In this document: positions 1 through 64,000 of the stretch, in pieces | Position numbering within the stretch: the stretch's first letter is position 1 | Layout: every line of letters begins with the position of its first letter | From: Acidobacteriota bacterium | Lineage (GTDB): Bacteria; Acidobacteriota; Vicinamibacteria; Vicinamibacterales; UBA2999 | NCBI GenBank assembly: GCA_963169195.1 | Contig: CAUJDN010000069.1 | Location: forward strand, 1 to 64,000 | Length of the DNA: 64,000 nucleotides | Direction of reading: 5' to 3' | Made by a program: the position numbers and the translations under genes | The notes under the pieces: generated by a model | Told to the model about the DNA's origin: nothing | The model's input: the letters and a program-made list of their open reading frames with translations, nothing else | Databases searched by the model: none

Positions 1-814
1 GGATCGCGGCCGCCACGCCGGCGTCGTCGTGGGACGCCGTCTCGCGCCATCCGTGGCGACGGAGTTCGTCCACGGCGTTGCCCATGATCACCGGCACGCC
101 GGCGAATGCCAGCATCTCCAGATCGTTCAGGTTGTCGCCGATGGCCATCACCTGGCGGCGGTCGATGCCGAGCTCCGCCGCGCGCCGGGCGAGCGCGTGC
201 CCCTTGGTCGCCGTCGGCGCCGTGACGTCGACGAGCGTGAAGTCGCGGCGCTCGTACTCGGTGCGGCACACCGCGGCGCCGGACAGGCCCTCGAGCGACG
301 CGAAGACCGCCCGCATCGTCGCGACGTCGCCGTTGAACATCACCTGGATGGGATCCTCGGTCAGCGCCTCCTCGAGCGGCGCGGCGTGCCCGATGAAGTG
401 CCGGTGCTTCTCCCAGTAGCCGCGGCGGTGCGGGTGGTCCCAGTCCATGCTCTCCGCCACGACGTGCCCTTCGGCCTCCCGATCGAAGAGGACCGCGCTG
501 TGCCGGCGGAACGCCCGGGTGCGTGCGAGGACATCCCGGGCCACGTCGCGGGCCAGCATCCGCCGGGCCACCGTGCGCCCGTCGAGCGTCCGCTCGATGG
601 CGCCATTCGACACGATCAGGGACACGGCTTCAGGAAGGCCGCCGGCCACCGCGCGCGCGAACGGGAAGCTGCGGCCGGTGACGAGCACCACGTGGAAGCC
701 GCCGTCGAGCGCCGCCTCCACGGCGGCGACGTTCTCCCGGGGAATTCGCCCGCGGCTGTCGAGCAGGGTACCGTCGAGGTCGATCGCGACGAGGCGCACG
801 TCCATCACGCCCAT
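1..814 (-). CDS. Cof-type HAD-superfamily phosphatase, 3' end outside window
   Basis: A continuous minus-strand frame starts at ATG 814 (a second ATG lies at 805) and runs off the left edge, so only the last residues are missing. The start reads MGVMDVRLVAIDLDGTLLDS, which carries HAD motif I (DLDGTLLD, nucleophile and acid/base aspartates). Motif II is in VLVTGRS, and the C-terminal part has the motif IV signature GDNLNDLEML followed by VIMGNA. This is the layout of Cof/YbiV-type sugar-phosphate or FMN phosphatases with a C2 cap of about 270 residues. The substrate cannot be read from sequence. It is divergent from the nitronate monooxygenase-like gene, with a TATGAT-N4-GTCATA palindrome between them. 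Confidence 0.85.
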   Translation of the reverse strand, partial: MGVMDVRLVAIDLDGTLLDSRGRIPRENVAAVEAALDGGFHVVLVTGRSFPFARAVAGGLPEAVSLIVSNGAIERTLDGRTVARRMLARDVARDVLARTRAFRRHSAVLFDREAEGHVVAESMDWDHPHRRGYWEKHRHFIGHAAPLEEALTEDPIQVMFNGDVATMRAVFASLEGLSGAAVCRTEYERRDFTLVDVTAPTATKGHALARRAAELGIDRRQVMAIGDNLNDLEMLAFAGVPVIMGNAVDELRRHGWRETASHDDAGVAAAI

Positions 815-823
815 GGTACCCGC

Positions 824-839
824 TATGATGGACGTCATA
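824..839. promoter_or_regulatory. Crp/Fnr-like operator, variant copy
   Basis: TATGAT-GGAC-GTCATA, one mismatch from the palindrome found five more times in the window. On the plus strand a possible -10 hexamer CATCAT lies at 861-866, with its centre exactly 32 bp from the palindrome centre. That is the class II Fnr/Crp spacing and predicts transcription from about 873 into the nitronate monooxygenase-like gene. Confidence 0.55.
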
Positions 840-2344
840 TGCCTCGAGGCGCCGCTCCCGCATCATTGCGGGACCACCAGCAGACGCTGCCTGTCGTGAC
901 CACACCTGCCTCGGCCCTGCCCACGATCATCCAGGGGGGAATGGGCGTTTCCATCTCCAACTGGCGTCTGGCCCGCACGGTCTCGCAGCTCGGCCAGCTT
1001 GGCGTGGTCAGCGGCACCGCCCTCGACCAGGTCCTCGCGCGCCGGCTGCAGGACGGCGATCCCGGCGGCCACATGCGGCGCGGCCTGGACGCCTTTCCCG
1101 ACCGGGCGATGGCGGAGCGGGTCCGGGACACCTACTACATCGCCGGAGGGCGCGCGCCGACGCAGTCCTACAAAGAGGTGCCCATCCAGGCGATCGACAA
1201 CCCGCGCGAGCTCGTCGAGTTGTGCGTGGTCGCGAACTTCGTCGAGGTGTACCTCGCCCGCGAGGGGCACGACGGACGGGTGGGGATCAACTACCTCGAG
1301 AAGATTCAGATTCCCCACCTGCATTCCCTCTACGGCGCGATGCTGGCCGGGGTGGACTACGTGCTGATGGGCGCCGGGATCCCGCTGCGGATCCCGGGCG
1401 TCCTCGACCGCCTGGCGCAGCACGAGCCCGTCACCTACCCGATCGTGGTCACGGGCGCGCGACCCGACGACGACGTGTCGGTCCGGTTCGACCCCGCCGT
1501 GGTCGCGATCGAGCATCGCGCGCCGCTCCCGCGGCCGTCATTCCTCGCCATCATCGCCTCGGACGTCCTGGCGCAGACGCTGTACCGGCGGGCCACGGGC
1601 CGGGTGGACGGGTTCGTGGTCGAGGGACCGACGGCAGGCGGGCACAATGCGCCCCCGCGCGGCAAGCTGCAGCTGACCGAAAGCGGCGAGCCGCAGTACG
1701 GCGAGCGCGATCGCGTGGATCTGGACCGGCTGCGCGCGATCGGCCTGCCCTTCTGGCTCGCCGGCGGCTACGGCACACCGGAGGGGGTCCTCGAGGCGAG
1801 GAAGGCGGGAGCGGCCGGCGTGCAGGTGGGCACCGCCTTCGCCTTCTGCGCCGAATCGGGCATGCGCGCCGACTACCGGCGCGCCCTGCTGCAACAGGTC
1901 ATCGAGGGCAGCGCCCGCGTCTTCACCGATCCCAGCGCCTCCCCGACCGGCTTTCCGTTCAAGGTGGTGCAGCTCGCCGGCACGGTGTCAGACCCGGTCA
2001 CCTATGACGCGCGGCCGCGCATCTGCGATCTCGGGTTCCTGCGCGAGGCTTATCGCCAGGAGGACGGCTCGGTCGGGTATCGCTGTCCGGCGGAGCCCGT
2101 CAACGTCTACGCGTCGAAGGGTGGCGACACCGCCGCAACGGTCGGCCGCAAGTGCATCTGCAACGCGCTCATCGCCGCGGCGGGTCATCCGCAGGTGCGC
2201 GCCGGCCGGCACGTCGAACCCGCCATCATCACGGGCGGTGACGACCTCGTGGGCATCACGCGGTTCCTGCGCCCGGGGGCGACCGACTACACCGCGGCCG
2301 ACGTCATCGACACGCTGCTCGGCGCATCGCACGCGACGGTGTAG
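839..2344 (+). CDS. nitronate monooxygenase / FMN-dependent 2-nitropropane dioxygenase-like protein
   Basis: The TIM-barrel flavoenzyme signature begins about 30 residues in: PTIIQGGMGVSISNW, the FMN-binding start of the nitronate monooxygenase/FabK superfamily (COG2070). Later GPTAGGHNAP and AGGYGTPEG-(9 residues)-GAAGVQVGTAF match the catalytic and phosphate-binding parts. It is longer (about 500 aa) than simple nitronate monooxygenases, with an extra middle section and a C-terminal stretch GRKCICNALIAAAG containing two cysteines. The family oxidises alkyl nitronates or reduces enoyl substrates, and the real substrate is unknown. ATG 839 overlaps the operator and lies upstream of the predicted -10. 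If transcription starts near 873, GTG 896 (VTTPASALPTIIQGG) would be the true start and would give a normal family N-terminus. Confidence 0.8.
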   Translation: MPRGAAPASLRDHQQTLPVVTTPASALPTIIQGGMGVSISNWRLARTVSQLGQLGVVSGTALDQVLARRLQDGDPGGHMRRGLDAFPDRAMAERVRDTYYIAGGRAPTQSYKEVPIQAIDNPRELVELCVVANFVEVYLAREGHDGRVGINYLEKIQIPHLHSLYGAMLAGVDYVLMGAGIPLRIPGVLDRLAQHEPVTYPIVVTGARPDDDVSVRFDPAVVAIEHRAPLPRPSFLAIIASDVLAQTLYRRATGRVDGFVVEGPTAGGHNAPPRGKLQLTESGEPQYGERDRVDLDRLRAIGLPFWLAGGYGTPEGVLEARKAGAAGVQVGTAFAFCAESGMRADYRRALLQQVIEGSARVFTDPSASPTGFPFKVVQLAGTVSDPVTYDARPRICDLGFLREAYRQEDGSVGYRCPAEPVNVYASKGGDTAATVGRKCICNALIAAAGHPQVRAGRHVEPAIITGGDDLVGITRFLRPGATDYTAADVIDTLLGASHATV

Positions 2345-2533
2345 CCGGGCCCCAACCCGCCGCCGCCGTGGGTGTCGGGCCCGTCGGTCGCGATCTTTCG
2401 ATGACTCCCGCGAATTCACCGACGATCCATCGAAAATATCGAATGGGACCGTCCGCATTTCGTCATGGTCCGCGCGCGCCGGCCCTGCTACCGTCAGTGT
2501 CCTCGTCACCAAGCCGAGGGAGGACATTTGCGC

Positions 2534-4162
2534 ATGCCGCACGACAAGTTCCACGAGACGGTCCGTTCCGACATGCCCGCTGCCGTCGTCGTGTTCCTCG
2601 TGGCCACGCCGCTCTGCCTGGGCATTGCCCTCGCGTCCGGCGCCCCCTTGTTCTCCGGCATCATCGCCGGGATCGTCGGCGGCATCGTGGTCGGGGCGGC
2701 CAGCGGATCGGCCCTCGGGGTCAGCGGGCCCGCCGCGGGCCTGGCCGTCATCGTCCTGGGGGCGATCGCCACGCTGGGCTCCTGGCAGACCTTCCTGCTG
2801 GCGGTGGTGCTCGCCGGCGTCATCCAGGTCGCCCTCGGCTTCGCGCGCGCCGGCATCATCGGCTACTACTTCCCCTCGTCCGTCATCAAGGGGATGCTCA
2901 CCGGCATCGGGCTCACCATCATGCTGAAGCAGCTGCCCCATGCCGTGGGCTACGACACGGATCCGGAGGGCAGCTTCGCCTTCGCGCAGGCGGGTGGAGC
3001 GACCACGTTCTCGGCGCTCGGCCAGATGCTGGGGTTCATCCAGCCGGGCGCCCTGGTCGTGGCGCTGGTGGCGCTGGCGGTGCTGGTGCTGTGGGAGCAG
3101 CCGATCGTCAAGCGGACGAAGGCCTCGCTCTGGATCCAGGGTCCGCTCGTCGCGGTCGCGCTGGGCATCCTGCTCAACGAGGTGTTCAAGGCCGTCGTGC
3201 CGTCGATGGCCATCGCCTCGACTCACCTGGTGCAGATCCCCGCTGCGGAGGGCGTGCAGGGCTTTCTGTCGCTGTTCACGCTGCCCGACTTCTCGCAGGT
3301 GACCAACCCGGCCGTCTACACGACGGCGATGACGCTGGCGGTGGTGGCCAGCCTCGAGACGCTGCTCTGCGTGGAAGCCACCGACCGGCTCGACCCGCTC
3401 AAGCGCGTGACCCCGACGGACCGCGAGCTGAAGGCCCAGGGGCTCGGCAACATCGTCTCGGGCCTCATCGGCGGGCTCCCGATCACGCAGGTCATCGTGC
3501 GCAGTTCCGCCAACATCCAGTCGGGGGGGCGCACGAAGCTCTCGGCCATCCTGCACGGCGTGCTGCTGCTGGCGGCCGTCGTCGCCGTGCCGACACTCCT
3601 GAATCTCATCCCGCTGGCAACCCTCGCGGCCATCCTGCTGGTCGTGGGCTTCAAGCTCGCGAAGCCGTCGCTCTTCGCTGCGATGTACCAGCTGGGCCCC
3701 TACCAGTTCATCCCCTTCATGGTCACCGTCGTGGGCATCCTCGTGACGGACCTGCTGGTGGGGATCGGGCTGGGGATGGCGGTCGCGGTCTTCTTCATCC
3801 TGCTCACGAACTACCGCAACCCGTACTTCGTGGACACGAGGCCGCACAAGCCCGGCGAGGTCGTGCGGCTGGCCCTGTCCGAGGACGTGTCGTTCCTGAA
3901 CCGCGCGACGATCATGCGGACGCTCAACGCCATTCCGCCCGGCACCCGGGTCGAGATCGACGCCACACGGTCGGTGAACATCGACTACGACGTCTACGAC
4001 ATCCTGAGGGACTTCGAACAGCGCGCGACGCTCGTGAACATCGACCTGACCATCCGGGGGCTCGACGCGCTGCGCCGCGAGAACGACTCCATGCGGCGCG
4101 TGCAGCGCGTGATTCGCCGCGAGCGCAAGCGCGTGGCGCGCCAGGCGCCTGAAGCGGCCTGA
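2534..4162 (+). CDS. SulP-family anion transporter with C-terminal STAS-like domain
   Basis: An integral membrane protein of about 542 aa. ATG 2534 is chosen over upstream ATG codons because GAGGGAGGA precedes it and the SulP N-terminus (DMPAAVVVFLVATPLCLGIA) follows directly. Multiple hydrophobic segments cover residues ~15-430. The SulP core motif appears around NIVSGLIGGLPITQVIVRSS. A STAS-like cytoplasmic tail follows (FLNRATIMRTLNAIPPGTRV onward). The next gene, 84 nt downstream, is a beta-carbonic anhydrase. SulP-carbonic anhydrase neighbours or fusions are a known arrangement for bicarbonate uptake, so HCO3- is the best guess for the substrate (inference); sulfate or another anion cannot be excluded. 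Confidence 0.88.
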   Translation: MPHDKFHETVRSDMPAAVVVFLVATPLCLGIALASGAPLFSGIIAGIVGGIVVGAASGSALGVSGPAAGLAVIVLGAIATLGSWQTFLLAVVLAGVIQVALGFARAGIIGYYFPSSVIKGMLTGIGLTIMLKQLPHAVGYDTDPEGSFAFAQAGGATTFSALGQMLGFIQPGALVVALVALAVLVLWEQPIVKRTKASLWIQGPLVAVALGILLNEVFKAVVPSMAIASTHLVQIPAAEGVQGFLSLFTLPDFSQVTNPAVYTTAMTLAVVASLETLLCVEATDRLDPLKRVTPTDRELKAQGLGNIVSGLIGGLPITQVIVRSSANIQSGGRTKLSAILHGVLLLAAVVAVPTLLNLIPLATLAAILLVVGFKLAKPSLFAAMYQLGPYQFIPFMVTVVGILVTDLLVGIGLGMAVAVFFILLTNYRNPYFVDTRPHKPGEVVRLALSEDVSFLNRATIMRTLNAIPPGTRVEIDATRSVNIDYDVYDILRDFEQRATLVNIDLTIRGLDALRRENDSMRRVQRVIRRERKRVARQAPEAA

Positions 4163-4246
4163 CGGAGCCGGGCCAGGGGCGGGCTCCCAGGCGCCGGGGA
4201 AGAGTCGGCCGACCGTCAATCCGTGTACCAGCCAGACGAGGACGAG

Positions 4247-4918
4247 ATGCGCACACAGACCAAGGAGATCCAGCAGGGCCTGACGCCGGAGCAGGCGTTC
4301 GACATTCTCAAGGAGGGGAACGCGAGGTTCATCAGCAACCTTCGGCTGAACCGCAACCTGCTGCAGCAGGTGAACGAGACGTCGGACGGACAGCACCCGT
4401 TTGCGATCGTCCTCAGCTGCATCGACTCCAGGACGAGCGTGGAACTCATCTTCGACCAGGGCCTGGGGGACATCTTCAGCGTCCGGGTGGCGGGGAACGT
4501 GCTGAACGAGGACATCCTGGGCAGCATGGAGTTCGCCTGCCAGCTGGCGGGGGCAAAGCTCATCGTGGTCCTGGGCCACACCCGCTGTGGTGCGGTCAAG
4601 GGTGCGTGCGGCCACGTCCAGATGGGGCACCTGACCGGGCTGCTCGGCAAGATCAGCCCGGCCGTCTACGAGGTCGAGAGGATGGGGGGCGCCGATCTCC
4701 CGGAGGCCGAACGCGTCGAACGCGTGGCCCTCGAGAACACGCGCCACCAGATGCGGGCCATCCTCGATCGCAGCCCGATCCTCGAGCATCTGTTCAACGA
4801 GGGCAAGGTCGGCATCGTCGGGGGCATCTACGCGGTGGAGTCCGGCGAGGTGACCTTCTTCGACCACCGGTTCCACGCGCGGCCCGAGGCGGCCGAACCG
4901 GCCGCCGCCGCGCGCTGA
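4247..4918 (+). CDS. beta-class carbonic anhydrase
   Basis: About 223 aa, interconverting CO2 and bicarbonate. The zinc ligands and catalytic dyad are visible: SCIDSRTS (Cys plus the Asp-Arg pair) and GHTRCGAVKGAC (His and the second Cys). This is the standard Cys2His beta-class site. The start at ATG 4247 is preceded by GAGGACGAG; a GTG at 4223 in the same frame is possible and would add eight residues. It follows the SulP transporter on the same strand and is probably co-transcribed with it. Together they would keep imported bicarbonate and CO2 in equilibrium. No signal peptide is seen, so it should be cytoplasmic. Confidence 0.93.
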   Translation: MRTQTKEIQQGLTPEQAFDILKEGNARFISNLRLNRNLLQQVNETSDGQHPFAIVLSCIDSRTSVELIFDQGLGDIFSVRVAGNVLNEDILGSMEFACQLAGAKLIVVLGHTRCGAVKGACGHVQMGHLTGLLGKISPAVYEVERMGGADLPEAERVERVALENTRHQMRAILDRSPILEHLFNEGKVGIVGGIYAVESGEVTFFDHRFHARPEAAEPAAAAR

Positions 4919-5054
4919 CCTCGCCCACGCACGCCTCGAGTGCCGCGCTGACCATCCGTGATGCGCTGCGCGAGAGGCGACGCGCGTTTCAATCGCGTGA
5001 CGTCGGGATTCGTGAATCGAATGCGACGGCCCGGCCTGCGGTCCCGACGCAGCC

Positions 5055-5897
5055 CTACTGCATGAGGACAGGGAGGGCCGTGACGAACGATGCGATGAGG
5101 GCGACGAGCGTGAGGGCCAGGCACCCCAGCGCGATCGCGAGGTGATCGATGCGTTCCTTCTTCAACGGGTCGAGCACCAGCGAGGTCAGATAGCCGCCGG
5201 CGAAGCCGCCCGCGTGCGCCCAGTTGTCCACGCCGGGGAAGATGAGGCCGAAGAGGCCGAGGAACAGCGCGTACTGGAGGCCTGCCTGGCCCGCGTGGCT
5301 GTGGCCCGTCCGCCGGCCGTAGTGGACCAGCGCGCCCAGGAGCCCGAAGATCGGCGCCGAGGCGCCCACCGAGAACAGCGCCCCGCCAATCAGGGGGAGA
5401 CCGGCGAGGTAGAGCCCCGCCGCCGAGCTGGCCGCGAAGCCGGCCACCCCCGACGCGGTGTAGAGGATGATCATCCGCCCCGGGCCGTACAGGTCCGCCA
5501 CGGCCGGCGCCAGCTGGCGGATCCACATCACGTTGAAGAAGATGTGCAGCACGCCGGCGTGCAGCCAGCCTGCGGTGAGGACCGTCCACCAGCGGTCGAA
5601 CGTGAACACCGGCACGGCGCCGCTGGCGCCGAGCAGGAACAGGATCTCGGTGCTGGGCGACAGGAACCCCTGGATGCCGGTGCCCGACAGCAGCAGGGAC
5701 AGGACGTAGAGGGTGATGGTCCCGCCCATCACGACGGGGACGAATCCGAGGTCGTGCCCGAGCCGCCGGAGCGCCGGCCCGTAGCCCCACAGACCAGGGT
5801 TGCGCCGGCCGCAGTTGTAGCAGGTGTCGTCGTTCACCCCCACCAGCACGCCGCAGGAGGTGCAGATGACGGACCCTTCGGTCTGGCGCTTGAGCAT
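5055..5897 (-). CDS. rhomboid family intramembrane serine protease with N-terminal zinc ribbon
   Basis: 280 aa. Residues ~10-35 form a Cys4 zinc ribbon (CTSCG ... CYNCG), followed by six or more hydrophobic helices. Rhomboid motifs are present: HAGVLHIFFN in the second helix region, GASAPIFG containing the catalytic serine (GxSx2-3FG), and DNWAHAGGFAGGY with the catalytic histidine. The enzyme cleaves single-pass membrane proteins within the bilayer, and its substrate is unknown. The zinc-ribbon extension is common in rhomboids from several phyla. It is transcribed alone, convergent with the carbonic anhydrase gene. Confidence 0.92.
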   Translation of the reverse strand: MLKRQTEGSVICTSCGVLVGVNDDTCYNCGRRNPGLWGYGPALRRLGHDLGFVPVVMGGTITLYVLSLLLSGTGIQGFLSPSTEILFLLGASGAVPVFTFDRWWTVLTAGWLHAGVLHIFFNVMWIRQLAPAVADLYGPGRMIILYTASGVAGFAASSAAGLYLAGLPLIGGALFSVGASAPIFGLLGALVHYGRRTGHSHAGQAGLQYALFLGLFGLIFPGVDNWAHAGGFAGGYLTSLVLDPLKKERIDHLAIALGCLALTLVALIASFVTALPVLMQ

Positions 5898-5932
5898 CTT
5901 CCAGATGTTAGTTCATGGGTGCGGCCGGCACC

Positions 5933-8077
5933 CTACCGAAAGAACCGTCGGTACCACGCGATGGACCGCTCCAGCGCATCCACCACGTGCTTCGACTCGC
6001 GGAGGCCGTGGCCCTCGCGGGGGTAGCGGACCATCACCGTCTCCACGCCCACGTCGTGGAGCGCGATGTAGAACTGCTCGGCCTCCTCGATGGGCACGTC
6101 GTTGTCGTTCTCGCCGTGGATGAACAGGACCGGTGTCTTCACCTGGTCCGCGTAGCGGATTGGCGAGCGTTCCCACAGCATGTCGATGATCCGCGGCGCA
6201 TCGGTCCCGTCGTTCCCGACTCCGGGTGCCCGGCTCCCCTCTCCCGGCATCGCGTGCGCGCGCTCGTGCGGGAAGCCGCCGTACTCCACGGCCAGGTAGT
6301 CGTGGTAGTACGCGAGGTAGTTCTGCGTGACGAGGTTCGAGATGCCCGCGCTGGGAATGGCCGCCTTGAACCGCGAGGTGCGGGTGATGATCCAGTTGGT
6401 GAGCTGGCCGCCGTAGCTTCCACCCTCGAGGCCCATGCGGTTCGCGTCCAGCCAGGGGTGCCTGGCAAGAGCCGCATCGACGCCGGCCAGCACGTCGCGG
6501 GCCTCGGCGCCGTTCTGGTCGCGGAAGATCGCATCGGCCAGCGCCTGTCCGTAGCCCGTCGATCCGCGGTAGTTCACCATCAGCGTGGCCCAGCCCAGGC
6601 CCGCGTAGACCTGCGCCTTGTGGTTGAATGCGGGGCCCTGCTGCCCATGCGGGCCACCGTGAATCATCACGATGAGCGGCACGCTGGCCGGCTTCGCCCC
6701 GGCAGCCCCGGCCGGCTTCGTGAGGAACGCTTCTATCTCCAGCCCCTCGTTCGAGAAGGTGAACGACTCGACGTCCGCGAGCGCGCGCGTGCTGAGCAGC
6801 CCCCGGTTGAGCGTGGTGATCTGGACGGGCTGCGCGTTCAGCGCGGTCGCTGGCGGGAGCCCCGGGGCCCCGGTCCGGATCGCCGGGTCTTCAATCCCGG
6901 CAAGACCGACCGTGAAGAGCTCCGCCGGAGATCCCGGCCCGGAGAATGCGTAGGCGATTCGGCCCTTGCCCACGGAGAATGCACCGACGCTGCCACGCCC
7001 GCCGACGATGGTCGAGACACGTGGCGTTCCCGTCGCCGGTCGCTGGATCCCCGCCGCCATGAGCTTCACGTTGCCGCGCTCCTGCACGGTGAAGTAGATC
7101 CGCCGGCCATCCGCGGACCACTGCGGCGCGCCCTGGCGGTTGTCGATGCCCCGGCCCACCTCCACCCGCTCCGTGCCATCGGCCCTCATGACCCACACGT
7201 GCGTGTCCTCCATCGTCGTCTCGGACGAGGTGAGGTCGCGCGTCGTCCCGGAGAACGCGATGCGGGTGCCGTCCGGTGACCAGGCGGGGAAATACTCGGC
7301 GCTCTTCGTCTCGGTGAGGCGCGCCACCGCCCCTCCCCCGATGCCGACGGTGAAGATGTCGTAGTTGAACCGCGTGTCGGGGGTGGGCTCACGGTTCGAC
7401 AGGAAGAGGATGCGGTCTCCCCCGGGTGACCAGTCGAGGGAGTGCTCGTAGTACGGGCCGTCTGTCAGCTGGCGCACCTGGCGCGTGACGACATCGGCCA
7501 CGAAGATGTGCAGGCGCTTGTTGTCGTTGAAGCGCGTCAGCCCCTCCGCGGCCGTCGGCTTGAACAGGTAGCGCGTGATGACCATGGGGTCGCCGTCGGC
7601 GGCCTCGGATTCCGGCCCCGCGGTGGCCGAGACGAACGCCAGGAGCTTCCCGTCGGGCGACCATGCCACGCGCCTGCCCGAGGAGGGCAACGGATGGTTC
7701 GTGAAGCCGATGGGCGCGATGAGCCGCGGGGCCTGGCCGCGGCGGGTGGCGACGACGAGCCCGGTGCCTTCGGTCGTGCTGCCGACGTAGGCAATCGACT
7801 GGCCATCAGGCGACCAGCGCGGCGCGGAACCGCTCTCGAGACGCACGGTCTCGCCGGTCGTCAGGTCGAGAAGCCATGTGCTGCTGGTCGGTCGTCCGGG
7901 CCCCGCGTTCGACGCGACCGAGTACGCGAGGTCCGCTCCCGTTGGTGAGAGCTGCACGTCGCCCACCGATTGCAGGCCATGCAGGTCCGCGGGCGCCAGC
8001 GGCGCCGGGCCCTGCGCCGCACCCACCCCCCAGAGACCAAACAGCAGTACCACCGACACGCAGCTGAACGAGCGCAT
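5933..8077 (-). CDS. secreted S9-family prolyl oligopeptidase-like peptidase
   Basis: 714 aa. ATG 8077 gives a clean signal peptide (MRSFSCVSVVLLFGLWGVGA, cut near AAQ); the open frame continues upstream without a better start. The N-terminal half is a beta-propeller built from PD40/TolB-type repeats, seen as WSPDG or WSADG motifs (RWSPDGQSIAY, AWSPDGKLLAF, AWSPDGTRIAF, QWSADGRRIYF). The C-terminal alpha/beta-hydrolase domain has the nucleophile elbow GGSYGGQ, the acid in HGENDNDVP and the histidine in REGHGLRE. The family includes dipeptidyl and acylaminoacyl peptidases. It is likely periplasmic and acts on small peptides. Confidence 0.93.
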   Translation of the reverse strand: MRSFSCVSVVLLFGLWGVGAAQGPAPLAPADLHGLQSVGDVQLSPTGADLAYSVASNAGPGRPTSSTWLLDLTTGETVRLESGSAPRWSPDGQSIAYVGSTTEGTGLVVATRRGQAPRLIAPIGFTNHPLPSSGRRVAWSPDGKLLAFVSATAGPESEAADGDPMVITRYLFKPTAAEGLTRFNDNKRLHIFVADVVTRQVRQLTDGPYYEHSLDWSPGGDRILFLSNREPTPDTRFNYDIFTVGIGGGAVARLTETKSAEYFPAWSPDGTRIAFSGTTRDLTSSETTMEDTHVWVMRADGTERVEVGRGIDNRQGAPQWSADGRRIYFTVQERGNVKLMAAGIQRPATGTPRVSTIVGGRGSVGAFSVGKGRIAYAFSGPGSPAELFTVGLAGIEDPAIRTGAPGLPPATALNAQPVQITTLNRGLLSTRALADVESFTFSNEGLEIEAFLTKPAGAAGAKPASVPLIVMIHGGPHGQQGPAFNHKAQVYAGLGWATLMVNYRGSTGYGQALADAIFRDQNGAEARDVLAGVDAALARHPWLDANRMGLEGGSYGGQLTNWIITRTSRFKAAIPSAGISNLVTQNYLAYYHDYLAVEYGGFPHERAHAMPGEGSRAPGVGNDGTDAPRIIDMLWERSPIRYADQVKTPVLFIHGENDNDVPIEEAEQFYIALHDVGVETVMVRYPREGHGLRESKHVVDALERSIAWYRRFFR

Positions 8078-8351
8078 CAGGCGAGTATAGAGGGTCTTGG
8101 GGCTTGGGGGGCTGGCGTGAACGGATGGAAAGGTCGTCCGGTGATCGTGGAACCGCGGAGCAGGGGCCAGTTCCAATCGTGGGCCCGGCAGCGCCCACGG
8201 CAGTGCGGCGGGACAAGGTGGCGGCGGCCTGGGTGCCGCTGGCGGCGCGGCACGACCTGCACCCGCACCCGCCCGCACCCGGGTAGAATGTCGCATCGCT
8301 ACTGAATTCCTCATCATCCTGCTGCTCATCCTGGCCAACGGCATCTTTGCC

Positions 8352-9629
8352 ATGTCGGAGATAGCCGTGGTCGCCGCCCGGAAGGTGCGCCTGCAGCAGC
8401 GCGCCGACGATGGCGACGAGCGTGCGCGGGCGGCGCTGGAACTGGCCAACCACCCGGCGACCTTCCTCTCCACCGTGCAGGTCGGCATCACGCTCGTGGG
8501 TATCCTGGCGGGTGCCTACGGCGGCGCGACCATCGCCGATCCGCTGGCCGTGCGCATCGCCGTCGTCCCCGAGCTGGCGCCCTATGCCGAGGGCATCGCC
8601 CTGGGCATCGTCGTGGCCGTCATCGCGTTCCTGTCGCTGGTGCTGGGCGAGCTGGCGCCGAAGAACGTGGCGCTCACCAATCCCGAGACGATCGCGTCCT
8701 GGGTGGCCCGGCCCATGATCGGGCTGGCACGCATCGGCAGGCCCATCGTGGCGCTGCTGACGGGCACGACGAACCTCATCCTCCGGGTCTTCGGAATCAA
8801 GGGACAGGTCGAGCCGCACCTGACCGAAGAGGAGATCAAGGCCATCATCAGCCAGGGCGCCGAGAGCGGCGTGCTCGAGGCCGAGGAAGAGTCGATCGTG
8901 CAGCGCGTGCTGCAGCTGGGCGATCAGCGCGTGGCCGGCATCATGACGCCCCGGCCGGACATCGAGTGGATTGACGTGGACGCGTCGGCCGACGAGCTGC
9001 GCGAGTTCCTCGCTTCCCACAGCCACACGCAGTTCGTGGTGTGCCACGGCGGGCTCGACAACGTCCTTGGCATCGTGCGGTCCGCGGATCTGCTGCCGAT
9101 TGCGATGCGGGGCGCGGCCATCGACCTCCGTTCGGTGACGCAGGACGCGTTGTTCGTGCCCGACTCCATGCCCGCGGTGCAGCTGCTCGACGCGTTTCGC
9201 GCCAGGCACAAGCACATGGCCCTGGTGATGGACGAGTTCGGGGCCGTCGAGGGCCTGGTGACCATCACCGACATGCTCGAGGCGCTGGTCGGGCACCTGC
9301 CGGCCAGCCCGGCCGAAGCGGCGGCGGCGTTCGTCATGCGGCCCGATGGGTCGTGGCTCGTCGAGGGCTCGGCCGCAATGGAGGAGGTGGTCGAGCGCCT
9401 GGCGCTCGAGCCGCTCCCCGAGGAGGAAGCGGGCGCGTATCACACGCTGGGCGGCTTCGTGATGGCGCGTCTCGGCCGCGTGCCGGCCACCGCGGACCAG
9501 TTCGAGTGGGGTGGCATGCGGTTCGAGGTGGTCGACATGGACGGCCGGCGCATCGACAAGGTGCTGGTGAGCCGGGTCGGGAACCGGGAGGCGGGAGGCG
9601 GGACCGCGAATCGCGACGGACGTGACTGA
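8352..9629 (+). CDS. CNNM/CorC-HlyC family transporter-associated protein, N-terminus possibly frameshifted
   Basis: 425 aa from ATG 8352. The order is a DUF21/CNNM transmembrane domain (TFLSTVQVGITLVGILAGAY, LGELAPKNVAL), a pair of CBS domains (VAGIMTPRPDIEWID ... VMDEFGAVEGLVTITDMLEA) and a CorC_HlyC transporter-associated domain. The family is implicated in Mg2+/Co2+ efflux or sensing. The first membrane helix is incomplete from this start: the same frame upstream encodes TEFLIILLLILANGIFA, typical of the family, but contains no usable start. ATG 8288 lies in another frame that stops after five codons (MSHRY). Removing one base near 8294 would join it to the helix as MSIATEF. A single-base deletion, a sequencing error or an unusual start (for example ATC) are the options. 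Confidence 0.88.
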   Translation: MSEIAVVAARKVRLQQRADDGDERARAALELANHPATFLSTVQVGITLVGILAGAYGGATIADPLAVRIAVVPELAPYAEGIALGIVVAVIAFLSLVLGELAPKNVALTNPETIASWVARPMIGLARIGRPIVALLTGTTNLILRVFGIKGQVEPHLTEEEIKAIISQGAESGVLEAEEESIVQRVLQLGDQRVAGIMTPRPDIEWIDVDASADELREFLASHSHTQFVVCHGGLDNVLGIVRSADLLPIAMRGAAIDLRSVTQDALFVPDSMPAVQLLDAFRARHKHMALVMDEFGAVEGLVTITDMLEALVGHLPASPAEAAAAFVMRPDGSWLVEGSAAMEEVVERLALEPLPEEEAGAYHTLGGFVMARLGRVPATADQFEWGGMRFEVVDMDGRRIDKVLVSRVGNREAGGGTANRDGRD

Positions 9630-9732
9630 GGCCGGGCCTGCGGTGGGTCGGTGGCCTCGTCCCGAAGATCCCACGGCGCGGAGTGCCGCCTGCCTCGTGT
9701 TGCGAGGCCCACGGTGCCCGAAGCGCGCCGCG

Positions 9733-10137
9733 CTATCCCAGGCCTCTCTGTTCGATCCACGCCCACTGCTCGTCGGTGACGGGCATCACCGACAGGCGCG
9801 GCAGGCGCACCAGCGGGGAGTCGGCGAAGGCTCGCACCGCCTTCACCTCGGCCAGCGTGACCGGCTGCTTCAGGGCCTTGTCGGGCACGAGGTCCACGAC
9901 GTGGAGCCTGCCCTCCTTGTCCGCCGGGTCCGGCCGCGGCGCACTGGCCACCTTTGCGATGCCGACGACGGCCCTCTCGGTGCCGGTGTGGTAGTAGAAG
10001 ACGCGGTCGCCGGATCGCATGCCGCGCAGGTTCTTCTGCGCGACGGGATTCTTCACGCCCGACCAGACGGTCTTGCCGTCCTTCACGAACTGCGAGAATG
10101 GGTAGTGCGCCGGCTCTTCCTTCACCAGCCAATTCAT
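9733..10137 (-). CDS. EVE domain-containing protein
   Basis: 134 aa, the full length of the EVE (DUF55, thymocyte nuclear protein 1-like) family. It starts MNWLVKEEPAHYPFS, the conserved opening of these proteins, and contains WSGVKNPVAQKNLRGMRSGD and RVFYYHTGTERAVVGIA. EVE domains are PUA/YTH-like folds that bind modified bases in DNA or RNA; several occur in modification-dependent restriction systems, but stand-alone copies like this one have no assigned cellular role. No restriction or methylase gene is adjacent. It lies between the CorC-type gene and a secreted hypothetical protein, and is probably transcribed alone. Confidence 0.9.
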   Translation of the reverse strand: MNWLVKEEPAHYPFSQFVKDGKTVWSGVKNPVAQKNLRGMRSGDRVFYYHTGTERAVVGIAKVASAPRPDPADKEGRLHVVDLVPDKALKQPVTLAEVKAVRAFADSPLVRLPRLSVMPVTDEQWAWIEQRGLG

Positions 10138-10237
10138 GGCCAGAGAATAGCACCTGCGCCTCAGGGGCCATTCCTGAGATACTGGCTACGGCCGGGCTGA
10201 GCGCGTCCCTCCCGCACCGCCGGGCCAGGAGCATCGC

Positions 10238-11350
10238 ATGCAGCGCCTGATCGCATTGTTTCTGGGACTCTCACTGGCCGTGGCGGCCTCCACCGGGGTG
10301 GAGGCCCAACTGGGAGGCCTCCTGCGGAAGAAAGCGGGCGAGGTGCTTGGGAAGAAGCCGCCGGCGCCCGCGCCTCAACCGGCACCAGAGGAGGCCGCCC
10401 CGAGCCCGGCACCCGCCACATCGGGTGGTGGTGACACACGCGACACCGCGCCCGCGACTGGGAAGGCCGCAGCCTCGGCCCTGGACGTCAGTGAGCTGCC
10501 GGTCCGCCAGTCGGCGGATCAGGCCCTCCGTGGTCGGGTTCGCATCCGCGAGAGCGGGGACTGGGACCAGCTGCCCTTCATCCCACCCGCGGCGGTTGCG
10601 GCCGCGTACGCGCTGGGCGAGTCCGCCCAGGTGGCGCTGGTCGAGACCGTCGGCACGGCCTTGAAGTCCACGGTGATGTCGGCGGCGTTCATGGCCGATC
10701 ACGACGAATACATCCAGCGGCAGCACCAGGCGGTCAACCATGGTTTGACGGGCGTGGTCAGCATGGAGGAGGCCGTCAAGCGGAACGACCTCAAGGCGCT
10801 CGAAGCCATCCAGCTCCGCCAGACGCTCGTGGCCCAGATCGAGCTGTCGCGCTCGGTGCCGGCCGATTACCTGAAGACGCAGTTCGACGAGGAGCTTGCC
10901 GACTGGAGGAAGCAGGCGGCCAACACGGGCCGTCGCAATCGCGCCAAGTACCAGAAGCTGGTCGCCGCCGCGCAGCCGCTCGAGGGTCTTGCGCCTGGCG
11001 ACGAGAAGTTCCGCCGTGGCTACGCCGTCCTCAAGTCCATCGAGAACGACGGCCCCGACACGGAGGCCGCCGTCTTCGCGCTCTACGACCGGGAGAAGAA
11101 GGAACAGGAGCAGCTCGCCTACGACCAGCACAACCTCAAGGGGCAGCTCAAGCAACACCTGACCGCGTTCGTGGCCATCGCCTCGAAAGTGAACTTCAGC
11201 GCGCCGACAGTGGAGAAGAACGGGAAGACGCTGTTCGTGAACCCGGCCGACGAGCGCCAGGGTGCGCTCTGGAAGGCCTGTTTCCGCGCGGGCGAGGCAC
11301 CCACCTCGGCAGCGATCAAGCTGGCCCGGGCCTGGCTCGCGGAGCTCTGA
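10238..11350 (+). CDS. secreted protein of unknown function
   Basis: 370 aa, not recognised. It has a signal peptide (MQRLIALFLGLSLAVAASTGVEA, probable cleavage after VEA), a Pro/Ala-rich linker at residues ~45-80 (APAPQPAPEEAAPSPAPA), and then a charged, mostly helical domain rich in Lys, Glu and Gln. The helical part includes a run around residues 270-300 (DREKKEQEQLAYDQHN) that looks coiled-coil-like. No catalytic motif or cysteine cluster is seen. The start ATG 10238 follows GGAGCATCGC. It is likely periplasmic. A long 8-bp tandem repeat array follows its stop codon directly. Confidence 0.7.
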   Translation: MQRLIALFLGLSLAVAASTGVEAQLGGLLRKKAGEVLGKKPPAPAPQPAPEEAAPSPAPATSGGGDTRDTAPATGKAAASALDVSELPVRQSADQALRGRVRIRESGDWDQLPFIPPAAVAAAYALGESAQVALVETVGTALKSTVMSAAFMADHDEYIQRQHQAVNHGLTGVVSMEEAVKRNDLKALEAIQLRQTLVAQIELSRSVPADYLKTQFDEELADWRKQAANTGRRNRAKYQKLVAAAQPLEGLAPGDEKFRRGYAVLKSIENDGPDTEAAVFALYDREKKEQEQLAYDQHNLKGQLKQHLTAFVAIASKVNFSAPTVEKNGKTLFVNPADERQGALWKACFRAGEAPTSAAIKLARAWLAEL

Positions 11351-11360
11351 CGGACTCGGG

Positions 11361-11504
11361 CTCTGGGGTTCTGGAGTTCTGGGGTTCTGGAGTTCTGGGG
11401 TTCTGGGGTTCTGGGGTTCTGGAGTTCTGGGGTTCTGGGGTTCTGGGGTTCTGGGGTTCTGGGGTTCTGGGGTTCTGGAGTTCTGGGGTTCTGGGGTTCT
11501 GGGT
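11361..11504. repeat. 8-bp tandem repeat array (TTCTGGGG / TTCTGGAG)
   Basis: Eighteen consecutive 8-bp units: a degenerate first copy CTCTGGGG, then TTCTGGGG with TTCTGGAG variants at units 2, 4, 8 and 15, ending in TTCTGGGT. The array fills the space between two convergent genes. It is open in translation on the plus strand but only as a low-complexity shadow. No known binding-site repeat fits, and slippage-driven expansion is likely. Confidence 0.95.
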
Positions 11505-11510
11505 AACGCG

Positions 11511-12407
11511 TCAGCGAAGGGTGTCCAGGCGCCGCAGCCAGTCGCCGAGGGCGTACAGGTGGTCCATGTGATCGGGGGCGGAGTTGCCGGCGAAGCCGAG
11601 CACGCGCAGGCGACCCCGTCCCGAGTCGCTCACCTGCTGCATGCCGAGCGGTCCCTCAGCCAGCCGGGCACGGCGTGCCGCGCCCGCCGCCCGCAGCAGC
11701 GCATCGGCGGTTTCCGTCGTGCTCGCGTACGTCCCCGGGTACACCTCGGAGTGCGTCACCAGCAGGGCCTTGCGGCCCGCTGCGGCTTCGGCGGCCAGGC
11801 GCAGGAAGGCGTCGAGGTCCTGTGCCGCCACCGGGAGGTCCTGGTTGCGGGGAGCACCGGAGTCGCCCGCGTATCCCGCGTGCAGGGAATCGGCCAGAAT
11901 CACGGCCGCCACGCGCGCGAAGTGATCGGGCACGCGCAGGATGGCGCGCACGGCGCCATACCCGGCGCTGAAACTGGTGATCACGACGGGGTCCCAGGTG
12001 ACGGGCCGTCCCAGGCTGCGCGCGGCGGCCGCACGCGCCTCCTCGAGCACCGCGCCGAACCCGGCCGGATCCGCGAACGCCTTGCCGTACACGCCCGAGC
12101 CACTCCCCAGCTGGAACGTGACGAGCGCGGCCTCGAGCCCGGCAGACGCGACGTGACGCTCGACGAGCCATCGAGCGCCGTGGAAGTGAACGACGAGGGC
12201 CAGCCGGGCGCGCGCGCGCAGACCCTCGCGGATGAAGAGCGTTCCACCTCCAACCGCGGCGCGCTGCCCGCGTGGGGCGTGTTCGGCGACCCGCGGATGC
12301 GGCCGGGTCGTGTCCGACATGGGCGACGGGTTCTGCGGCGCCGGCGACTGCGCCAGGGGCGCGACCGAGGTGAGGGTGATCGCCAGCAGCGCGGCGACGA
12401 TGCGCAT
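11511..12407 (-). CDS. secreted alpha/beta-hydrolase-like protein
   Basis: 298 aa with a signal peptide (MRIVAALLAITLTSVAPLA). The core looks like an alpha/beta hydrolase: a beta strand and oxyanion region at LALVVHFHG, a nucleophile elbow at ITSFSAGYGA (SxSAG form), and a C-terminal DHMDHLYAL that could carry the active-site histidine. The specificity is not recognisable, and esterase or carbohydrate-esterase activity is a guess. It is transcribed towards the tandem repeat array. There is no operon partner: queD downstream of its start is on the same strand but separated by 45 nt and unrelated in function. Confidence 0.65.
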   Translation of the reverse strand: MRIVAALLAITLTSVAPLAQSPAPQNPSPMSDTTRPHPRVAEHAPRGQRAAVGGGTLFIREGLRARARLALVVHFHGARWLVERHVASAGLEAALVTFQLGSGSGVYGKAFADPAGFGAVLEEARAAAARSLGRPVTWDPVVITSFSAGYGAVRAILRVPDHFARVAAVILADSLHAGYAGDSGAPRNQDLPVAAQDLDAFLRLAAEAAAGRKALLVTHSEVYPGTYASTTETADALLRAAGAARRARLAEGPLGMQQVSDSGRGRLRVLGFAGNSAPDHMDHLYALGDWLRRLDTLR

Positions 12408-12452
12408 GGCGCATTGTGACGCCGCGCCGCGTCAGCGTCCAGCCGCCCGGCG

Positions 12453-12869
12453 TCAGGCCGTATTACTGTCGCCCGTATACGTCGCAGACGACGTGGGGGT
12501 CTCCCACACCGTCACACGCGTCACGGGTAGCCCGCCCTCGGCCGCCACGTCGAAGATCAGGCGGGCCAGCCGTTCGACCGTGGGGTTGCTCTCGAGCAGG
12601 TACATGGGCTCGGCAAGCGCCCTCAGGGGGGAGACCAGCGGATCGTCGTGCCGGAGGATCATCCGATGATCGATCTCGCGGTCGATCCACGCCTTGACGA
12701 TGCGCTTGACGTCCGCGAAGTCCACGACCATGCCCCGGCGGTCGAGGCCATCGGTGCGCACTTCGATCTCCGCCACCGCGTTGTGCCCGTGCGGGTGCTT
12801 GCAGATGCCGTCGTAGTCGAGTAGCCGGTGCCCGTAGCAGAACTCGATCTGCTTGATTACGCAGTACAC
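12453..12869 (-). CDS. queD: 6-carboxy-5,6,7,8-tetrahydropterin synthase-like protein
   Basis: 138 aa in the QueD/6-pyruvoyl-tetrahydropterin synthase family, which converts 7,8-dihydroneopterin triphosphate to 6-carboxytetrahydropterin for queuosine. The zinc-binding and catalytic residues are visible: FCYGHRL (first His), CKHPHGHN (catalytic Cys plus two His) and DFADVKRIV. ATWETPT-like (VTVWETPTSS) near the end is the pterin-anchoring Glu region. The frame starts with GTG at 12869, with only a weak ribosome-binding site. No other queuosine genes are nearby. An Fnr-like operator lies about 170 bp upstream, but a U-tract terminator stands between it and this gene. Confidence 0.88.
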   Translation of the reverse strand: MYCVIKQIEFCYGHRLLDYDGICKHPHGHNAVAEIEVRTDGLDRRGMVVDFADVKRIVKAWIDREIDHRMILRHDDPLVSPLRALAEPMYLLESNPTVERLARLIFDVAAEGGLPVTRVTVWETPTSSATYTGDSNTA

Positions 12870-12939
12870 AGCCTACGCCCCGTTCAGGTCCCCGACATGA
12901 TGGGCGGGCGTCGTTGCCGACCACCGGTGCCGGCCGGGT

Positions 12940-12984
12940 AAAAAAAGGCCGCCGGTCCACCAGGAGGCGAACATGGCGGCGGCC
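12940..12984 (-). terminator. intrinsic terminator downstream of ctaA
   Basis: On the minus strand a perfect 7-bp stem GGCCGCC/GGCGGCC (12978-12984 with 12947-12953) is followed directly by seven T residues (12946-12940). The loop is 24 nt and could fold further. It should end ctaA transcripts and any RNA started at the operator at 13035-13050. Confidence 0.7.
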
Positions 12985-13001
12985 GAGGGATTGAGCTTGA
13001 C
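12940..13001 (-). ncRNA. candidate operator-controlled small RNA
   Basis: An operator palindrome (13035-13050) is followed on the minus strand by a possible -10 hexamer TACGGT (13013-13008) whose centre lies exactly 32 bp away. Transcription would start near 13001 and meet the U-tract terminator ending near 12940, giving an RNA of about 60 nt with no convincing coding sequence. This resembles the arrangement of Fnr-activated small RNAs in other bacteria. It is inferred from promoter and terminator geometry only; readthrough into queD is the alternative. Confidence 0.35.
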
Positions 13002-13034
13002 AGCGACACCGTACCAGCCACCCCGGCCGGCGGA

Positions 13035-13050
13035 TATGACCGCCGTCATA
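13035..13050. promoter_or_regulatory. Crp/Fnr-like operator TATGAC-CGCC-GTCATA
   Basis: A perfect copy of the palindrome. It contains the TGA stop codon of ctaA (13046-13048) and so sits at the 3' end of that gene. The only nearby start-side target is on the minus strand: TACGGT at 13013-13008 is a plausible -10 at class II spacing. Confidence 0.7.
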
Positions 13051-14125
13051 TACCCTCTCTCCTCCCGGCGGGTCGCACCCGGTGCCGAACGAGCAGCGCC
13101 AGCCCCAGCAGCACGAACGCGTTGCCCTGATGGGTCACGGCGAGCCGGGTCGGAACGACATACAGGAGAGTGCTCACGCCGAGGGCCACCTGGAGCACCA
13201 GGCCGCCGAGGAGGAGGGAGGCCGCCGCACGTGTGGCCGCCGGACGCCAGCGGCGCGTGAGTTGCCACCACAGCAGCAGGACGAGCAGGCTCAGGGCCAG
13301 CGCGAGCAGCCGGTGGCCGAACTGGACCGTCACGGGGTTCTCGAACAGGTTGGTCCAGAGCGGCCGGACGGCGAACAGTCCCTCGGGAATCCATCGGCCA
13401 CCCATCAGCGGAAAGGTGTTGAACGCAAACCCGGCACGCGTGCCGGCCACGAACGCGCCCGAGACAATGACCATCAGCACCACCACCACGACGGCGTTCG
13501 CGAGGTGCCGCATCCGATCCGAGACAGGGCGGCCCGGCGCCGGCTCGGGGCGCAACAGGTCCAGCGCGGTCCAGACCAGCCCGGCGAACACCACGGCCGC
13601 CAGCAGGAGGTGTGCGGCGAGCCGGTAGGGGCTGACCCGTGGCACGTCGACGAGCCCGCTGGCGACCATGTACCAACCGACGACGCCCTGCAGGCCGCCC
13701 AGGGCAAAGAGCCCCGCCAGCCTGGGCACGAGCGACCGCGGCACCCTGCCACGCGCCCACCAATACACCGCCGGGAGGAAGAAGACCAGCCCGACGAGGC
13801 GGCCCAGCAGGCGATGGGCCCACTCGACCCAGTAGATGCCCTTGAAGGCCTCGAGCGACATGCCACGGTTCACCTTCTGGTACTCGGGCGTCTGCCGGTA
13901 CTGCTCGAAGGCGTCCTGCCACTGCGCCCCGGTGAGAGGCGGAACCACCCCCGTCACCGGCGCCCACTCCACGATGGACAGGCCGGAATGGGTGAGCCGG
14001 GTGAAGCCTCCGACGACCACGATGAGCAGCACGAGCGCGGCACAGGTGAGCAGCCACCCGGCCATGGCCGGGTCGAAGGGCAGCGGGTCGCGCGCACGAG
14101 CGGCCCGAGGTATGACGCTGGTCAT
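13046..14125 (-). CDS. ctaA: heme A synthase (COX15/CtaA family)
   Basis: Up to 359 aa with about eight transmembrane helices. It oxidises the C8 methyl of heme O to make heme A for cytochrome oxidases of the aa3 type. COX15-type signatures are clear: GGFTRLTHSGLSIVEW, NRGMSLEAFKGIYWVEWAHR with a heme-ligand His, GWYMVASGL, FNTFPLMGGRWIPEG, and VQFGHR and VTHQGN in the second half. The ATG at 14125 lies inside an operator palindrome, so the in-frame ATG 14065 (MAGWLLTCAAL), at the first membrane helix, is a likely alternative start. The stop codon lies in a second operator copy. No oxidase structural genes are in the window. Confidence 0.93.
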   Translation of the reverse strand: MTSVIPRAARARDPLPFDPAMAGWLLTCAALVLLIVVVGGFTRLTHSGLSIVEWAPVTGVVPPLTGAQWQDAFEQYRQTPEYQKVNRGMSLEAFKGIYWVEWAHRLLGRLVGLVFFLPAVYWWARGRVPRSLVPRLAGLFALGGLQGVVGWYMVASGLVDVPRVSPYRLAAHLLLAAVVFAGLVWTALDLLRPEPAPGRPVSDRMRHLANAVVVVVLMVIVSGAFVAGTRAGFAFNTFPLMGGRWIPEGLFAVRPLWTNLFENPVTVQFGHRLLALALSLLVLLLWWQLTRRWRPAATRAAASLLLGGLVLQVALGVSTLLYVVPTRLAVTHQGNAFVLLGLALLVRHRVRPAGRREGI

Positions 14126-14126
14126 A
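14111..14126. promoter_or_regulatory. Crp/Fnr-like operator TATGAC-GCTG-GTCATA
   Basis: A perfect palindrome between divergent ctaA (minus) and a P-loop protein gene (plus). On the plus strand CAGGAT (14148-14153) is at exact class II -10 spacing (centre 32 bp away), pointing to activation of the P-loop gene with transcription from about 14160. For ctaA the site overlaps the first ATG and could block it. Confidence 0.7.
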
Positions 14127-14151
14127 GCCCGCCCCGGGGGGCGCTGGCAGG

Positions 14152-14820
14152 ATGGCTCGAGTGGATCCCCTGCATCCGGCCCGCCTCATCGTCGTCGGGG
14201 GCCACACCCGGGGCGTGGGCAAGACCTCGGCTATCGAGCACATCCTTCGGACCCGGCGCGGCGAGCCCTGGACGGCCGTGAAGATCTCGGCCCACCGTCA
14301 TGCCCGCCCCGACGGGTCCACGCCCCTTGTCGAAGAAGCCACCGAGGTGTCCCCACACACGCAGACCGGCCGGTATCTCGAGGCCGGCGCTTCGCGCGCG
14401 CTGTTGTGCCGGACGCCCGACACCCGGCTGGCCGAGACGGCCGCCCTTCTCCAGCGTCTGCTCGCCCGAGGCCACCGGGTCATCGTCGAGTCGAATCGCA
14501 TCGTTTCCCTCGTGCACGCGGACGTGGTGCTGTTCCTCGTCGCGCCGGCCCTGGATGACTGGAAACCGTCATCGGGCCTGTGCCTGACGCGGGCCGATGC
14601 GCTGGTCAGCACCGGCCGTCCGGCCCTGGTCGCCGCGGCGCTGGCCGGACAGGGTGCGGGCGTGGACGACCGCCCGGTGTTCTGCATGGACAGCGACCGC
14701 CGCGTACACGGACTGGACGTCTGGCTCGACGCGCGGATGGCCCGTGCGCGCGGGACGGCGCAAGGCCGTGCCGCCATGCACGTCGGCGCGCGTCCGGCGG
14801 CCTCCGCCGTCCCTGGATAG
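14152..14820 (+). CDS. P-loop NTPase, MobB-like
   Basis: 222 aa. A Walker A motif is near the N-terminus: VVGGHTRGVGKTSAIEHIL (GxxxxGK[TS]). A later strand VIVESNRIVS precedes VHADVVLFLVAP, and GLCLTRADALV could act as a nucleotide-specificity segment. The overall plan resembles MobB and related GTPases of molybdenum-cofactor maturation, which would suit the nearby molybdoenzyme NarG, but the assignment is tentative. If transcription begins near 14160, as the operator suggests, the ATG at 14152 would not be in the mRNA and GTG 14161 (VDPLHPARLIVVGG) would start a nearly leaderless message. It is convergent with the act genes. Confidence 0.6.
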   Translation: MARVDPLHPARLIVVGGHTRGVGKTSAIEHILRTRRGEPWTAVKISAHRHARPDGSTPLVEEATEVSPHTQTGRYLEAGASRALLCRTPDTRLAETAALLQRLLARGHRVIVESNRIVSLVHADVVLFLVAPALDDWKPSSGLCLTRADALVSTGRPALVAAALAGQGAGVDDRPVFCMDSDRRVHGLDVWLDARMARARGTAQGRAAMHVGARPAASAVPG

Positions 14821-14836
14821 CGGACTGCTGAACACC

Positions 14837-14864
14837 GTCAGACGGACGCCCTCCGTCCTCTGAC
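14837..14864. terminator. hairpin between convergent genes
   Basis: GTCAGA (14837-14842) pairs with TCTGAC (14859-14864), and GGACG (14844-14848) with CGTCC (14854-14858), leaving one bulged C and a 5-nt loop. It lies between the stop of the P-loop gene and the stop of actF, so it can serve both directions. There is no long U tract. Confidence 0.55.
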
Positions 14865-14895
14865 GTCGGGTCCCCGGCGTCCGGCACGCCGCTCG

Positions 14896-16158
14896 CTAGG
14901 AGTGGTAGTGGAGGCTCTCGGGCAGATACGGATCCTGCGCCGGCACGGGCGCGGCCTGCCGGAACATCCACACCCAGGCGGCCGCGAACGCCCCTGCCGC
15001 CAGGAGCGCACCACCCGCTTCCCAGGCTCCGAACGGCGGTGCGTCGGGGGTCACCGAGGGCAGGATCATCAGGTAGAGATCGAGCCACCGGCCCACCAGC
15101 ACCGCGACGGCCACCTTCACCAGCACCGACGCCTGGCGCTTGAACGGCCGGTTCATGATCGCCAGGAACGGGACGACCCAGTTCAGCGCGATGTTGACCA
15201 TCACCAGCGGGAGCCATCCGCCGCGCATGCGCGGGATGAAGTAGACGGTTTCCTCGGTCAGGTTGGCGTACCAGATCAGCATGTACTGGCTGAACCAGAT
15301 GTACATCCAGAAGGTGGCGAATGCGAACAGCAGCTTGCCGAGGTCGTGCAGGTGCTCGTCGGTCACGACCTTCCGGAGCGGCCCCGACTCGCGCAGCCAG
15401 ACGACCAGCAGGATCATGACGGCGAGACCGGACTGGAACAGGCCGGCGAAGTTGTAGACGCCGAACATGGTGCTGAACCAGTGCGGGGTGAGCGACATGA
15501 TCCAGTCCACGCTCGCCAGGAAGCAGGTCAGCGCGAACACGACGAGGAAGGCCGCCGAGACGCGCCGGTTCCGCAGCGTCCAGGCGAGATCGCCGTCGTG
15601 GTCCTGGCGGCGCGAGTTGCGCACCAGCGCCGCCGCGAACAGCATCCAGGCGGCGAAGTAGACGATGGCTCGCGTGATGAAGAAGGGGAGCGACAGCCAG
15701 AGGCGCGTGAAGCTGCCGGGCGCGCCGACCGGTTCGTGCATCCACGGGTAGAGCGAGGGCCGGAGCAGGAAGACGAGTGCCAGCCCGATGGCGGCCACCG
15801 GCAGTGCGCGCGTCATCGACTCGGGCACGCGACGGAAGGCAATCACCCAGGTGGCGTCGGCCGCGTAGCTCAGCGCGACGAAGAACGCGCCCGCCAGCCC
15901 GGCGCCGGCCAGCGCCCAGCTGGCCAGGAGCAGGTTGGCCGCCGCGCGGTCGGGGGCCATCGCGGCGCCCACGGCGAGCACCGCTGCGCCGGCGCCGCAC
16001 GCCCACAGGCCGAGACGCTGCACGGCCTGCAGCGGACCGCCCGCCGTTATTGCGGTGGCGCCGGCGACGTGGTCGGCGCCGCCGGTGGCGCCGCCGGGGC
16101 CGCGGCCTGAGCCACCGCCCGCTGCTGCAGCAGCCGGACGTGCAAGATGACCTTCCAT
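14896..16158 (-). CDS. actF: alternative complex III subunit ActF (NrfD/PsrC-like membrane subunit 2)
   Basis: About 420 aa with around ten transmembrane helices. It is the second polytopic quinol-side subunit of alternative complex III and resembles ActC in fold. Landmarks are FFVALSYAADATWVIAFRRV, LSLPFFITRAIVYFAAW, VDWIMSLTPHWFSTMFGVY and MYIWFSQYMLIWYANLTEET, all typical of ActF. The start at ATG 16158 has a strong GGGAGG eight bases before it but overlaps actE by 112 nt; a GTG just after the actE stop is possible. It is the last gene of the act set, and no cytochrome oxidase genes follow, unlike many act clusters. Confidence 0.9.
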   Translation of the reverse strand: MEGHLARPAAAAAGGGSGRGPGGATGGADHVAGATAITAGGPLQAVQRLGLWACGAGAAVLAVGAAMAPDRAAANLLLASWALAGAGLAGAFFVALSYAADATWVIAFRRVPESMTRALPVAAIGLALVFLLRPSLYPWMHEPVGAPGSFTRLWLSLPFFITRAIVYFAAWMLFAAALVRNSRRQDHDGDLAWTLRNRRVSAAFLVVFALTCFLASVDWIMSLTPHWFSTMFGVYNFAGLFQSGLAVMILLVVWLRESGPLRKVVTDEHLHDLGKLLFAFATFWMYIWFSQYMLIWYANLTEETVYFIPRMRGGWLPLVMVNIALNWVVPFLAIMNRPFKRQASVLVKVAVAVLVGRWLDLYLMILPSVTPDAPPFGAWEAGGALLAAGAFAAAWVWMFRQAAPVPAQDPYLPESLHYHS

Positions 16159-16679
16159 CGATCCTCCCTCGAAACCTGCGTGGCGTACGACGCCATGTTC
16201 TTCTGCCCGTAGGTCAGGATGTGAAACATCTGGCCGTCGGTGAGCTTGAGTCCATTCTCCGCGGCGTAGGATGGCGGCGGTGGCACCCCCCGCAGGGTGA
16301 CCGGGCCGTCGCCCAGGCCGGTGGGGCCGTGGCACACCGCACAGTGGTTCGCGTAGACCACGCCGCCTCGTGCCCGCGCGGCCGAATCGTCCGCCGCGTA
16401 CGGGTTGACGAGTTCCACACCCGCCCGGACGGCGTCCTCCGGCGCAGCCGTGTAGGGCAGCGGCGGCAGGCCGCGCGGGATGGTCCCGGCCGGAGGGGCC
16501 AGCAGGACCTGCCCGCCCGGCAGCTGCTCCGAGGGTGCGAAGGCGTCGGCCGGCACCGACCGCACCATGTTGGGCAGGAACTCCCAGTTCGGGACGTTCG
16601 GGTCCGCGTCGAGCCCGGCGTAGGCGCCGAGCAGCGCCACCACCACGACGGACAGCACGAGGTTCAGCCCGGTCCTCAC
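16047..16679 (-). CDS. actE: alternative complex III monoheme cytochrome c subunit ActE
   Basis: 210 aa. GTG 16679 overlaps the actD stop by four bases (GTGA) and is followed by an N-terminal hydrophobic segment (LNLVLSVVVVALLGAYAGL), a signal or anchor. One heme c site CAVCH lies near residue 125, and a likely axial methionine is found downstream (GQKNMASYATQ). The N-terminal part contains NWEFLPNMVRSVPADAF, characteristic of ActE proteins. The C-terminus is an Ala/Pro-rich tail. In the family this periplasmic cytochrome passes electrons from the complex to a mobile cytochrome c or an oxidase. Confidence 0.92.
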   Translation of the reverse strand: MRTGLNLVLSVVVVALLGAYAGLDADPNVPNWEFLPNMVRSVPADAFAPSEQLPGGQVLLAPPAGTIPRGLPPLPYTAAPEDAVRAGVELVNPYAADDSAARARGGVVYANHCAVCHGPTGLGDGPVTLRGVPPPPSYAAENGLKLTDGQMFHILTYGQKNMASYATQVSREDRWKVILHVRLLQQRAVAQAAAPAAPPAAPTTSPAPPQ

Positions 16680-17200
16680 AGCTTGTCCTCCATTTCGCGC
16701 TCCTCGAACGCCACCGCGCGGTGGTCGGCGAAGAGCCGCCGCACCGTGCGGGGATCGGACGCGCCCGCGTCCAGCACCAGCACGAAGCGGTCGTGGGTCA
16801 CGCGGGGATCCACGATGTCGGGCCTGCGCCATGGGCCCAGGCGCCGGGCGATGAGGAACGTGAGCACGACGCCCACGCCCGCGCTCAGCACCATCAGCTC
16901 GAACATGACGGGCACGAAGGCCGGCAGCGAGTTCCACGGCCGCCCCCCGACGTTGATGGGCCAGGAGCGGGCCGTCGTCCAGAACTGGAGCCACGTGGCG
17001 AACGCCAGGCCCGTGGCGCCCAGCGCGGCGCAGGCCCAGGGCAGCCAGGACGGCGCCAGCCCCATCGCGCGGTCGAGGCCGTGCACGGCGTACGGCGTGA
17101 AGGCATCGACGATGTCGAAGCCCCGGGCGCGTGACGCGCCGGCGGCCGCGATGATGTCGGCCTCGTCCTCGAAGACGCCCAGGAAGACGCGGCGGCTCAT
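16676..17200 (-). CDS. actD: alternative complex III subunit ActD
   Basis: 174 aa, a small membrane subunit of alternative complex III. It starts [20 protein letters not shown], the DUF3341 opening, and contains [10 protein letters not shown]-like [19 protein letters not shown], two transmembrane helices (residues ~55-80 and ~105-130), and [20 protein letters not shown], a strongly conserved ActD segment. ATG 17200 overlaps the actC stop by four bases, indicating translational coupling. The C-terminal domain faces the cytoplasm and ends in a charged EEREMEDKL. Confidence 0.92.
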
Positions 17201-18570
17201 GGCCTCTCTCCTATCGTATGGCGGTCGTGGGCCACGACGGCCTTCACCTCGCCGATGGCGATCACCGGCAGGAACCGGCAGAACAGCAGGAAGCACGTGA
17301 AGAACAGGCCGAAGCTGCCGACGAGCGTCGCCACTTCGATGCTGGTCGGCGTGTAGTCGGCCCAGCTCGAGGGCAGGTAGTCGCGGTGCAGCGAGGTCAC
17401 GATGATGACGAACCGCTCGAACCACATGCCCACGTTGACGAACAGCGACAGCACGAAGACCGCCGGCAGGCTGGTGCGCACGCGCGCGAACCAGAACAGC
17501 TGCGGCGTGATCACGTTGCACGCCACCATCGTCCAGTAGGCCCAGGCGAAGGGGCCGAACGCCCGGTTGATGAAGACGAACTGCTCGTAGGGGTTGTTGG
17601 AATAGGCGGCGATGAAGAACTCGGTCGCGTAGGCCAGGCCCACGATGCTGCCGGTGGTGAGCACCAGCTTGGCCATGATGTCGACGTGCCGGACCGTGAT
17701 GTAGTGCTCGAGGCGCATCGTCGTACGGGCGATGATCATGAGCGTCAGGACCATGGCCATCCCCGAGAAGATGGCGCCCGCCACGAAGTAGGGCGGGAAG
17801 ATGGTCGTGTGCCATCCCGGGATGAGCGACGTGGCGAAGTCGAAGCTCACGATCGAGTGGACCGAGACGACCAGCGGCGTGCCCAGGGCGGCCAGCAGGA
17901 GGTACACCGCCTCGTAGTGGTGCCACGTGCGGTAGGAGCCGTTCCAGCCGAGGCTGAAGAAGGCGAACACGCGGCGGCGCAGGCCGTTCTTGAGCCGGTC
18001 GCGGACCGTCGCCAGGTCGGGCAGCAGGCCCACATACCAGAACACGGCCGAGATCGTGAAGTACGTGCTGATGGCGAACACATCCCACAGCAGCGGCGAA
18101 CGGAAGTTCACCCAGAGCGATCCGCGCGTGTTCGGCAGCGGGAACACCCAGTACGCGAACCAGGGGCGGCCCATGTGGATGAAGGGGAAGATGGCCGCGC
18201 AGATGACCGCGAAGATCGTCATGGCCTCGGCGGCGCGGTTGACCGAGGTCCGCCAGCGCTGCCGGAGCAGGAACAGGATCGCCGAGATGAGCGTGCCGGC
18301 GTGGCCGATGCCGATCCAGAACACGAAGTTCGTGATGTCGAACGCCCAGCCCACCGTGCGGTTGAGGCCCCACGTGCCGATGCCGGTGGCGACCTGGTAG
18401 GACACGGCGACCACGCCCAGCAGCATCAGGACGAACGAGACGAGGAACGCGACCCACCAGAGGGTGGTCGGGCGCCCCTCCATCGGGGCGCAGACGTCCT
18501 CGGTGACCTGCGCGATGGTCCGGCCGCCCGTGATCAGCGGCGTGCGGAGCGACACGGCATGCTCATTCAT
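17197..18570 (-). CDS. actC: alternative complex III NrfD-like membrane subunit ActC
   Basis: About 457 aa from ATG 18570, which overlaps the end of actB by eight bases; an ATG at 18588 is also in frame. It has ten predicted transmembrane helices. This is the NrfD/PsrC-like quinol-binding subunit, with [63 protein letters not shown] and [21 protein letters not shown], all hallmarks of ActC. Quinol oxidation at this subunit feeds electrons towards the iron-sulfur clusters of ActB and the hemes of ActA/ActE. Confidence 0.94.
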
Positions 18571-21500
18571 GGCTCGCATTCCCTCCACCCTCGCCCCCGT
18601 CCCCGGGCCGGTTGCGGACCAGCGTCAGGTATCCAACCGATGGCTTCACGTTGAGCTCCTCCAGCACGCGGAAATGCCGCGGGTCGTGCAGCAGGTGCGC
18701 GACGCGGCTGTCGGGGTCGTGGGCATCGCCGAACGTGATGGCCTGGGCCGGGCACGACTGCTGGCAGGCGGTCCGCGCCTCGCCGTCCGCGAGCGGCCGG
18801 CCCTGCCGGCGCGCCTCGACCTTCGCGTCCTGAAGGCGCTGGACGCACAGGCTGCACTTCTCCATCACGCCGCGCGATCGCACCACGACATCGGGGTTGA
18901 GCACCAGGTTCTGCAGGCGATCCTCGCGGGGGTACTCGAACCAGTTGAACCGCCGCACCTTGTACGCGCAGTTGTTCGCGCAGTAGCGCGTGCCCACACA
19001 GCGGTTGTAGACCTGCTGGTTCAAACCTTCCTCGCTGTGCACCGTGGCCAGCACCGGGCACACCGTCTCGCACGACGCGTTCTCGCAGTGCTGGCAGAGC
19101 ATCGGCTGCTGGATGACGTCCACGGCGCCGTCGGGGCCGTCCGCGTAGTAGCGATCGATGCGCATCCAGTGCATCTCGCGCTTGCGCATCACCTCGTCGC
19201 GCCCCACCACCGGCACGTTGTTCTCCGCCTGGCAGGCCACGACACACGCGGAGCACCCCGTGCACTTCGTCAGGTCGATGACCATGCGCCAGCGATGGCC
19301 CGTGTACTGGTGGTCCGGCGGCCACAGGTCCTCGGCCGCTTCGCCGTGCCCGTGCGACCCGGCCGATGGGTCCTTCACGTAGGCCGCGAGCGTGGTCTCC
19401 TGCACGATGGGGCGGCGTGCGCCTCCCGGTGGCGCCAGGTGCGCCGGCACCGCGATCTCGTGGTGCGACTGCGTCTGGGCCAGCGCGCGGCGCCGGCCCG
19501 TGGCCGTGGCGCGCACCGCGACGCCGCTGTACCGCCACACCCCATCCGCCAGCGCCGCAAGGGGCGCCGCATTCTGTCCCACGCGCCCGTTGTCGCCCAC
19601 CGTCGGCTGCGCGTCGAGCCAGCGCGGGCCCACCTGGGCGAAACGCTCCGAGCCCAGCCGGCCGTACCCGAGCGCAATGGCCACGATGCCGTCGTGCTGG
19701 CCGGGCTGCCGGCACACGGGCAGCTCGAGCGCGACGCCCTCACCCGCCTGCACGCGCACGACATCGCCTTCGTCGAGGTTCAGGCGGGCCGCCGTCGTGG
19801 GCGACAGGCACGCGTAGTTGTCCCACGTCACCTTGGTGATCGGATCCGGCAGCTCGTGCAGCCAGGGGTTGAGCCCGCCGCGGCCGTCGAGCATGCCCAC
19901 CTTCGGGTAGAGCACCAGCGCCAGGGCCCCGGCGTCCGGCACGACGGTCGCGGGCGGCGTCAGCGTCACCGCCGTGAACGCACGCGCGGCCGGCGCCGAC
20001 GGGGCCAGCTCGATGAACCCGTCGTGCACGGCCTTTTCCCAGAACGCCTCGAAGCCCAGGTCGGGGGTCGAGCGGCTCGGGTAAATCCGCGCCTGCCAGT
20101 GCTCGCGGAGCAGCTCGTACGCCGGACGGGACGCGCCCGACCAGGTGGCCAGCGACTCGATCATCTGCCGCGTGTCGCCGAGCGCGACCACGGTCGGCTG
20201 GCTCACGGACACCACGCCGGCCGCCGACTCGGCGTCGGACCACGATTCGAGCGGATGCCGGTCCGGGCACACGAAGCCCGCGACCGACGCCGTCTCGTCG
20301 AGGTGGCTCGCCAGGCTCACGACCAGGGGCACCTTCCCGAGCTGCTCGGCGAACGCCGCTCCGCCCGGCAGCTCGTACACCGGGTTCACCCCGGCGATGA
20401 TCAGGGCGCCCACCGAGCCGCCAGCCACCTCGGCGACCAGCCGCTCGAGCGCGCGGTCACTGCCCTGGCGCTGGAAGGAGGGGCGCTCGATGTCGACCGT
20501 CGCGCCGTAGGCGCCGAGCAGGTGATTGAGGCTGTTGCCGAGGACCTGCAGCGCCACGTCCTGGCTGCCGCACACGACCAGGGCGTGGCCGCGGGCCTGC
20601 CACAGGCGGTCACCGAGATCCTCGATCACGGCCTCGGCGATGGGCGCGGGCGCCAGCGCTTCGACCAGGGGCGCCACACCCGCCCGGCGGGCCACACGGT
20701 TGGCCACGTGCGCCAGCACGAGGTGGTGCTCCCCCGGTGCCACGACGACACGGCGGTCGGCCTTGGCACCGGTGAGCGAGAGCCGCGCTTCGACCTGTGC
20801 GTGGAAGGACATGCGCGGCGGCTGGTCACCGGGCGCGCGTCCCGCGCGATAGCCGGCCGTGTACTCCACGGGCGCAATCCACGTGCCGAGGAAGTCGGCA
20901 TCGATCCCGAGGATGACGTCGGCGCGATCGAAGCGGTACCGGGGCAGCACGCGGACGCCATGGGTCCGCTCGTGCGCGTCGAGCACCGCCGACGCCGACA
21001 GCGTGTCGTAGACGACGTGTTCGGAACCCGGGAAGCCCGCGAGGAACCGATCGATGACGGCGCGCGTCGTGGGACTCGTGATCGTGCTCGTCAGCAGGCG
21101 TACGGGCCGCCCCGCATCACGCGCGGCCGCGAGAGCGGCGGCGATGGCCCCGTCGACCTGCGCCCAGCTCGCGCCCTTCCCCTGCTGCAGGGGGCCGGTC
21201 AGGCGCTGGCTGTCGTACAGGGGCAGGATGGACGCCTGGCCCACCGCGCACAGCCCGCCGCGCGACAGCGGATGGTCGGGATTGCCCTCGAGCTTGATCG
21301 GCCGGCCGTCGCGCGTCTTGACCAGCAGGCCGCAACCGGCCGTGCAGGCGCCGCAGGTCGAGGCGTAGTGCGTCGCCCGGCCGGGGACGATGGCCTCGGG
21401 CTGAATCAGGAAGGGCAGCGCCTGCTCGACCGGCGCCCGCGAGCAGCTCGCCAGCGCCGACCCGGCCAGGCCGAAGCCCGCCGCCGCCAGGAACCCCCGC

Positions 21501-21628
21501 CGCGACGTCCGGAAGTCCTCGGCCGTCGGCACCTCGAATTCGGGTCCCGACGCCGCTCCACTCGCCCGGTCGCGGCGGTCGAAGCTCGTCCAGTAGTGCT
21601 TCACGTCCTTCGACATCACGTCGTCCAT
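18563..21628 (-). CDS. actB: alternative complex III iron-sulfur subunit ActB (molybdopterin-oxidoreductase-like plus ferredoxin domain)
   Basis: 1021 aa. The N-terminal ~30 residues are followed by a Tat-like sequence ([20 protein letters not shown], twin arginine). Residues ~85-720 resemble the molybdopterin oxidoreductase fold ([20 protein letters not shown]) with a CGACTAGC cluster motif, but in this family the domain has lost molybdopterin. The C-terminal ~270 residues are a four-cluster ferredoxin domain: [47 protein letters not shown] and CQQSCP. ATG 21616 (MSKDVKHYW) is an alternative start. The protein links the membrane subunits to the cytochromes. Confidence 0.95.
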
Positions 21629-21667
21629 TCAGTCATCGGCGCGGGCGTGCCGCCCTTGCCGCCGGCC

Positions 21668-22324
21668 TCAGTAATGACAGGTCACGCAGTCGAGCGAGGC
21701 GTGCACCGCCCTGCCCGCCACGCCCGTCTGGTTCACCTGGCGATGACAGTTCACGCACCAGCCCATCTCCAGCGTTTCCACCTGCCGCACGCGCTCCATC
21801 GTCTCGACCGGTCCGTGACACTGCTGACAGCTCACGCCCGCGGCCACGTGGCCGCGATGGTCGAAGTACACGAAGTCGGGAACCTGATGAATCCGGGTCC
21901 AGGCGATGGGCGCGGGTCGTCGGTCCGCGACGGCCGCCATCGTCTGCGGGCTGATGGCCATCGCGTCGTACAGCTTCTGCAGCTCGGGCGACACGACGAG
22001 CGCCGGCTTGCGGTTCTCCTTCGTCGCCAGCTCGTCCTCGGCGCGCACGGCCCCGAAGGGCGCCGTCACCGTCTTGTGGCAGTTCATGCAGGTGCTCGCC
22101 GCCGGGATGCCCGCGTGGCGGCTCTGCTCGGCGCCGGCATGGCAGTAGAGGCACTGCACGCCCAGCTCGCCGGCGTGCAGCCGGTGCGAGAACGCGATGG
22201 GCTGCGCGGGCTCGTAGCCCTGATGGTTGCCGGGAATCCGCACCGCGCCCAGCCGCGTCGCGACGAGGGCCGACGCAAACACGGTTGCGACCAGCAGCAC
22301 GATGGTGACGATGCGTCCACTCAT
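21668..22324 (-). CDS. actA: alternative complex III pentaheme cytochrome c subunit ActA
   Basis: 218 aa with five CxxCH motifs (CLYCH, CMNCH, CQQCH, CVNCH, CVTCH), matching the pentaheme ActA. A single N-terminal membrane helix (MSGRIVTIVLLVATVFASA) anchors it on the periplasmic side. AFSHRLHAGELGVQCLYCH is the usual ActA opening. ATG 22324 is chosen because AGGGGA lies five bases upstream; ATG 22345 is in frame. The gene begins only 25 nt after the narK2 stop, so alternative complex III appears to be co-transcribed with the nar operon. Confidence 0.95.
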   Translation of the reverse strand: MSGRIVTIVLLVATVFASALVATRLGAVRIPGNHQGYEPAQPIAFSHRLHAGELGVQCLYCHAGAEQSRHAGIPAASTCMNCHKTVTAPFGAVRAEDELATKENRKPALVVSPELQKLYDAMAISPQTMAAVADRRPAPIAWTRIHQVPDFVYFDHRGHVAAGVSCQQCHGPVETMERVRQVETLEMGWCVNCHRQVNQTGVAGRAVHASLDCVTCHY

Positions 22325-22349
22325 GAGATCCCCTGGGCGCCGCAAACCC

Positions 22350-23912
22350 TCAGCACGGGAGCGGCGCGCCCCTCCTGGCGAAGAACCACCAGTTCACTGC
22401 AAGACACGAGACGTAGAAGACGACGAACCCGTACAGCGCGTACTCGGGCCGCCCGGCCTGAATCTGATCGCCGAACACCTTCGGGATGATGAACGAGCCG
22501 TAGGCGCCCACGGCCGACGTCCAGCCGAGCACCGGCCCGGCCTTGGCCGGCTCGAAGATCACCGGAATCATCCGGAACGTCGAGCCGTTGCCGATGCCCG
22601 TGGCCACGAACAGCACCAGGAAGACGAGCAGGAACGGCAGGAAGTACTGCTCGGGCGCCGCCGCGCCGCTGGCCGACTTGATCAGTGCCGCGGCGGCCAG
22701 GGCCGACACGATGAGCAGCACCGTGTCCCAGTGCGTCACGCGTGCGCCCCCGACCTTGTCGGAGAGCCAGCCCCCGAGCGGCCGCACCAGCGAGCCGACG
22801 AGCGGCCCCAGCCAGGCGTACGCGAGGGGGTCCGGGGCGTTCGGGTTGAGCGCGCCGTCGGGCAGACGGCCGAAGACGTCCTGGATCAGCTTCGGGAACG
22901 CCGCGGAGAACCCGATGAAGGACCCGAAGGTCATGATGTAGAGCCACGTCATCGTCCAGCAGTGCGTGTCGGAGAAGATGGCGAACTGCCGCTGCAGCAG
23001 CCCGCGCGCGCTCCTCGGCGCGAGCCCGCGCAGGAGCGCCAGGGTGGCCACCACCGTCACCGGGAGCACGAGCCACATCGACCAGCCGAGACCCACCAGC
23101 AGGGCGAGGCCCACGGCCGTCCCGGCCAGCCCCAGCAGGTTGAGCCACAGCACCTTGCCGACGGCCGCGGCCGTCCGGCCCGTGTCGTGCAGCGGGAGGT
23201 TGTCCATGCCGACCCACGCCGCGACTGCGACGACGAGCAGGATGGGCACCCACAGCAGCCCGCCGTTCTGGATGTAGATGACGCCGAGGCCCGCCTGACC
23301 GGCCACGTCGGGTCGCGCCAGGCCCTCGCCGCCGAGCACGCCGAAGAGCGGCAGCGCCATGGCCACGGGCAGCAGCACCTGCATCGCGCTGACGCCGAGG
23401 TTGCCGATGCCGGCATTGAGCCCGAGCGCGGTGCCGAGGACCCGCTTCGGAAAGAAGAACGAGATGTTCGACATCGACGAGGCGAAGGCGCCACCGCCGA
23501 TGCCCGACAGCGCCGCCAGGGCCGCAAACATCCAGTAGGGCGTCTGCGGATCGCGCAGCGCCACGCCGGCGCCCAGGCACGGGGCCAGCAGCAGCGCGGT
23601 CGTCACCGCGACGCTGTTGCGGCCGTTGGCGAGGGCGATCAGGAACGAGTGGGGGATGCGGAGCGTCGCGCCGCTGAGGCCGGCAATCGCCGTGAGCGTG
23701 TACAGTTGGTCCTGCCGGAACGGAAAGCCGAGCGTCTGCATCTGCACCGTGATGACCGACCAGATCATCCAGACGGCAAACCCGCAGAACAGGGCCGGCA
23801 TCGACAGCCAGAGGTTGCGGCTGGCCACCTGCTTGCCCCGGGCCGCCCAGAAGGCCGGGTCCTCGGGTGCCCAGGTCTCGACCGTCGCCGTGCGTGTGAG
23901 AACGCTCGCCAT
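22350..23912 (-). CDS. narK2: NarK-type nitrate/nitrite transporter (second copy)
   Basis: 520 aa, major facilitator superfamily with twelve membrane helices. The nitrate/nitrite porter signatures are present: GNGSTFRMIP near the end (second NNP motif) and SGIGGGAFASSMSNISFFFP with LGTALGLNAGIGNLGVS in the first half. The loop after helix 6 is shorter than in NarK1 here. It starts two bases after the narK1 stop. Paired NarK1/NarK2 proteins occur in several nitrate respirers, with one often acting as a nitrate/proton symporter and the other as a nitrate/nitrite exchanger; which does which cannot be told from sequence alone. Confidence 0.94.
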   Translation of the reverse strand: MASVLTRTATVETWAPEDPAFWAARGKQVASRNLWLSMPALFCGFAVWMIWSVITVQMQTLGFPFRQDQLYTLTAIAGLSGATLRIPHSFLIALANGRNSVAVTTALLLAPCLGAGVALRDPQTPYWMFAALAALSGIGGGAFASSMSNISFFFPKRVLGTALGLNAGIGNLGVSAMQVLLPVAMALPLFGVLGGEGLARPDVAGQAGLGVIYIQNGGLLWVPILLVVAVAAWVGMDNLPLHDTGRTAAAVGKVLWLNLLGLAGTAVGLALLVGLGWSMWLVLPVTVVATLALLRGLAPRSARGLLQRQFAIFSDTHCWTMTWLYIMTFGSFIGFSAAFPKLIQDVFGRLPDGALNPNAPDPLAYAWLGPLVGSLVRPLGGWLSDKVGGARVTHWDTVLLIVSALAAAALIKSASGAAAPEQYFLPFLLVFLVLFVATGIGNGSTFRMIPVIFEPAKAGPVLGWTSAVGAYGSFIIPKVFGDQIQAGRPEYALYGFVVFYVSCLAVNWWFFARRGAPLPC

Positions 23913-23914
23913 GG

Positions 23915-25435
23915 TCAGGCCGTCTCCGCTCCGGCGAGCGACGCGTGCCCGCGCTCCATCTGCCGCATCAGGCCGGGCTGCTGCTCCCGCTGCATGCGCT
24001 GCACCACCACGTGCATCCAGACGAGGCACGCCACCGAGAACACGGCCAGGACGGCCCAGCTGGTGGTCCAGATGCCGGTGGCGCGCAGCAGGTACCCGAA
24101 CAGGATCGGGAAGAAGAACCCGCCCAGCCCGCCGATGACCCCGACCATGCCGCCGACGACGCCGACGCTCTGCGGGAAATAGTCCGGGATGTGCCGGTAG
24201 ACGGCGGCCTTCCCGATCCCCATCAGGAAGCCCACGAGGAGCACCAGCGCCGAGAAGATCCAGACGTTGGCCTCGAAGTAGACGTGAGTCACCCCGCGGG
24301 CGAGCAGCTGGCGTTTGGCCACCCGATCGCCGACCGTCACCGTGGGCTCGTGCCAGAAGGCGGTGGTCGGGAGAACCAGCGCCCGCTCGCCGGCGTCCCG
24401 GTCCCAGTTGGCGGGCTTCGTGCGGAGCGGGTAGATTCGCCCATCGACGACGATCTGCGCGTCGGAGACCGCGGCCACCATGCCGGCCCGCGTCGCCATC
24501 ACGCCGCTGCCCGGAGACTGGATGTCCATGCGGGGCACGATGAGCAGCGCGCAGCAGGCCGTGCACCCGCCGAGCACCCAGTACATGACCCGCCGCGCCC
24601 CCCAGTGGTCCGACATCCAGCCGCCGAGGCCGCGGATGACGCCGCCGGGCAGGCTGAAGATCGCGGCCATCATGCCGGCCGTCGCGACCGTCATCCCGTA
24701 CGCGTTCACGTAGTACGGGATGAGCCACTGCGCCAGGCCGACGTAGGCGCCGAAGACCAGCAGGTAGTAGGCGCCGAAGCGCCACACCCGCAGGCTGCGG
24801 AGCGGCGCCAGGCGCTCGCGCATCGTCAGGACATGGCTGGTCTCGGCCTTGCGGTCGTAGGTGAAGAGGAAGAAGCACACGCCGGTGACCGCCAGGGCGA
24901 TGGCGTAGAACTTCGGGAGGGCGCGCCACTGATCGAGGTCCGTGTGATCCAGCGTGAGGACGGCGAGCAGGGCCGGGGCGCCCATGCTGGTGAGGGCCGA
25001 TCCGGCGTTGCCCGCGCCGAAGATGCCCAGGGCCGTGCCCTGGCGGTGACGGCTGAACCACACCGACGTGTAGGCGATGCCGACGGCGAACGATCCGCCC
25101 GAGAGGCCGAAGCCGAGCGACGCCCAGACGAAGTGCTCGTAGGTCGTGGCGTAGCTCAATAGATACATCGGCACCGCGGACAGGAAGAGCAGGAGCCCGA
25201 ACACCAGCCGCCCGCCGTACCGGTCCGTCAGCATGCCCAGCGGCAGGCGCGACAGCGATCCCGTCAGGACGGGCAGCCCGATCAGCCAGCCCATCTGCGC
25301 CTCGTTCCACGCGAAGACGCCGTGATCGACCAGGTACGTCACCAGCACGCCGTTCATCGTCCACGCGGCGAAGCACACGGTGAACGCCAGCGTGTTGACG
25401 ACGAGCACGGTCAGCGCGCGGCTCTGGTCACTCAT
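23915..25435 (-). CDS. narK1: NarK-type nitrate/nitrite transporter (first copy)
   Basis: 506 aa, twelve helices, major facilitator superfamily. The N-terminal half has GLPVLTGSLSRLPLGMLTDRYGGR (MFS motif A) and GFGLSGGSFAVGIAYTSVWF with GTALGIFGAGNAGSAL, the first nitrate-porter signature. The second signature region is VVGGMVGVIGGLGGFFFP. A roughly 90-residue polar insertion lies between helices ~8 and ~9 (MDIQSPGSGVMATRAGMVAA through ARGVTHVYFEANV), probably an extra-membrane domain. It lies 45 nt downstream of narI. Confidence 0.93.
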   Translation of the reverse strand: MSDQSRALTVLVVNTLAFTVCFAAWTMNGVLVTYLVDHGVFAWNEAQMGWLIGLPVLTGSLSRLPLGMLTDRYGGRLVFGLLLFLSAVPMYLLSYATTYEHFVWASLGFGLSGGSFAVGIAYTSVWFSRHRQGTALGIFGAGNAGSALTSMGAPALLAVLTLDHTDLDQWRALPKFYAIALAVTGVCFFLFTYDRKAETSHVLTMRERLAPLRSLRVWRFGAYYLLVFGAYVGLAQWLIPYYVNAYGMTVATAGMMAAIFSLPGGVIRGLGGWMSDHWGARRVMYWVLGGCTACCALLIVPRMDIQSPGSGVMATRAGMVAAVSDAQIVVDGRIYPLRTKPANWDRDAGERALVLPTTAFWHEPTVTVGDRVAKRQLLARGVTHVYFEANVWIFSALVLLVGFLMGIGKAAVYRHIPDYFPQSVGVVGGMVGVIGGLGGFFFPILFGYLLRATGIWTTSWAVLAVFSVACLVWMHVVVQRMQREQQPGLMRQMERGHASLAGAETA

Positions 25436-25480
25436 GGCGCGGGATGCTGCAAGGGGCGAGTGGGCCTAGGACCCGCTCCG

Positions 25481-26179
25481 TCACACCCCGCGGCCGGCGG
25501 GGCGCGGGCGGTACCACCGCACGACCTGCGGACGCCGCCAGAGGTACGGGTTGGGCACCACCAGGATGTGCACGAGCCGGCTGTACGGGAACACCGCGAA
25601 GAGCGCGAAGGCGCCGCCGATGTGCAGCTTCACCAGCCAGGGCATGCCCGCGATGAACGCGAGGTCGGGACTGAAGGTGAACAGCGACCAGAGGTAGGGC
25701 GAGGCCACGGACGCAAACCACGACGAGCCCCACGGGTGGAAGATCGCCACGAGCACGCCGGTCGTCACCTGCAGGAGCAGCAGGGCGTACACCGTCCAGT
25801 CCATGCGGCTCGTCACGATCCGGACCTTCGGCTCGCTGTACCGGCGGAGGATGATGCCCACCAGGCCGACCAGCGTCAGCAGGCCGGCCGCCAGGCCCGA
25901 GGCCTCGAGGATGTAGAGCCGCACCGGCTGCGCGTTCCAGGCCAGGATGCTGCGCGGCACCAGGAAGGCGACCAGATGGCCTGCGAACACCGTGAGGATG
26001 CCGTAGTGGAACGGCACGACGGCCCAGAAATGGAACCGGTTCTCCAGGAACTGCGACGAGTAGCTCGAGTAGGAGAACGGCCGGTTCCAGTAGCGCCCGA
26101 CGGTCCCCAGGAAGAACACGACCAGGGTCACGTAGGGCAGAACGGCGAAGACGAGCAGGTCGATGGCGGTGCTAGACAT
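25481..26179 (-). CDS. narI: respiratory nitrate reductase gamma subunit (cytochrome b)
   Basis: 232 aa with five transmembrane helices. It oxidises quinol and carries the two b hemes that pass electrons to NarH. Candidate heme-ligand histidines are visible in VVPFHYGILTVFAGHLVAFL and near the C-terminus in LVKLHIGGAFALFAVFPYSRLVHILVVP, which matches E. coli NarI. ATG 26179 overlaps the end of narJ by eight bases. SRLVH followed by PNPYLWRRPQVVRWYRPR is the typical tail of the family. Confidence 0.95.
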   Translation of the reverse strand: MSSTAIDLLVFAVLPYVTLVVFFLGTVGRYWNRPFSYSSYSSQFLENRFHFWAVVPFHYGILTVFAGHLVAFLVPRSILAWNAQPVRLYILEASGLAAGLLTLVGLVGIILRRYSEPKVRIVTSRMDWTVYALLLLQVTTGVLVAIFHPWGSSWFASVASPYLWSLFTFSPDLAFIAGMPWLVKLHIGGAFALFAVFPYSRLVHILVVPNPYLWRRPQVVRWYRPRPAGRGV

Positions 26180-26713
26180 GGGGCGCCTCGAGAACAGGGT
26201 GCGCGAGCGACGACACGGTCGCCTGGACCGCGCGCATGAGTGCCGGGTAGGGGCCTTCCCGCGCGGCCAGCCCTTCCAGAATCTTGGCCACGGCGGGGGC
26301 CACCGACTCGGCCGCGAGCGACGCGGCCGCATCGGCCGGCAGGCGGCCGAGGAGATGCAGGACGTGGGGCAGGTGGTCGGGCAGCTCGTGATCCTCGGCG
26401 ATGCCGTGACGCGTCAACAGGTCGCGCAGCCGCACGAGGAAATCGCCGCGGTCGTAGTTCTCCCCGTACAGGTGCCAGCCGATGTCGAGGCTGCACTTGG
26501 GATCGAAATCGAACGCCGCGATGAACTGCTCCTGCATCGCCGCGGCCGAGAGCCCGTCGAGCCGCGCCGCGTACTCCGCCAGGGCGGCCGCCGTTTCGGG
26601 CGGCGCCCAGCTGGCGGCGTCGGCACACCGGGCCACCAGCCCGGGCGTGGCGTCATCCGGATAGGTGAGCGCCTGAGCGAGCACGGCCAGGACCTGCGCA
26701 TCACCGGCCATGG

Positions 26714-26717
<4 letters not shown>
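26172..26717 (-). CDS. narJ: nitrate reductase assembly chaperone NarJ
   Basis: 181 aa, TorD/NarJ-like helical chaperone that binds the NarG N-terminus and is needed for molybdenum cofactor insertion and membrane attachment of NarGH. The family pattern is clear: VLAQALTYPDDATPGLV, QEQFIAAFDFDPKCSLDIGW, HLYGENYDRGDFLVRLRDLL and ELPDHLPHVLHLLGRL. ATG 26717 overlaps the narH stop by four bases (ATGA), so translation is probably coupled. Confidence 0.95.
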
Positions 26718-28207
<1,490 letters not shown>

Positions 28208-28246
28208 GGCCTGCTCCTTTCGTCCGTCAGTTCCTCTATCGGCCCT

Positions 28247-31200
28247 CTACCACTTCAGATCGGGCAGCTTGCGGACCAGGACGTGCGTGTCGCGGTTGCA
28301 TCCGATCGGCCCCCAGTAGTTGAAGTGGAAGGTGAACTGGCCGTACCCGCCGACGAGCAGGTTGGGCTTCAGTCGCGTTCGCGTCAGGCTGTTGTGCCCG
28401 CCGCCGCGGCGGTAGTTGCGCAGCGGGGACTTCGGGACCGAGTAGGTCCGCTCGGGCGAGTGGTACTGGATGCAGACGCCGGGTGGGATCCGCGCGCTCA
28501 CCACCGCGCGCGTCACCACCACGCCGTGGTCGTTGTAGACCTCGACCCAGTCGTTGTCCAGGATGCCCAGCTCCGCGGCGTCGTGGTCGTTCATCCAGAA
28601 CGGCTCGAGCCCCCGCGACAGCGTCGTCATGCGCTGGTTGTCGCCGTAGGTCGAGTGGATGTGCCACTTGCCGTGCGGCGTGAGGTAGTTGAGCATCTTC
28701 GACTGGCCGACCTCCTTCTGGAAGCGGATGTCGGCGTACTGGGTCGGCAGCGGCTTGGGCTTGTAGGTCGGCACGTGCTCGCCGAACTGCAGGTAGCCCG
28801 GGTGATCCAGGTAGAAGTGCTGCCGGCCCGTCAGCGTGCGCCACGGCACCTGCGCCTCGACGTTGTAGGTGAACGGCGAGTAGGCGCGGCCGTTGGCGAT
28901 GAGGCCCGACCACATCGGGCTGTTCACGAACCGGCGCGGCTGCGACTGGATGTCCTTGTAGCTCGTCCGGAACCCGCGGTCCGCCTCCACCAGGTGCGCG
29001 AGCGGCAGGCCGACCTTCTTCTCCATGTTCTTGTAGGAGCGGTACGCCAGCTCGCCGTTGGTCACCGACGCGAACTTCAGGATCGTGTTGCAGACGTGCT
29101 CGTCCGCCGCCAGCGACGGGTAGGTCACCCCGTCCCACGCGACCGTCGGGCCGTGCGTCACCGCCTCGTCGTACACGTCGTCGATGGCGTAGTGTGTCCC
29201 GTGCGCGCCGATCCCCTTGTCCCGCGCCAGCCGCCCGAACGAGCAGTACTGGTTGTGCAGGTTCTGGTAGTCGCGCGTGACGACCTTCAGCGCCGGCATC
29301 GTCTTGCCGGGAATCGCCTCGATGTCGCCCGTGATCCAGTCCTTCATCGCCGGCTGCGCGATCTCGGCCTCGGAATCGTGGCTGAGCGGCGTCGCCACGA
29401 TGTCCCGCACCGGCGCCGGGAAGTGCCGCGGCGCCATCTCGGACAGCGTCCTGGCGATCGACTTGAAGATCTGCCAGTCGCTCTTCGACTCCCAGCACGG
29501 CGGCACCGCCGCCGAGAGCGGGTGGATGAAGCTGTGCAGGTCGGTCGAGTTGATGTCGGCCTTCTCGTAGAACGTGGCGGTCGGCAGGACGATGTCCGAG
29601 TAGAGCGCGGAGGTGTCCATCCGGAAGTTGATGTCGACGACCAGGTCCATCTTGCCCTGGGGCGCCGTCTCGTGCCACACCACTTCCTTGACCGAGTCCG
29701 CCGCCAGGTCCTGCGCCACCTTGTTCGTGTGCGTGCCCAGGTAGTGGTGCAGGAAGTACTCGTGGCCCTTCGCGCTCGACATCAGCGCGTTGCCGCGCCA
29801 GATGAACCACACCCGCGGCCAGTTCTCCGGCCCGTCCGGATCCTCCACGGAGAAGCGGAGCTGGCGCGACTTCAGCTGGTCGACCACGTAGGCGACGATC
29901 TCGGCCTCCGTGGCGGCGCCGGCGGCCTCGGCCTCCCGGACCAGATCCATCGGATTCTTGTTGAACTGCGGGTAGAACGGCATCCACCCGTTGCGGACGG
30001 CCTTGACCTGCACGTCCATGGTGTGCCCGCGGGCGATGGAGCCCTCGGGCTGGTCCGGCGGCACCGTGTGGTAGTCGGTGAACGACTTCTCGTACCGCCA
30101 CTGATCCGTGTTCACGTAGTGCCAGCTCGGCGCGTTCTGCAGGCGCGAGGCCGGGATCCAGTCCTTCCCCATCGCGATCGACGACCAGGACTCGCCGGGC
30201 GCCAGCTTCTCCTGGCCCACGTAGTGCGCCAGCCCGCCGCCGGTGACGCCCACGCACCCGCAGAACATCAGCGCGTTGATGCCGGCGCGGTACATCAGGT
30301 TGCCGTGGTACCAGTGGTTGATCCCGGCCCCGATGATGATGATGTTCTTGCCGTTGGTGTGCTCGGCCGTCGAGCCCCACTCGCGCGCGAAGCGCAGCAG
30401 CGTCTCGCGGCCCATCCCCGTGTACTTCTCCGCCCACGCGGGCGTGTACGGCTTGTCGTCGTCGTAATCGGCCGGGTAGTCGCCCGGCAGCCCACGCGCC
30501 ACCCCGTACTGGGCCATGAGGATGTCGTAGATCGTCGCGACCAGCGTCGTCGAGCCGTCGGCCAGCGTGAGCCGGCGTGCGGGCACGCCGCGCACGATCG
30601 TCGCGCCCTGGCCGAAGTCGTCGAACTGGGCCAGCGCGACCTCCTCGGCCGAGCCGAGCTGCGTCAGCGCCGGTGCGATGTCGCTGCCGTCGACCCCGTC
30701 CTTGAGCAGCAGGTTCCACTTGCCCGTGTTCTGCTTCGCCCAGCGGAAGCCGACGCTGCCCATCGGCATCTTCGGCCGCTCCGCGGCCTCGTCCCACATC
30801 AGGAACTGCCAGTCGCCGTTCTCGACGCCGGTGTACCCGGCCAGCCGGTTCGCCCGGAGGAGCTGACCCGGGCGATACTGCCCGTCCGCCTTGGGCTCGA
30901 GTTCGACGAGCAGCGGCGCATCCGTGTAGCGCTTGCAGTAGTCCACGAAGTACGGGACCTGCCGGTCGTGGTGGAACTCCTTCAGCAGCACGTGGTTGAC
31001 GGCCATCCACCAGGCGCCGTCCTGGCCGGCGTTGAGCGGCACCCACTCGTCGGCGTACTTCGCCACCTGGTTGAAGTCGGGCGCGAAGACCCACATCTTC
31101 GTGCCGTTGTGGCGCGACTCGGCCGCGAAGTGGCAGTCGGGCGTGCGGGTCATGTTGAGGTTCGACCCCATCACGGCCAGCATCTTCGCGTTGTACCAGT

Positions 31201-31891
31201 CGGCCGACTCGTGCACGTCGGTCTGCTCGCCCCAGGTCTCGGGTGAGGCCACCGGCAGGTCGCAGTACCAGTCGTAGAAGGAGAGCGACAACCCGCCGAA
31301 CAGCTGCAGGAACCGTGATCCGGCGGCGTAGCTGATCATCGACATCGCCGGGATCGGCGAGAAGCCCGCCACCCGATCCGGCCCGTGCTTCTTCGCCGTG
31401 TAGAGCAGCGAGGCGCTGATGAGCTCGAGCACCGTGCTCCAGTCCGCCCGGCGGAAGCCGCCCTTGCCACGCGCCCGCTGCCAGCGCTGGCGGGCCTCGG
31501 GGTTCTCCACGAGCGACGCCCACGCCTCCACCGGGTCGGCGTGCGCGGCGCGCGCGTCCTTCCACAGGTCGAGCAGCGGGCCCCGCGCATACGGGTACTT
31601 CACCCGCAGCGGGCTATACAGGTACCACGAGTACGAGATGCCGCGCTGACAGCCCCGCGGCTCGTAGGGCGGGAGCCCCGACTCGAGCATCGGGTAGTCG
31701 AGCGCCTGCATCTCCCACGTGACAATGCCGTTCTTGACGTAGATCTGCCAGCTGCAGCCGCCCGTGCAGTTCACGCCGTGCGTGCTGCGGACGATCTTGT
31801 CGTGCTGCCAGCGGTTACGGTAGAACTCCTCCCACTTGCGCAGCCCCGCCTTGGTCTCGTCCTTGATCCACGTGATCGTTCCGTTCTTCAT
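28247..31891 (-). CDS. narG: respiratory nitrate reductase alpha subunit (Mo-bisMGD)
   Basis: 1214 aa, about the length of E. coli NarG and collinear with it. The [4Fe-4S] FS0 ligands are His38, Cys42 and Cys46 ([11 protein letters not shown]) and Cys81 (PRGCQRG). The molybdenum ligand is Asp211 in YDWYCDLP. There is no Tat signal, so the active site faces the cytoplasm as in the classical NarGHI enzyme. It reduces nitrate to nitrite. ATG 31891 overlaps the narC stop by four bases. Regions such as [20 protein letters not shown] and [20 protein letters not shown] are almost identical in style to proteobacterial NarG. Confidence 0.98.
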
Positions 31892-32763
31892 CGGATGCCT
31901 CCGCGCGTGTGTGCGCGTCCGAAGCCCGCTTCTTCCACCAGCGGCCCGCGCACGGCACGGAACCGCTTGCGCCAGGCGCCGTCCATGCCGGCCAGCAGCA
32001 CCACCGCGCCGCCGAGCCCGAGCAGCAGGAACGTGACCCGGCCGAACCCCGAGTCCTCGCCGCCCTGCCGCGCCGCCTCTTCCAGGTAGGCCACGACCGG
32101 CAGGATCTCCTCGGCGTCGAGCGGCGTGTCACGAAACACCGACTGCATCGTCGTGGTCGCTGGCGCCGAGAGCCAGGCCGACAGGCCCTTGCGCCCCTGC
32201 AGCCGCTCGTAGACCTTCGTGAGGTCCGGGCCCAGCCGTCCACCGCCGAGCGCGCCCACGCCACGCACCGTGTGGCACGACAGGCAGGGCGGGCCGCCCG
32301 CCAGCTGCGCGATGTCGCCCCGCATGATGGCCCGGCCGCGCTCGATGTCCTGCGCCGTGAACGGCCGGTCGCTGACCTGCACGCCCACGAACTGCGATTT
32401 CTCGAGCTTCGACTCCGATTCCATGAGCGAGATCAGGGCATCGGCCATGTCCGGGGTCAGGCCCGGCAGCGACGGCATGAGGACCCCGCGGGCTTCCTGG
32501 AACAGCTGCACGGCGATCGGGTCGCCGGCGTCGATCAGGGCCTTCGGGTTGGGCATGTAGCGGAGCAGCCAGTCGTGATCGCGCCGGACCGTGACGTCCT
32601 TCAGGTCCGGCCCCGTCAGACGCCCGCCGCCAATCGTGTGGCAGCTGACGCAGTTCTGTTTGAAATATGCGGTCGCGTCCTGGGCGCGGGCGGCGCCGGG
32701 CACCGACAACGCCAGCGCCGCCGCCAAGGCCGACGCCCACCATCTTCCGAACGGCGCATTCAC
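31888..32763 (-). CDS. narC: membrane-anchored diheme cytochrome c (NarC-like)
   Basis: 291 aa from GTG 32763, preceded by GGGAGG at six bases; the open frame extends to GTG 32781. It has a signal peptide ([18 protein letters not shown]), two cytochrome c domains with CVSCH and CLSCH, methionine ligands probably in YMPNPK and SVF-region or [10 protein letters not shown], and a C-terminal membrane helix ([18 protein letters not shown]). A diheme cytochrome c as first gene of a nar operon is known as narC in Thermus, where it is required for active nitrate reductase and links it to the electron-transfer chain. The operator at 32877-32892 lies about 115 bp upstream. Confidence 0.88.
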
Positions 32764-32876
32764 GCAGAGCCTCCCTTGCACGTGGAGTTCAATCGGGGCA
32801 ACGCCGACCGTCGTCGGAGACGACCGGCCCGCGTGCCGCTGGCCAAGACTTGTCCCACAGACGCCCGCAGCGCCGG

Positions 32877-32892
32877 TATGACAGTCGTCATA
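32877..32892. promoter_or_regulatory. Crp/Fnr-like operator upstream of nar operon, TATGAC-AGTC-GTCATA
   Basis: A perfect palindrome at the head of the narC-narGHJI-narK1K2-actABCDEF transcript. It overlaps the TGA of the upstream ubiU-like gene. No exact class II -10 is found here; the best candidate AAGTCT (32851-32846) is a few bases further away than at the other sites. Confidence 0.75.
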
Positions 32893-33937
32893 TGTCGGCC
32901 TCCAGCCGCGGCGCGGTGAACGGACCGCGGTAGTAGCACATCACGCCCGACGCACAGATCTCGTGCATGCCACGGGCCCGCACCGCCCACCGCACGACGT
33001 CCTCGTCGGCACTCCCCGTCTCCATGTGTGCGAGGACCGCGCGCACGAGCTTCAGGCCCAGCAGTTTGCGGAGGGGTGAGGCCTGCCGGCCCGCGATCTT
33101 CACCGCGTGAATGCCGAAGCGCCGGAACGCCGGCATGGCGCACACGCCGCACGCGCCGAGCGGCATGCCCCCGGACGAGACCGTGGCCCCGCAGGCGTTG
33201 AGGTGCCAGATCCATTCCCGATGGCGCGCGAAGTGGGCCTCGAGCCGCGCCGCCTCGGCGGGGGCCGGTCGCTCGCCATCGGTCCGCTCGACCGTCGCGT
33301 CCCATCGCGCCAGGTCCACGCAGAACGCCCCGACACGGTGGTGGTGCAGCGTGTGGCACAGCCCCTCCTCGAAGGCGCAGCCGTCGTAGAGGACGAAGGC
33401 CTCGAGCGGTACGGCGCCGGCCACCTCGGCGCTGATGCGCCCCACCTCGTCCAGCCCGAGGCCGCGCGGCAGGATCACGCGGCCGACACCGAGGTCCTGG
33501 TAGAACCGCACGGCCTCGGTGTTGAGCGCGCTGGCGACCGAGCTGACGTGGAGTCGGGGACCGAGGCCCATGTCGGCCAGCGTCAGGAGCAGCGCCGTGT
33601 CGGACACGATCAGGCCATCGATCCCGCAGGTGGCCACCGCCTGCCGTGCCAGGTCGGCCAGGTAGGTGAGTTGCTGCTCGATGTAGACCGGCGCGTTCAG
33701 CGTGAGGAACACCGGGACGCCGTGCGCGTGGGCCCGGGCCACCAGCAGGGCGAGCGCGTCGAGGCTCGACAGATTCGCGCCAGCCGGGCTGCGGCGATTC
33801 AGCCACACCGCTCCGGAGTAGGCGCGAATCCAGTCCGGCGGGACCAGGCCGCAGTACAGCTCGCCGGCGCCGCTCTCCACCAGCATCTCGACTTCGTCCG
33901 GGCTGCTCACCGGGGCGAGGACCTTCATGGCGCTCAT
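32888..33937 (-). CDS. U32-family protein, UbiU-like
   Basis: 349 aa. It opens MKVLAPVSSPDEVEMLVESG, the U32 TIM-barrel start. Four cysteines match the iron-sulfur ligands of E. coli UbiU in order: GCAFEEGLC (two), GAFC, and the ACGVC region. AVKIAGRQASP corresponds to the conserved VKIEGRQRSP segment. UbiU and UbiV form an O2-independent hydroxylase complex in anaerobic ubiquinone synthesis. ATG 33937 overlaps the stop of the UbiV-like gene (ATGA), so the two are coupled. Acidobacteriota generally use menaquinone, so the substrate here may differ. A related U32 activity such as tRNA or rRNA hydroxylation is the alternative. Confidence 0.8.
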   Translation of the reverse strand: MSAMKVLAPVSSPDEVEMLVESGAGELYCGLVPPDWIRAYSGAVWLNRRSPAGANLSSLDALALLVARAHAHGVPVFLTLNAPVYIEQQLTYLADLARQAVATCGIDGLIVSDTALLLTLADMGLGPRLHVSSVASALNTEAVRFYQDLGVGRVILPRGLGLDEVGRISAEVAGAVPLEAFVLYDGCAFEEGLCHTLHHHRVGAFCVDLARWDATVERTDGERPAPAEAARLEAHFARHREWIWHLNACGATVSSGGMPLGACGVCAMPAFRRFGIHAVKIAGRQASPLRKLLGLKLVRAVLAHMETGSADEDVVRWAVRARGMHEICASGVMCYYRGPFTAPRLEADI

Positions 33938-34863
33938 ACCGGCAGATCGGCCTGGTAGACCAGGCGGTCGATGCCGGACCGGCTCGCGACCGCCGCGGCT
34001 CGTCCGATGGCATCCGCGTCCTGGAGATAGAAGCAGGTATTGCCGCGCTCGAGGTACTCGTGATGACCGCCGGCCACCGGCAGGGGGTCCGCGCGTCGCG
34101 TCACCGTGTACTGCAGGCATTCGCGGCGGCAGGCGGCGCCGACGTGGAACTGGTCGGCCGCAGGCTGGTTCAGCGAGCCGATGGCGCAGGCCCGCCCGCT
34201 GACCACGTAGCCGTACGGCACGTAGACCGACGCGCCGAGGCCGATTGCCCTAAAATCCGTATCGAGCCCCTGGATGAGGTTGTCGAACTCCACGCGGCCG
34301 ATGCCGAAGCGCGCGAGCAGGAGGCGCGACACGGGAGCGGTGAGCGAGGGCTGCCGCAGCGCCGCCAGGGCATCGCCGGGCGCGCGAGCCTCGACGAGCC
34401 CTGGCACAATCCGCGGATCGCGGAGCATGCGGTTCATCAGCCGCCCGAGCACGAGCCGCAGTCCGGCGTGCTCCCGGGCCACGACCCGCACGACGCCCCA
34501 ATCGTTGGCCACGACCTCGACGCGCGCATCCTCGAGCCCCGACAGCCAGGCCAGGACCGGCCGCAGGCGATCCACGCCGTCGTCGCTCACATAGCTGGTC
34601 AGCAGGGTGAAGGCGAGGCCGGCCGACACCGCGGCCGAGTAGGCGCGACGGACCTCCGACACCGACGGCGCACGCCGCTCGCAGAACTCCTGGCCGAAGT
34701 ACAGGCGTTGCCAGGCGGGCGGCCCGAACCGGTCGACCACCGCCGCACGCGCGTCGGCCTGGCGCGCGCGCGCCAGGCCGGGCCGGGAGGGCTCCAGCCG
34801 CAGGTGCGCCGGCAGGTCCGCGAGATCCGACGGCCGGAACAGCGCCAGCGCCCACTCGGTCAT
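33934..34863 (-). CDS. U32-family protein, UbiV-like
   Basis: About 309 aa. It aligns by eye with E. coli UbiV: LYFGQEFCERR matches UbiV's YLGEAVCSKRR, VEVVANDWGVVRVV matches the ASDLGVVN region, and the remaining cysteines are GRAC and AACRREC. These four cysteines correspond to the UbiV [4Fe-4S] ligands. It should form a heterodimer with the UbiU-like protein encoded next. ATG 34890 and 34878 are also in frame. The hexamer CAGCAT (34882-34877) is at exact class II distance from the operator at 34904-34919 and predicts transcription from about 34870, which favours ATG 34863. Confidence 0.75.
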   Translation of the reverse strand: MTEWALALFRPSDLADLPAHLRLEPSRPGLARARQADARAAVVDRFGPPAWQRLYFGQEFCERRAPSVSEVRRAYSAAVSAGLAFTLLTSYVSDDGVDRLRPVLAWLSGLEDARVEVVANDWGVVRVVAREHAGLRLVLGRLMNRMLRDPRIVPGLVEARAPGDALAALRQPSLTAPVSRLLLARFGIGRVEFDNLIQGLDTDFRAIGLGASVYVPYGYVVSGRACAIGSLNQPAADQFHVGAACRRECLQYTVTRRADPLPVAGGHHEYLERGNTCFYLQDADAIGRAAAVASRSGIDRLVYQADLPV

Positions 34864-34903
34864 GATGCTCTCGGGCATGCTGATGGGCATCCCGCAAGCG
34901 GCC

Positions 34904-34919
34904 TATGACGACGGTCATA
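34904..34919. promoter_or_regulatory. Crp/Fnr-like operator TATGAC-GACG-GTCATA
   Basis: A perfect palindrome between the divergent ubiV-like gene and the NarX-type sensor kinase gene. For ubiV the possible -10 CAGCAT has its centre exactly 32 bp away. Towards the kinase the match is weaker (TGACAT at 34942-34947). One site may serve both genes. Confidence 0.72.
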
Positions 34920-34986
34920 AAGACCGCCGGCCGACATGGCGTGACATGGCCGGGCGCCGCCAGCGCTACCATCGGAACGTTCACCA

Positions 34987-36828
34987 ATGCGCCAGGACCC
35001 TCACGCGATGCCGGCCCCGAGCGCCACCACCCCCGCGAGCTGGCTGGCCAGCGTGTTTCTCACGCTCAGGGGGCGGCTGATCCTGCTCGTCTGCTTCGCC
35101 GCGGTGCCCTCGCTGTTGTTCATCTTCTTCGCGGCCGCCCGCGAGCGGGCCTCGGCCCTGGAGTTGATGGAGACGGAGGCCCGCCATCTGGGCAGCCTGG
35201 CGTCCCGGGAACATGCCCACCAGCTCAACGGCGGTCGGAACCTGCTGCTCCGCCTCGCCCGCGTCCTGCCGTGCGAAGGGACCGACCGCGGGAAGACGCC
35301 CGTCTGTCCGGATTACCTGCCCGCTCTGCTGAGCGGCTTCCCCCAGTTCGCCAACATCGGGGTTGCCGCGACGGGCGGGGAGATTGCCTGCAGCGCCGCG
35401 CCCATCGCGCGGCCCGCGAGCCTGAGGGCGAACACCGCCTTCGACCTGGCCATCGAATCCCGGGACGTCGAGACCGGCACCTACGCCGTCGGTTTCGTCG
35501 GGCGCCCCGTCCTGCACATGGCCCGCGCCATTCGCGACGCGGATGGCACGGCCTGCGGCGTCGCCTTCGTGGCCGTCGAACTCGGCTGGCTGGACCAGCT
35601 GGCCGAGCAGGCGGACCTGCCGGCCGATTACTCGCTGTTCATCACCGACAGGGCGGGGCGCGTGCTGGCGCACTCCGGCGCCGCCCATCACGTCGTGCCG
35701 GACGGCGACGCCTCGCCGGCCCTGGCGGCGGTGCTCGACCGGCCCCGGGGGGCCGTGCTCGAGTTCGGATCGCCCCCCGCGTCGCAGTACTTCGTCGCCA
35801 CGCCGATGGAAGGCACGCCGGGCGTGTTCGTCGTCGCCGGCCTGCCCTACGAGCGGGTCCGCGGGGCCGCCAACCGGGCGTTCTATCGCACGCTGCTCGC
35901 GCTCGCGATGGTGACGATGTTCGCCATTGCCTCCGCGGTCGTGGCGGCGGAGTTCTCGGTCCTCAGGGCCCTGCGCGCGCTGACGCGGACGGTGCGCCGG
36001 TTCGGGTCGGGTGACCTCTCCGCCCGCGCGCCGCTGCCCGGCAGCCACGGCGAACTCCGCGAGCTCGCCGTCTCGTTCAGTGCCATGGCCGACGCGCTCA
36101 GCGCCCGGCAGCGCGAGGCGCGCGAGGCGCAGGAGCGGCTCCGTGCCCTGTCGCACCGGCTGCAGGAGGCGCGGGAGGAAGAGGCCGGCCGGATCGCGCG
36201 CGAACTCCACGACGAGCTGGGCCAGGTGCTGACCGGGCTGAAGATGGAGCTGGCGACCGTGTGGCGGACCGTCGCGCGCGGCGCCAGCCCGGCGGGCGGG
36301 GATCCGGTGATGGCCGGCATGGGCGAGCAGATTGACCGCGCCATCGACGCGGTGCGGCGCCTGTCGTCGGAGTTGCGGCCGCCCGTGCTCGACCGGCTGG
36401 GGCTGGGCGCGGCCGTGGACTGGCTCGTGCGGGACCGCGAGTCCAAGTCGGGCCTGGCGATCGTGCTCGACGTGCACGACCTCGGCGAGCCGATTCACCC
36501 GCAGGTGTCGATCGCGCTGTTTCGCGTCGTGCAGGAGGCCCTGACCAACGTCATCCGACACGCCAGGGCGACCGAGGTCGCCATCGACCTCGCCGGACAC
36601 GATGCCACGCTGTCGCTCACGATTCACGACAACGGCGTCGGCCTCGATCCGTCGGTGGCCAAGGGGCCCCATTCGCTCGGGATCCTGGGCATGCGCGAGC
36701 GCGTGCGCCTGGTGGGTGGCACCTTCCACATCGACGGAGGGCCCGGGCGCGGCACGACCATCGTCGTCGAGGTGCCGCGGGAGCCGCCGCGCGCGACATC
36801 GGCCGGCGGCAGCGAGCCGGAGCCATGA
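34987..36828 (+). CDS. NarX/UhpB-type (HisKA_3) sensor histidine kinase
   Basis: 613 aa. One membrane helix (~28-50), a periplasmic double-Cache-like sensor domain (~55-295), a second helix (~297-320), HAMP linker (SVLRALRALTRTVRRFGSGD), coiled-coil, and a HisKA_3 dimerisation domain with phospho-accepting His408 in RELHDELGQVLTGLK. The HATPase domain shows N-box EALTNVIRHA, DNGVGLD and GLGILGM-like HSLGILGMRERV. The sensor lacks the helical NarX P-box seen in enterobacteria, so the ligand is uncertain; its position beside nar genes suggests nitrate, nitrite or redox. It overlaps the response regulator gene by four bases. Confidence 0.93.
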   Translation: MRQDPHAMPAPSATTPASWLASVFLTLRGRLILLVCFAAVPSLLFIFFAAARERASALELMETEARHLGSLASREHAHQLNGGRNLLLRLARVLPCEGTDRGKTPVCPDYLPALLSGFPQFANIGVAATGGEIACSAAPIARPASLRANTAFDLAIESRDVETGTYAVGFVGRPVLHMARAIRDADGTACGVAFVAVELGWLDQLAEQADLPADYSLFITDRAGRVLAHSGAAHHVVPDGDASPALAAVLDRPRGAVLEFGSPPASQYFVATPMEGTPGVFVVAGLPYERVRGAANRAFYRTLLALAMVTMFAIASAVVAAEFSVLRALRALTRTVRRFGSGDLSARAPLPGSHGELRELAVSFSAMADALSARQREAREAQERLRALSHRLQEAREEEAGRIARELHDELGQVLTGLKMELATVWRTVARGASPAGGDPVMAGMGEQIDRAIDAVRRLSSELRPPVLDRLGLGAAVDWLVRDRESKSGLAIVLDVHDLGEPIHPQVSIALFRVVQEALTNVIRHARATEVAIDLAGHDATLSLTIHDNGVGLDPSVAKGPHSLGILGMRERVRLVGGTFHIDGGPGRGTTIVVEVPREPPRATSAGGSEPEP

Positions 36829-37454
36829 AGATCCTCATCGCCGACGACCACGCCATCGTGCGCTCCGGCCTGAAGCGCACCCTCGAGCTCGAGTTTCCCG
36901 ACGTCGTGTTCGGCGAGGCGACGACGGGGCGCGAGCTGCTCGAGAAGGCGCAGGCGGCCTCCTGGGATGTCGTCATCCTCGACGTCGCGCTTGGCGCCGA
37001 GAACGGTCTGGACACCCTGTCGCGGGTGAAGGCCGTGTGCCCGAGGCTTCCGGTCATCGTGCTGTCGATGTACGGCGAGCGGCAGTTCGTCCTCCGCGCC
37101 CTCGCCGACGGCGCGTCTGCCTATCTGACCAAGGAGCAGGCAGCCGAGGAGCTCTTCACGGCCATCCGCGCCGTCTGCGCCGGGCGCCGCTATCTCGGGC
37201 AGACCCTGGCCGCGCAGCTGGCGGATCACCTGGCGGGCGATCACGGGGGCAAGCCGCACGAGGCGCTGTCGAGCCGCGAGCTCGAGGTGTTCCTGCTCCT
37301 GGCCCAGGCCCGCTCGGTGTCGGAGATCGCCGAGCGGCTGCACCTGAGCGTCAAGACGGTGAGCACCTACCGGACGCGCATCCTCGAGAAGATGTCGCTG
37401 GCCTCGAACGCCGAGATCATCCAGTACGCCGTACGCCACGGCCTGGTGCGGTGA
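36825..37454 (+). CDS. NarL/FixJ-family response regulator
   Basis: 209 aa. A receiver domain starts MKILIADDHAIVRSGLKRTL, with the acidic pocket DD, phospho-acceptor Asp53 in VVILDVALG and Lys in YLTKEQ. The C-terminal LuxR-type helix-turn-helix contains SSRELEVFLLLAQARSVSEI and LHLSVKTVSTYRTRILEKM. It is the cognate partner of the preceding kinase (ATGA overlap) and would regulate genes in response to its signal. It is not a Crp/Fnr protein, so it does not by itself explain the palindromes. Confidence 0.95.
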   Translation: MKILIADDHAIVRSGLKRTLELEFPDVVFGEATTGRELLEKAQAASWDVVILDVALGAENGLDTLSRVKAVCPRLPVIVLSMYGERQFVLRALADGASAYLTKEQAAEELFTAIRAVCAGRRYLGQTLAAQLADHLAGDHGGKPHEALSSRELEVFLLLAQARSVSEIAERLHLSVKTVSTYRTRILEKMSLASNAEIIQYAVRHGLVR

Positions 37455-37546
37455 GGGTGTAGGACGAACACGGACACCGGGCGCGCGATCATCCTACGCC
37501 GCCGTCGGACGGCGACCGATTGTCGCCTCCCCGTCGATCGGCGACG

Positions 37547-38734
37547 ATGCCGACCATGGCGGCCGGCCACACGATGTCGTCGCGGTTCACGTCCGGGGGG
37601 CGCATCCGCCGCTACGTCGACGAGAGCCTGGCGTCGATGCACCCCGCGTACTTCGCCATGTCGATGGCGACCGGCATCGTCTCCATCGCGTGCCATCTGC
37701 TGGGCCTCCGTGAGCTGTCGACCGTCCTCCTCTGGGTCAACGTGGCCGCGTATGGCGGCGTGTGGCTGGCGACCCTGACGCGGATCGTGCGTTTCCCGCG
37801 CGCGTTCCTCGCGGACTGGACCAGCCACCAGCGCGGTCCCGGCTTCTTCACCTCGGTGGCCGCGACGTGCGTCCTCGGATCGCAGCTGCTCCTGCTGCGC
37901 CAGGCCACGACGCTCGCGTTCGGCCTGTGGGTGCTGGCCGTGCTGCTCTGGATCCTGTGCACCTACGCCGTGTTCGTCGCGCTCAGCATCCGTGAGGACA
38001 AGCCCTCGCTGGCCGAAGGCATCAACGGCGGCTGGCTGATCGCCGTGGTGGCCACGCAGGCGCTGTGCGTGCTGGGCAGCAGCGTCCTGCCGGATCGGCT
38101 GGCGAACCGCGATGCGGCCTGGTTCATCCTCGTCTCGTTCTGGCTCTGCGGCGGGATGCTCTACACCTGGATGATCTCGCTCATCTTCTACCGCTACACG
38201 TTCTTCCGGTTCCTGCCGGAGGACCTGATGCCGCCGTACTGGATCAACATGGGCGCGGTGGCCATCTCCACGCTGGCCGGCACGGCGCTGGTGGCCGCAT
38301 CGACCGGCTCGCCGCTCATGGAGTCGATTCGCCCCTTCGTGAAGGGCGGCACCATCCTCTACTGGGCCACCGCCACCTGGTGGATCCCCATGCTCCTCAT
38401 CTTCGGGATCTGGCGCCACGCCGCCCGGCGCGTGGCCTTCCGGTACGATCCGCTCTACTGGGGCCTGGTCTTCCCGCTCGGGATGTACAGCGTGTGCACC
38501 TACCGGCTCGTGGAGACCTTCAACCTGCCGTTCCTCGCCTGGATCTCGCGGGGCTTCATCGTCGTCGCCATCATCGCCTGGATGTTCACCTTCTCGGGCC
38601 TGGTCACGCGGGCCCTCCACCTCGCCCTGCTCGGTCTGAGGGCCCTGCGGCCCGCCGGTCCACGCGCGCTCTCGCCGTTCGAGGCGCTCGACCGCTCCAT
38701 CGCCAATCCGCCATCGTCTGGAGGTCTCCCATGA
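37547..38734 (+). CDS. TDT-family (TehA/SLAC1-like) anion channel or transporter
   Basis: About 395 aa with ten transmembrane helices. The family opening HPAYFAMSMATGIVSIACHLLG (here read in two parts, HPAYFAMSMATG and IVSIACHLLG) matches TehA/SLAC1 proteins. The frame continues upstream to a TTG at 37520; ATG 37547 or 37574 are likelier starts. Relatives include bacterial TehA, fungal sulfite exporters and plant SLAC1/SLAH channels that conduct chloride and nitrate. Its place after the NarX/NarL-type pair makes nitrate or nitrite permeation attractive, but that is inference. It overlaps the next gene by four bases. Confidence 0.82.
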   Translation: MPTMAAGHTMSSRFTSGGRIRRYVDESLASMHPAYFAMSMATGIVSIACHLLGLRELSTVLLWVNVAAYGGVWLATLTRIVRFPRAFLADWTSHQRGPGFFTSVAATCVLGSQLLLLRQATTLAFGLWVLAVLLWILCTYAVFVALSIREDKPSLAEGINGGWLIAVVATQALCVLGSSVLPDRLANRDAAWFILVSFWLCGGMLYTWMISLIFYRYTFFRFLPEDLMPPYWINMGAVAISTLAGTALVAASTGSPLMESIRPFVKGGTILYWATATWWIPMLLIFGIWRHAARRVAFRYDPLYWGLVFPLGMYSVCTYRLVETFNLPFLAWISRGFIVVAIIAWMFTFSGLVTRALHLALLGLRALRPAGPRALSPFEALDRSIANPPSSGGLP

Positions 38735-39126
38735 GCACGAATCGATCCTCGTCCATTGGCGTTCAGTACGCCGACACCGCCCTGTCGGGCCCTCGTCGAG
38801 CGGGTGCGTCAGGGCAGGCCGCGGTCGCGTCGGCGGCCGACGCCGAGCGCCGGCAGAGGACCGGCCAGCGGATGATCCTCGCCGGCTTCGTGATTGCCAT
38901 CGCCGGCGTGGTGGCGTACTGTGTGGCCTCCTTTGGGGCCGGCATGAGCACGGCCATGGAGGGTGTCCTGTTCGACAACGACGTGCCGTTCGCCCGCGCG
39001 ACGCTGGCCGTCCTCGGGCTCGGCACGCTCGTCTGGCTCGCGGGCTCGATCACGTATCTCAGGGGCGCGCTGGACGCGGACGAGGAAGCGGGCGAGGCGG
39101 GCACGCCGCACGACCGGCAAGCCTAG
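38731..39126 (+). CDS. small membrane protein of unknown function
   Basis: 131 aa, not recognised. Residues 1-45 are polar and rich in Ser, Ala and Arg. Two transmembrane helices follow (MILAGFVIAIAGVVAYCVAS and ATLAVLGLGTLVWLAGSITY), then an acidic C-terminal tail (LDADEEAGEAGTPHD). ATG 38731 overlaps the stop of the TDT transporter gene (ATGA), so the two are translationally coupled and the protein is probably an accessory of the channel. No catalytic or metal-binding motif is seen. Confidence 0.75.
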   Translation: MSTNRSSSIGVQYADTALSGPRRAGASGQAAVASAADAERRQRTGQRMILAGFVIAIAGVVAYCVASFGAGMSTAMEGVLFDNDVPFARATLAVLGLGTLVWLAGSITYLRGALDADEEAGEAGTPHDRQA

Positions 39127-39649
39127 AAGGAAGACGCCGGGCCGGGGCCAGTCTCCCTTTCCCGATGACAGCCGCGTGGACCAGGGGCAGCCAGGAGAGC
39201 CCAGGCGCCGACCCGTCCGGATCCCGCCACGCACGTCTCGTCGTGGTGCCCGGACGTGGAAGGCGTCGCGCTCCCCGTTGGAGCCAACTCGAGCGGAAGG
39301 CGGGCCACTGCAGGCCCGCGGGCCGAAGGCCCACGCTCGGGAATCCCCTCCCAGCCTCGCCTGCGGTTCCTCGCGGCGGCGGGTGAGCCGCCAGGGGCGT
39401 GCCGTTGTTTGCAGTCCTGAGCAGATCACCGCCTGCCTTCCTGCTGTCGTCCCCCCGCAGGAACATCAAATTATTGAACATTGTTTATCCAACTTGCTGG
39501 ATTCGACGCTAGGCCTGCTTTCCCGAGGGCATTTTCTGGCGAGATCTTCCCATTCCCACACGCCGAAGGTCAGCCATGGAAGGCACGGATACTGCTCGCG
39601 TGTGACGAACTGCGTGACGAATTGCTTTCCCTGCTCGAGGAGGACTGGA
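39127..39649. other. 523-bp non-coding stretch with decayed repeat and AT-rich promoter region
   Basis: The middle (about 39293-39415) is a degenerate copy of sequence found at 42704-42828, including the 3' end of a LytTR regulator gene. From about 39467 the DNA becomes unusually AT-rich for this window (AAATTATTGAACATTGTTTA), which fits a promoter for the Oar-like receptor gene that starts at 39650. No intact gene is seen; the short frames here are shadows. Confidence 0.6.
39293..39415 (+). repeat. direct repeat copy A, degenerate
   Basis: Matches copy B (42704-42828) in the same orientation. Shared blocks in order are CGGAAGGCG, a GC palindromic core (GGCCCGCGGGCCGAAGGCCC here, with GGCCCACGGG in copy B), GAATCCCCTCCC, AGCCTC, and GCGTGCCGTTGT. 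On the minus strand the last blocks still resemble the LytTR C-terminus (NGT...GEAGRGF compared with NGTRLTL...RERLGRGF). Confidence 0.65.
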
Positions 39650-42586
39650 ATGAAGCTGAGAACCACTTGTCTGGTGGCGTGGCTGAGCCTGATGGCGTCC
39701 AGCGCCGTCGCCCAGCAGCAAACGGGTGAAATCTTCGGGAGGGCCACCGACTCGTCGGGCGCCGTGCTTCCAGGGGTCAGCGTCACCGCCACCGGCCCCG
39801 CCTTGCTGCAGCCCCGCGTGGCCATCACGTCGGAGGCCGGATCGTACCGGATGCCCGAGTTGCCCATCGGCACCTACACGGTGACCTTCGAGCTCCCGGG
39901 GTTTCGGACCATGCAGATGGCCGATGTCCGCATCACCATCGGGTTCTCGGCCCAGGTGAACGCGCAGCTCGAGCTCTCGACCGTGCAGGAAACGGTGACG
40001 GTGACCGGCGAGAGCCCGCTCATCGACACGAAGTCGACCGGCACGCGCAGCGCCTTCGACCTCGACACGCTGCAGAACCTGCCGACGGCGCGCGACCCGT
40101 GGGTGATGCTCGAGAAGACCCCTGGCATCACCATGGACCGTGCCAACGTAGGCGGCAGCCAGTCGGGCCAGCAGTCGGGCTACATCTCGCGCGGCGCCAG
40201 CACCGGCAACAACAAGTGGTCGATTGACGGCGTGGACATCACCGACATGTCGGCGACCGGCGCCTCCCCCATGTACTACGACTTCGACATGCTCGCGGAG
40301 ATGCAGGTGACGACGGGCGGCGCAGACGCGTCGCAGCAGACCGGCGGGGTGGGCATCAACCTGGTGACCAAGGGCGGCACGGATCGGCTCCGCGGGAACG
40401 CACGCTTCCTGGTCACCGACGAGGAGTTCCAGGCCGACAACATCACCGACGAGATCCGGTCCGCCGGCGCCGGATCGGGCGCGCCCATCCAGAACATCAA
40501 GGACTACGGCTTCGATGTGGGTGGGCCGATCGTGCGCGGCAAAGCCTGGTTCTGGGGCAGCTACGGCACGCAGGACATCAAGGTGGGCGTCGTCGGGTTC
40601 TACAAGAACACGCCGACCTGCCGCCCCACTCCGCCGACCGACACGGCGGGTCTGCGCGCGTGCCTCGAGACCGACCTCACCGGGCTCAACAACTACAACT
40701 GGAAGCTCACCTGGACGCCCTTCCAGGGGAACCGCCTCGGCTTCCAGAACACCTGGGCCGAGAAGGTGCGCAACGCGCGCGATGCGAGCGACACCCGGCC
40801 CATCGAGACCACGTTCCGCCAGAAGGCGGTCTCCAGCTCGTTCGGCACGTTCGGCTGGATCACCGGACCGACGCCGTTCTGGAAGGTCAGCGACCAGCAC
40901 GTCTTCAGCGACCGCTTCCTGGTGGACGTGCAGTGGGCGCACGTCGGCAACAACTTCACCCTCGACTTCCACGAGGACTCGCTGGCCACGGTCCAGCCGC
41001 GGTACGAGACGACCACGGGTGTCTGGGGGCGGTCCTACCAGCAGGCCATCTACATCCGCCCCACCAACAGCGTGGACGTGACCGCCAACTACTTCCTGCC
41101 GAACGTCCTGGCCGGCGATCACGCGGTCAAGGCGGGCTTCCGCTGGCGCACCGCGCATTCGCAGAGCATCGGCCATTTCGGCGGCAACGCGGTCGCGCGC
41201 TACACGAACGGCGTGCCCAACTCGGCCGACATGTACCGGGACGGCTACTCCGAGTCGCACCTCGACACGCTCGCCTTCTACGTCCAGGACAGCTACACGG
41301 TGAAGCGCTTCACCTTCAACATCGGCGCCCGGCTGGACATCCAGGATGACGAGGCCGTCGCGGCGGAGGTGCCGGCCAGCCCGATCCTCCCGGTACAGCT
41401 GCCCGCGGTCAGCTTCCCCGGGGCGGACGCCGGCGTCACCTGGAAGAACTTCTCGCCCCGTCTGGGCGTGACCTACGACATCTCCGGGACCGGCCGTACC
41501 GTGGCCAATGCGTCCTACGCCACCTACTTCGGGCAGATGGGGCCGGGGCAACTCTCGAGCCAGCTCGCCGCGACCGGCCAGGTGTACGTCCGGTATCCCT
41601 GGTCCGACACCAGCGGCGACGGGTTCGTGCAGGCCGACGAGCTCGACCTGACCCGAATCCTGGCACGGAGCACGACATACAATCCCGCCAACCCCTCCAA
41701 CTCCCGGTCGGCGGCGACCATCGACCCGGACATCAAGAACGACCGCACACGGGAGCTCATCGTCGGCCTCAGCCACGAGCTCATGGCCGGGGTCGCCGTG
41801 AGCGCGAGCTACATCTGGCGGAAGTACGACCAGTTCATCTGGTCGGATCGGGTCGGCCTGACGAGCGCCGACTACGTCCCGGTGAGCTACCGGCCGACGA
41901 CGTGCCCGGCCGCCGCGCGCTGCGAGACGATCACCTACTACCAGCCGACCTTCCCGCTGCCGGCCGCATTCGTCCAGACGAACGTGCCGGACCGGCACCG
42001 CGACTACAACGGCGCCGAGTTCACCCTGACCAAGCGCATGTCGCATCGCTGGGCCATGAGCGGCAGCTTCGCCTACAACAGCGCGGTGGATCACTGGGAC
42101 TCGCCCAGCGCCTACGAGGATCCGACCAACATCGAGCAGTTGGACGGGGCCCAGTACGCGCCGGAGGCGTCGGGCAGCGGCATCGACTCGGTGTTCCCGA
42201 ACGCGAAGTGGCTCGTGAAGCTCAACGGGGCCTACCAGCTGCCCTACGGGTTCAACCTGGGCGTCGGCTACCAGGGCCGCCAGGGCTACCCCTTCCCGCA
42301 GGGCATCCTGACACCGAACCGCGCGAACCAGGCCGGCCAGACGACGGTGCTGCTGGACCCGCTGGGTGACGTGCGGCTCGACAACTTCCACCAGGTGGAC
42401 ATGCGGATCGATCGCGCGTTCACGATCGGCCGGGCCCGCATCATTCCCGCCATGGACGTGTTCAACCTGTCGAACGCCAACACCGTCCTCGCCTACCGTC
42501 GGAACCAGGCGGCGTCGAACGCCAACCGGATCAGCGGGATCGTGGCGCCGCGCGTCATCCGGTTCGGCGTGCGCGTGACGTTCTAG
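39650..42586 (+). CDS. Oar-like TonB-dependent outer membrane receptor
   Basis: 978 aa. ATG 39650 follows GAGGAGG and gives a signal peptide (MKLRTTCLVAWLSLMASSAVA). Residues ~24-115 form a carboxypeptidase-regulatory-like (CarboxypepD_reg) domain: GEIFGRATDSSGAVLPGVSV, GSYRMPELPIGTYTVTFELP. A plug domain follows (VTVTGESPLIDTKSTGTRSA, WSIDGVDITDMSATGASP), then a 22-stranded-type beta-barrel ending in a C-terminal phenylalanine (FGVRVTF). Such Oar/TonB receptors are greatly expanded in Acidobacteriota and take up or bind large substrates. The ligand is unknown. It is bracketed by the two direct repeat copies. Confidence 0.92.
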   Translation: MKLRTTCLVAWLSLMASSAVAQQQTGEIFGRATDSSGAVLPGVSVTATGPALLQPRVAITSEAGSYRMPELPIGTYTVTFELPGFRTMQMADVRITIGFSAQVNAQLELSTVQETVTVTGESPLIDTKSTGTRSAFDLDTLQNLPTARDPWVMLEKTPGITMDRANVGGSQSGQQSGYISRGASTGNNKWSIDGVDITDMSATGASPMYYDFDMLAEMQVTTGGADASQQTGGVGINLVTKGGTDRLRGNARFLVTDEEFQADNITDEIRSAGAGSGAPIQNIKDYGFDVGGPIVRGKAWFWGSYGTQDIKVGVVGFYKNTPTCRPTPPTDTAGLRACLETDLTGLNNYNWKLTWTPFQGNRLGFQNTWAEKVRNARDASDTRPIETTFRQKAVSSSFGTFGWITGPTPFWKVSDQHVFSDRFLVDVQWAHVGNNFTLDFHEDSLATVQPRYETTTGVWGRSYQQAIYIRPTNSVDVTANYFLPNVLAGDHAVKAGFRWRTAHSQSIGHFGGNAVARYTNGVPNSADMYRDGYSESHLDTLAFYVQDSYTVKRFTFNIGARLDIQDDEAVAAEVPASPILPVQLPAVSFPGADAGVTWKNFSPRLGVTYDISGTGRTVANASYATYFGQMGPGQLSSQLAATGQVYVRYPWSDTSGDGFVQADELDLTRILARSTTYNPANPSNSRSAATIDPDIKNDRTRELIVGLSHELMAGVAVSASYIWRKYDQFIWSDRVGLTSADYVPVSYRPTTCPAAARCETITYYQPTFPLPAAFVQTNVPDRHRDYNGAEFTLTKRMSHRWAMSGSFAYNSAVDHWDSPSAYEDPTNIEQLDGAQYAPEASGSGIDSVFPNAKWLVKLNGAYQLPYGFNLGVGYQGRQGYPFPQGILTPNRANQAGQTTVLLDPLGDVRLDNFHQVDMRIDRAFTIGRARIIPAMDVFNLSNANTVLAYRRNQAASNANRISGIVAPRVIRFGVRVTF

Positions 42587-42619
42587 CCTGAAGCAGGCCG
42601 CACCGGGCGGCACGCATGC

Positions 42620-42660
42620 GAACGGGCGGGCTCGAGGATGGACCTCGGAGCCCGCCCGTC
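42620..42660. terminator. hairpin after the Oar-like gene
   Basis: ACGGGCGGGCTC (42622-42633) pairs perfectly with GAGCCCGCCCGT (42648-42659), with a 14-nt loop containing a further GAGG/CCTC pairing. It lies 35 bp after the receptor stop codon. There is no strong U tract on either side. Confidence 0.65.
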
Positions 42661-42703
42661 ATCGTGTGCCAGCGCCCTCGCGCAGCGTGGGCACGCACAC
42701 CCG

Positions 42704-42828
42704 CCGGAAGGCGTGCCCCACCGCAGGCCCACGGGCCGAAGGCCCGCCCCCTAGAATCCCCTCCCCAGCCTCTCCCGCAGTCTCTCCCGGTAGCCACGAC
42801 TGAGCGTCAGGCGCGTGCCGTTGTGCAG
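42704..42828 (+). repeat. direct repeat copy B, overlapping the 3' end of the LytTR gene
   Basis: The better-preserved partner of copy A (39293-39415). It includes GGCCCACGGGCCGAAGGCCC between the receptor and the regulator, and runs into the last ~25 codons of the LytTR gene on the minus strand. The two copies flank the Oar-like gene in the same orientation. Confidence 0.65.
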
Positions 42829-43521
42829 CACCACGACGTACTCCCCGTTGAACCACGGCTGCAGTTCCTTGATCCGATCCGTGTTGACGATGCGCGAGCG
42901 GTGGATGCGGACGAAGCGCCGGCCGTCCAGTCGTCCTTCCATGTTGTTCATCGTCTCGCGGAAGAGGTGCGAGTCGTTGGCCAGGTGCAGGCGCACGTAG
43001 TTACCGGCCGCCTCCACCCATTCGATGTCGTCGGCGCGCAGGAAGAACACGCGGCCGCCCGACTTCACGACCAGGCGATCCGCCTTCTGCGGCTCGGGCT
43101 TGATGTCCTGCACGAGCGCCATCAGGCGCCGGCCCAGGTCCCCGGCGCGCCGGCGCTCCACGTGCGCGCGGGCGTGCTGCAGCGTCTGCTGGAAGCGATC
43201 GCGGCCGAACGGCTTCAGCAGGTAGTCCAGGGCGTGGACCTCGAAGGCCTTCAGCGCGTACTCGTCGTAGGCCGTGACGAACACCACCGCGGGCATGCGA
43301 TCGGGCCCCACCTGCTCGATGACGCCGAAGCCGTCGCAGGACGGCATCTGCACGTCGAGGAAGACCAGGTCGGGCTGTTGCTGCTGAATGGTGGCGATGG
43401 CCTGCGAGCCGTCGGCGCACTCCCCGATGAGCTCGATGTCCTTCTCCTGCCCCAGGAGGCCGACCAGGCGCTCGCGCGCCATCGGCTCGTCGTCCACCAC
43501 CACCGTTCGAATCTTGGTCAC
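42751..43521 (-). CDS. LytTR-family response regulator
   Basis: 256 aa from GTG 43521. The receiver domain is complete: IRTVVVDDEPMARERLVGLL, phospho-acceptor Asp in LVFLDVQMPSCDGF, and TAYDEYALKAFEVHALDYLL with the conserved Lys in LLKPFGRDRF. The C-terminal LytTR DNA-binding domain has EWVEAAGNYVRLHLANDSHL, FVRIHRSRIVNTDRIKEL and YVVVLHNGTRLTLSRGYRERL. The GTG start lies in the same open frame as a truncated histidine kinase upstream, and no ribosome-binding site is obvious. The protein appears intact although its kinase partner is not. Confidence 0.9.
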   Translation of the reverse strand: MTKIRTVVVDDEPMARERLVGLLGQEKDIELIGECADGSQAIATIQQQQPDLVFLDVQMPSCDGFGVIEQVGPDRMPAVVFVTAYDEYALKAFEVHALDYLLKPFGRDRFQQTLQHARAHVERRRAGDLGRRLMALVQDIKPEPQKADRLVVKSGGRVFFLRADDIEWVEAAGNYVRLHLANDSHLFRETMNNMEGRLDGRRFVRIHRSRIVNTDRIKELQPWFNGEYVVVLHNGTRLTLSRGYRERLRERLGRGF

Positions 43522-43734
43522 GCAGCCCCCTCCCCGGCCTGCCCCCACCACTTCCTTCGAGAGCCCGACATCCTTGATGGCATTTTCGACGAGCGGCTGC
43601 AGGAGAAGGTTTGGCACCAGGGCGTCCAGCGTGTCGGGCTGCACGTCGAACACCACCGTGAGACGGTCCCGGAACCGGGTTTGTTCGATCTCCAGATACT
43701 TGGAGAGGGAATCCAGCTCTTCCTTCAGGGCGCG
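43522..43734 (-). pseudogene. remnant of a LytS/YehU-type (His_kinase) sensor kinase
   Basis: In the same frame as and directly upstream of the LytTR gene, about 60 codons encode ELDSLSKYLEIEQTRFRDRL and VPNLLLQPLVENAIK, the diagnostic His_kinase domain segment of LytS-type sensors including the N-box start VENAIK. After that the expected HATPase domain is missing: the frame passes through KEVVGAGRGGG straight into the regulator. Upstream of about 43734 the homology stops, replaced by GC-rich sequence before glgB. The kinase has therefore lost both its sensor region and its ATP-binding domain. Confidence 0.75.
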
Positions 43735-43778
43735 CCCACACGGCCAAGCCGTGCCCACGCGGCCGGCCCGGCCGCGCC

Positions 43779-45959
43779 CTACCGCAGGCCCTCCAGCAGC
43801 AGGAACCCGAGCGGCGGCACGGTCAGGGCGAGGGACTGCGGGAAGCCGTGCGCGGACACCGCTCCGGTGCGGACCTCGCCGCCGTTGCCGACGTTGCTTC
43901 CCCCGTAGACCCCGGCGTCGCTGTTCAGCACCTCGTGGTACGCGCCCGCCTCTGGCACGCCGACCCGGTAGCCGTGGCGGGGCACCGGCGTGAAGTTCAC
44001 CACGGCCACGACGTGCGACGATGCGTCCCGGCCCCGGCGAACGAGCGACAGGATGCTGTTCTCGTGATCGTGGCAGTCGATCCACTGGAAGCCCTCAGGC
44101 ACGTCGTCGCGCTCCCACAAGGCGGGGGCCGAGACGTAGACGTGGTTCAGATCCTTCACCCACCGCTGGAGCCCCGCGTGGCGCGCGTCCGCCAGCACCT
44201 CCCAGTCGAGCTCGCCGTCGTGGTTCCACTCGCGCCACTGGCCAATCTCGCCGCCCATGAAGAGCAGCTTCTTGCCGGGGTGCGCGAACATGTAGCCAAA
44301 GAGCGCCCGCAAGGTTGCGTGGCGCTGCCAGACGTCGCCCGGCATCTTGTCGAGGAGCGACCGCTTCCCGTGCACGACCTCGTCGTGCGAGAACGGCAGC
44401 ACGAAGCGCTCGCTGTAGGCGTACATCAACGAGAAGGTGACGCGATTGTGATGCCACTTGCGGTGCACCGGATCCTGCGCGGTGTAGTCGAGCATGTCGT
44501 GCATCCACCCCATGTTCCACTTGTAGGTGAAGCCGAGGCCGCCAAGGTGCACGGGCCGCGTCACGCCGGGCCACGACGTCGACTCCTCGGCGAAAACCGC
44601 GACGCCGGGGCATTCGGTGGCGACGAGCGCGTTCAGCTGCTCGAGAAACGCGATGGCCTCCAGGTTCTCGCGTCCGCCGTACTGGTTGGGCACCCACTGT
44701 CCGGGCTGCCGCGAGTAGTCGAGGTAGAGCATCGAGGCGACCGCGTCCACGCGCAGGCCGTCCACGTGGAACTCCTCGAGCCAGTAGAGCGCGTTGGACA
44801 GGAGGAACGAGCGCACCTCGTGCCGCCCGTAGTTGAAGACCAGCGTGCCCCAGTCCTGGTGCTCGCCCTGCCGCGGGTCCGCGTGCTCGTATGCGGCGGT
44901 GCCGTCGAAGCGCGCGAGGCCGTGGCGGTCCTTCGGAAAGTGGCCGGGCACCCAGTCGAGGATGACGCCCAGTCCCGCCTGGTGGCAGGCGTCCACGAAG
45001 AACTTGAAGTCCTCCGGCGGCCCGAAGCGGCTCGTGGGCGCGAAGAAGCCAATCACCTGGTAGCCCCAGGAGCCGGTGAAGGGATGCTCCATCACCGGCA
45101 ACAGCTCGAGATGCGTGAAGCCCATCGTCTTCGCGTAGGGCACCAGCGCCGCCGCCAGCTCGCGATAGCTGAGCGGCCGGCCGTCGGGGGATTTCCGCCA
45201 GCTGCCGAGGTGCACCTCGTAGATGGACATCGGGCGCTCGATCCACCGGTCGTGCCCGCCGCGAGCGGCCATCCAGTCGCCGTCGCCCCACTGGTAGTCG
45301 CGGCTCGACCACACGATGGACGCTGTGCGGGGCGGCACCTCGAAGTACCGGCCGCAGGGGTCGGCCTTGAGGTGCACGGCGCCGTCGGCGCCCAGCACCT
45401 CGAACTTGTACCGGTCGCCGGCGGCCAGGTCGGGCACGAACGTCTCCCAGTACCCGCTGGACCTGAGGCGCATGGGATGCACGCGGCCGTCCCACCCGTT
45501 GAAATCCCCCACCACGCTCACTCGCCGCGCGTTGGGCGCCCACACCGCGAAGTGCACGCCGCGCCTGATGCCGTGCGTGATGGGCCGGGCGCCGAGCTTC
45601 TCGAACGCACGCACGTGCGTGCCCTCGGCCAGCAGGTGCAAGTCGTAGTCGGTGAGGACGGGGCCATACCGGAACGGATCGTCCAGGGCGAAGGCGTGGC
45701 CGTTCCCCAGCGTGACGCGCAGGCGGTAGTCGAACCCCTCGCGGTCGGTCGCGGGCAGGATCAGCTCGAAGAGCCCCTCCGGGTGCACGCGGGTCATCTC
45801 GCGTGCGCCCTGGCCGTCGGGCGCCGTCACCGCAAGCGCCCCCGCCCGCGGCCAGAAGGCCCGGATGGCCAGATCCTGGCCGGCCTGGTGCGGGCCCAGG
45901 ACGGCAAACGGGTCCGCGTGCAGGCCCCGGACCAGGGCGTCGATATCGTGGGGCACCAT
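43779..45959 (-). CDS. glgB: 1,4-alpha-glucan branching enzyme
   Basis: 726 aa, GH13 subfamily 9, the usual length. It makes alpha-1,6 branches in glycogen. An N-terminal N1 domain ([20 protein letters not shown]) precedes a CBM48 ([20 protein letters not shown]). The catalytic barrel has [10 protein letters not shown], the nucleophile Asp in [17 protein letters not shown], the acid Glu in [13 protein letters not shown] and the third Asp in [12 protein letters not shown]. The C-terminal beta-domain follows ([20 protein letters not shown]). No other glycogen genes are adjacent. It is divergent from the aldehyde dehydrogenase gene with an 83-bp spacer. Confidence 0.97.
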
Positions 45960-45980
45960 CAGGGGATTGTAGTGAAGTCG

Positions 45981-46028
45981 GGGATCAGGGGCAGGGCCAG
46001 GGATCCCGGATCCCGGATCCCTGATCCC
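45981..46028. repeat. short inverted and tandem repeats in the glgB-ALDH spacer
   Basis: GGGATCAGGG (45981-45990) is the reverse complement of CCCTGATCCC (46019-46028). Between them the motif GGATCCC recurs (GGATCCCGGATCCCGGATCC). It could form a cruciform in the divergent promoter region; no known operator matches. Confidence 0.6.
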
Positions 46029-46042
46029 GATACACTATCCCT

Positions 46043-47569
46043 GTGACTCCTTCATCCCTCCTCTCGAAGCTCTCCCTGGAATCGCTGAACCCTGGTGCGT
46101 GCACCGGCCCCGACGGGTGGATTGCCGAGCCCGACGGCCACAAGCTGACATCCTTCAACCCCACCACCGGCGAGCCGATTGCCACGGTGATGCTCGCCAG
46201 CCCGTCCGCGTACGACCGGGTCGCCACGACTGCCGCCACCGCGTTCCGCGGCTGGCGCGACGTGCCCGCGCCCAAGCGAGGCGAGGTGGTGCGCGATCTC
46301 GGCCAGGCGCTCCGCGACATGAAGGAGCCGCTCGGCGACCTGGTGTCGCTCGAGATGGGCAAGATCCGCGCGGAGGGTCACGGCGAGGTGCAGGAGATGA
46401 TCGACATCTGCGACTTCGCGGTCGGATTGTCCCGGCAGCTCTACGGCCTCACCATCGCGTCCGAGCGGCCGGGCCATCGCATGATGGAGCAGTGGCACCC
46501 GCTGGGGCCTGTCGGGGTCATCTCGGCCTTCAACTTCCCCGTCGCCGTCTGGTCGTGGAACGCGGCCATCGCCGCGGTCTGCGGCGACACGGTGATCTGG
46601 AAGCCCGCCGAGCCCACGCCGCTCACCGCCATTGCCGTGCAGCACATCGCCAACCGCGTCATGGCCGACCACGGGCTGACCGGAATCTTCACGCTGGCGG
46701 TCGGCTCGGGCCGCATCATCGGCGAGGCGATGATTCAGGACACGCGGCTGCCGCTCATCTCGTTCACGGGCTCGACCGCCGTCGGCCGGCACGTCTCGCA
46801 GGCCGTGGCGGCGCGATTCGGCAGGGCCATCCTCGAACTCGGGGGCAACAACGCCATCATCGTCACCGGCGACGCGAGCCTCGACATGGCCGTGCGCGCC
46901 ATTCTCTTCGGCGCGGTCGGCACGGCCGGGCAGCGCTGCACGTCCACGCGGCGCATCATCGCGCACAGGAGCATCAGCGAGGCCTTGACCGAGCGGCTGG
47001 TCAAGGCCTACGGCCAGGTGTCGATCGGCGACCCGCTGGCGGAGGGCACGCTCATGGGTCCGCTGGTCAACGCGCAGGCCGTGGATCAGATGGAGAAGGC
47101 GCTGGCCCAGGCGGTCGCGGAGGGCGGCCAGGTGCTCTGCGGCGGCAAGCGCCGCCCGGACATCGGCCCCCACTTCGTGGAGCCCACCATCGTCCGCATG
47201 CCGGCGCAGTCCGGCATCGTGAAGCACGAGACCTTCGCGCCCATCCTCTACGTGCTCGAGTACGAGCGCTTCGAGGACGCGCTGGCCGTGCACAACGACG
47301 TGCCGCAGGGCCTGTCGAGCGCCATCTTCACCGAGAGCATGCGCGCGGCCGAGGAGTTCCTGTCGGCGCACGGGTCGGATTGCGGCATTGCGAACGTCAA
47401 CATCGGCACTTCCGGCGCGGAGATTGGCGGCGCCTTCGGAGGTGAGAAGGAAACCGGCGGCGGCCGCGAGTCCGGATCGGACGCGTGGAAGGCCTACATG
47501 CGGCGGCAGACGAACACGGTGAACTGGTCCACCCGTCTGCCCCTGGCCCAAGGCATCACGTTCGGATAG
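46043..47569 (+). CDS. ALDH7-family aldehyde dehydrogenase (alpha-aminoadipic/piperideine-6-carboxylate type)
   Basis: 508 aa starting at GTG 46043. NAD(P)+-dependent oxidation of an aldehyde; ALDH7 members oxidise alpha-aminoadipate semialdehyde in lysine degradation (AmaB) or related semialdehydes. The general base Glu is in ILELGGNNAIIV and the catalytic Cys in GTAGQRCTSTRR. The tail GAFGGEKETGGGRESGSDAW followed by YMRRQTNTVNWS is the ALDH7 signature. No other lysine-catabolism genes are nearby, so the substrate is inferred from family only. Confidence 0.92.
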   Translation: MTPSSLLSKLSLESLNPGACTGPDGWIAEPDGHKLTSFNPTTGEPIATVMLASPSAYDRVATTAATAFRGWRDVPAPKRGEVVRDLGQALRDMKEPLGDLVSLEMGKIRAEGHGEVQEMIDICDFAVGLSRQLYGLTIASERPGHRMMEQWHPLGPVGVISAFNFPVAVWSWNAAIAAVCGDTVIWKPAEPTPLTAIAVQHIANRVMADHGLTGIFTLAVGSGRIIGEAMIQDTRLPLISFTGSTAVGRHVSQAVAARFGRAILELGGNNAIIVTGDASLDMAVRAILFGAVGTAGQRCTSTRRIIAHRSISEALTERLVKAYGQVSIGDPLAEGTLMGPLVNAQAVDQMEKALAQAVAEGGQVLCGGKRRPDIGPHFVEPTIVRMPAQSGIVKHETFAPILYVLEYERFEDALAVHNDVPQGLSSAIFTESMRAAEEFLSAHGSDCGIANVNIGTSGAEIGGAFGGEKETGGGRESGSDAWKAYMRRQTNTVNWSTRLPLAQGITFG

Positions 47570-47573
47570 GGCG

Positions 47574-47652
47574 GGTGCAGGGGTGCAGGGTGCAAGAGTG
47601 CAAGGTGCCGGGTGCGACCTGCCGAGGTGCGCCCCTGCACGCCCTGCACCTA
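47574..47652. repeat. GTGCAGGG-rich repeats and inverted repeat
   Basis: GGGTGCAGGGGTGCAGGGTG at the left is partly the reverse complement of GCCCCTGCACGCCCTGCACC at the right, with GTGCAAG units between. It lies between the convergent ALDH7 and esterase genes and may act as a terminator for both. Confidence 0.5.
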
Positions 47653-48786
47653 ACGCAACCTCTCCCCCGGCCTGACGGTCTGACTCGACGGCGGCGGCTC
47701 GCGCTGCTCCACCCACCGCACCAGGCGGTCGAAGGCCTCGCGCACCGTGGGCAGGTACGATGGCCCCTCCCCCATCGCCTTTGCCACGTCGGCGTCGAGG
47801 CCCATGCGCCCGGCGATGTACATGAACGACTGCACGCCATCGTCGTCACCCGACATGTGCCAGACGCCTTCCACCTGGTAGAGGCGGTGAAGCGATCGCG
47901 GGTCCACGCGACGACGGTAGGCCAGCAGTTCCTTCAGCACGAAGTCGTCCCACGTGCCCACCACCTCGATGGTCGGCACGAAGATCCGGCCCGTCGAGTG
48001 CTCGCCGGCCGGCTGCGCCGCGCGCGAGGCGGCGTTCACCGCGCCCGTGGCCGTGTAGGCCCAGAGCCGGCGCGCGGCGACGGGGGTCCCGATGGCATCG
48101 GCGAAGGCCACGACTCGCGCGTCGGTGTCGGCCAGGCCCGGGTTGCGCGTCGGGTCCACGCCCGGCCAGAGCGCCGCCAGCTGCTGCTGGCGCGATGTGC
48201 GCGTAGGCAGGTCGCCACCGGCGCCGGCGATGATGAGTGCGCCCGCGTACTTCTTCGCGGGATCCTCTGCGGCGACGCGCGTGATGCCGCCGCCCATCGA
48301 CAGGCCGACCAGGTACAGGCGCGAGGGCGTGCGCCCCAGCCGTGTCGAGAGCTCCGCCGCCATCACGTCGGCGAACTGGCTGGTGAGCGCCAGGCCGCCA
48401 CGCGCGTCGATGGCGCCGTCCCGGTCCACGCTCGCGTAGGCGAACCCGCCAGAGGCCGCATGCCGCCCGATGACGTCGTCGAGGGCCGTCTCGTCGGTGC
48501 CGATCACCTTCCCCGTCGGATCGAAGTTGTTCCCACCCGACCCGCCGTGCGCGCCGATGACGAGCGATCCGTTCCAGCGCGCCCGATCCGACGGATAGCG
48601 CAGCACGAAGCGCTTCGGCACGCGCGCACCGCCGAGGTCCAGGCCCACCTGTCCCTTCAGCTCGACGACCCCGCTGCGCAACGACTCGGCGACCGCACCG
48701 AACCGGTTCGACTGATCCGATGCTGACGCCGCCGGGCGGCAGAGGAGGACAGCTGCAAGCGCGAGCGAGGCGGCACGAGAACCCAT
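47650..48786 (-). CDS. secreted alpha/beta-hydrolase (esterase-like)
   Basis: 378 aa with a signal peptide (MGSRAASLALAAVLLCRPAA). The alpha/beta-hydrolase features are SLVIGAHGGSGGNNFDP (oxyanion hole region), the nucleophile elbow LVGLSMGGGITR, an acidic residue in VVGTWDDFVL, and a histidine in VEGVWHMSGDDDGV. It resembles secreted esterases or PHB-depolymerase-like proteins, but the substrate is not identifiable. It is transcribed alone, divergent from the cyclophilin gene. Confidence 0.75.
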   Translation of the reverse strand: MGSRAASLALAAVLLCRPAASASDQSNRFGAVAESLRSGVVELKGQVGLDLGGARVPKRFVLRYPSDRARWNGSLVIGAHGGSGGNNFDPTGKVIGTDETALDDVIGRHAASGGFAYASVDRDGAIDARGGLALTSQFADVMAAELSTRLGRTPSRLYLVGLSMGGGITRVAAEDPAKKYAGALIIAGAGGDLPTRTSRQQQLAALWPGVDPTRNPGLADTDARVVAFADAIGTPVAARRLWAYTATGAVNAASRAAQPAGEHSTGRIFVPTIEVVGTWDDFVLKELLAYRRRVDPRSLHRLYQVEGVWHMSGDDDGVQSFMYIAGRMGLDADVAKAMGEGPSYLPTVREAFDRLVRWVEQREPPPSSQTVRPGERLR

Positions 48787-48868
48787 GTGGCGTGCATTCT
48801 ACCTTCCCGCCGCGCGAAACGCGGGAGCCTGCCTTCCGCGCGGCGCGCGGTCCTGTTACGATCCCCTG

Positions 48869-49378
48869 ATGATGCACGCCACGTTCGACACCTCCGCCGG
48901 GACCTTCAAGGTCCGCCTGTTCGACGACCAGGCCCCGAACACCGTCGCCAACTTCGCCGGGCTCGCCAACGGCTCGAAGGAATGGACCGACCCGAAGACG
49001 GGAACGCCCGCGACGCGTCCCTTCTACGACGGTCTCGTCTTCCACCGCGTGATCGACGGCTTCATGATCCAGGGTGGCTGCCCGGAGGGCTCGGGACGGG
49101 GCGGTCCCGGCTATCGCTTCGCGGACGAGTTCGGCCCGGGCCTCCGGCACGACAAGGCGGGGCTGCTCTCGATGGCGAATGCCGGCCCCAACACGAACGG
49201 GTCGCAGTTCTTCATCACGCTCGCCCCCACGCCGTGGCTCGACGGCAAGCACGCCATCTTCGGCGAGGTCGTGGAGGGTATGGATGTCATCCGTGCCATC
49301 GGCCAGACCGCCACGGGCCCGCAGGACCGGCCGCTGAAGGCCATCGTCATCAACCACGTGACGATCAGCGAGGTATAA
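48869..49378 (+). CDS. cyclophilin-type peptidyl-prolyl cis-trans isomerase
   Basis: 169 aa, cytoplasmic (no signal peptide), starting MMHATFDTSAGTFKVRLFDD. Active-site residues are present: FHRVIDGFMIQGG (Arg-Phe region), GLLSMANAGPNTNGSQFFIT (conserved NGSQFFIT) and WLDGKHAIFGEVVEGMDV (Trp and His positions). This is PpiB-like, catalysing proline isomerisation during protein folding. ATG 48869 and 48872 are adjacent alternatives. Confidence 0.95.
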   Translation: MMHATFDTSAGTFKVRLFDDQAPNTVANFAGLANGSKEWTDPKTGTPATRPFYDGLVFHRVIDGFMIQGGCPEGSGRGGPGYRFADEFGPGLRHDKAGLLSMANAGPNTNGSQFFITLAPTPWLDGKHAIFGEVVEGMDVIRAIGQTATGPQDRPLKAIVINHVTISEV

Positions 49379-49432
49379 GAAGGATCGGGGGGAAGGCCAG
49401 AGACCGCACGAGGAAGGCCGAGAGGCGCGGCT

Positions 49433-49642
49433 TCAGATGTGCGCCCGGAGCGGATCGTGCATCCGGGGCCCGTAGGTGATCGACATCAGCAGGACGTCGG
49501 ACGTCACCGGCGCGCGGCGGAAGGCGTCCACGCCCACCGCGTCGGCGATGGCGTTCGGCACGGCGCCGTAGCGCGGCCACCCGGTGACCCTGGCGACGAT
49601 GTCGGGCGTGATGTCGTCGGAGCCGACGAGCCGGTCAGCCAC
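49433..49642 (-). CDS. small protein, possibly a molybdopterin-dehydrogenase C-terminal fragment
   Basis: 69 aa. GTG 49642 is preceded by AGGAGG at good distance, and the gene lies 40 nt after the large secreted protein on the same strand, so it may be a real small gene of that operon. The part GAVPNAIADAVGVDAFRRAP followed by VTSDVLL recalls the extreme C-terminus of CoxL/xanthine-dehydrogenase molybdopterin subunits (AIANAVxDAxGxRxRxLPxTPExV). It may therefore be a remnant of such a gene. Neither view is secure. Confidence 0.4.
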   Translation of the reverse strand: MADRLVGSDDITPDIVARVTGWPRYGAVPNAIADAVGVDAFRRAPVTSDVLLMSITYGPRMHDPLRAHI

Positions 49643-49682
49643 GGGGGACCTCCTGTGGGGACCGTCGCTCGAGCAGATTCGC

Positions 49683-52256
49683 TCAGTCCTCGTACCAGAC
49701 CACGTACGTGTTCCAGTTGAGCTGCGTCCACTCGCCGATTGCGCGGGGCATGGTCCCCGGCCGGGGCGTCACCATGCCGAATCCAAAGAGATCGGCGGCG
49801 GGACGGTCCGGCGGGCGCCGAGGCGGGCGCCAGTTGGTCCACGCCACGACCGGCCAGGAGGCCTGTCCCCGTACCGCCCAGGTCTCGAGCTGCTGGACGA
49901 GCACCGACCACTGGCTCGCGATCGATCGTTCGAGCCCGAGGACATAGGGCCCGGGGGGGCCGGACTTCGGGACCAGCCGCTCGTACCGGCGCGGGTGACC
50001 GGCCCGCAGGATGGCCATGGCCGACGCGAACACGGCCGAATCCGGATGGAGGCGCCACTGCTCGTAGGGGAGGCGCCTCCCCTCGTGGACGGCCAGCGCC
50101 TCGAGCTCCGACGGCGGCGCGTCGACGGTCAGCGAGAGGAGCCGCACGAGCGACGGCATGATGTGCGGATCGTCACGCAGCCACTGGCTGCCCCCCACCG
50201 GCTCGGGCCTGTCGTGGAAGCGCGCCTTCCACTCAAGGAGCTCGGCGCGGAGCTCCCCTTCGCGGATATGGTCCCGATAGAAGCGGGCCACCGACGTGCT
50301 CGAGAAGCGGACCCAGCGGTTCTCGTACTGTCGCTCGCCGTGGTCGCGCGGATAGGTGGGCCCGTCCACCTGCCATCCGTGCAGTCCTCCGAACAGGTTC
50401 GAGAGGAACACGCGTGCGGGCATGGGTTCCATCGCCGGCGCAGTCCGCGACGAGTCGAAGTACTGATGGTAGGGCTGCCGGGCCCGGAAGTACCCGGCAC
50501 CGTTCTGTTTCACGAACTGGTGCAGCAGCTCCCGCGTGGCGATGTAGCACTGGTAGGAATAGGTGTCGAGATCGCCGGCCATCCACGCCAGGCGCGCGTA
50601 GTCGATGGGCGGCGCGGCTTCGTCGCCGAGCTCGGCGATGGCGTTGCGACCGAACCCCTTCCACCCGGACTCGAGCGGCGTCACGTCCAGCCGTGTGACG
50701 AGGTCCCACCGATCCTTGATCGTGCGCAGGTCCCCCGTGTGATGGGCGTAGGCCCAGAGGCTGGAATACAGGTTCTCGCTGAACTTGCCCGCATCGCCGA
50801 GCTCTCCCCACGCGCCGATGCCGGGCCCCACCAGCAGGTACCGACCGCGCCATGCAGGGACGGGACCTTCGTACGGCGTGAAACGCTCGGGCCGCAGGAC
50901 CACGTCGGCGAAGTACTTGCGCAGCGACTCGCGGGCGTTGGCGCGCACCTGTGCCGATTCGATGTACGGCAGCGCCATGGGATAGAACCGGTCGCCCATG
51001 GCGGCCCAGACGAAGTTCTCATCGCCGTGGTCGACACTCATGCGCTCGTCCGTCGGCCACCGGCGGGCGGCGGTCGCCTGAAGGTGGGCGTAGGCCTCCC
51101 GGACCAGTGGCGCCGCCGTCACCGCGGGGGGTGGCCCGTCGGCTTCGACCTCGTTGATGTACTGCAGCGTCTCGAACTCGACCTCATACGACGCCTGCCC
51201 CTCGACCCCCATATAGGGCCCGTGCGCCGTCATGACGAACGGATCGATCACCGGGGCGGAGAAGCGCATCGGGAAGGTGTTGTGCTCGTCGGTCAGCGCC
51301 AGGGCGAGGGTCGGCGAGAGCGGGGCCAGCGTCCGCGGGGTCGTGCCCCACTCGTCCTGGATGTCGAGGTACTCGAAGGCGCTCCTGATGGTGAGGACAT
51401 CGTGGAGGCGATCGACGCTGAAGGTCTCGATGCATCGAACCGGATAGCGGCGCAGCACCTGCGACCACCACATGGCGCGGGCGGCGACGGCCGCCGGAAA
51501 GGCGGTCGCCCAGGCTGCGGTATCGATGCCGAAGTCCCGGGCGCCGTCGAGCAGGCGCGACCACGTCCGGCCGGCGGGTGGCGCCTTGTAGTAGCCATGG
51601 AGCGGCATGGCGACGACGCGCCCGGCCGGACCAGCGAAGCGGAGGTGAAGCCCGGTCCCGTCGAGCGCCACGGAGTGCGCGCGCCGTTCCAGGACGATGA
51701 GCCACGGGACGTCGAACGCCCACCCGTCGGCCCCGGAGAACCACGCGACGATCCACGGCTCCGATTGGGACGCCCCATCGATCGTGCCGCCGCGGCTGGC
51801 CGTGACGATGCCGGCCGCGGTCCGGACCGCCACATGGGTCGGTCCCGCATGTCCCCATGCCTCGATGTCGTGGAAGAACGTCAACTCCGGCAGCGCGCTC
51901 TTGTACAGCACGGCCGGCGAGAGCTCGGACACCAGGGTCGCAAACGGCTTCGAGGCCCAGGCCCCGGCGCCGGGTCGCGGCTCGAGGAACGGACGGACGT
52001 CGGTGCGGGGTGCCCCGCCGATCTCTCCGTACGCGCCCTGGCGCGGAGCGCTCGCCTCGCGCGGGCCCGTACGCAGGACATCGATGACGCGGACAGGTGA
52101 GGCGCTCAGGTCGAGACCGCGCTCCTGGCCACCTGCCGATGAGGCGACAGCGCTCAGGCTGAGGCCGCCCGAGAGGAGTGTCACAGCCAGGCTGCCGGCG
52201 AGGGCCCCGACGAGGGCGAGCGTCAGTGGCGGGCGCTCCCGATCCGGGGCGCTCAT
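49683..52256 (-). CDS. large secreted protein of unknown function, possibly a six-hairpin glycosidase
   Basis: About 857 aa from ATG 52256. It has an N-terminal membrane or signal segment (LTLALVGALAGSLAVTLLSG), then a beta-rich domain (~100-330, with PLHGYYKAPPAGRTWSRLLD) and a long helical region rich in aromatic residues (SENLYSSLWAYAHHTGDLRT, FHQYFDSSR-like PYHQYFDSSRTAPAMEP). That order, a beta-sandwich followed by a helical toroid, is what six-hairpin glycosidases and related enzymes show, but no family motif is certain. It lies downstream of the second Oar-like receptor on the same strand (139-nt gap), which fits a receptor-enzyme uptake pair. Confidence 0.55.
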   Translation of the reverse strand: MSAPDRERPPLTLALVGALAGSLAVTLLSGGLSLSAVASSAGGQERGLDLSASPVRVIDVLRTGPREASAPRQGAYGEIGGAPRTDVRPFLEPRPGAGAWASKPFATLVSELSPAVLYKSALPELTFFHDIEAWGHAGPTHVAVRTAAGIVTASRGGTIDGASQSEPWIVAWFSGADGWAFDVPWLIVLERRAHSVALDGTGLHLRFAGPAGRVVAMPLHGYYKAPPAGRTWSRLLDGARDFGIDTAAWATAFPAAVAARAMWWSQVLRRYPVRCIETFSVDRLHDVLTIRSAFEYLDIQDEWGTTPRTLAPLSPTLALALTDEHNTFPMRFSAPVIDPFVMTAHGPYMGVEGQASYEVEFETLQYINEVEADGPPPAVTAAPLVREAYAHLQATAARRWPTDERMSVDHGDENFVWAAMGDRFYPMALPYIESAQVRANARESLRKYFADVVLRPERFTPYEGPVPAWRGRYLLVGPGIGAWGELGDAGKFSENLYSSLWAYAHHTGDLRTIKDRWDLVTRLDVTPLESGWKGFGRNAIAELGDEAAPPIDYARLAWMAGDLDTYSYQCYIATRELLHQFVKQNGAGYFRARQPYHQYFDSSRTAPAMEPMPARVFLSNLFGGLHGWQVDGPTYPRDHGERQYENRWVRFSSTSVARFYRDHIREGELRAELLEWKARFHDRPEPVGGSQWLRDDPHIMPSLVRLLSLTVDAPPSELEALAVHEGRRLPYEQWRLHPDSAVFASAMAILRAGHPRRYERLVPKSGPPGPYVLGLERSIASQWSVLVQQLETWAVRGQASWPVVAWTNWRPPRRPPDRPAADLFGFGMVTPRPGTMPRAIGEWTQLNWNTYVVWYED

Positions 52257-52395
52257 CGCCGTGGCCCCCGGCCCCCGATGGACGACCGGCACGCCGCGTT
52301 CACGGGCCGCTCGGTCCGACGCGGGCACGAGGGTGAGCCCTCTCGAGGTTTCGGGTGACCCGCTCGCGCGCGTCGTCTCCGTCGCGTGCCCGGGG

Positions 52396-55239
52396 TTAGA
52401 AGTTCAACTTGGCGCCAATGCGCGCGAGGCGCGGGGGCACCACGCTCAGCGGGCGGTTGTACGCGGTGCCGGAGCTCCACTGCAGGTTCTGCGCCGGGTT
52501 CGCATTGAACATGTTGTAGAGGTCGAAGAACACGGACAGGTCGCGGCGGTTCGCGAACCGGACGGTCTTCTCGACGCGCAGGTCCGTGATGACGATGGCG
52601 TCCTGGCGCTGGGTGCCCATGGGCTCGGCCAGGAAGCGGACGCTGCCGTAGCTCAGGTTCGCGGCGAACGTGCGGCCGAACGGGAAGCCCTGCTGGTAGC
52701 GCAGCATCGGCGAGATGGTGATGTCCCACCACGGCGTGTTCCAGGTGCCGTTCAACTTGATGTTCTGCCGGCTGTACACGAAGCGACCCTTGTCATTGTT
52801 GATCTCGTCGTTCGGCGTGGCCGGCAGGGCGTTGTTGCGGACGGTATTGCCCTGGAAGGCCGTCTGGCCGTTGTCGAAGCTCTTCGTGTAGCCGTAGGAG
52901 GCCATCAGGCTCCAGTTGTCGCTCATGCGCTTGGTGCCCGTGATCTCGAAGGTGTGAAAGTCGGAGTCGCCGTTCCGCACGTTGGTCGTGAGGTTCACCG
53001 GACGCAGCCCGCGGAACTCGGGCGCCAGATCGAGCGCGGCGATCGGCGGCCCGTCGTCGCCCGTGCCGACCCGGCCGTCGGGACCGGGGTCGGGCACGTT
53101 CACCGGCACGGTGAAGGCTTCGTACGGCAGGGCGGCGTTGATGCGCGCGTACTGGTCGCGCTGTCCGCGCCAGACGTAGCCGATGCGCACGCCGAAGTTC
53201 GCCATCAGCTCGTGCTCCACGAAGGCCGCGATCTCGTTCGTCCGGGTGTTGTTCAGGTCCGGGTCCAGCGACTCGAGCGCCACGCCGCCGCGGCTCGAAA
53301 CGAGGGTCCCCTCCTCGCCAGGGTTCCATCGGCCGTCGGCGTTGCGATCCGACCAGCGATGGCGTCGCCACCAGGCGTTGGAGTTCTCGTTGACGTTGAA
53401 CAGGAAGTCCGCGCCGGGGTTCCACCAGTAGGTGCCGTAGTTGAACTTCGCCACCGTCCGTCCGTTGCCGCGCAGGTCGTAGGTGATCCCGACACGCGGC
53501 GCGAAGAGGTTGAAGTCGATGACGTTGTCCTTCGCGGCGAACTCGATGGGCGACGGGTTGAAACGGCCGGCGTCGTGCACCTGCTCGGGCAGGAACGCGC
53601 GGTACCGGTCGAAGCGCACGCCGAGGTTGAGCGTGACCCGATCGCTGGCCCGCCAGGTGTCGTTCACGAACGTTCCGTAGGTCCAGAGCCCGTTCTGGGA
53701 CTTGTTCGGCGCCTGGAACAGGATGATGTCCAGCGGCGAGCCGTTCTGCAGCACGTGCAGGATGTCCTCCTCGTAGCCGTCGAGGTAGATGTCGTTGACG
53801 ATCTCGTGGAAGACCTCGCCGCCGACCTTGAGGTTGTGATCGCCGAAGCGGGTGTTCCTGAAGAGGCTGAGGGTCCCCAGCACCTGGTCGCGCCGCCGCT
53901 CGCGCCGCCAGTCGCGGTTGCGGCCGGTGATGAGGTTGTTGCCGATGTCCTCGTAGCGCAGCCCGGTCCCGTTGACGCCATTGTCCCAGTCGTAGCCGTA
54001 CTGCCCGCCGCGAATCTCGGCGAACGCGTTGTCGCTGAGCACGCCGTTCCATTCGCCCTTGTGCACCCAGGCCCAGAAGTTCTGGTTCCACGTCGTCGCC
54101 TCGGACGTGTTGATGCCCGTGTCCACCCCGAGCAGGAACGAGTCGAAGCGCTGGGGCTGCTTCTTCTGCGACGGCTGCGTGTAGGCGACCAGCTTGTTGT
54201 TCTGCGACAGGTTGTAGGTGGCTTTCAGGCTGTAGTTGTTGAGGACCGTCTGCTGGGGGCCCACCGGGTAGTTCACGAAGCGGGCCTTGATGTCCTGGTG
54301 GCGGTACGACCCGTACCACCACAGCTTGTCCTTGCCCAGGTGCCCGCCGAACCCGATGTTGTTGTCCTGGTACGACGACAGCCGGTTGACGTCCTTCGGC
54401 TCCAGCCCGCCGCCGCTCCGCAGGCCCCGGTCGATCTGGTCCTGGCTGATGTTGAACGACTGCCAGCTCTCCGGCGAGTAGCCGCCGAAGTAGGTGCCGC
54501 GGAACTCGTTGCCGCCCGACTTGCTGATGAACTGCGACTGCACGCCCGGCGTGGACGCCTCGGCCGAGTGTGCCGCGGTGTTCAGCTGCACCTCCTCCAT
54601 CGCGCCGACGTCGGGGTAGTTGCCGAACGCGCCGGTGGCCTCCGTGGCGTTCAGGCCTTCGATGCTCGCCCGCACCTGGCCCGACGTCCCGTACGTCACG
54701 AACGCCTGCTGCGTGCCGTTGGTGCTGCCGCCCACGTCGATGCGGCTCATCTGCACGGCCGGCGATCCGGCCAGCAGCGAGAAGTAGTCGCGCGAGGTGG
54801 GGAGCGCCGACAGCTGCTTGGCATCGAAGGTGTTGCCCACCTGCGTGGCCGACGTGTCCACCACGGGCGACTGCCCCGTCACCGTGATGGACTCGGCCAG
54901 GGAGGCCAGCGACATCTGGGCGTTGACCGTGGCCGTGAAGCCCACGCTGATGCGGATGCCCTCGTTCCGCACCGTGCTGAACCCCGCCAGCTCGAACATG
55001 ACCGTGTAGTCGCCGGGCGGCACCGCCGTGAAGCGGTACTGCCCGTCGGCGTCGCTGACCGCCGTGCGGCCGCCCATGAGTGACGGGCTCGACAGCGAGA
55101 TCGTCACACCCGGGATGACGGCGCCGGTGCCGTCCGTGACACGCCCATTGATGGCGCCGGTCCCCGAGGTGGTGGCCTGTCCCAAAGCCACCGAGGCGCC
55201 TGCCAGTACCAGCCAGACCGTCAAGCCAATCGCGCGCAT
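52396..55239 (-). CDS. Oar-like TonB-dependent outer membrane receptor (second copy)
   Basis: 947 aa. ATG 55239 has an ideal AGGAGG upstream and a signal peptide (MRAIGLTVWLVLAGASVALG). A carboxypeptidase-regulatory domain follows (GAINGRVTDGTGAVIPGVTI, GQYRFTAVPPGDYTVMFELA), then a plug (SITVTGQSPVVDTSATQVGN, ASIEGLNATEATGAFGNYPD) and a beta-barrel ending IGAKLNF with terminal Phe. It shares architecture but not close sequence with the receptor at 39650-42586, so they are paralogues from an expanded family. It is followed on the same strand by the large secreted protein. Confidence 0.92.
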   Translation of the reverse strand: MRAIGLTVWLVLAGASVALGQATTSGTGAINGRVTDGTGAVIPGVTISLSSPSLMGGRTAVSDADGQYRFTAVPPGDYTVMFELAGFSTVRNEGIRISVGFTATVNAQMSLASLAESITVTGQSPVVDTSATQVGNTFDAKQLSALPTSRDYFSLLAGSPAVQMSRIDVGGSTNGTQQAFVTYGTSGQVRASIEGLNATEATGAFGNYPDVGAMEEVQLNTAAHSAEASTPGVQSQFISKSGGNEFRGTYFGGYSPESWQSFNISQDQIDRGLRSGGGLEPKDVNRLSSYQDNNIGFGGHLGKDKLWWYGSYRHQDIKARFVNYPVGPQQTVLNNYSLKATYNLSQNNKLVAYTQPSQKKQPQRFDSFLLGVDTGINTSEATTWNQNFWAWVHKGEWNGVLSDNAFAEIRGGQYGYDWDNGVNGTGLRYEDIGNNLITGRNRDWRRERRRDQVLGTLSLFRNTRFGDHNLKVGGEVFHEIVNDIYLDGYEEDILHVLQNGSPLDIILFQAPNKSQNGLWTYGTFVNDTWRASDRVTLNLGVRFDRYRAFLPEQVHDAGRFNPSPIEFAAKDNVIDFNLFAPRVGITYDLRGNGRTVAKFNYGTYWWNPGADFLFNVNENSNAWWRRHRWSDRNADGRWNPGEEGTLVSSRGGVALESLDPDLNNTRTNEIAAFVEHELMANFGVRIGYVWRGQRDQYARINAALPYEAFTVPVNVPDPGPDGRVGTGDDGPPIAALDLAPEFRGLRPVNLTTNVRNGDSDFHTFEITGTKRMSDNWSLMASYGYTKSFDNGQTAFQGNTVRNNALPATPNDEINNDKGRFVYSRQNIKLNGTWNTPWWDITISPMLRYQQGFPFGRTFAANLSYGSVRFLAEPMGTQRQDAIVITDLRVEKTVRFANRRDLSVFFDLYNMFNANPAQNLQWSSGTAYNRPLSVVPPRLARIGAKLNF

Positions 55240-55414
55240 GGAACCTCCTGAGGTCAAGTCAAAGGCCACAAACGGAGGAGAGCGCCGAGCCCGGTGGTGC
55301 CCGAACGGAATGATGTGCCGCGTATCTTCTACGGATGGGGGCACGGAGTCAATGAGTTCGGGCCGCCGCGGGCGGCCGCGCGCCCGCCGGCGGCAAAGGG
55401 CATGATAGGAGGCC

Positions 55415-56833
55415 ATGCGACACCCGCTTCTCTCCCTCGCCCTACTCCTGCTGGCCGCGACGGCCGCGGCGGCCGACCCCGTGGACGACTACGTGCGCGC
55501 GGTGATGGCCGCGAAGAAGGTCCCCGGCGTCTCGGTGGCCATCCTGCGCGGCGGCGCCGTCGTGAAGATGCAGGGCTACGGCATGGCCAACCTCGAGCTC
55601 GACGCGCCCGCGACGCCGGACACCCTGTACCAGTCCGGCTCGCTCGGCAAGCAGTTCACGGCCGCGGGAATCCTGTTGCTGGCCGAGGACGGCGCGCTCA
55701 CGCTGGACGATCGTCTGGCGAAACACTTTCCCGAAGGGCCCTCCACCTGGCATCGCATCACCGTGCGCCACCTGCTCACGCACACGTCCGGCCTCCAGGA
55801 CTACGGCGGGGACGAGATCGACTTCCGGCGCGACTACAGCGAAGAGGACCTGCTGACGGTCGCGAGGACCATCCCCCTCGAATTCGAGCCGGGCACGCAG
55901 TGGAGCTACAGCAACACCGGGTATCTCCTCCTCGGCCTGCTCACGTCGCGCCTGGCCGGCAGGCACTGGAGCGACTTCCAGGCGGAACGCATCTTCCAGC
56001 CGCTGGGCATGGCCACCACCCGCGTCATCTCCGAGCGCGACATCGTCCCGAACCGCGCGGCCGGATACGAGCTCGACGACAAGGGCGAGGTGAAGAACCA
56101 GGAGTGGGTGGCGCCGTCCCTGAACCGGCTGGCCGACGGCGCGCTGTATTTCTCGGTGAAGGATCTGGCCGCCTGGGAGGCCGCACTGCACGCCCGGACG
56201 TTCATGAAGCCCGCCAGCTTCGAGGCGTGGTGGACCCCAGCGTCCCTGGGCGGACATCTCACCTACCCGTACGGCTTCGGCTGGGGCCTCGGTGAACAGC
56301 GCGGGCATCGGCTCATCGAGCATGGCGGCTCGTGGCAGGGCTTCCGCACCGCCATCGCGCGCTACGTCGATCAGGGCCTCACCGTCATCGTGCTGGCCAA
56401 TCTCGCCCGGGCCGAGCCCGAGACGATGGCCCACGAGATTGCCGGGCTCGTCGAGCCGGCGCTGAAGCGACCGGACCCGTCGCGAGCCGAGCCCGATCCC
56501 GACACGCCACGCACCGCGCGCCTGCGCGCCGTGCTCGACGCCTGGGCGAACTACCGCCGGACGCCAGCCCTGGCCGAGGGCCTGGCCAGCACGGCGACAG
56601 GCAGCCGCCGGGAGGCCGGCCAGCGCCGGACGACGGGCCGGCGGCTCGCGGCGATGACGGCCTTCCGCTACCTGGGGGAGGACGACCTGTCCACGCGCCC
56701 CCTGATGATCCGCGGTGATTCCGTGGAGCGGGTCGTGTACTACGCGCTCGAGACGAAGGACGCGCGCCACGCGTACCGCTTCCGTCTGACCCGCGACGGC
56801 CGCGTGGTGGACTTCGACAGCGAAGAGCGGTGA
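55415..56833 (+). CDS. secreted beta-lactamase-fold serine hydrolase (class C / PBP4* type)
   Basis: 472 aa with a signal peptide (MRHPLLSLALLLLAATAAAA). Active-site motifs are SLGK in YQSGSLGKQFTAAG (SxxK), YSN in WSYSNTGYLLLG (YxN) and EHGGSWQGF (HxG in place of KTG). The domain ends near residue ~345. The C-terminal ~120 residues form an extra small domain of the type seen after many such hydrolases (FRYLGEDDLSTRPLMI). Members are esterases or D-amino-acid peptidases more often than antibiotic resistance enzymes. The stop overlaps a GTG of the next gene's open frame. Confidence 0.9.
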   Translation: MRHPLLSLALLLLAATAAAADPVDDYVRAVMAAKKVPGVSVAILRGGAVVKMQGYGMANLELDAPATPDTLYQSGSLGKQFTAAGILLLAEDGALTLDDRLAKHFPEGPSTWHRITVRHLLTHTSGLQDYGGDEIDFRRDYSEEDLLTVARTIPLEFEPGTQWSYSNTGYLLLGLLTSRLAGRHWSDFQAERIFQPLGMATTRVISERDIVPNRAAGYELDDKGEVKNQEWVAPSLNRLADGALYFSVKDLAAWEAALHARTFMKPASFEAWWTPASLGGHLTYPYGFGWGLGEQRGHRLIEHGGSWQGFRTAIARYVDQGLTVIVLANLARAEPETMAHEIAGLVEPALKRPDPSRAEPDPDTPRTARLRAVLDAWANYRRTPALAEGLASTATGSRREAGQRRTTGRRLAAMTAFRYLGEDDLSTRPLMIRGDSVERVVYYALETKDARHAYRFRLTRDGRVVDFDSEER

Positions 56834-56892
56834 GCGGCGGCGGGGCGCTCGTGCTCGACAACGTTGCGGGCCGCCCCACCGTCCAACCCTGC

Positions 56893-59295
56893 ATGGCTCT
56901 GCTTCATGGCTGGCACCTCGCGCTCCGGTCCCTCCTCAGGCAACCCGGCTTCTCGCTCACCGTCGTCGGGATGCTCGGCGTGGCCATCGGCGCCAACACG
57001 GCCATCTTCGGCCTGATCAACGGCGCACTGCTGCAGGCGCTGCCCTTCGACGAGCCCGGTCGCCTGGTCGTGGGCCGGGCCACGTTCAGCGGCCGCGTCA
57101 ATCCATGGGTCTCGGGCTACGACTACTACGACTACCGGGAGCAGAGCCGCTCCTTCGAGGCGCTGGCCTCGATGGGCGGCGGCGCACAGCCCGTCACGGT
57201 GCTGGCGGACCGGCAGCCGGACCGGGCCAACGCGATGTTCGTCAGCTGGGATCTCTTCCCGACGCTGCGCGTGGCGCCGGTGCTGGGGCGCGCATTCGCG
57301 GAAGACGATGCCGCCGCGGGCCGCGACGGGGTGGTCGTCATCAGCCACGGATACTGGCAGCGACGCTTCGGTGGCTCGGCAGACGTGCTGAACCGGTCCG
57401 TGACCGTGGGCGGCAGGCCAGCCACCATCATCGGAGTGATGCCGGCGAGCTTCCGCTTCATGTACGACGCCGACGTGTGGCGCCTCACCTACCGGGACGG
57501 CCCCCTGGCCAACGCCCGGCGCTTCCACAACCTGCTGCTCGTGGGGCGCCTGGCGCCCGGAGCCACCCTGGCGAGTGCCCAGAGCGACGTCGACCTCATC
57601 TCCGCCCGGCTCGAGCAGCAATACCCGGACTCCAACCGGAACAAGGCCCTGAAGATGACCGCGCTGCAGGAGGCGCTGGTCGAGGACGTCCGGCCGAAGC
57701 TGGGAATGCTGATGGGGGCGGTCACGCTCGTCCTGCTGATGGCGTGCGCGAACGTGGCCGGCCTGCTCCTCGCCCGCGGGCAGCGGCGGCTCACCGAGGT
57801 GGCCGTGCGCTCGGCCCTGGGCGCGTCCAGGGGCTCGATGATCGCCCAGTTCCTCTCCGAGAGCCTGCTGCTGTCCCTGGTGTCGGGCGTCGCGGGCTTC
57901 CTGCTGGCCTTCGCGCTGCAGGGCCTGCTGATCAGGCTCGTGCCGGTGAGCCGGCTCGGCATCGTGCGCGCGGAGCTGGATCCCGCCGTGCTTCTCTTCG
58001 TCACCCTGCTCTCCATCCTCACCGGCCTGGTGTTCGGCGTGCTGCCGGCCCTGCGCGGATCGTCGGTGGACGTGTCCAGCCAGTTGCGGTCGGGCACGCG
58101 GACGACGGAGGGGCGCTCCGGGGCTCGGCTGAGAAGCGGTCTCGTCGTCGTTCAGGTCGCCCTCGGCGTCGTGCTCCTCATCGGTGCCGGCCTGCTCATT
58201 CGCAGCCTGTCGAAGCAGATGGGCGTGGACCTCGGGTTCCAGCCGGCCGGCGTGCTCACGGCCGGCATCAGCGTGTCCGAGCAGGACTATCCGGACGTGG
58301 CCGCGCGCACCTCGTTCTTCACCTCGCTGGTCGAGGAGGTGGAGGCCCTGCCGGGCGTCCAGGCCGTGGGCCTCGTCAGCCAGCTCCCCATCAAGCATCC
58401 TGGCGGCAACATCTACCTGCGCCGGCCTGGAGAAGAGGCCCGCTCCACGATGGACCGCTCCGCGGACTTCCGCGTCGTGCTGCCGGGATACTTCGAGGCC
58501 ATGCAGATGCCGCTCGTCGCGGGCCGCGACATCGCCGACGCCGATGACGCCGACAGGCCGCGGGTGATGGTGATCACGCAGTCGCTGGCGGCGCTGATGT
58601 TCCCCGGAGAGAGCCCGCTGGGGCAGAGGTTGATCGTCGACCTTGGCGAGCCGGTGCCGCACGAGGTGGTCGGCGTGGTGCGCGACGCGCGCCTGCGCCG
58701 GGTGACCGGCGAGCCGTTCCACGCGATGTACATGTCGGCCCGCCAGGCCCCAAGGCCGGGGATGTTCCTCGCGGTGCGTACGGCGGGGAGCCCTGAGGGG
58801 CTGGTCGCACCGCTGCGGGATCTGCTCCGGCAGAAGGATCCGGCCATCCCGCTCGCGGAACCGACGAGCCTGGCGGCCATCGTCGACGATGCGCTGGCCG
58901 AATCGCGCGTGATCACGCTGGCACTGGCGTTGTTCTCGGCGGTGGCACTCGCCCTGGCGCTGGTCGGCCTCTACAGTGTGCTCGCCTACTACGTGGGACA
59001 GCGCCAGCACGAACTGGGCGTGCGGATGGCGCTCGGCGCGAGCGGCAGGGACGTGATGTCGCTGGTGCTGGGCCGCGGCCTGGCGCTCACCGGAGCCGGC
59101 CTTGCCGCGGGCGTGGCGGGCGCGTTCTTCGCGACGGGCGTGCTTCGCACCCTGCTCTACGAAATCGCGCCCACCGACGGCCCGACGTTCCTGCTGGTGC
59201 CCGCGCTGTTCGGGCTGGTCGCCGCGCTTGCGTGCCTGCTGCCGGCGTGGCGGGCGACGCGGGCGAACCCGGTGGACGCGCTGCGGGCGGAGTAG
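56893..59295 (+). CDS. ADOP-type (MacB/FtsX-like) duplicated permease without its own ATPase
   Basis: About 800 aa. It has an N-terminal membrane helix (FSLTVVGMLGVAIGANTAIF), a MacB-like periplasmic domain, an FtsX domain with three helices (LGMLMGAVTLVLLMACANVA ...), a second periplasmic domain (GFQPAGVLTAGISVSEQDYP) and a second FtsX domain (ALALVGLYSVLAYYVGQRQH) ending WRATRANPVDALRAE. This 'acidobacterial duplicated orphan permease' layout is very frequent in Acidobacteriota. No ABC ATPase gene is adjacent. The frame extends to GTG 56830, overlapping the hydrolase stop; ATG 56893 (MALLHGWHLALRSLL) is the more typical start. Confidence 0.92.
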   Translation: MALLHGWHLALRSLLRQPGFSLTVVGMLGVAIGANTAIFGLINGALLQALPFDEPGRLVVGRATFSGRVNPWVSGYDYYDYREQSRSFEALASMGGGAQPVTVLADRQPDRANAMFVSWDLFPTLRVAPVLGRAFAEDDAAAGRDGVVVISHGYWQRRFGGSADVLNRSVTVGGRPATIIGVMPASFRFMYDADVWRLTYRDGPLANARRFHNLLLVGRLAPGATLASAQSDVDLISARLEQQYPDSNRNKALKMTALQEALVEDVRPKLGMLMGAVTLVLLMACANVAGLLLARGQRRLTEVAVRSALGASRGSMIAQFLSESLLLSLVSGVAGFLLAFALQGLLIRLVPVSRLGIVRAELDPAVLLFVTLLSILTGLVFGVLPALRGSSVDVSSQLRSGTRTTEGRSGARLRSGLVVVQVALGVVLLIGAGLLIRSLSKQMGVDLGFQPAGVLTAGISVSEQDYPDVAARTSFFTSLVEEVEALPGVQAVGLVSQLPIKHPGGNIYLRRPGEEARSTMDRSADFRVVLPGYFEAMQMPLVAGRDIADADDADRPRVMVITQSLAALMFPGESPLGQRLIVDLGEPVPHEVVGVVRDARLRRVTGEPFHAMYMSARQAPRPGMFLAVRTAGSPEGLVAPLRDLLRQKDPAIPLAEPTSLAAIVDDALAESRVITLALALFSAVALALALVGLYSVLAYYVGQRQHELGVRMALGASGRDVMSLVLGRGLALTGAGLAAGVAGAFFATGVLRTLLYEIAPTDGPTFLLVPALFGLVAALACLLPAWRATRANPVDALRAE

Positions 59296-59311
59296 GCACC
59301 CTGCGGCTCAC

Positions 59312-59965
59312 TCAGGCCCTGACGTCCACGGTCTCCGACTGAATCACGAGTGGCCGCCTCGGCGGGATCAGCAGGCTGCCCACCTGTCTGAGGAAGAACT
59401 CCTTCACCATCGCCCAGTCCTTGGGCCCTTCCTTCGGCAGCGGGGCTTCCCTTTCGGCATCGTCGAAGTACGACAGGGCCCGCAGCAGCAGCCCGTCGTC
59501 GATGGGGCCCTCGTGCACCTGGCGCACGGCCGCAAGCGCCGCGACGATGCCGAGCCTTTGCTGCTCGAGCATCACGTAGAGATCGAAGAAGTCGCGCCGC
59601 AGACCGCGGTCGAGGATGGCGTGCATCGTCGTGGCCAGGACGCCCGAGACGTCGAGATGCCGGTCCTCCACGTGCGGCGCCAGCCGCGGAAGGACGACCG
59701 CCGACACCTTGACGCCGTTCCAGAGCAGGTGCACCGTGTCGGCCGAGCGCTCCTGCACGTCAACCGTGCCGCGTCGGCGGAGTTGGGCGATGAGGTCGTC
59801 CAGATCGGCTGCCGAGGCCACACCGAAGTCGGCATCCCGGCTGGGGCGGTACGGCGCGAAGCAGCGCACCGCCTGACCGCCGATGACGAACCAGTGCGGG
59901 ATCTCGGAGACGAGGCCCGCCAGCGGCTCGGGAATGACCTGATCGGGCCGATACGCTGCGCTCAT
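59312..59965 (-). CDS. AbiEii-type nucleotidyltransferase toxin-like protein
   Basis: 217 aa. A polymerase-beta-type nucleotidyltransferase core is visible: HWFVIGGQAVRCFAPYRPSR followed by DADFGVASAADLDDL (GG...RxxxDxDF pattern). Later VLATTMHAILDRGLRRDFFD and LYVMLEQQ match the RDxxDLY region of the AbiEii/AbiGii family. These are toxins of type IV-like toxin-antitoxin and abortive-infection systems. ATG 59965 overlaps the upstream gene's stop by four bases (ATGA), the usual antitoxin-toxin coupling. The upstream partner is not a recognisable AbiEi, so function as an anti-phage module is inferred. Confidence 0.78.
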   Translation of the reverse strand: MSAAYRPDQVIPEPLAGLVSEIPHWFVIGGQAVRCFAPYRPSRDADFGVASAADLDDLIAQLRRRGTVDVQERSADTVHLLWNGVKVSAVVLPRLAPHVEDRHLDVSGVLATTMHAILDRGLRRDFFDLYVMLEQQRLGIVAALAAVRQVHEGPIDDGLLLRALSYFDDAEREAPLPKEGPKDWAMVKEFFLRQVGSLLIPPRRPLVIQSETVDVRA

Positions 59966-60462
59966 CGGATGCGGCGCGCCTTGAGGACGGCATTCAGCAG
60001 GCCGCGGCTCCGCGGGCGCCACCCGCGAAGCCAGGATGCCTGATAGAGATCGAGCCACGGCAGGCCCGCGGCAAAGCTGACAGCCGGCAGCGTCCCGTAG
60101 TTGAAGCAGTAGTAGGCGAGCTGCGCCCCGCGAATCCGCCCCTGGGGTTCCAGGTTGTACAGGGCGTGGCGTACGTGCGCGGGCAGGCTGGCCCTGTCGT
60201 AGCTGTGGCCTTCGAAACGAGGGAGCGCGTTGTAGAGGCTGGCTCTCGCGGGAGGCCGTTGGCCGTGCCACGCGCACAGGTCGTTGACGGCCCGTTCGAC
60301 GGCGACCATGGGCGGGCGATCGATTCCCAGCAGCACGGAGCGCAGTCCGTCGATGACCAGGGGGGGAAGGCGCGTCTGACCCGCGTCTGCCCTTCGCCTC
60401 CGTGAGGAGGGGTGGCCCAGCCGGGACCGAGCCTGGTCCTGAGACTTCGTAAATTCATCCAA
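59962..60462 (-). CDS. partner of the AbiEii-type toxin, putative antitoxin
   Basis: About 166 aa, not recognised as a family I can name. The likely start is TTG 60462 in this frame; an ATG at 60458 belongs to a different frame. Helical segments ASLYNALPRFEGHSYDRASL and AHVRHALYNLEPQGRIRGAQ and the aromatic stretch YYCFNYGTLPAVSFAAGLPW are the notable parts. It precedes and overlaps the toxin-like gene, the position of an antitoxin. The upstream sequence is AT-rich for this genome (AAAGTTACCGTCAATTTTGG) and has CCAAAA/TTTTGG arms. Confidence 0.55.
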   Translation of the reverse strand: MDEFTKSQDQARSRLGHPSSRRRRADAGQTRLPPLVIDGLRSVLLGIDRPPMVAVERAVNDLCAWHGQRPPARASLYNALPRFEGHSYDRASLPAHVRHALYNLEPQGRIRGAQLAYYCFNYGTLPAVSFAAGLPWLDLYQASWLRGWRPRSRGLLNAVLKARRIR

Positions 60463-60772
60463 AATTGACGGTAACTTTAGACGCTTTTGGGCTTAATAGC
60501 AATCGCTCGACGTGCGAACGCCAGCCAGCCAACCGCAGGAAACTTCCCATGACCCACTGCTCGCTGACGGCGAGATCGGGGACGCGGGCGAGGTGCTGAT
60601 GCTGCAGCCCATCCTGCCGTTCAACGGCGAGCCCGCGCGGCGCCTGTCGTGAACGGGCCACGGCGTCGCGCACGAGGAGTGTCACCGGGGCGCTGCCGGC
60701 GTCTGCTCGCGTTCGCCAGCGGCGAAGGCCCAGCTGGCTCCCGCCCGATTCCCGACTGGGTCTTTACCCGCG
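60463..60772. other. 310-bp intergenic region between divergent units
   Basis: The left 30 bp are AT-rich and probably hold the promoter of the toxin-antitoxin pair. The rest has no gene I can support: a 76-codon minus-strand frame is open but shows no domain or start signal. The right end abuts the operator at 60773-60788. Confidence 0.5.
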
Positions 60773-60788
60773 TATGACCCCTGTCATA
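60773..60788. promoter_or_regulatory. Crp/Fnr-like operator TATGAC-CCCT-GTCATA
   Basis: A perfect palindrome 49 bp before the ATG at 60837. A possible -10 hexamer CACGAT (60811-60816) has its centre 33 bp from the palindrome centre, one base from the class II optimum, and predicts transcription from about 60823 with the ribosome-binding site GGAGAGG right at the 5' end. Confidence 0.72.
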
Positions 60789-60836
60789 ACCTCGATGCGG
60801 CAATCCGCCACACGATCGCTTCTTGGAGAGGGGACC

Positions 60837-62777
60837 ATGGGTGTCCACGTAACCCTGCCGGATCTCGATCACTGGAAAGCGCAAGTCAAATGCCAGGTCG
60901 GGTGTCCGGTATCGACCGACGCTGGGCGTTACGTGCAACTCATCGCAGAGCGGCGACCCGAAGAGGCCTACCTTGTCGCCCGTGCACCCAATCCCCTCGC
61001 CTCCGTGTGCGGCCGCGTCTGCGCAGCTCCCTGTGAAGACGCGTGCCGCCGCGGATCCATCGACGCTCCGGTGTCCATCCGCGCCCTCAAGCGCCACGTC
61101 ACCGAGCAGTACGGCGTCGAATCCGTCCGCCCGGACACGCAGGCCCGCCTGCTCGACACGGGCATCCAGGAGGGCAATCGCTACGCCGGGCACCTGCCGA
61201 TGACGTTCCACCGGGCGCCGCCGGTGGCAACAGGTCGCGGCCCGAAACGCCGCGTGGCCGTCATCGGCGCCGGCCCTGCCGGCGTGGCCGCCGCCCACGA
61301 CCTCGCCCTGCTGAACTACGACGTCACCATCTTCGAAGCCGCCGCCGAGCCCGGCGGCATGATGCGCTTCGGCATCCCCGAATACCGCCTCCCACGCACC
61401 CTGCTCCGCGCCGAGATCGACCGCATTGTCTCGCTGGGCGTGGACCTGAAGCTGAACACCCCGCTCACACCCGAGTTCGGTCTCGGGCAGCTGCGCGCGG
61501 CCGGCTTCGACGCCGTGTTCCTGTCCGTCGGTGTGTCCCGCGGCCGCGACCTCCAGATTCCCGGCGTGGAGCTGGACGGCGTGGTGAAGGCAGTCGACTA
61601 CCTCCTGAACGTCAATCGCGGCTACCGCCTGGATCTCGGACGCCGCGTCGTCGTCATCGGCGGCGGCTTCGTCGCCTTCGACGCCGCGCGCACGGCGCTC
61701 CGGGTGGGCCGGGAGACCGAGTTGACGGCCACCGAGGCCGAGCTCGGCGCCGAAACGGACGCGCGGCTGAAGGAGGCCATGGACTCCGCGCGCGCCGCGC
61801 TGCGCGGCGGCGCCACCGAGGTGACCGTCGTGTCGCTCGAGAGCCTCGACGAGATGCCCGTGCTGCGCACGACGCAGGGCCATGAGGAGTTCGAGGAGGC
61901 CTCGAAGGAGGGCGTGCGCTTCATCACGCGCCGAGGCCCCCGCCGGCTGCTTGGCAACGGCCACCTGACCGCGCTCGAGCTGCGCGGCGTGACCAGCGTC
62001 TTCGACGCCCATGGCCGCTTCGCGCCCCAGTACAATGACGAGGACGTGGTGACGATCGAAGCCGACGCGTGCGTCCTGGCCATCGGCCAGCAGGCGGACC
62101 TGTCGTTCCTCACCCCGGCGGACGGCGTCGCGCTGACGCCGGGCGGCACGATCCGGATCGATCCGACCACGCTGGCCACCTCGGCGCCGGGCATCTACGC
62201 CGGGGGCGACGTGGCGTTCGGCCCGCGCAACCTCATCGAGGCCGTGGCCAACGGCAAGCGGGCGGCGCGGTCCATCCACGAGTACCTCGCCGGCGACCGC
62301 GCGACGCTCGAGACCGCCATCGCCATCGAGAAGCTGCCGACCTCCCACTACGAGATGCTGTCCGGCTACGAGAAGCTGGACCGCGAGGCCCCGCCGACGC
62401 TGCCGACGGACCGCCGCACGGGGATCGCCGAGGTGGAGACCGGCTACGACGCGGATGCGGCGCTGCGCCAGGCGGCGCGCTGCCTCGTCTGCCACGTGCA
62501 GACCATCTACGATCCGGAGAAGTGCGTCCTGTGCAACCGGTGCGTGGACATCTGTCCCGAGTACTGCCTGGCCATCGTCCCCTTCGAGTCGCTGGATCTC
62601 GACCCCGACCTGAGGGAGACGCTGGCCGCGCGCGCCGAGGCCAACGGCTTCCCGCTCGCGGCCATGGTGAAAGACGACGACCGGTGCATCCGGTGCGGGC
62701 TGTGCGCCATCCGCTGCCCGACCGACGCGATGACGATGGAGCGCTTCAGCATCACGGAGCGGTGGACTCATGAGTGA
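60837..62777 (+). CDS. GltD-like FAD/NAD(P)-dependent oxidoreductase with N- and C-terminal iron-sulfur domains
   Basis: 646 aa from ATG 60837 (GGAGAGGGG upstream); an in-frame ATG at 60774 lies inside the operator and is rejected. Order: N-terminal Fer4_20/DPD-type cluster (CQVGCPVSTDAGRY, CGRVCAAPCEDACRRG), FAD-binding Rossmann motif (RVAVIGAGPAGVAAAHDLAL), NAD(P)-binding motif (RVVVIGGGFVAFDAARTALR), then a two-cluster ferredoxin tail (CVLCNRCVDICP and CIRCGLCAIRCP). It overlaps the Rieske gene by eight bases. It probably oxidises NAD(P)H and delivers electrons to the Rieske/cytochrome b partners, although the reverse direction is possible. Confidence 0.88.
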   Translation: MGVHVTLPDLDHWKAQVKCQVGCPVSTDAGRYVQLIAERRPEEAYLVARAPNPLASVCGRVCAAPCEDACRRGSIDAPVSIRALKRHVTEQYGVESVRPDTQARLLDTGIQEGNRYAGHLPMTFHRAPPVATGRGPKRRVAVIGAGPAGVAAAHDLALLNYDVTIFEAAAEPGGMMRFGIPEYRLPRTLLRAEIDRIVSLGVDLKLNTPLTPEFGLGQLRAAGFDAVFLSVGVSRGRDLQIPGVELDGVVKAVDYLLNVNRGYRLDLGRRVVVIGGGFVAFDAARTALRVGRETELTATEAELGAETDARLKEAMDSARAALRGGATEVTVVSLESLDEMPVLRTTQGHEEFEEASKEGVRFITRRGPRRLLGNGHLTALELRGVTSVFDAHGRFAPQYNDEDVVTIEADACVLAIGQQADLSFLTPADGVALTPGGTIRIDPTTLATSAPGIYAGGDVAFGPRNLIEAVANGKRAARSIHEYLAGDRATLETAIAIEKLPTSHYEMLSGYEKLDREAPPTLPTDRRTGIAEVETGYDADAALRQAARCLVCHVQTIYDPEKCVLCNRCVDICPEYCLAIVPFESLDLDPDLRETLAARAEANGFPLAAMVKDDDRCIRCGLCAIRCPTDAMTMERFSITERWTHE

Positions 62778-63291
62778 CGCACACGCCAAGGCGCCGACCG
62801 ACCGGCGCGACTTCCTGCTCAAGCTCGGCGCGGGCGCCGGCGTCGCGGCGCTCACGGCGCAGTCCGCCGCGTCGCTTCGGTCGCTGGTGCCCAACGTCTC
62901 GTACGACTCGCCGACGACGGTGAAGCTCGGGCCGCCGGTGGACTTTCCCGATGGCATCAAGTTCCTGCCCGACGAGCGGCTCTTCGTCTTCCGCCAGGGC
63001 AACACGTTTCACGCGGTCTCGGCCGTCTGCACGCACCTCGGGTGCACGGTGCGGGCCGAGGCGCTCGCGAACGTGCAGACCGTCGAGTCCGGCGGCGGTG
63101 AGCTGCGGCTCACCCACCGCTTCCTCTGTCCGTGCCACGGCTCCGAGTACAAGGGCGACGGCTCGAACGTGTCGGGGCCCGCGCCGAAGCCGCTGGCCTG
63201 GTACCGGCTGTCGGTCGCCCCGGACGACGGGCAGCTGGTCGTTGACCTGGCGGACGAGGTCGGCACCGACTTCCGCCTGACGCTGGGGTGA
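62770..63291 (+). CDS. Rieske [2Fe-2S] protein
   Basis: 173 aa. A Tat-type signal (TDRRDFLLKLGAGAGVAALT) leads into a membrane-anchored periplasmic domain. The cluster ligands are CTHLGC and CPCHGS, the canonical Rieske pair, with GSEYKGDGSNVSGPAPKPLAWY completing the fold. ATG 62770 overlaps the end of the flavoprotein gene. It is followed four bases later by cytochrome b, so together they form the core of a bc-type complex. Confidence 0.95.
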   Translation: MSDAHAKAPTDRRDFLLKLGAGAGVAALTAQSAASLRSLVPNVSYDSPTTVKLGPPVDFPDGIKFLPDERLFVFRQGNTFHAVSAVCTHLGCTVRAEALANVQTVESGGGELRLTHRFLCPCHGSEYKGDGSNVSGPAPKPLAWYRLSVAPDDGQLVVDLADEVGTDFRLTLG

Positions 63292-63295
63292 TGCC

Positions 63296-64000
63296 ATGCG
63301 CCTGCCACTGACCGCTCGCAAGCCCGAGCCCGACGCACCCGGGGTCCGGCCCGACCTGTTCTGGAGCCTGTCGCCGAGGTCCGATCGCGAGGCCGGCGAC
63401 GCCATCGCCTCGAACTTCCTGTTCCACGCCTTCCCGGCCAAGGTCAGCAAGGCCTCGATGGCGTGGAGCTACTCGTTCTGGCTCGGGACCATCTCGGCCG
63501 CCCTCTTCTTCCTGCTGATCCTCTCGGGCCTGCCGCTCCTGTTCCTCTACGTGCCCTCGGTGGAGCGCGCGTACCAGTCGGTGAAGGACATCGAGTTCGT
63601 CATCACCTTCGGGTCGTGGATCCGCGCCGTCCACCGCATCTCCGCGCACGGCATGGTCATCGCGGTGTTCCTGCACCTGGTGCGGGTGTTCCTGACGGGC
63701 GCGTACAAGAACGGTGTGGGCCGCGGACAGCACCGCGAGTGGAACTGGGTGCTGGGCGTGGTGATGCTGCTCCTCACGCTGTTCCTGTCGTTCACCGGGT
63801 ACCTGCTGCCGTGGGATCAGCTGGCGTTCTGGGCCGTGACGGTCGGCACCAACATCGCCTCGGCCATCCCGTGGATCGGCCCGACGGTGCGCGAGCTGCT
63901 CATCGGCGGCCGCACCATCGAGCAGGCCACGCTCATCCGCTTCTACGTGCTGCACGTCGTCGTGCTGCCGCTCGGACTGGGCGTGCTGTTCGCGTATCAC
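63296..64000 (+). CDS. cytochrome b (N-terminal part), cut by window end
   Basis: ATG 63296 begins four bases after the Rieske stop. 235 codons are visible: a polar N-terminus, a first membrane helix (FWLGTISAALFFLLILSG), a heme-binding helix RISAHGMVIAVFLHLVRVFL with two histidines, GYLLPWDQLAFWAVTVGTNI with the conserved GYxLPW, and RFYVLHVVVLPLGLGVLFAYH with the second pair of heme-ligand histidines. These are the four heme-ligand helices of a cytochrome b/b6. The C-terminal part and any cytochrome c partner lie beyond the window. Confidence 0.93.
   Translation, partial: MRLPLTARKPEPDAPGVRPDLFWSLSPRSDREAGDAIASNFLFHAFPAKVSKASMAWSYSFWLGTISAALFFLLILSGLPLLFLYVPSVERAYQSVKDIEFVITFGSWIRAVHRISAHGMVIAVFLHLVRVFLTGAYKNGVGRGQHREWNWVLGVVMLLLTLFLSFTGYLLPWDQLAFWAVTVGTNIASAIPWIGPTVRELLIGGRTIEQATLIRFYVLHVVVLPLGLGVLFAYH

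Follow-up and report, generated by a model that had tools for sequence, protein, structure and literature searches.

A U32 protein pair resembling UbiU and UbiV as a probable oxygen-independent counterpart of QhpG in CTQ biogenesis

Introduction

The CTQ cofactor of quinohemoprotein amine dehydrogenases (QHNDHs) is a quinone formed from the enzyme's own tryptophan. We know of no explanation for how this tryptophan gains two oxygens without O2 during CTQ maturation. Quinohemoprotein amine dehydrogenases are reportedly made by Aromatoleum aromaticum EbN1 in anaerobic growth, and to judge from the title of that study (J Bacteriol 201:e00281-19), CTQ enzymes are at work there in anaerobic amine degradation. 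The known enzyme for this step, QhpG, is an FAD monooxygenase. With O2, it introduces two hydroxyl groups into the QhpC Trp from which CTQ is formed, giving dihydroxy-Trp, and it also promotes the QhpD reaction (PMC7876137).

Proteins of the U32 type are known to hydroxylate without O2. UbiUV does so (PMC6747719, PMC10470549), as do TrhP and RlhA, which use prephenate (PMC6599085). For two products, an O2-dependent enzyme and a U32 enzyme provide separate routes: TrhO and TrhP both lead to tRNA hydroxylated at U34 (PMC6599085), and UbiIHF and UbiUV likewise share a product (PMC10470549). Under air, E. coli UbiUV is still active without O2 as the donor (PMC10470549). In a literature search covering mainly papers outside subscription, no paper was found joining U32 with tryptophylquinone, or joining peptidase U32, hydroxylation and RiPP.

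Here we analyze a pair of adjacent genes, V and U, from an Acidobacteriota genome. The pair had been read as UbiU/UbiV-like and as serving either another quinone under nitrate respiration or a different substrate altogether. From gene content and sequence comparison, we consider it likely that V-U is an O2-independent peptidyl-Trp hydroxylase for CTQ biogenesis on QhpC, the anaerobic counterpart of QhpG, co-expressed in this organism with nitrate reductase.

Results and discussion

The V-U locus

Within the window, by which we mean the whole 64,000-nucleotide stretch of DNA analyzed, V is followed by U, and the pair lies beside narCGHJI. The sequence confirms two minus-strand open reading frames (ORFs) joined by an ATGA overlap, V running from 34863 to 33934 and U from 33937 to 32888, as originally described. 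The features of the locus are as follows.

28247..31891 (-), narG, nitrate reductase alpha subunit (name from the original prediction; 92% identical to its counterpart in locus L021, where the gene order is unchanged)
31888..32781 (-), narC-like diheme cytochrome c, opening the nar operon that follows the pair (synteny kept in L021)
32877..32892, operator TATGACAGTCGTCATA, overlapping the end of U and preceding narC
32888..33937 (-), U, U32 (PF01136) protein, 349 aa (ORF, domain match, AlphaFold model)
33934..34863 (-), V, UbiV-like U32-fold protein, 309 aa (ORF, cysteine set, AlphaFold model)
34904..34919, operator TATGACGACGGTCATA, about 40 bp upstream of the V start codon
34987..36828 (+), sensor kinase (dCache, HAMP, HisKA_3), divergent
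36825..37454 (+), LuxR/NarL-type response regulator

L021, which holds the nearest kin of the window pair, also has the order V-U-narCGHJIK.

Co-occurrence with amine dehydrogenase genes

Two other Acidobacteriota genomes, G259 and G289, carry the pair inside a QHNDH cluster consisting of qhpA, qhpD (radical SAM), qhpC, qhpB, V, U and qhpE, with qhpF beside it or slightly apart. This position led us to test for co-occurrence with QhpC across 297 genomes of the phylum. A true V-U tandem is present in 7 of these, distributed over 6 genera, and QhpC (PF08992) in 21; every one of the 7 also has QhpC (hypergeometric P=3e-9, or 2e-7 by genus, with related genomes making the counts non-independent).

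The pair lies outside the qhp cluster in the window's genome and in G191, G116, G253 and G041. On another contig (C61), the window's genome has a complete qhp operon (L101) in which qhpA is preceded by a QhpG-like flavoenzyme, whose best match is QhpG at 202 bits, under the 240-bit cut-off. Products of this operon match QH_gamma (118 bits, cut-off 50), QH_alpha (435 bits, cut-off 274) and quino_hemo_SAM (566 bits, cut-off 453); its QhpE scores 143 bits against a cut-off of 165, and an ABC transporter is also encoded. The genome accordingly contains the CTQ biogenesis set of QhpC, QhpA, QhpD, QhpE and QhpF. The link between the window pair and QHNDH rests on co-occurrence, clade and regulation, not adjacency. 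In two loci of related Acidobacteriota (L014:7588-11663 and L015), V-U is flanked by an arylsulfotransferase-like beta-propeller gene on one side and a MauE/DoxX-like gene on the other; both genomes also possess a qhp operon that includes QhpG.

Replacement of QhpG

We called QhpG strong at 190 bits or more against a single model (NF049967), a threshold set for this analysis. By this measure, 15 of the 21 QhpC genomes in the phylum encode a strong QhpG near qhpC, and one has a strong QhpG on another short contig. In G259 and G289, V-U stands in place of QhpG. The qhp genomes G187, G225 and G241 have neither QhpG nor the pair and encode a possible FAD protein beside qhpE. This protein (334-342 aa; L155:5463-6476, L156:13878-14903 and L157:13727-14728, all on the minus strand) has an FAD-binding-like N terminus in all three cases, just one of which matches PF01494 (3e-6), and is perhaps a third CTQ hydroxylase.

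In a wider set of genomes (see below), strong QhpG is missing genome-wide from 20 of 22 with the pair in the qhp cluster, and a strong QhpG is present in every genome with QhpC and the pair elsewhere (Fisher p=2.7e-6; the genomes are related and not independent). L076 and L100 have both an in-cluster pair and QhpG. For the most part, then, the genomes are of two kinds: those that have the pair in the operon and lack QhpG, and those, like the window's, whose operon holds QhpG and whose pair is located elsewhere.

An oxygen-free role for the pair predicts that qhp clusters from an anaerobic phylum hold V-U and lack QhpG. In a sample of 395 Thermodesulfobacteriota, drawn on QhpC and not on the pair, V-U is found in all five newly detected clusters in which qhpA, D, C, F and E are visible, and QhpG in none of the five. 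The same sample yielded one cluster cut by a contig end and two, in one genome, with only qhpA and qhpC locally; G753 and G755 were already known through the pair. Genome G832 has two qhpA-qhpC sets (L242, L243) with no qhpD, V or U nearby. The Cys-x-Trp-Pro motif of CTQ is kept in 47 of 47 QhpC proteins, including those from genomes without QhpG, so the CTQ target remains where QhpG is gone.

These patterns also bear on the idea that the pair works in QHNDH biogenesis in some capacity other than Trp hydroxylation, for example by giving QhpD Fe-S or radical help or by hydroxylating a different residue. Both U and V probably carry Fe-S clusters, the radical SAM Fe-S enzyme QhpD belongs to the same operon, and QhpG itself promotes the QhpD reaction (PMC7876137), all of which would suit a helper. 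Against this, QhpG is the one qhp gene that the pair replaces, QhpD functions with QhpG in organisms that lack the pair, and the known U32 proteins are hydroxylation factors; we therefore regard such a role as unlikely.

Distribution and phylogeny

We searched 84,980 species genomes with an alignment of V and obtained 80 loci, selected for their similarity to V. In 22 named loci, which span at least four phyla, the pair is inside a qhp cluster. The hosts are Acidobacteriota, Bacillota (Aneurinibacillus, Neobacillus, Brevibacillus and Planococcaceae), Thermodesulfobacteriota, two 'deltaproteobacteria' and, among Pseudomonadota, Motiliproteus, Telmatospirillum, Phaeospirillum and Litorilituus. 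A frequent order is qhpA-D-C-B-V-U-F-E, and in Bacillota it is qhpC-A-D-B-V-U-F-E. Eight further pairs lie outside the cluster in genomes with QhpC elsewhere. Among 398 Pseudomonadota, a profile built from Pseudomonadota V recovered no genome beyond its own source, from which we conclude that the pair is rare there. A plasmid collection contained one distant pair, from Roseburia.

QhpC is absent from the genomes of 11 deeper-branch pairs, comprising 8 Bacillota of a Desulfosporosinus-type sister subclade (L035, L036, L040, L042, L047, L049, L060 and L072) and 3 deeper rows, and also from two incomplete MAGs and from every control genome that carries another kind of U32 pair. Gene context around the sister pairs revealed no conserved neighbour. 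The existence of this subclade without QhpC means that some V-U pairs cannot serve CTQ and that the wider family has at least one other substrate. More U32 pairs, several in U-V order, occur in Omnitrophota, Bathyarchaeota and deltaproteobacterial lineages without QhpC (L033, L041, L048, L051, L056, L061, L085, L086, L099 and others).

In the U tree, which has long branches and SH-aLRT support only, E. coli UbiU, TrhP and RlhA fall outside a fully supported branch that holds all U proteins compared. The phylogeny thus does not group U with the RNA-modifying U32 families. In the V tree, the branch of E. coli UbiV is too long for placement, and the window and L021 sequences fall within an Acidobacteriota clade of 21 rows, of which 10 come from qhp clusters. 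By these trees, U and V of the window lie inside a QHNDH-linked clade.

Whether the pair of the window's lineage might modify an unrelated substrate, its co-occurrence with QhpC reflecting shared ancestry or lifestyle, can be weighed on this basis. The pair is outside the qhp cluster in the window, G191, G116, G253 and G041, and sister pairs of the Desulfosporosinus type do without QhpC. However, co-occurrence with QhpC is complete (7/7) across 6 genera, the window rows are nested in a clade with qhp-cluster members, and the Emcibacter pair, outside the cluster, is again accompanied by QhpC in its genome. We find this explanation quite unlikely.

Relationship to UbiU and UbiV

U matches PF01136 (Peptidase U32) at 99.9 bits (cut-off 22.4) and is the one PF01136 protein in the window's genome. 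Our family-model search gave no Pfam or NCBIfam match for V, which thus falls outside PF01136 as modeled. Orthology to UbiU and UbiV, as originally assumed, did not hold up: U scores 84.9 bits against the UbiU equivalog NF047963 (cut-off 440) and lies outside UbiU in the tree, and V is without a family match. U also matches the TrhP model, at 62 bits. When U and V were compared by sequence with solved structures, only chance matches appeared. As AlphaFold models (pLDDT 87 for U and 91 for V), both proteins are predicted TIM barrels whose nearest solved fold is the U32 peptidase MK0906 (5d88), with Z 17.4 for U and, in a near tie with other TIM barrels, Z 11.7 for V.

Both proteins were said to keep all four cysteines that bind [4Fe-4S] in their E. 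coli namesakes. This is borne out for V, in which C61, C226, C245 and C249 correspond to the UbiV set C39, C180, C193 and C197 in 31 of 31 clade rows. It fails for U, which lacks the complete UbiU set (C169, C176, C193 and C232). C187 and C194 of U correspond to C169 and C176; C206 is a few columns off C193, indicating a shifted third cluster cysteine; and the alignment offers no counterpart of C232. U has additional cysteines absent from E. coli UbiU, C29, C263-x2-C266 and C328-x5-C334, which are nearly invariant (in 40 aligned relatives for C263/C266 and C328/C334), and the latter two motifs could possibly hold a second Fe-S cluster.

The overall comparison with E. coli UbiU-UbiV is therefore mixed. 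V-U resembles that system in consisting of two adjacent U32-fold genes with an anaerobic operator and a nitrate context, in the four-cysteine set of V, and in the C169/C176 pair and E-x-F...C-x6-C core of U. It differs in having the order V-U rather than U-V, in the four extra conserved cysteines of U and its missing C232 counterpart, in the distance of U from UbiU by score and tree, in the lack of UbiT and of a ubiquinone pathway, and in its linkage to qhp genes.

The prediction that the organism is a menaquinone user agrees with the genome, which fits futalosine menaquinone synthesis. Three UbiA-family genes are present, encoding an MqnP-like protein, heme O synthase and decaprenyl-phosphate phosphoribosyltransferase. 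The MqnP-like member is encoded in a futalosine menaquinone cluster that also contains mqnC, an amidohydrolase and menG/ubiE, and it reaches 132 of the 275 bits required by ubiA_proteo; by that model, none of the three is a ubiquinone-type UbiA. SCP2/UbiT is absent from the assembly, which is 97% complete, and a control search recovers the E. coli protein. A UbiUVT pathway gene set is thus not present, and we rejected a ubiquinone role for the pair.

More broadly, the pair might hydroxylate a respiratory quinone used with nitrate reductase, be it ubiquinone, methyl-plastoquinone or a hydroxylated menaquinone. The homology of the pair to UbiUV, its Fnr-like control and its nitrate setting recall the E. 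coli system, and the genome does encode a UbiE/MenG methyltransferase. The missing UbiT, the confinement of the only plausible UbiA to the menaquinone cluster and the distance of U from UbiU all argue in the other direction, and a quinone substrate would leave both the QhpC co-occurrence and the place of the pair in qhp operons unexplained, making this reading very improbable. Of the two branches left by the original prediction, it is the second, hydroxylation of something else, that gains support, from the co-occurrence with qhp genes, the place inside qhp operons and the apparent substitution for QhpG. 'UbiU/UbiV-like' genes outside Pseudomonadota should not be taken as a sign of ubiquinone. 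That U and V are RNA-modifying proteins of the TrhP/RlhA type is scarcely credible: U has in common with these the PF01136 domain and gives the TrhP model match, but TrhP and RlhA are single proteins, and the two-protein architecture, operon position and clade of V-U all differ.

A proposed reaction for V-U

We return to V-U as the proposed anaerobic counterpart of QhpG, for which we infer each catalytic step. U and V would form a complex with [4Fe-4S] clusters, as suggested by their conserved cysteines and the UbiUV precedent. QhpC crosslinked by QhpD would then dock on V-U, as QhpG leads us to expect, and the Trp indole would be hydroxylated twice with an oxygen source other than O2, possibly prephenate by analogy with TrhP and RlhA. 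Processing by QhpE and QhpF and export, known for QHNDH, would complete the cofactor. In the window's organism, QhpG of the C61 operon may serve aerobic growth, and V-U beside nar may mature QHNDH during amine oxidation with nitrate. That some hosts of the pair are aerobes is no objection, because E. coli UbiUV acts O2-independently under air.

V-U occupies the place of QhpG (NF049967) in the qhp gene set and is proposed to share its substrate, crosslinked QhpC, and its product. The two have no sequence relation: QhpG is an FAD monooxygenase using O2, whereas V-U is of the U32 type with probable Fe-S clusters and no flavin domain. The parallel with TrhO and TrhP is that an O2-dependent enzyme and a U32 enzyme carry out one hydroxylation; TrhP differs in being a single U32 protein with an RNA substrate. 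QhpG and V-U would be a third such twin set.

On the sequence evidence, V-U probably represents an unrecognized class of enzyme, a U32 [4Fe-4S] heteromer that dihydroxylates peptidyl tryptophan without O2 and makes CTQ possible in anaerobes and denitrifying cells. It is a concrete candidate for an O2-free version of the CTQ maturation step whose known enzyme, QhpG, needs O2. If this is true, U32 chemistry extends from RNA and ubiquinone to proteins, U32 proteins have been recruited at least three times (for RNA, ubiquinone and a protein cofactor) as oxygen-free twins of O2-dependent hydroxylases, and the manufacture of CTQ amine dehydrogenases without air is explained. Cultivable hosts with the pair in the qhp operon, at the place of qhpG, include Aneurinibacillus thermoaerophilus and Neobacillus mesonae.

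A Crp/Fnr-type operator ahead of the pair

The operator originally noted ahead of the pair proved to be a genuine Crp/Fnr-type site, and it supports the proposed link to anaerobic or nitrate regulation. The window holds five exact copies of TATGAC-N4-GTCATA, and six sites when up to two mismatches are allowed (0.33 expected); in the 5.01 Mb genome as a whole, the exact site occurs 9 times and the reversed control 0 times. L021 keeps the site upstream of V at -67, and L023 has it at -65 with one mismatch. Since nar is not adjacent in L023, the operator belongs to the pair and not solely to nar.

The neighbours of other operator sites fit an anaerobic or nitrogen-oxide regulon. Exact copies flank the heme A synthase gene ctaA (13046-14125, minus strand of the window) on both sides, at 13035-13050 and 14111-14126. 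At 60773-62777, a copy lies at the start of a pyridine-nucleotide/4Fe-4S oxidoreductase gene that is followed by a Rieske-like gene. Another site adjoins a second hemerythrin gene and a COX1/NnrS-like protein. An exact copy adjoins a Crp/Fnr-family regulator and a hemerythrin gene (L187:8157-9484; contig C69, about 72-73.5 kb), and this regulator is a candidate for controlling the operator set.
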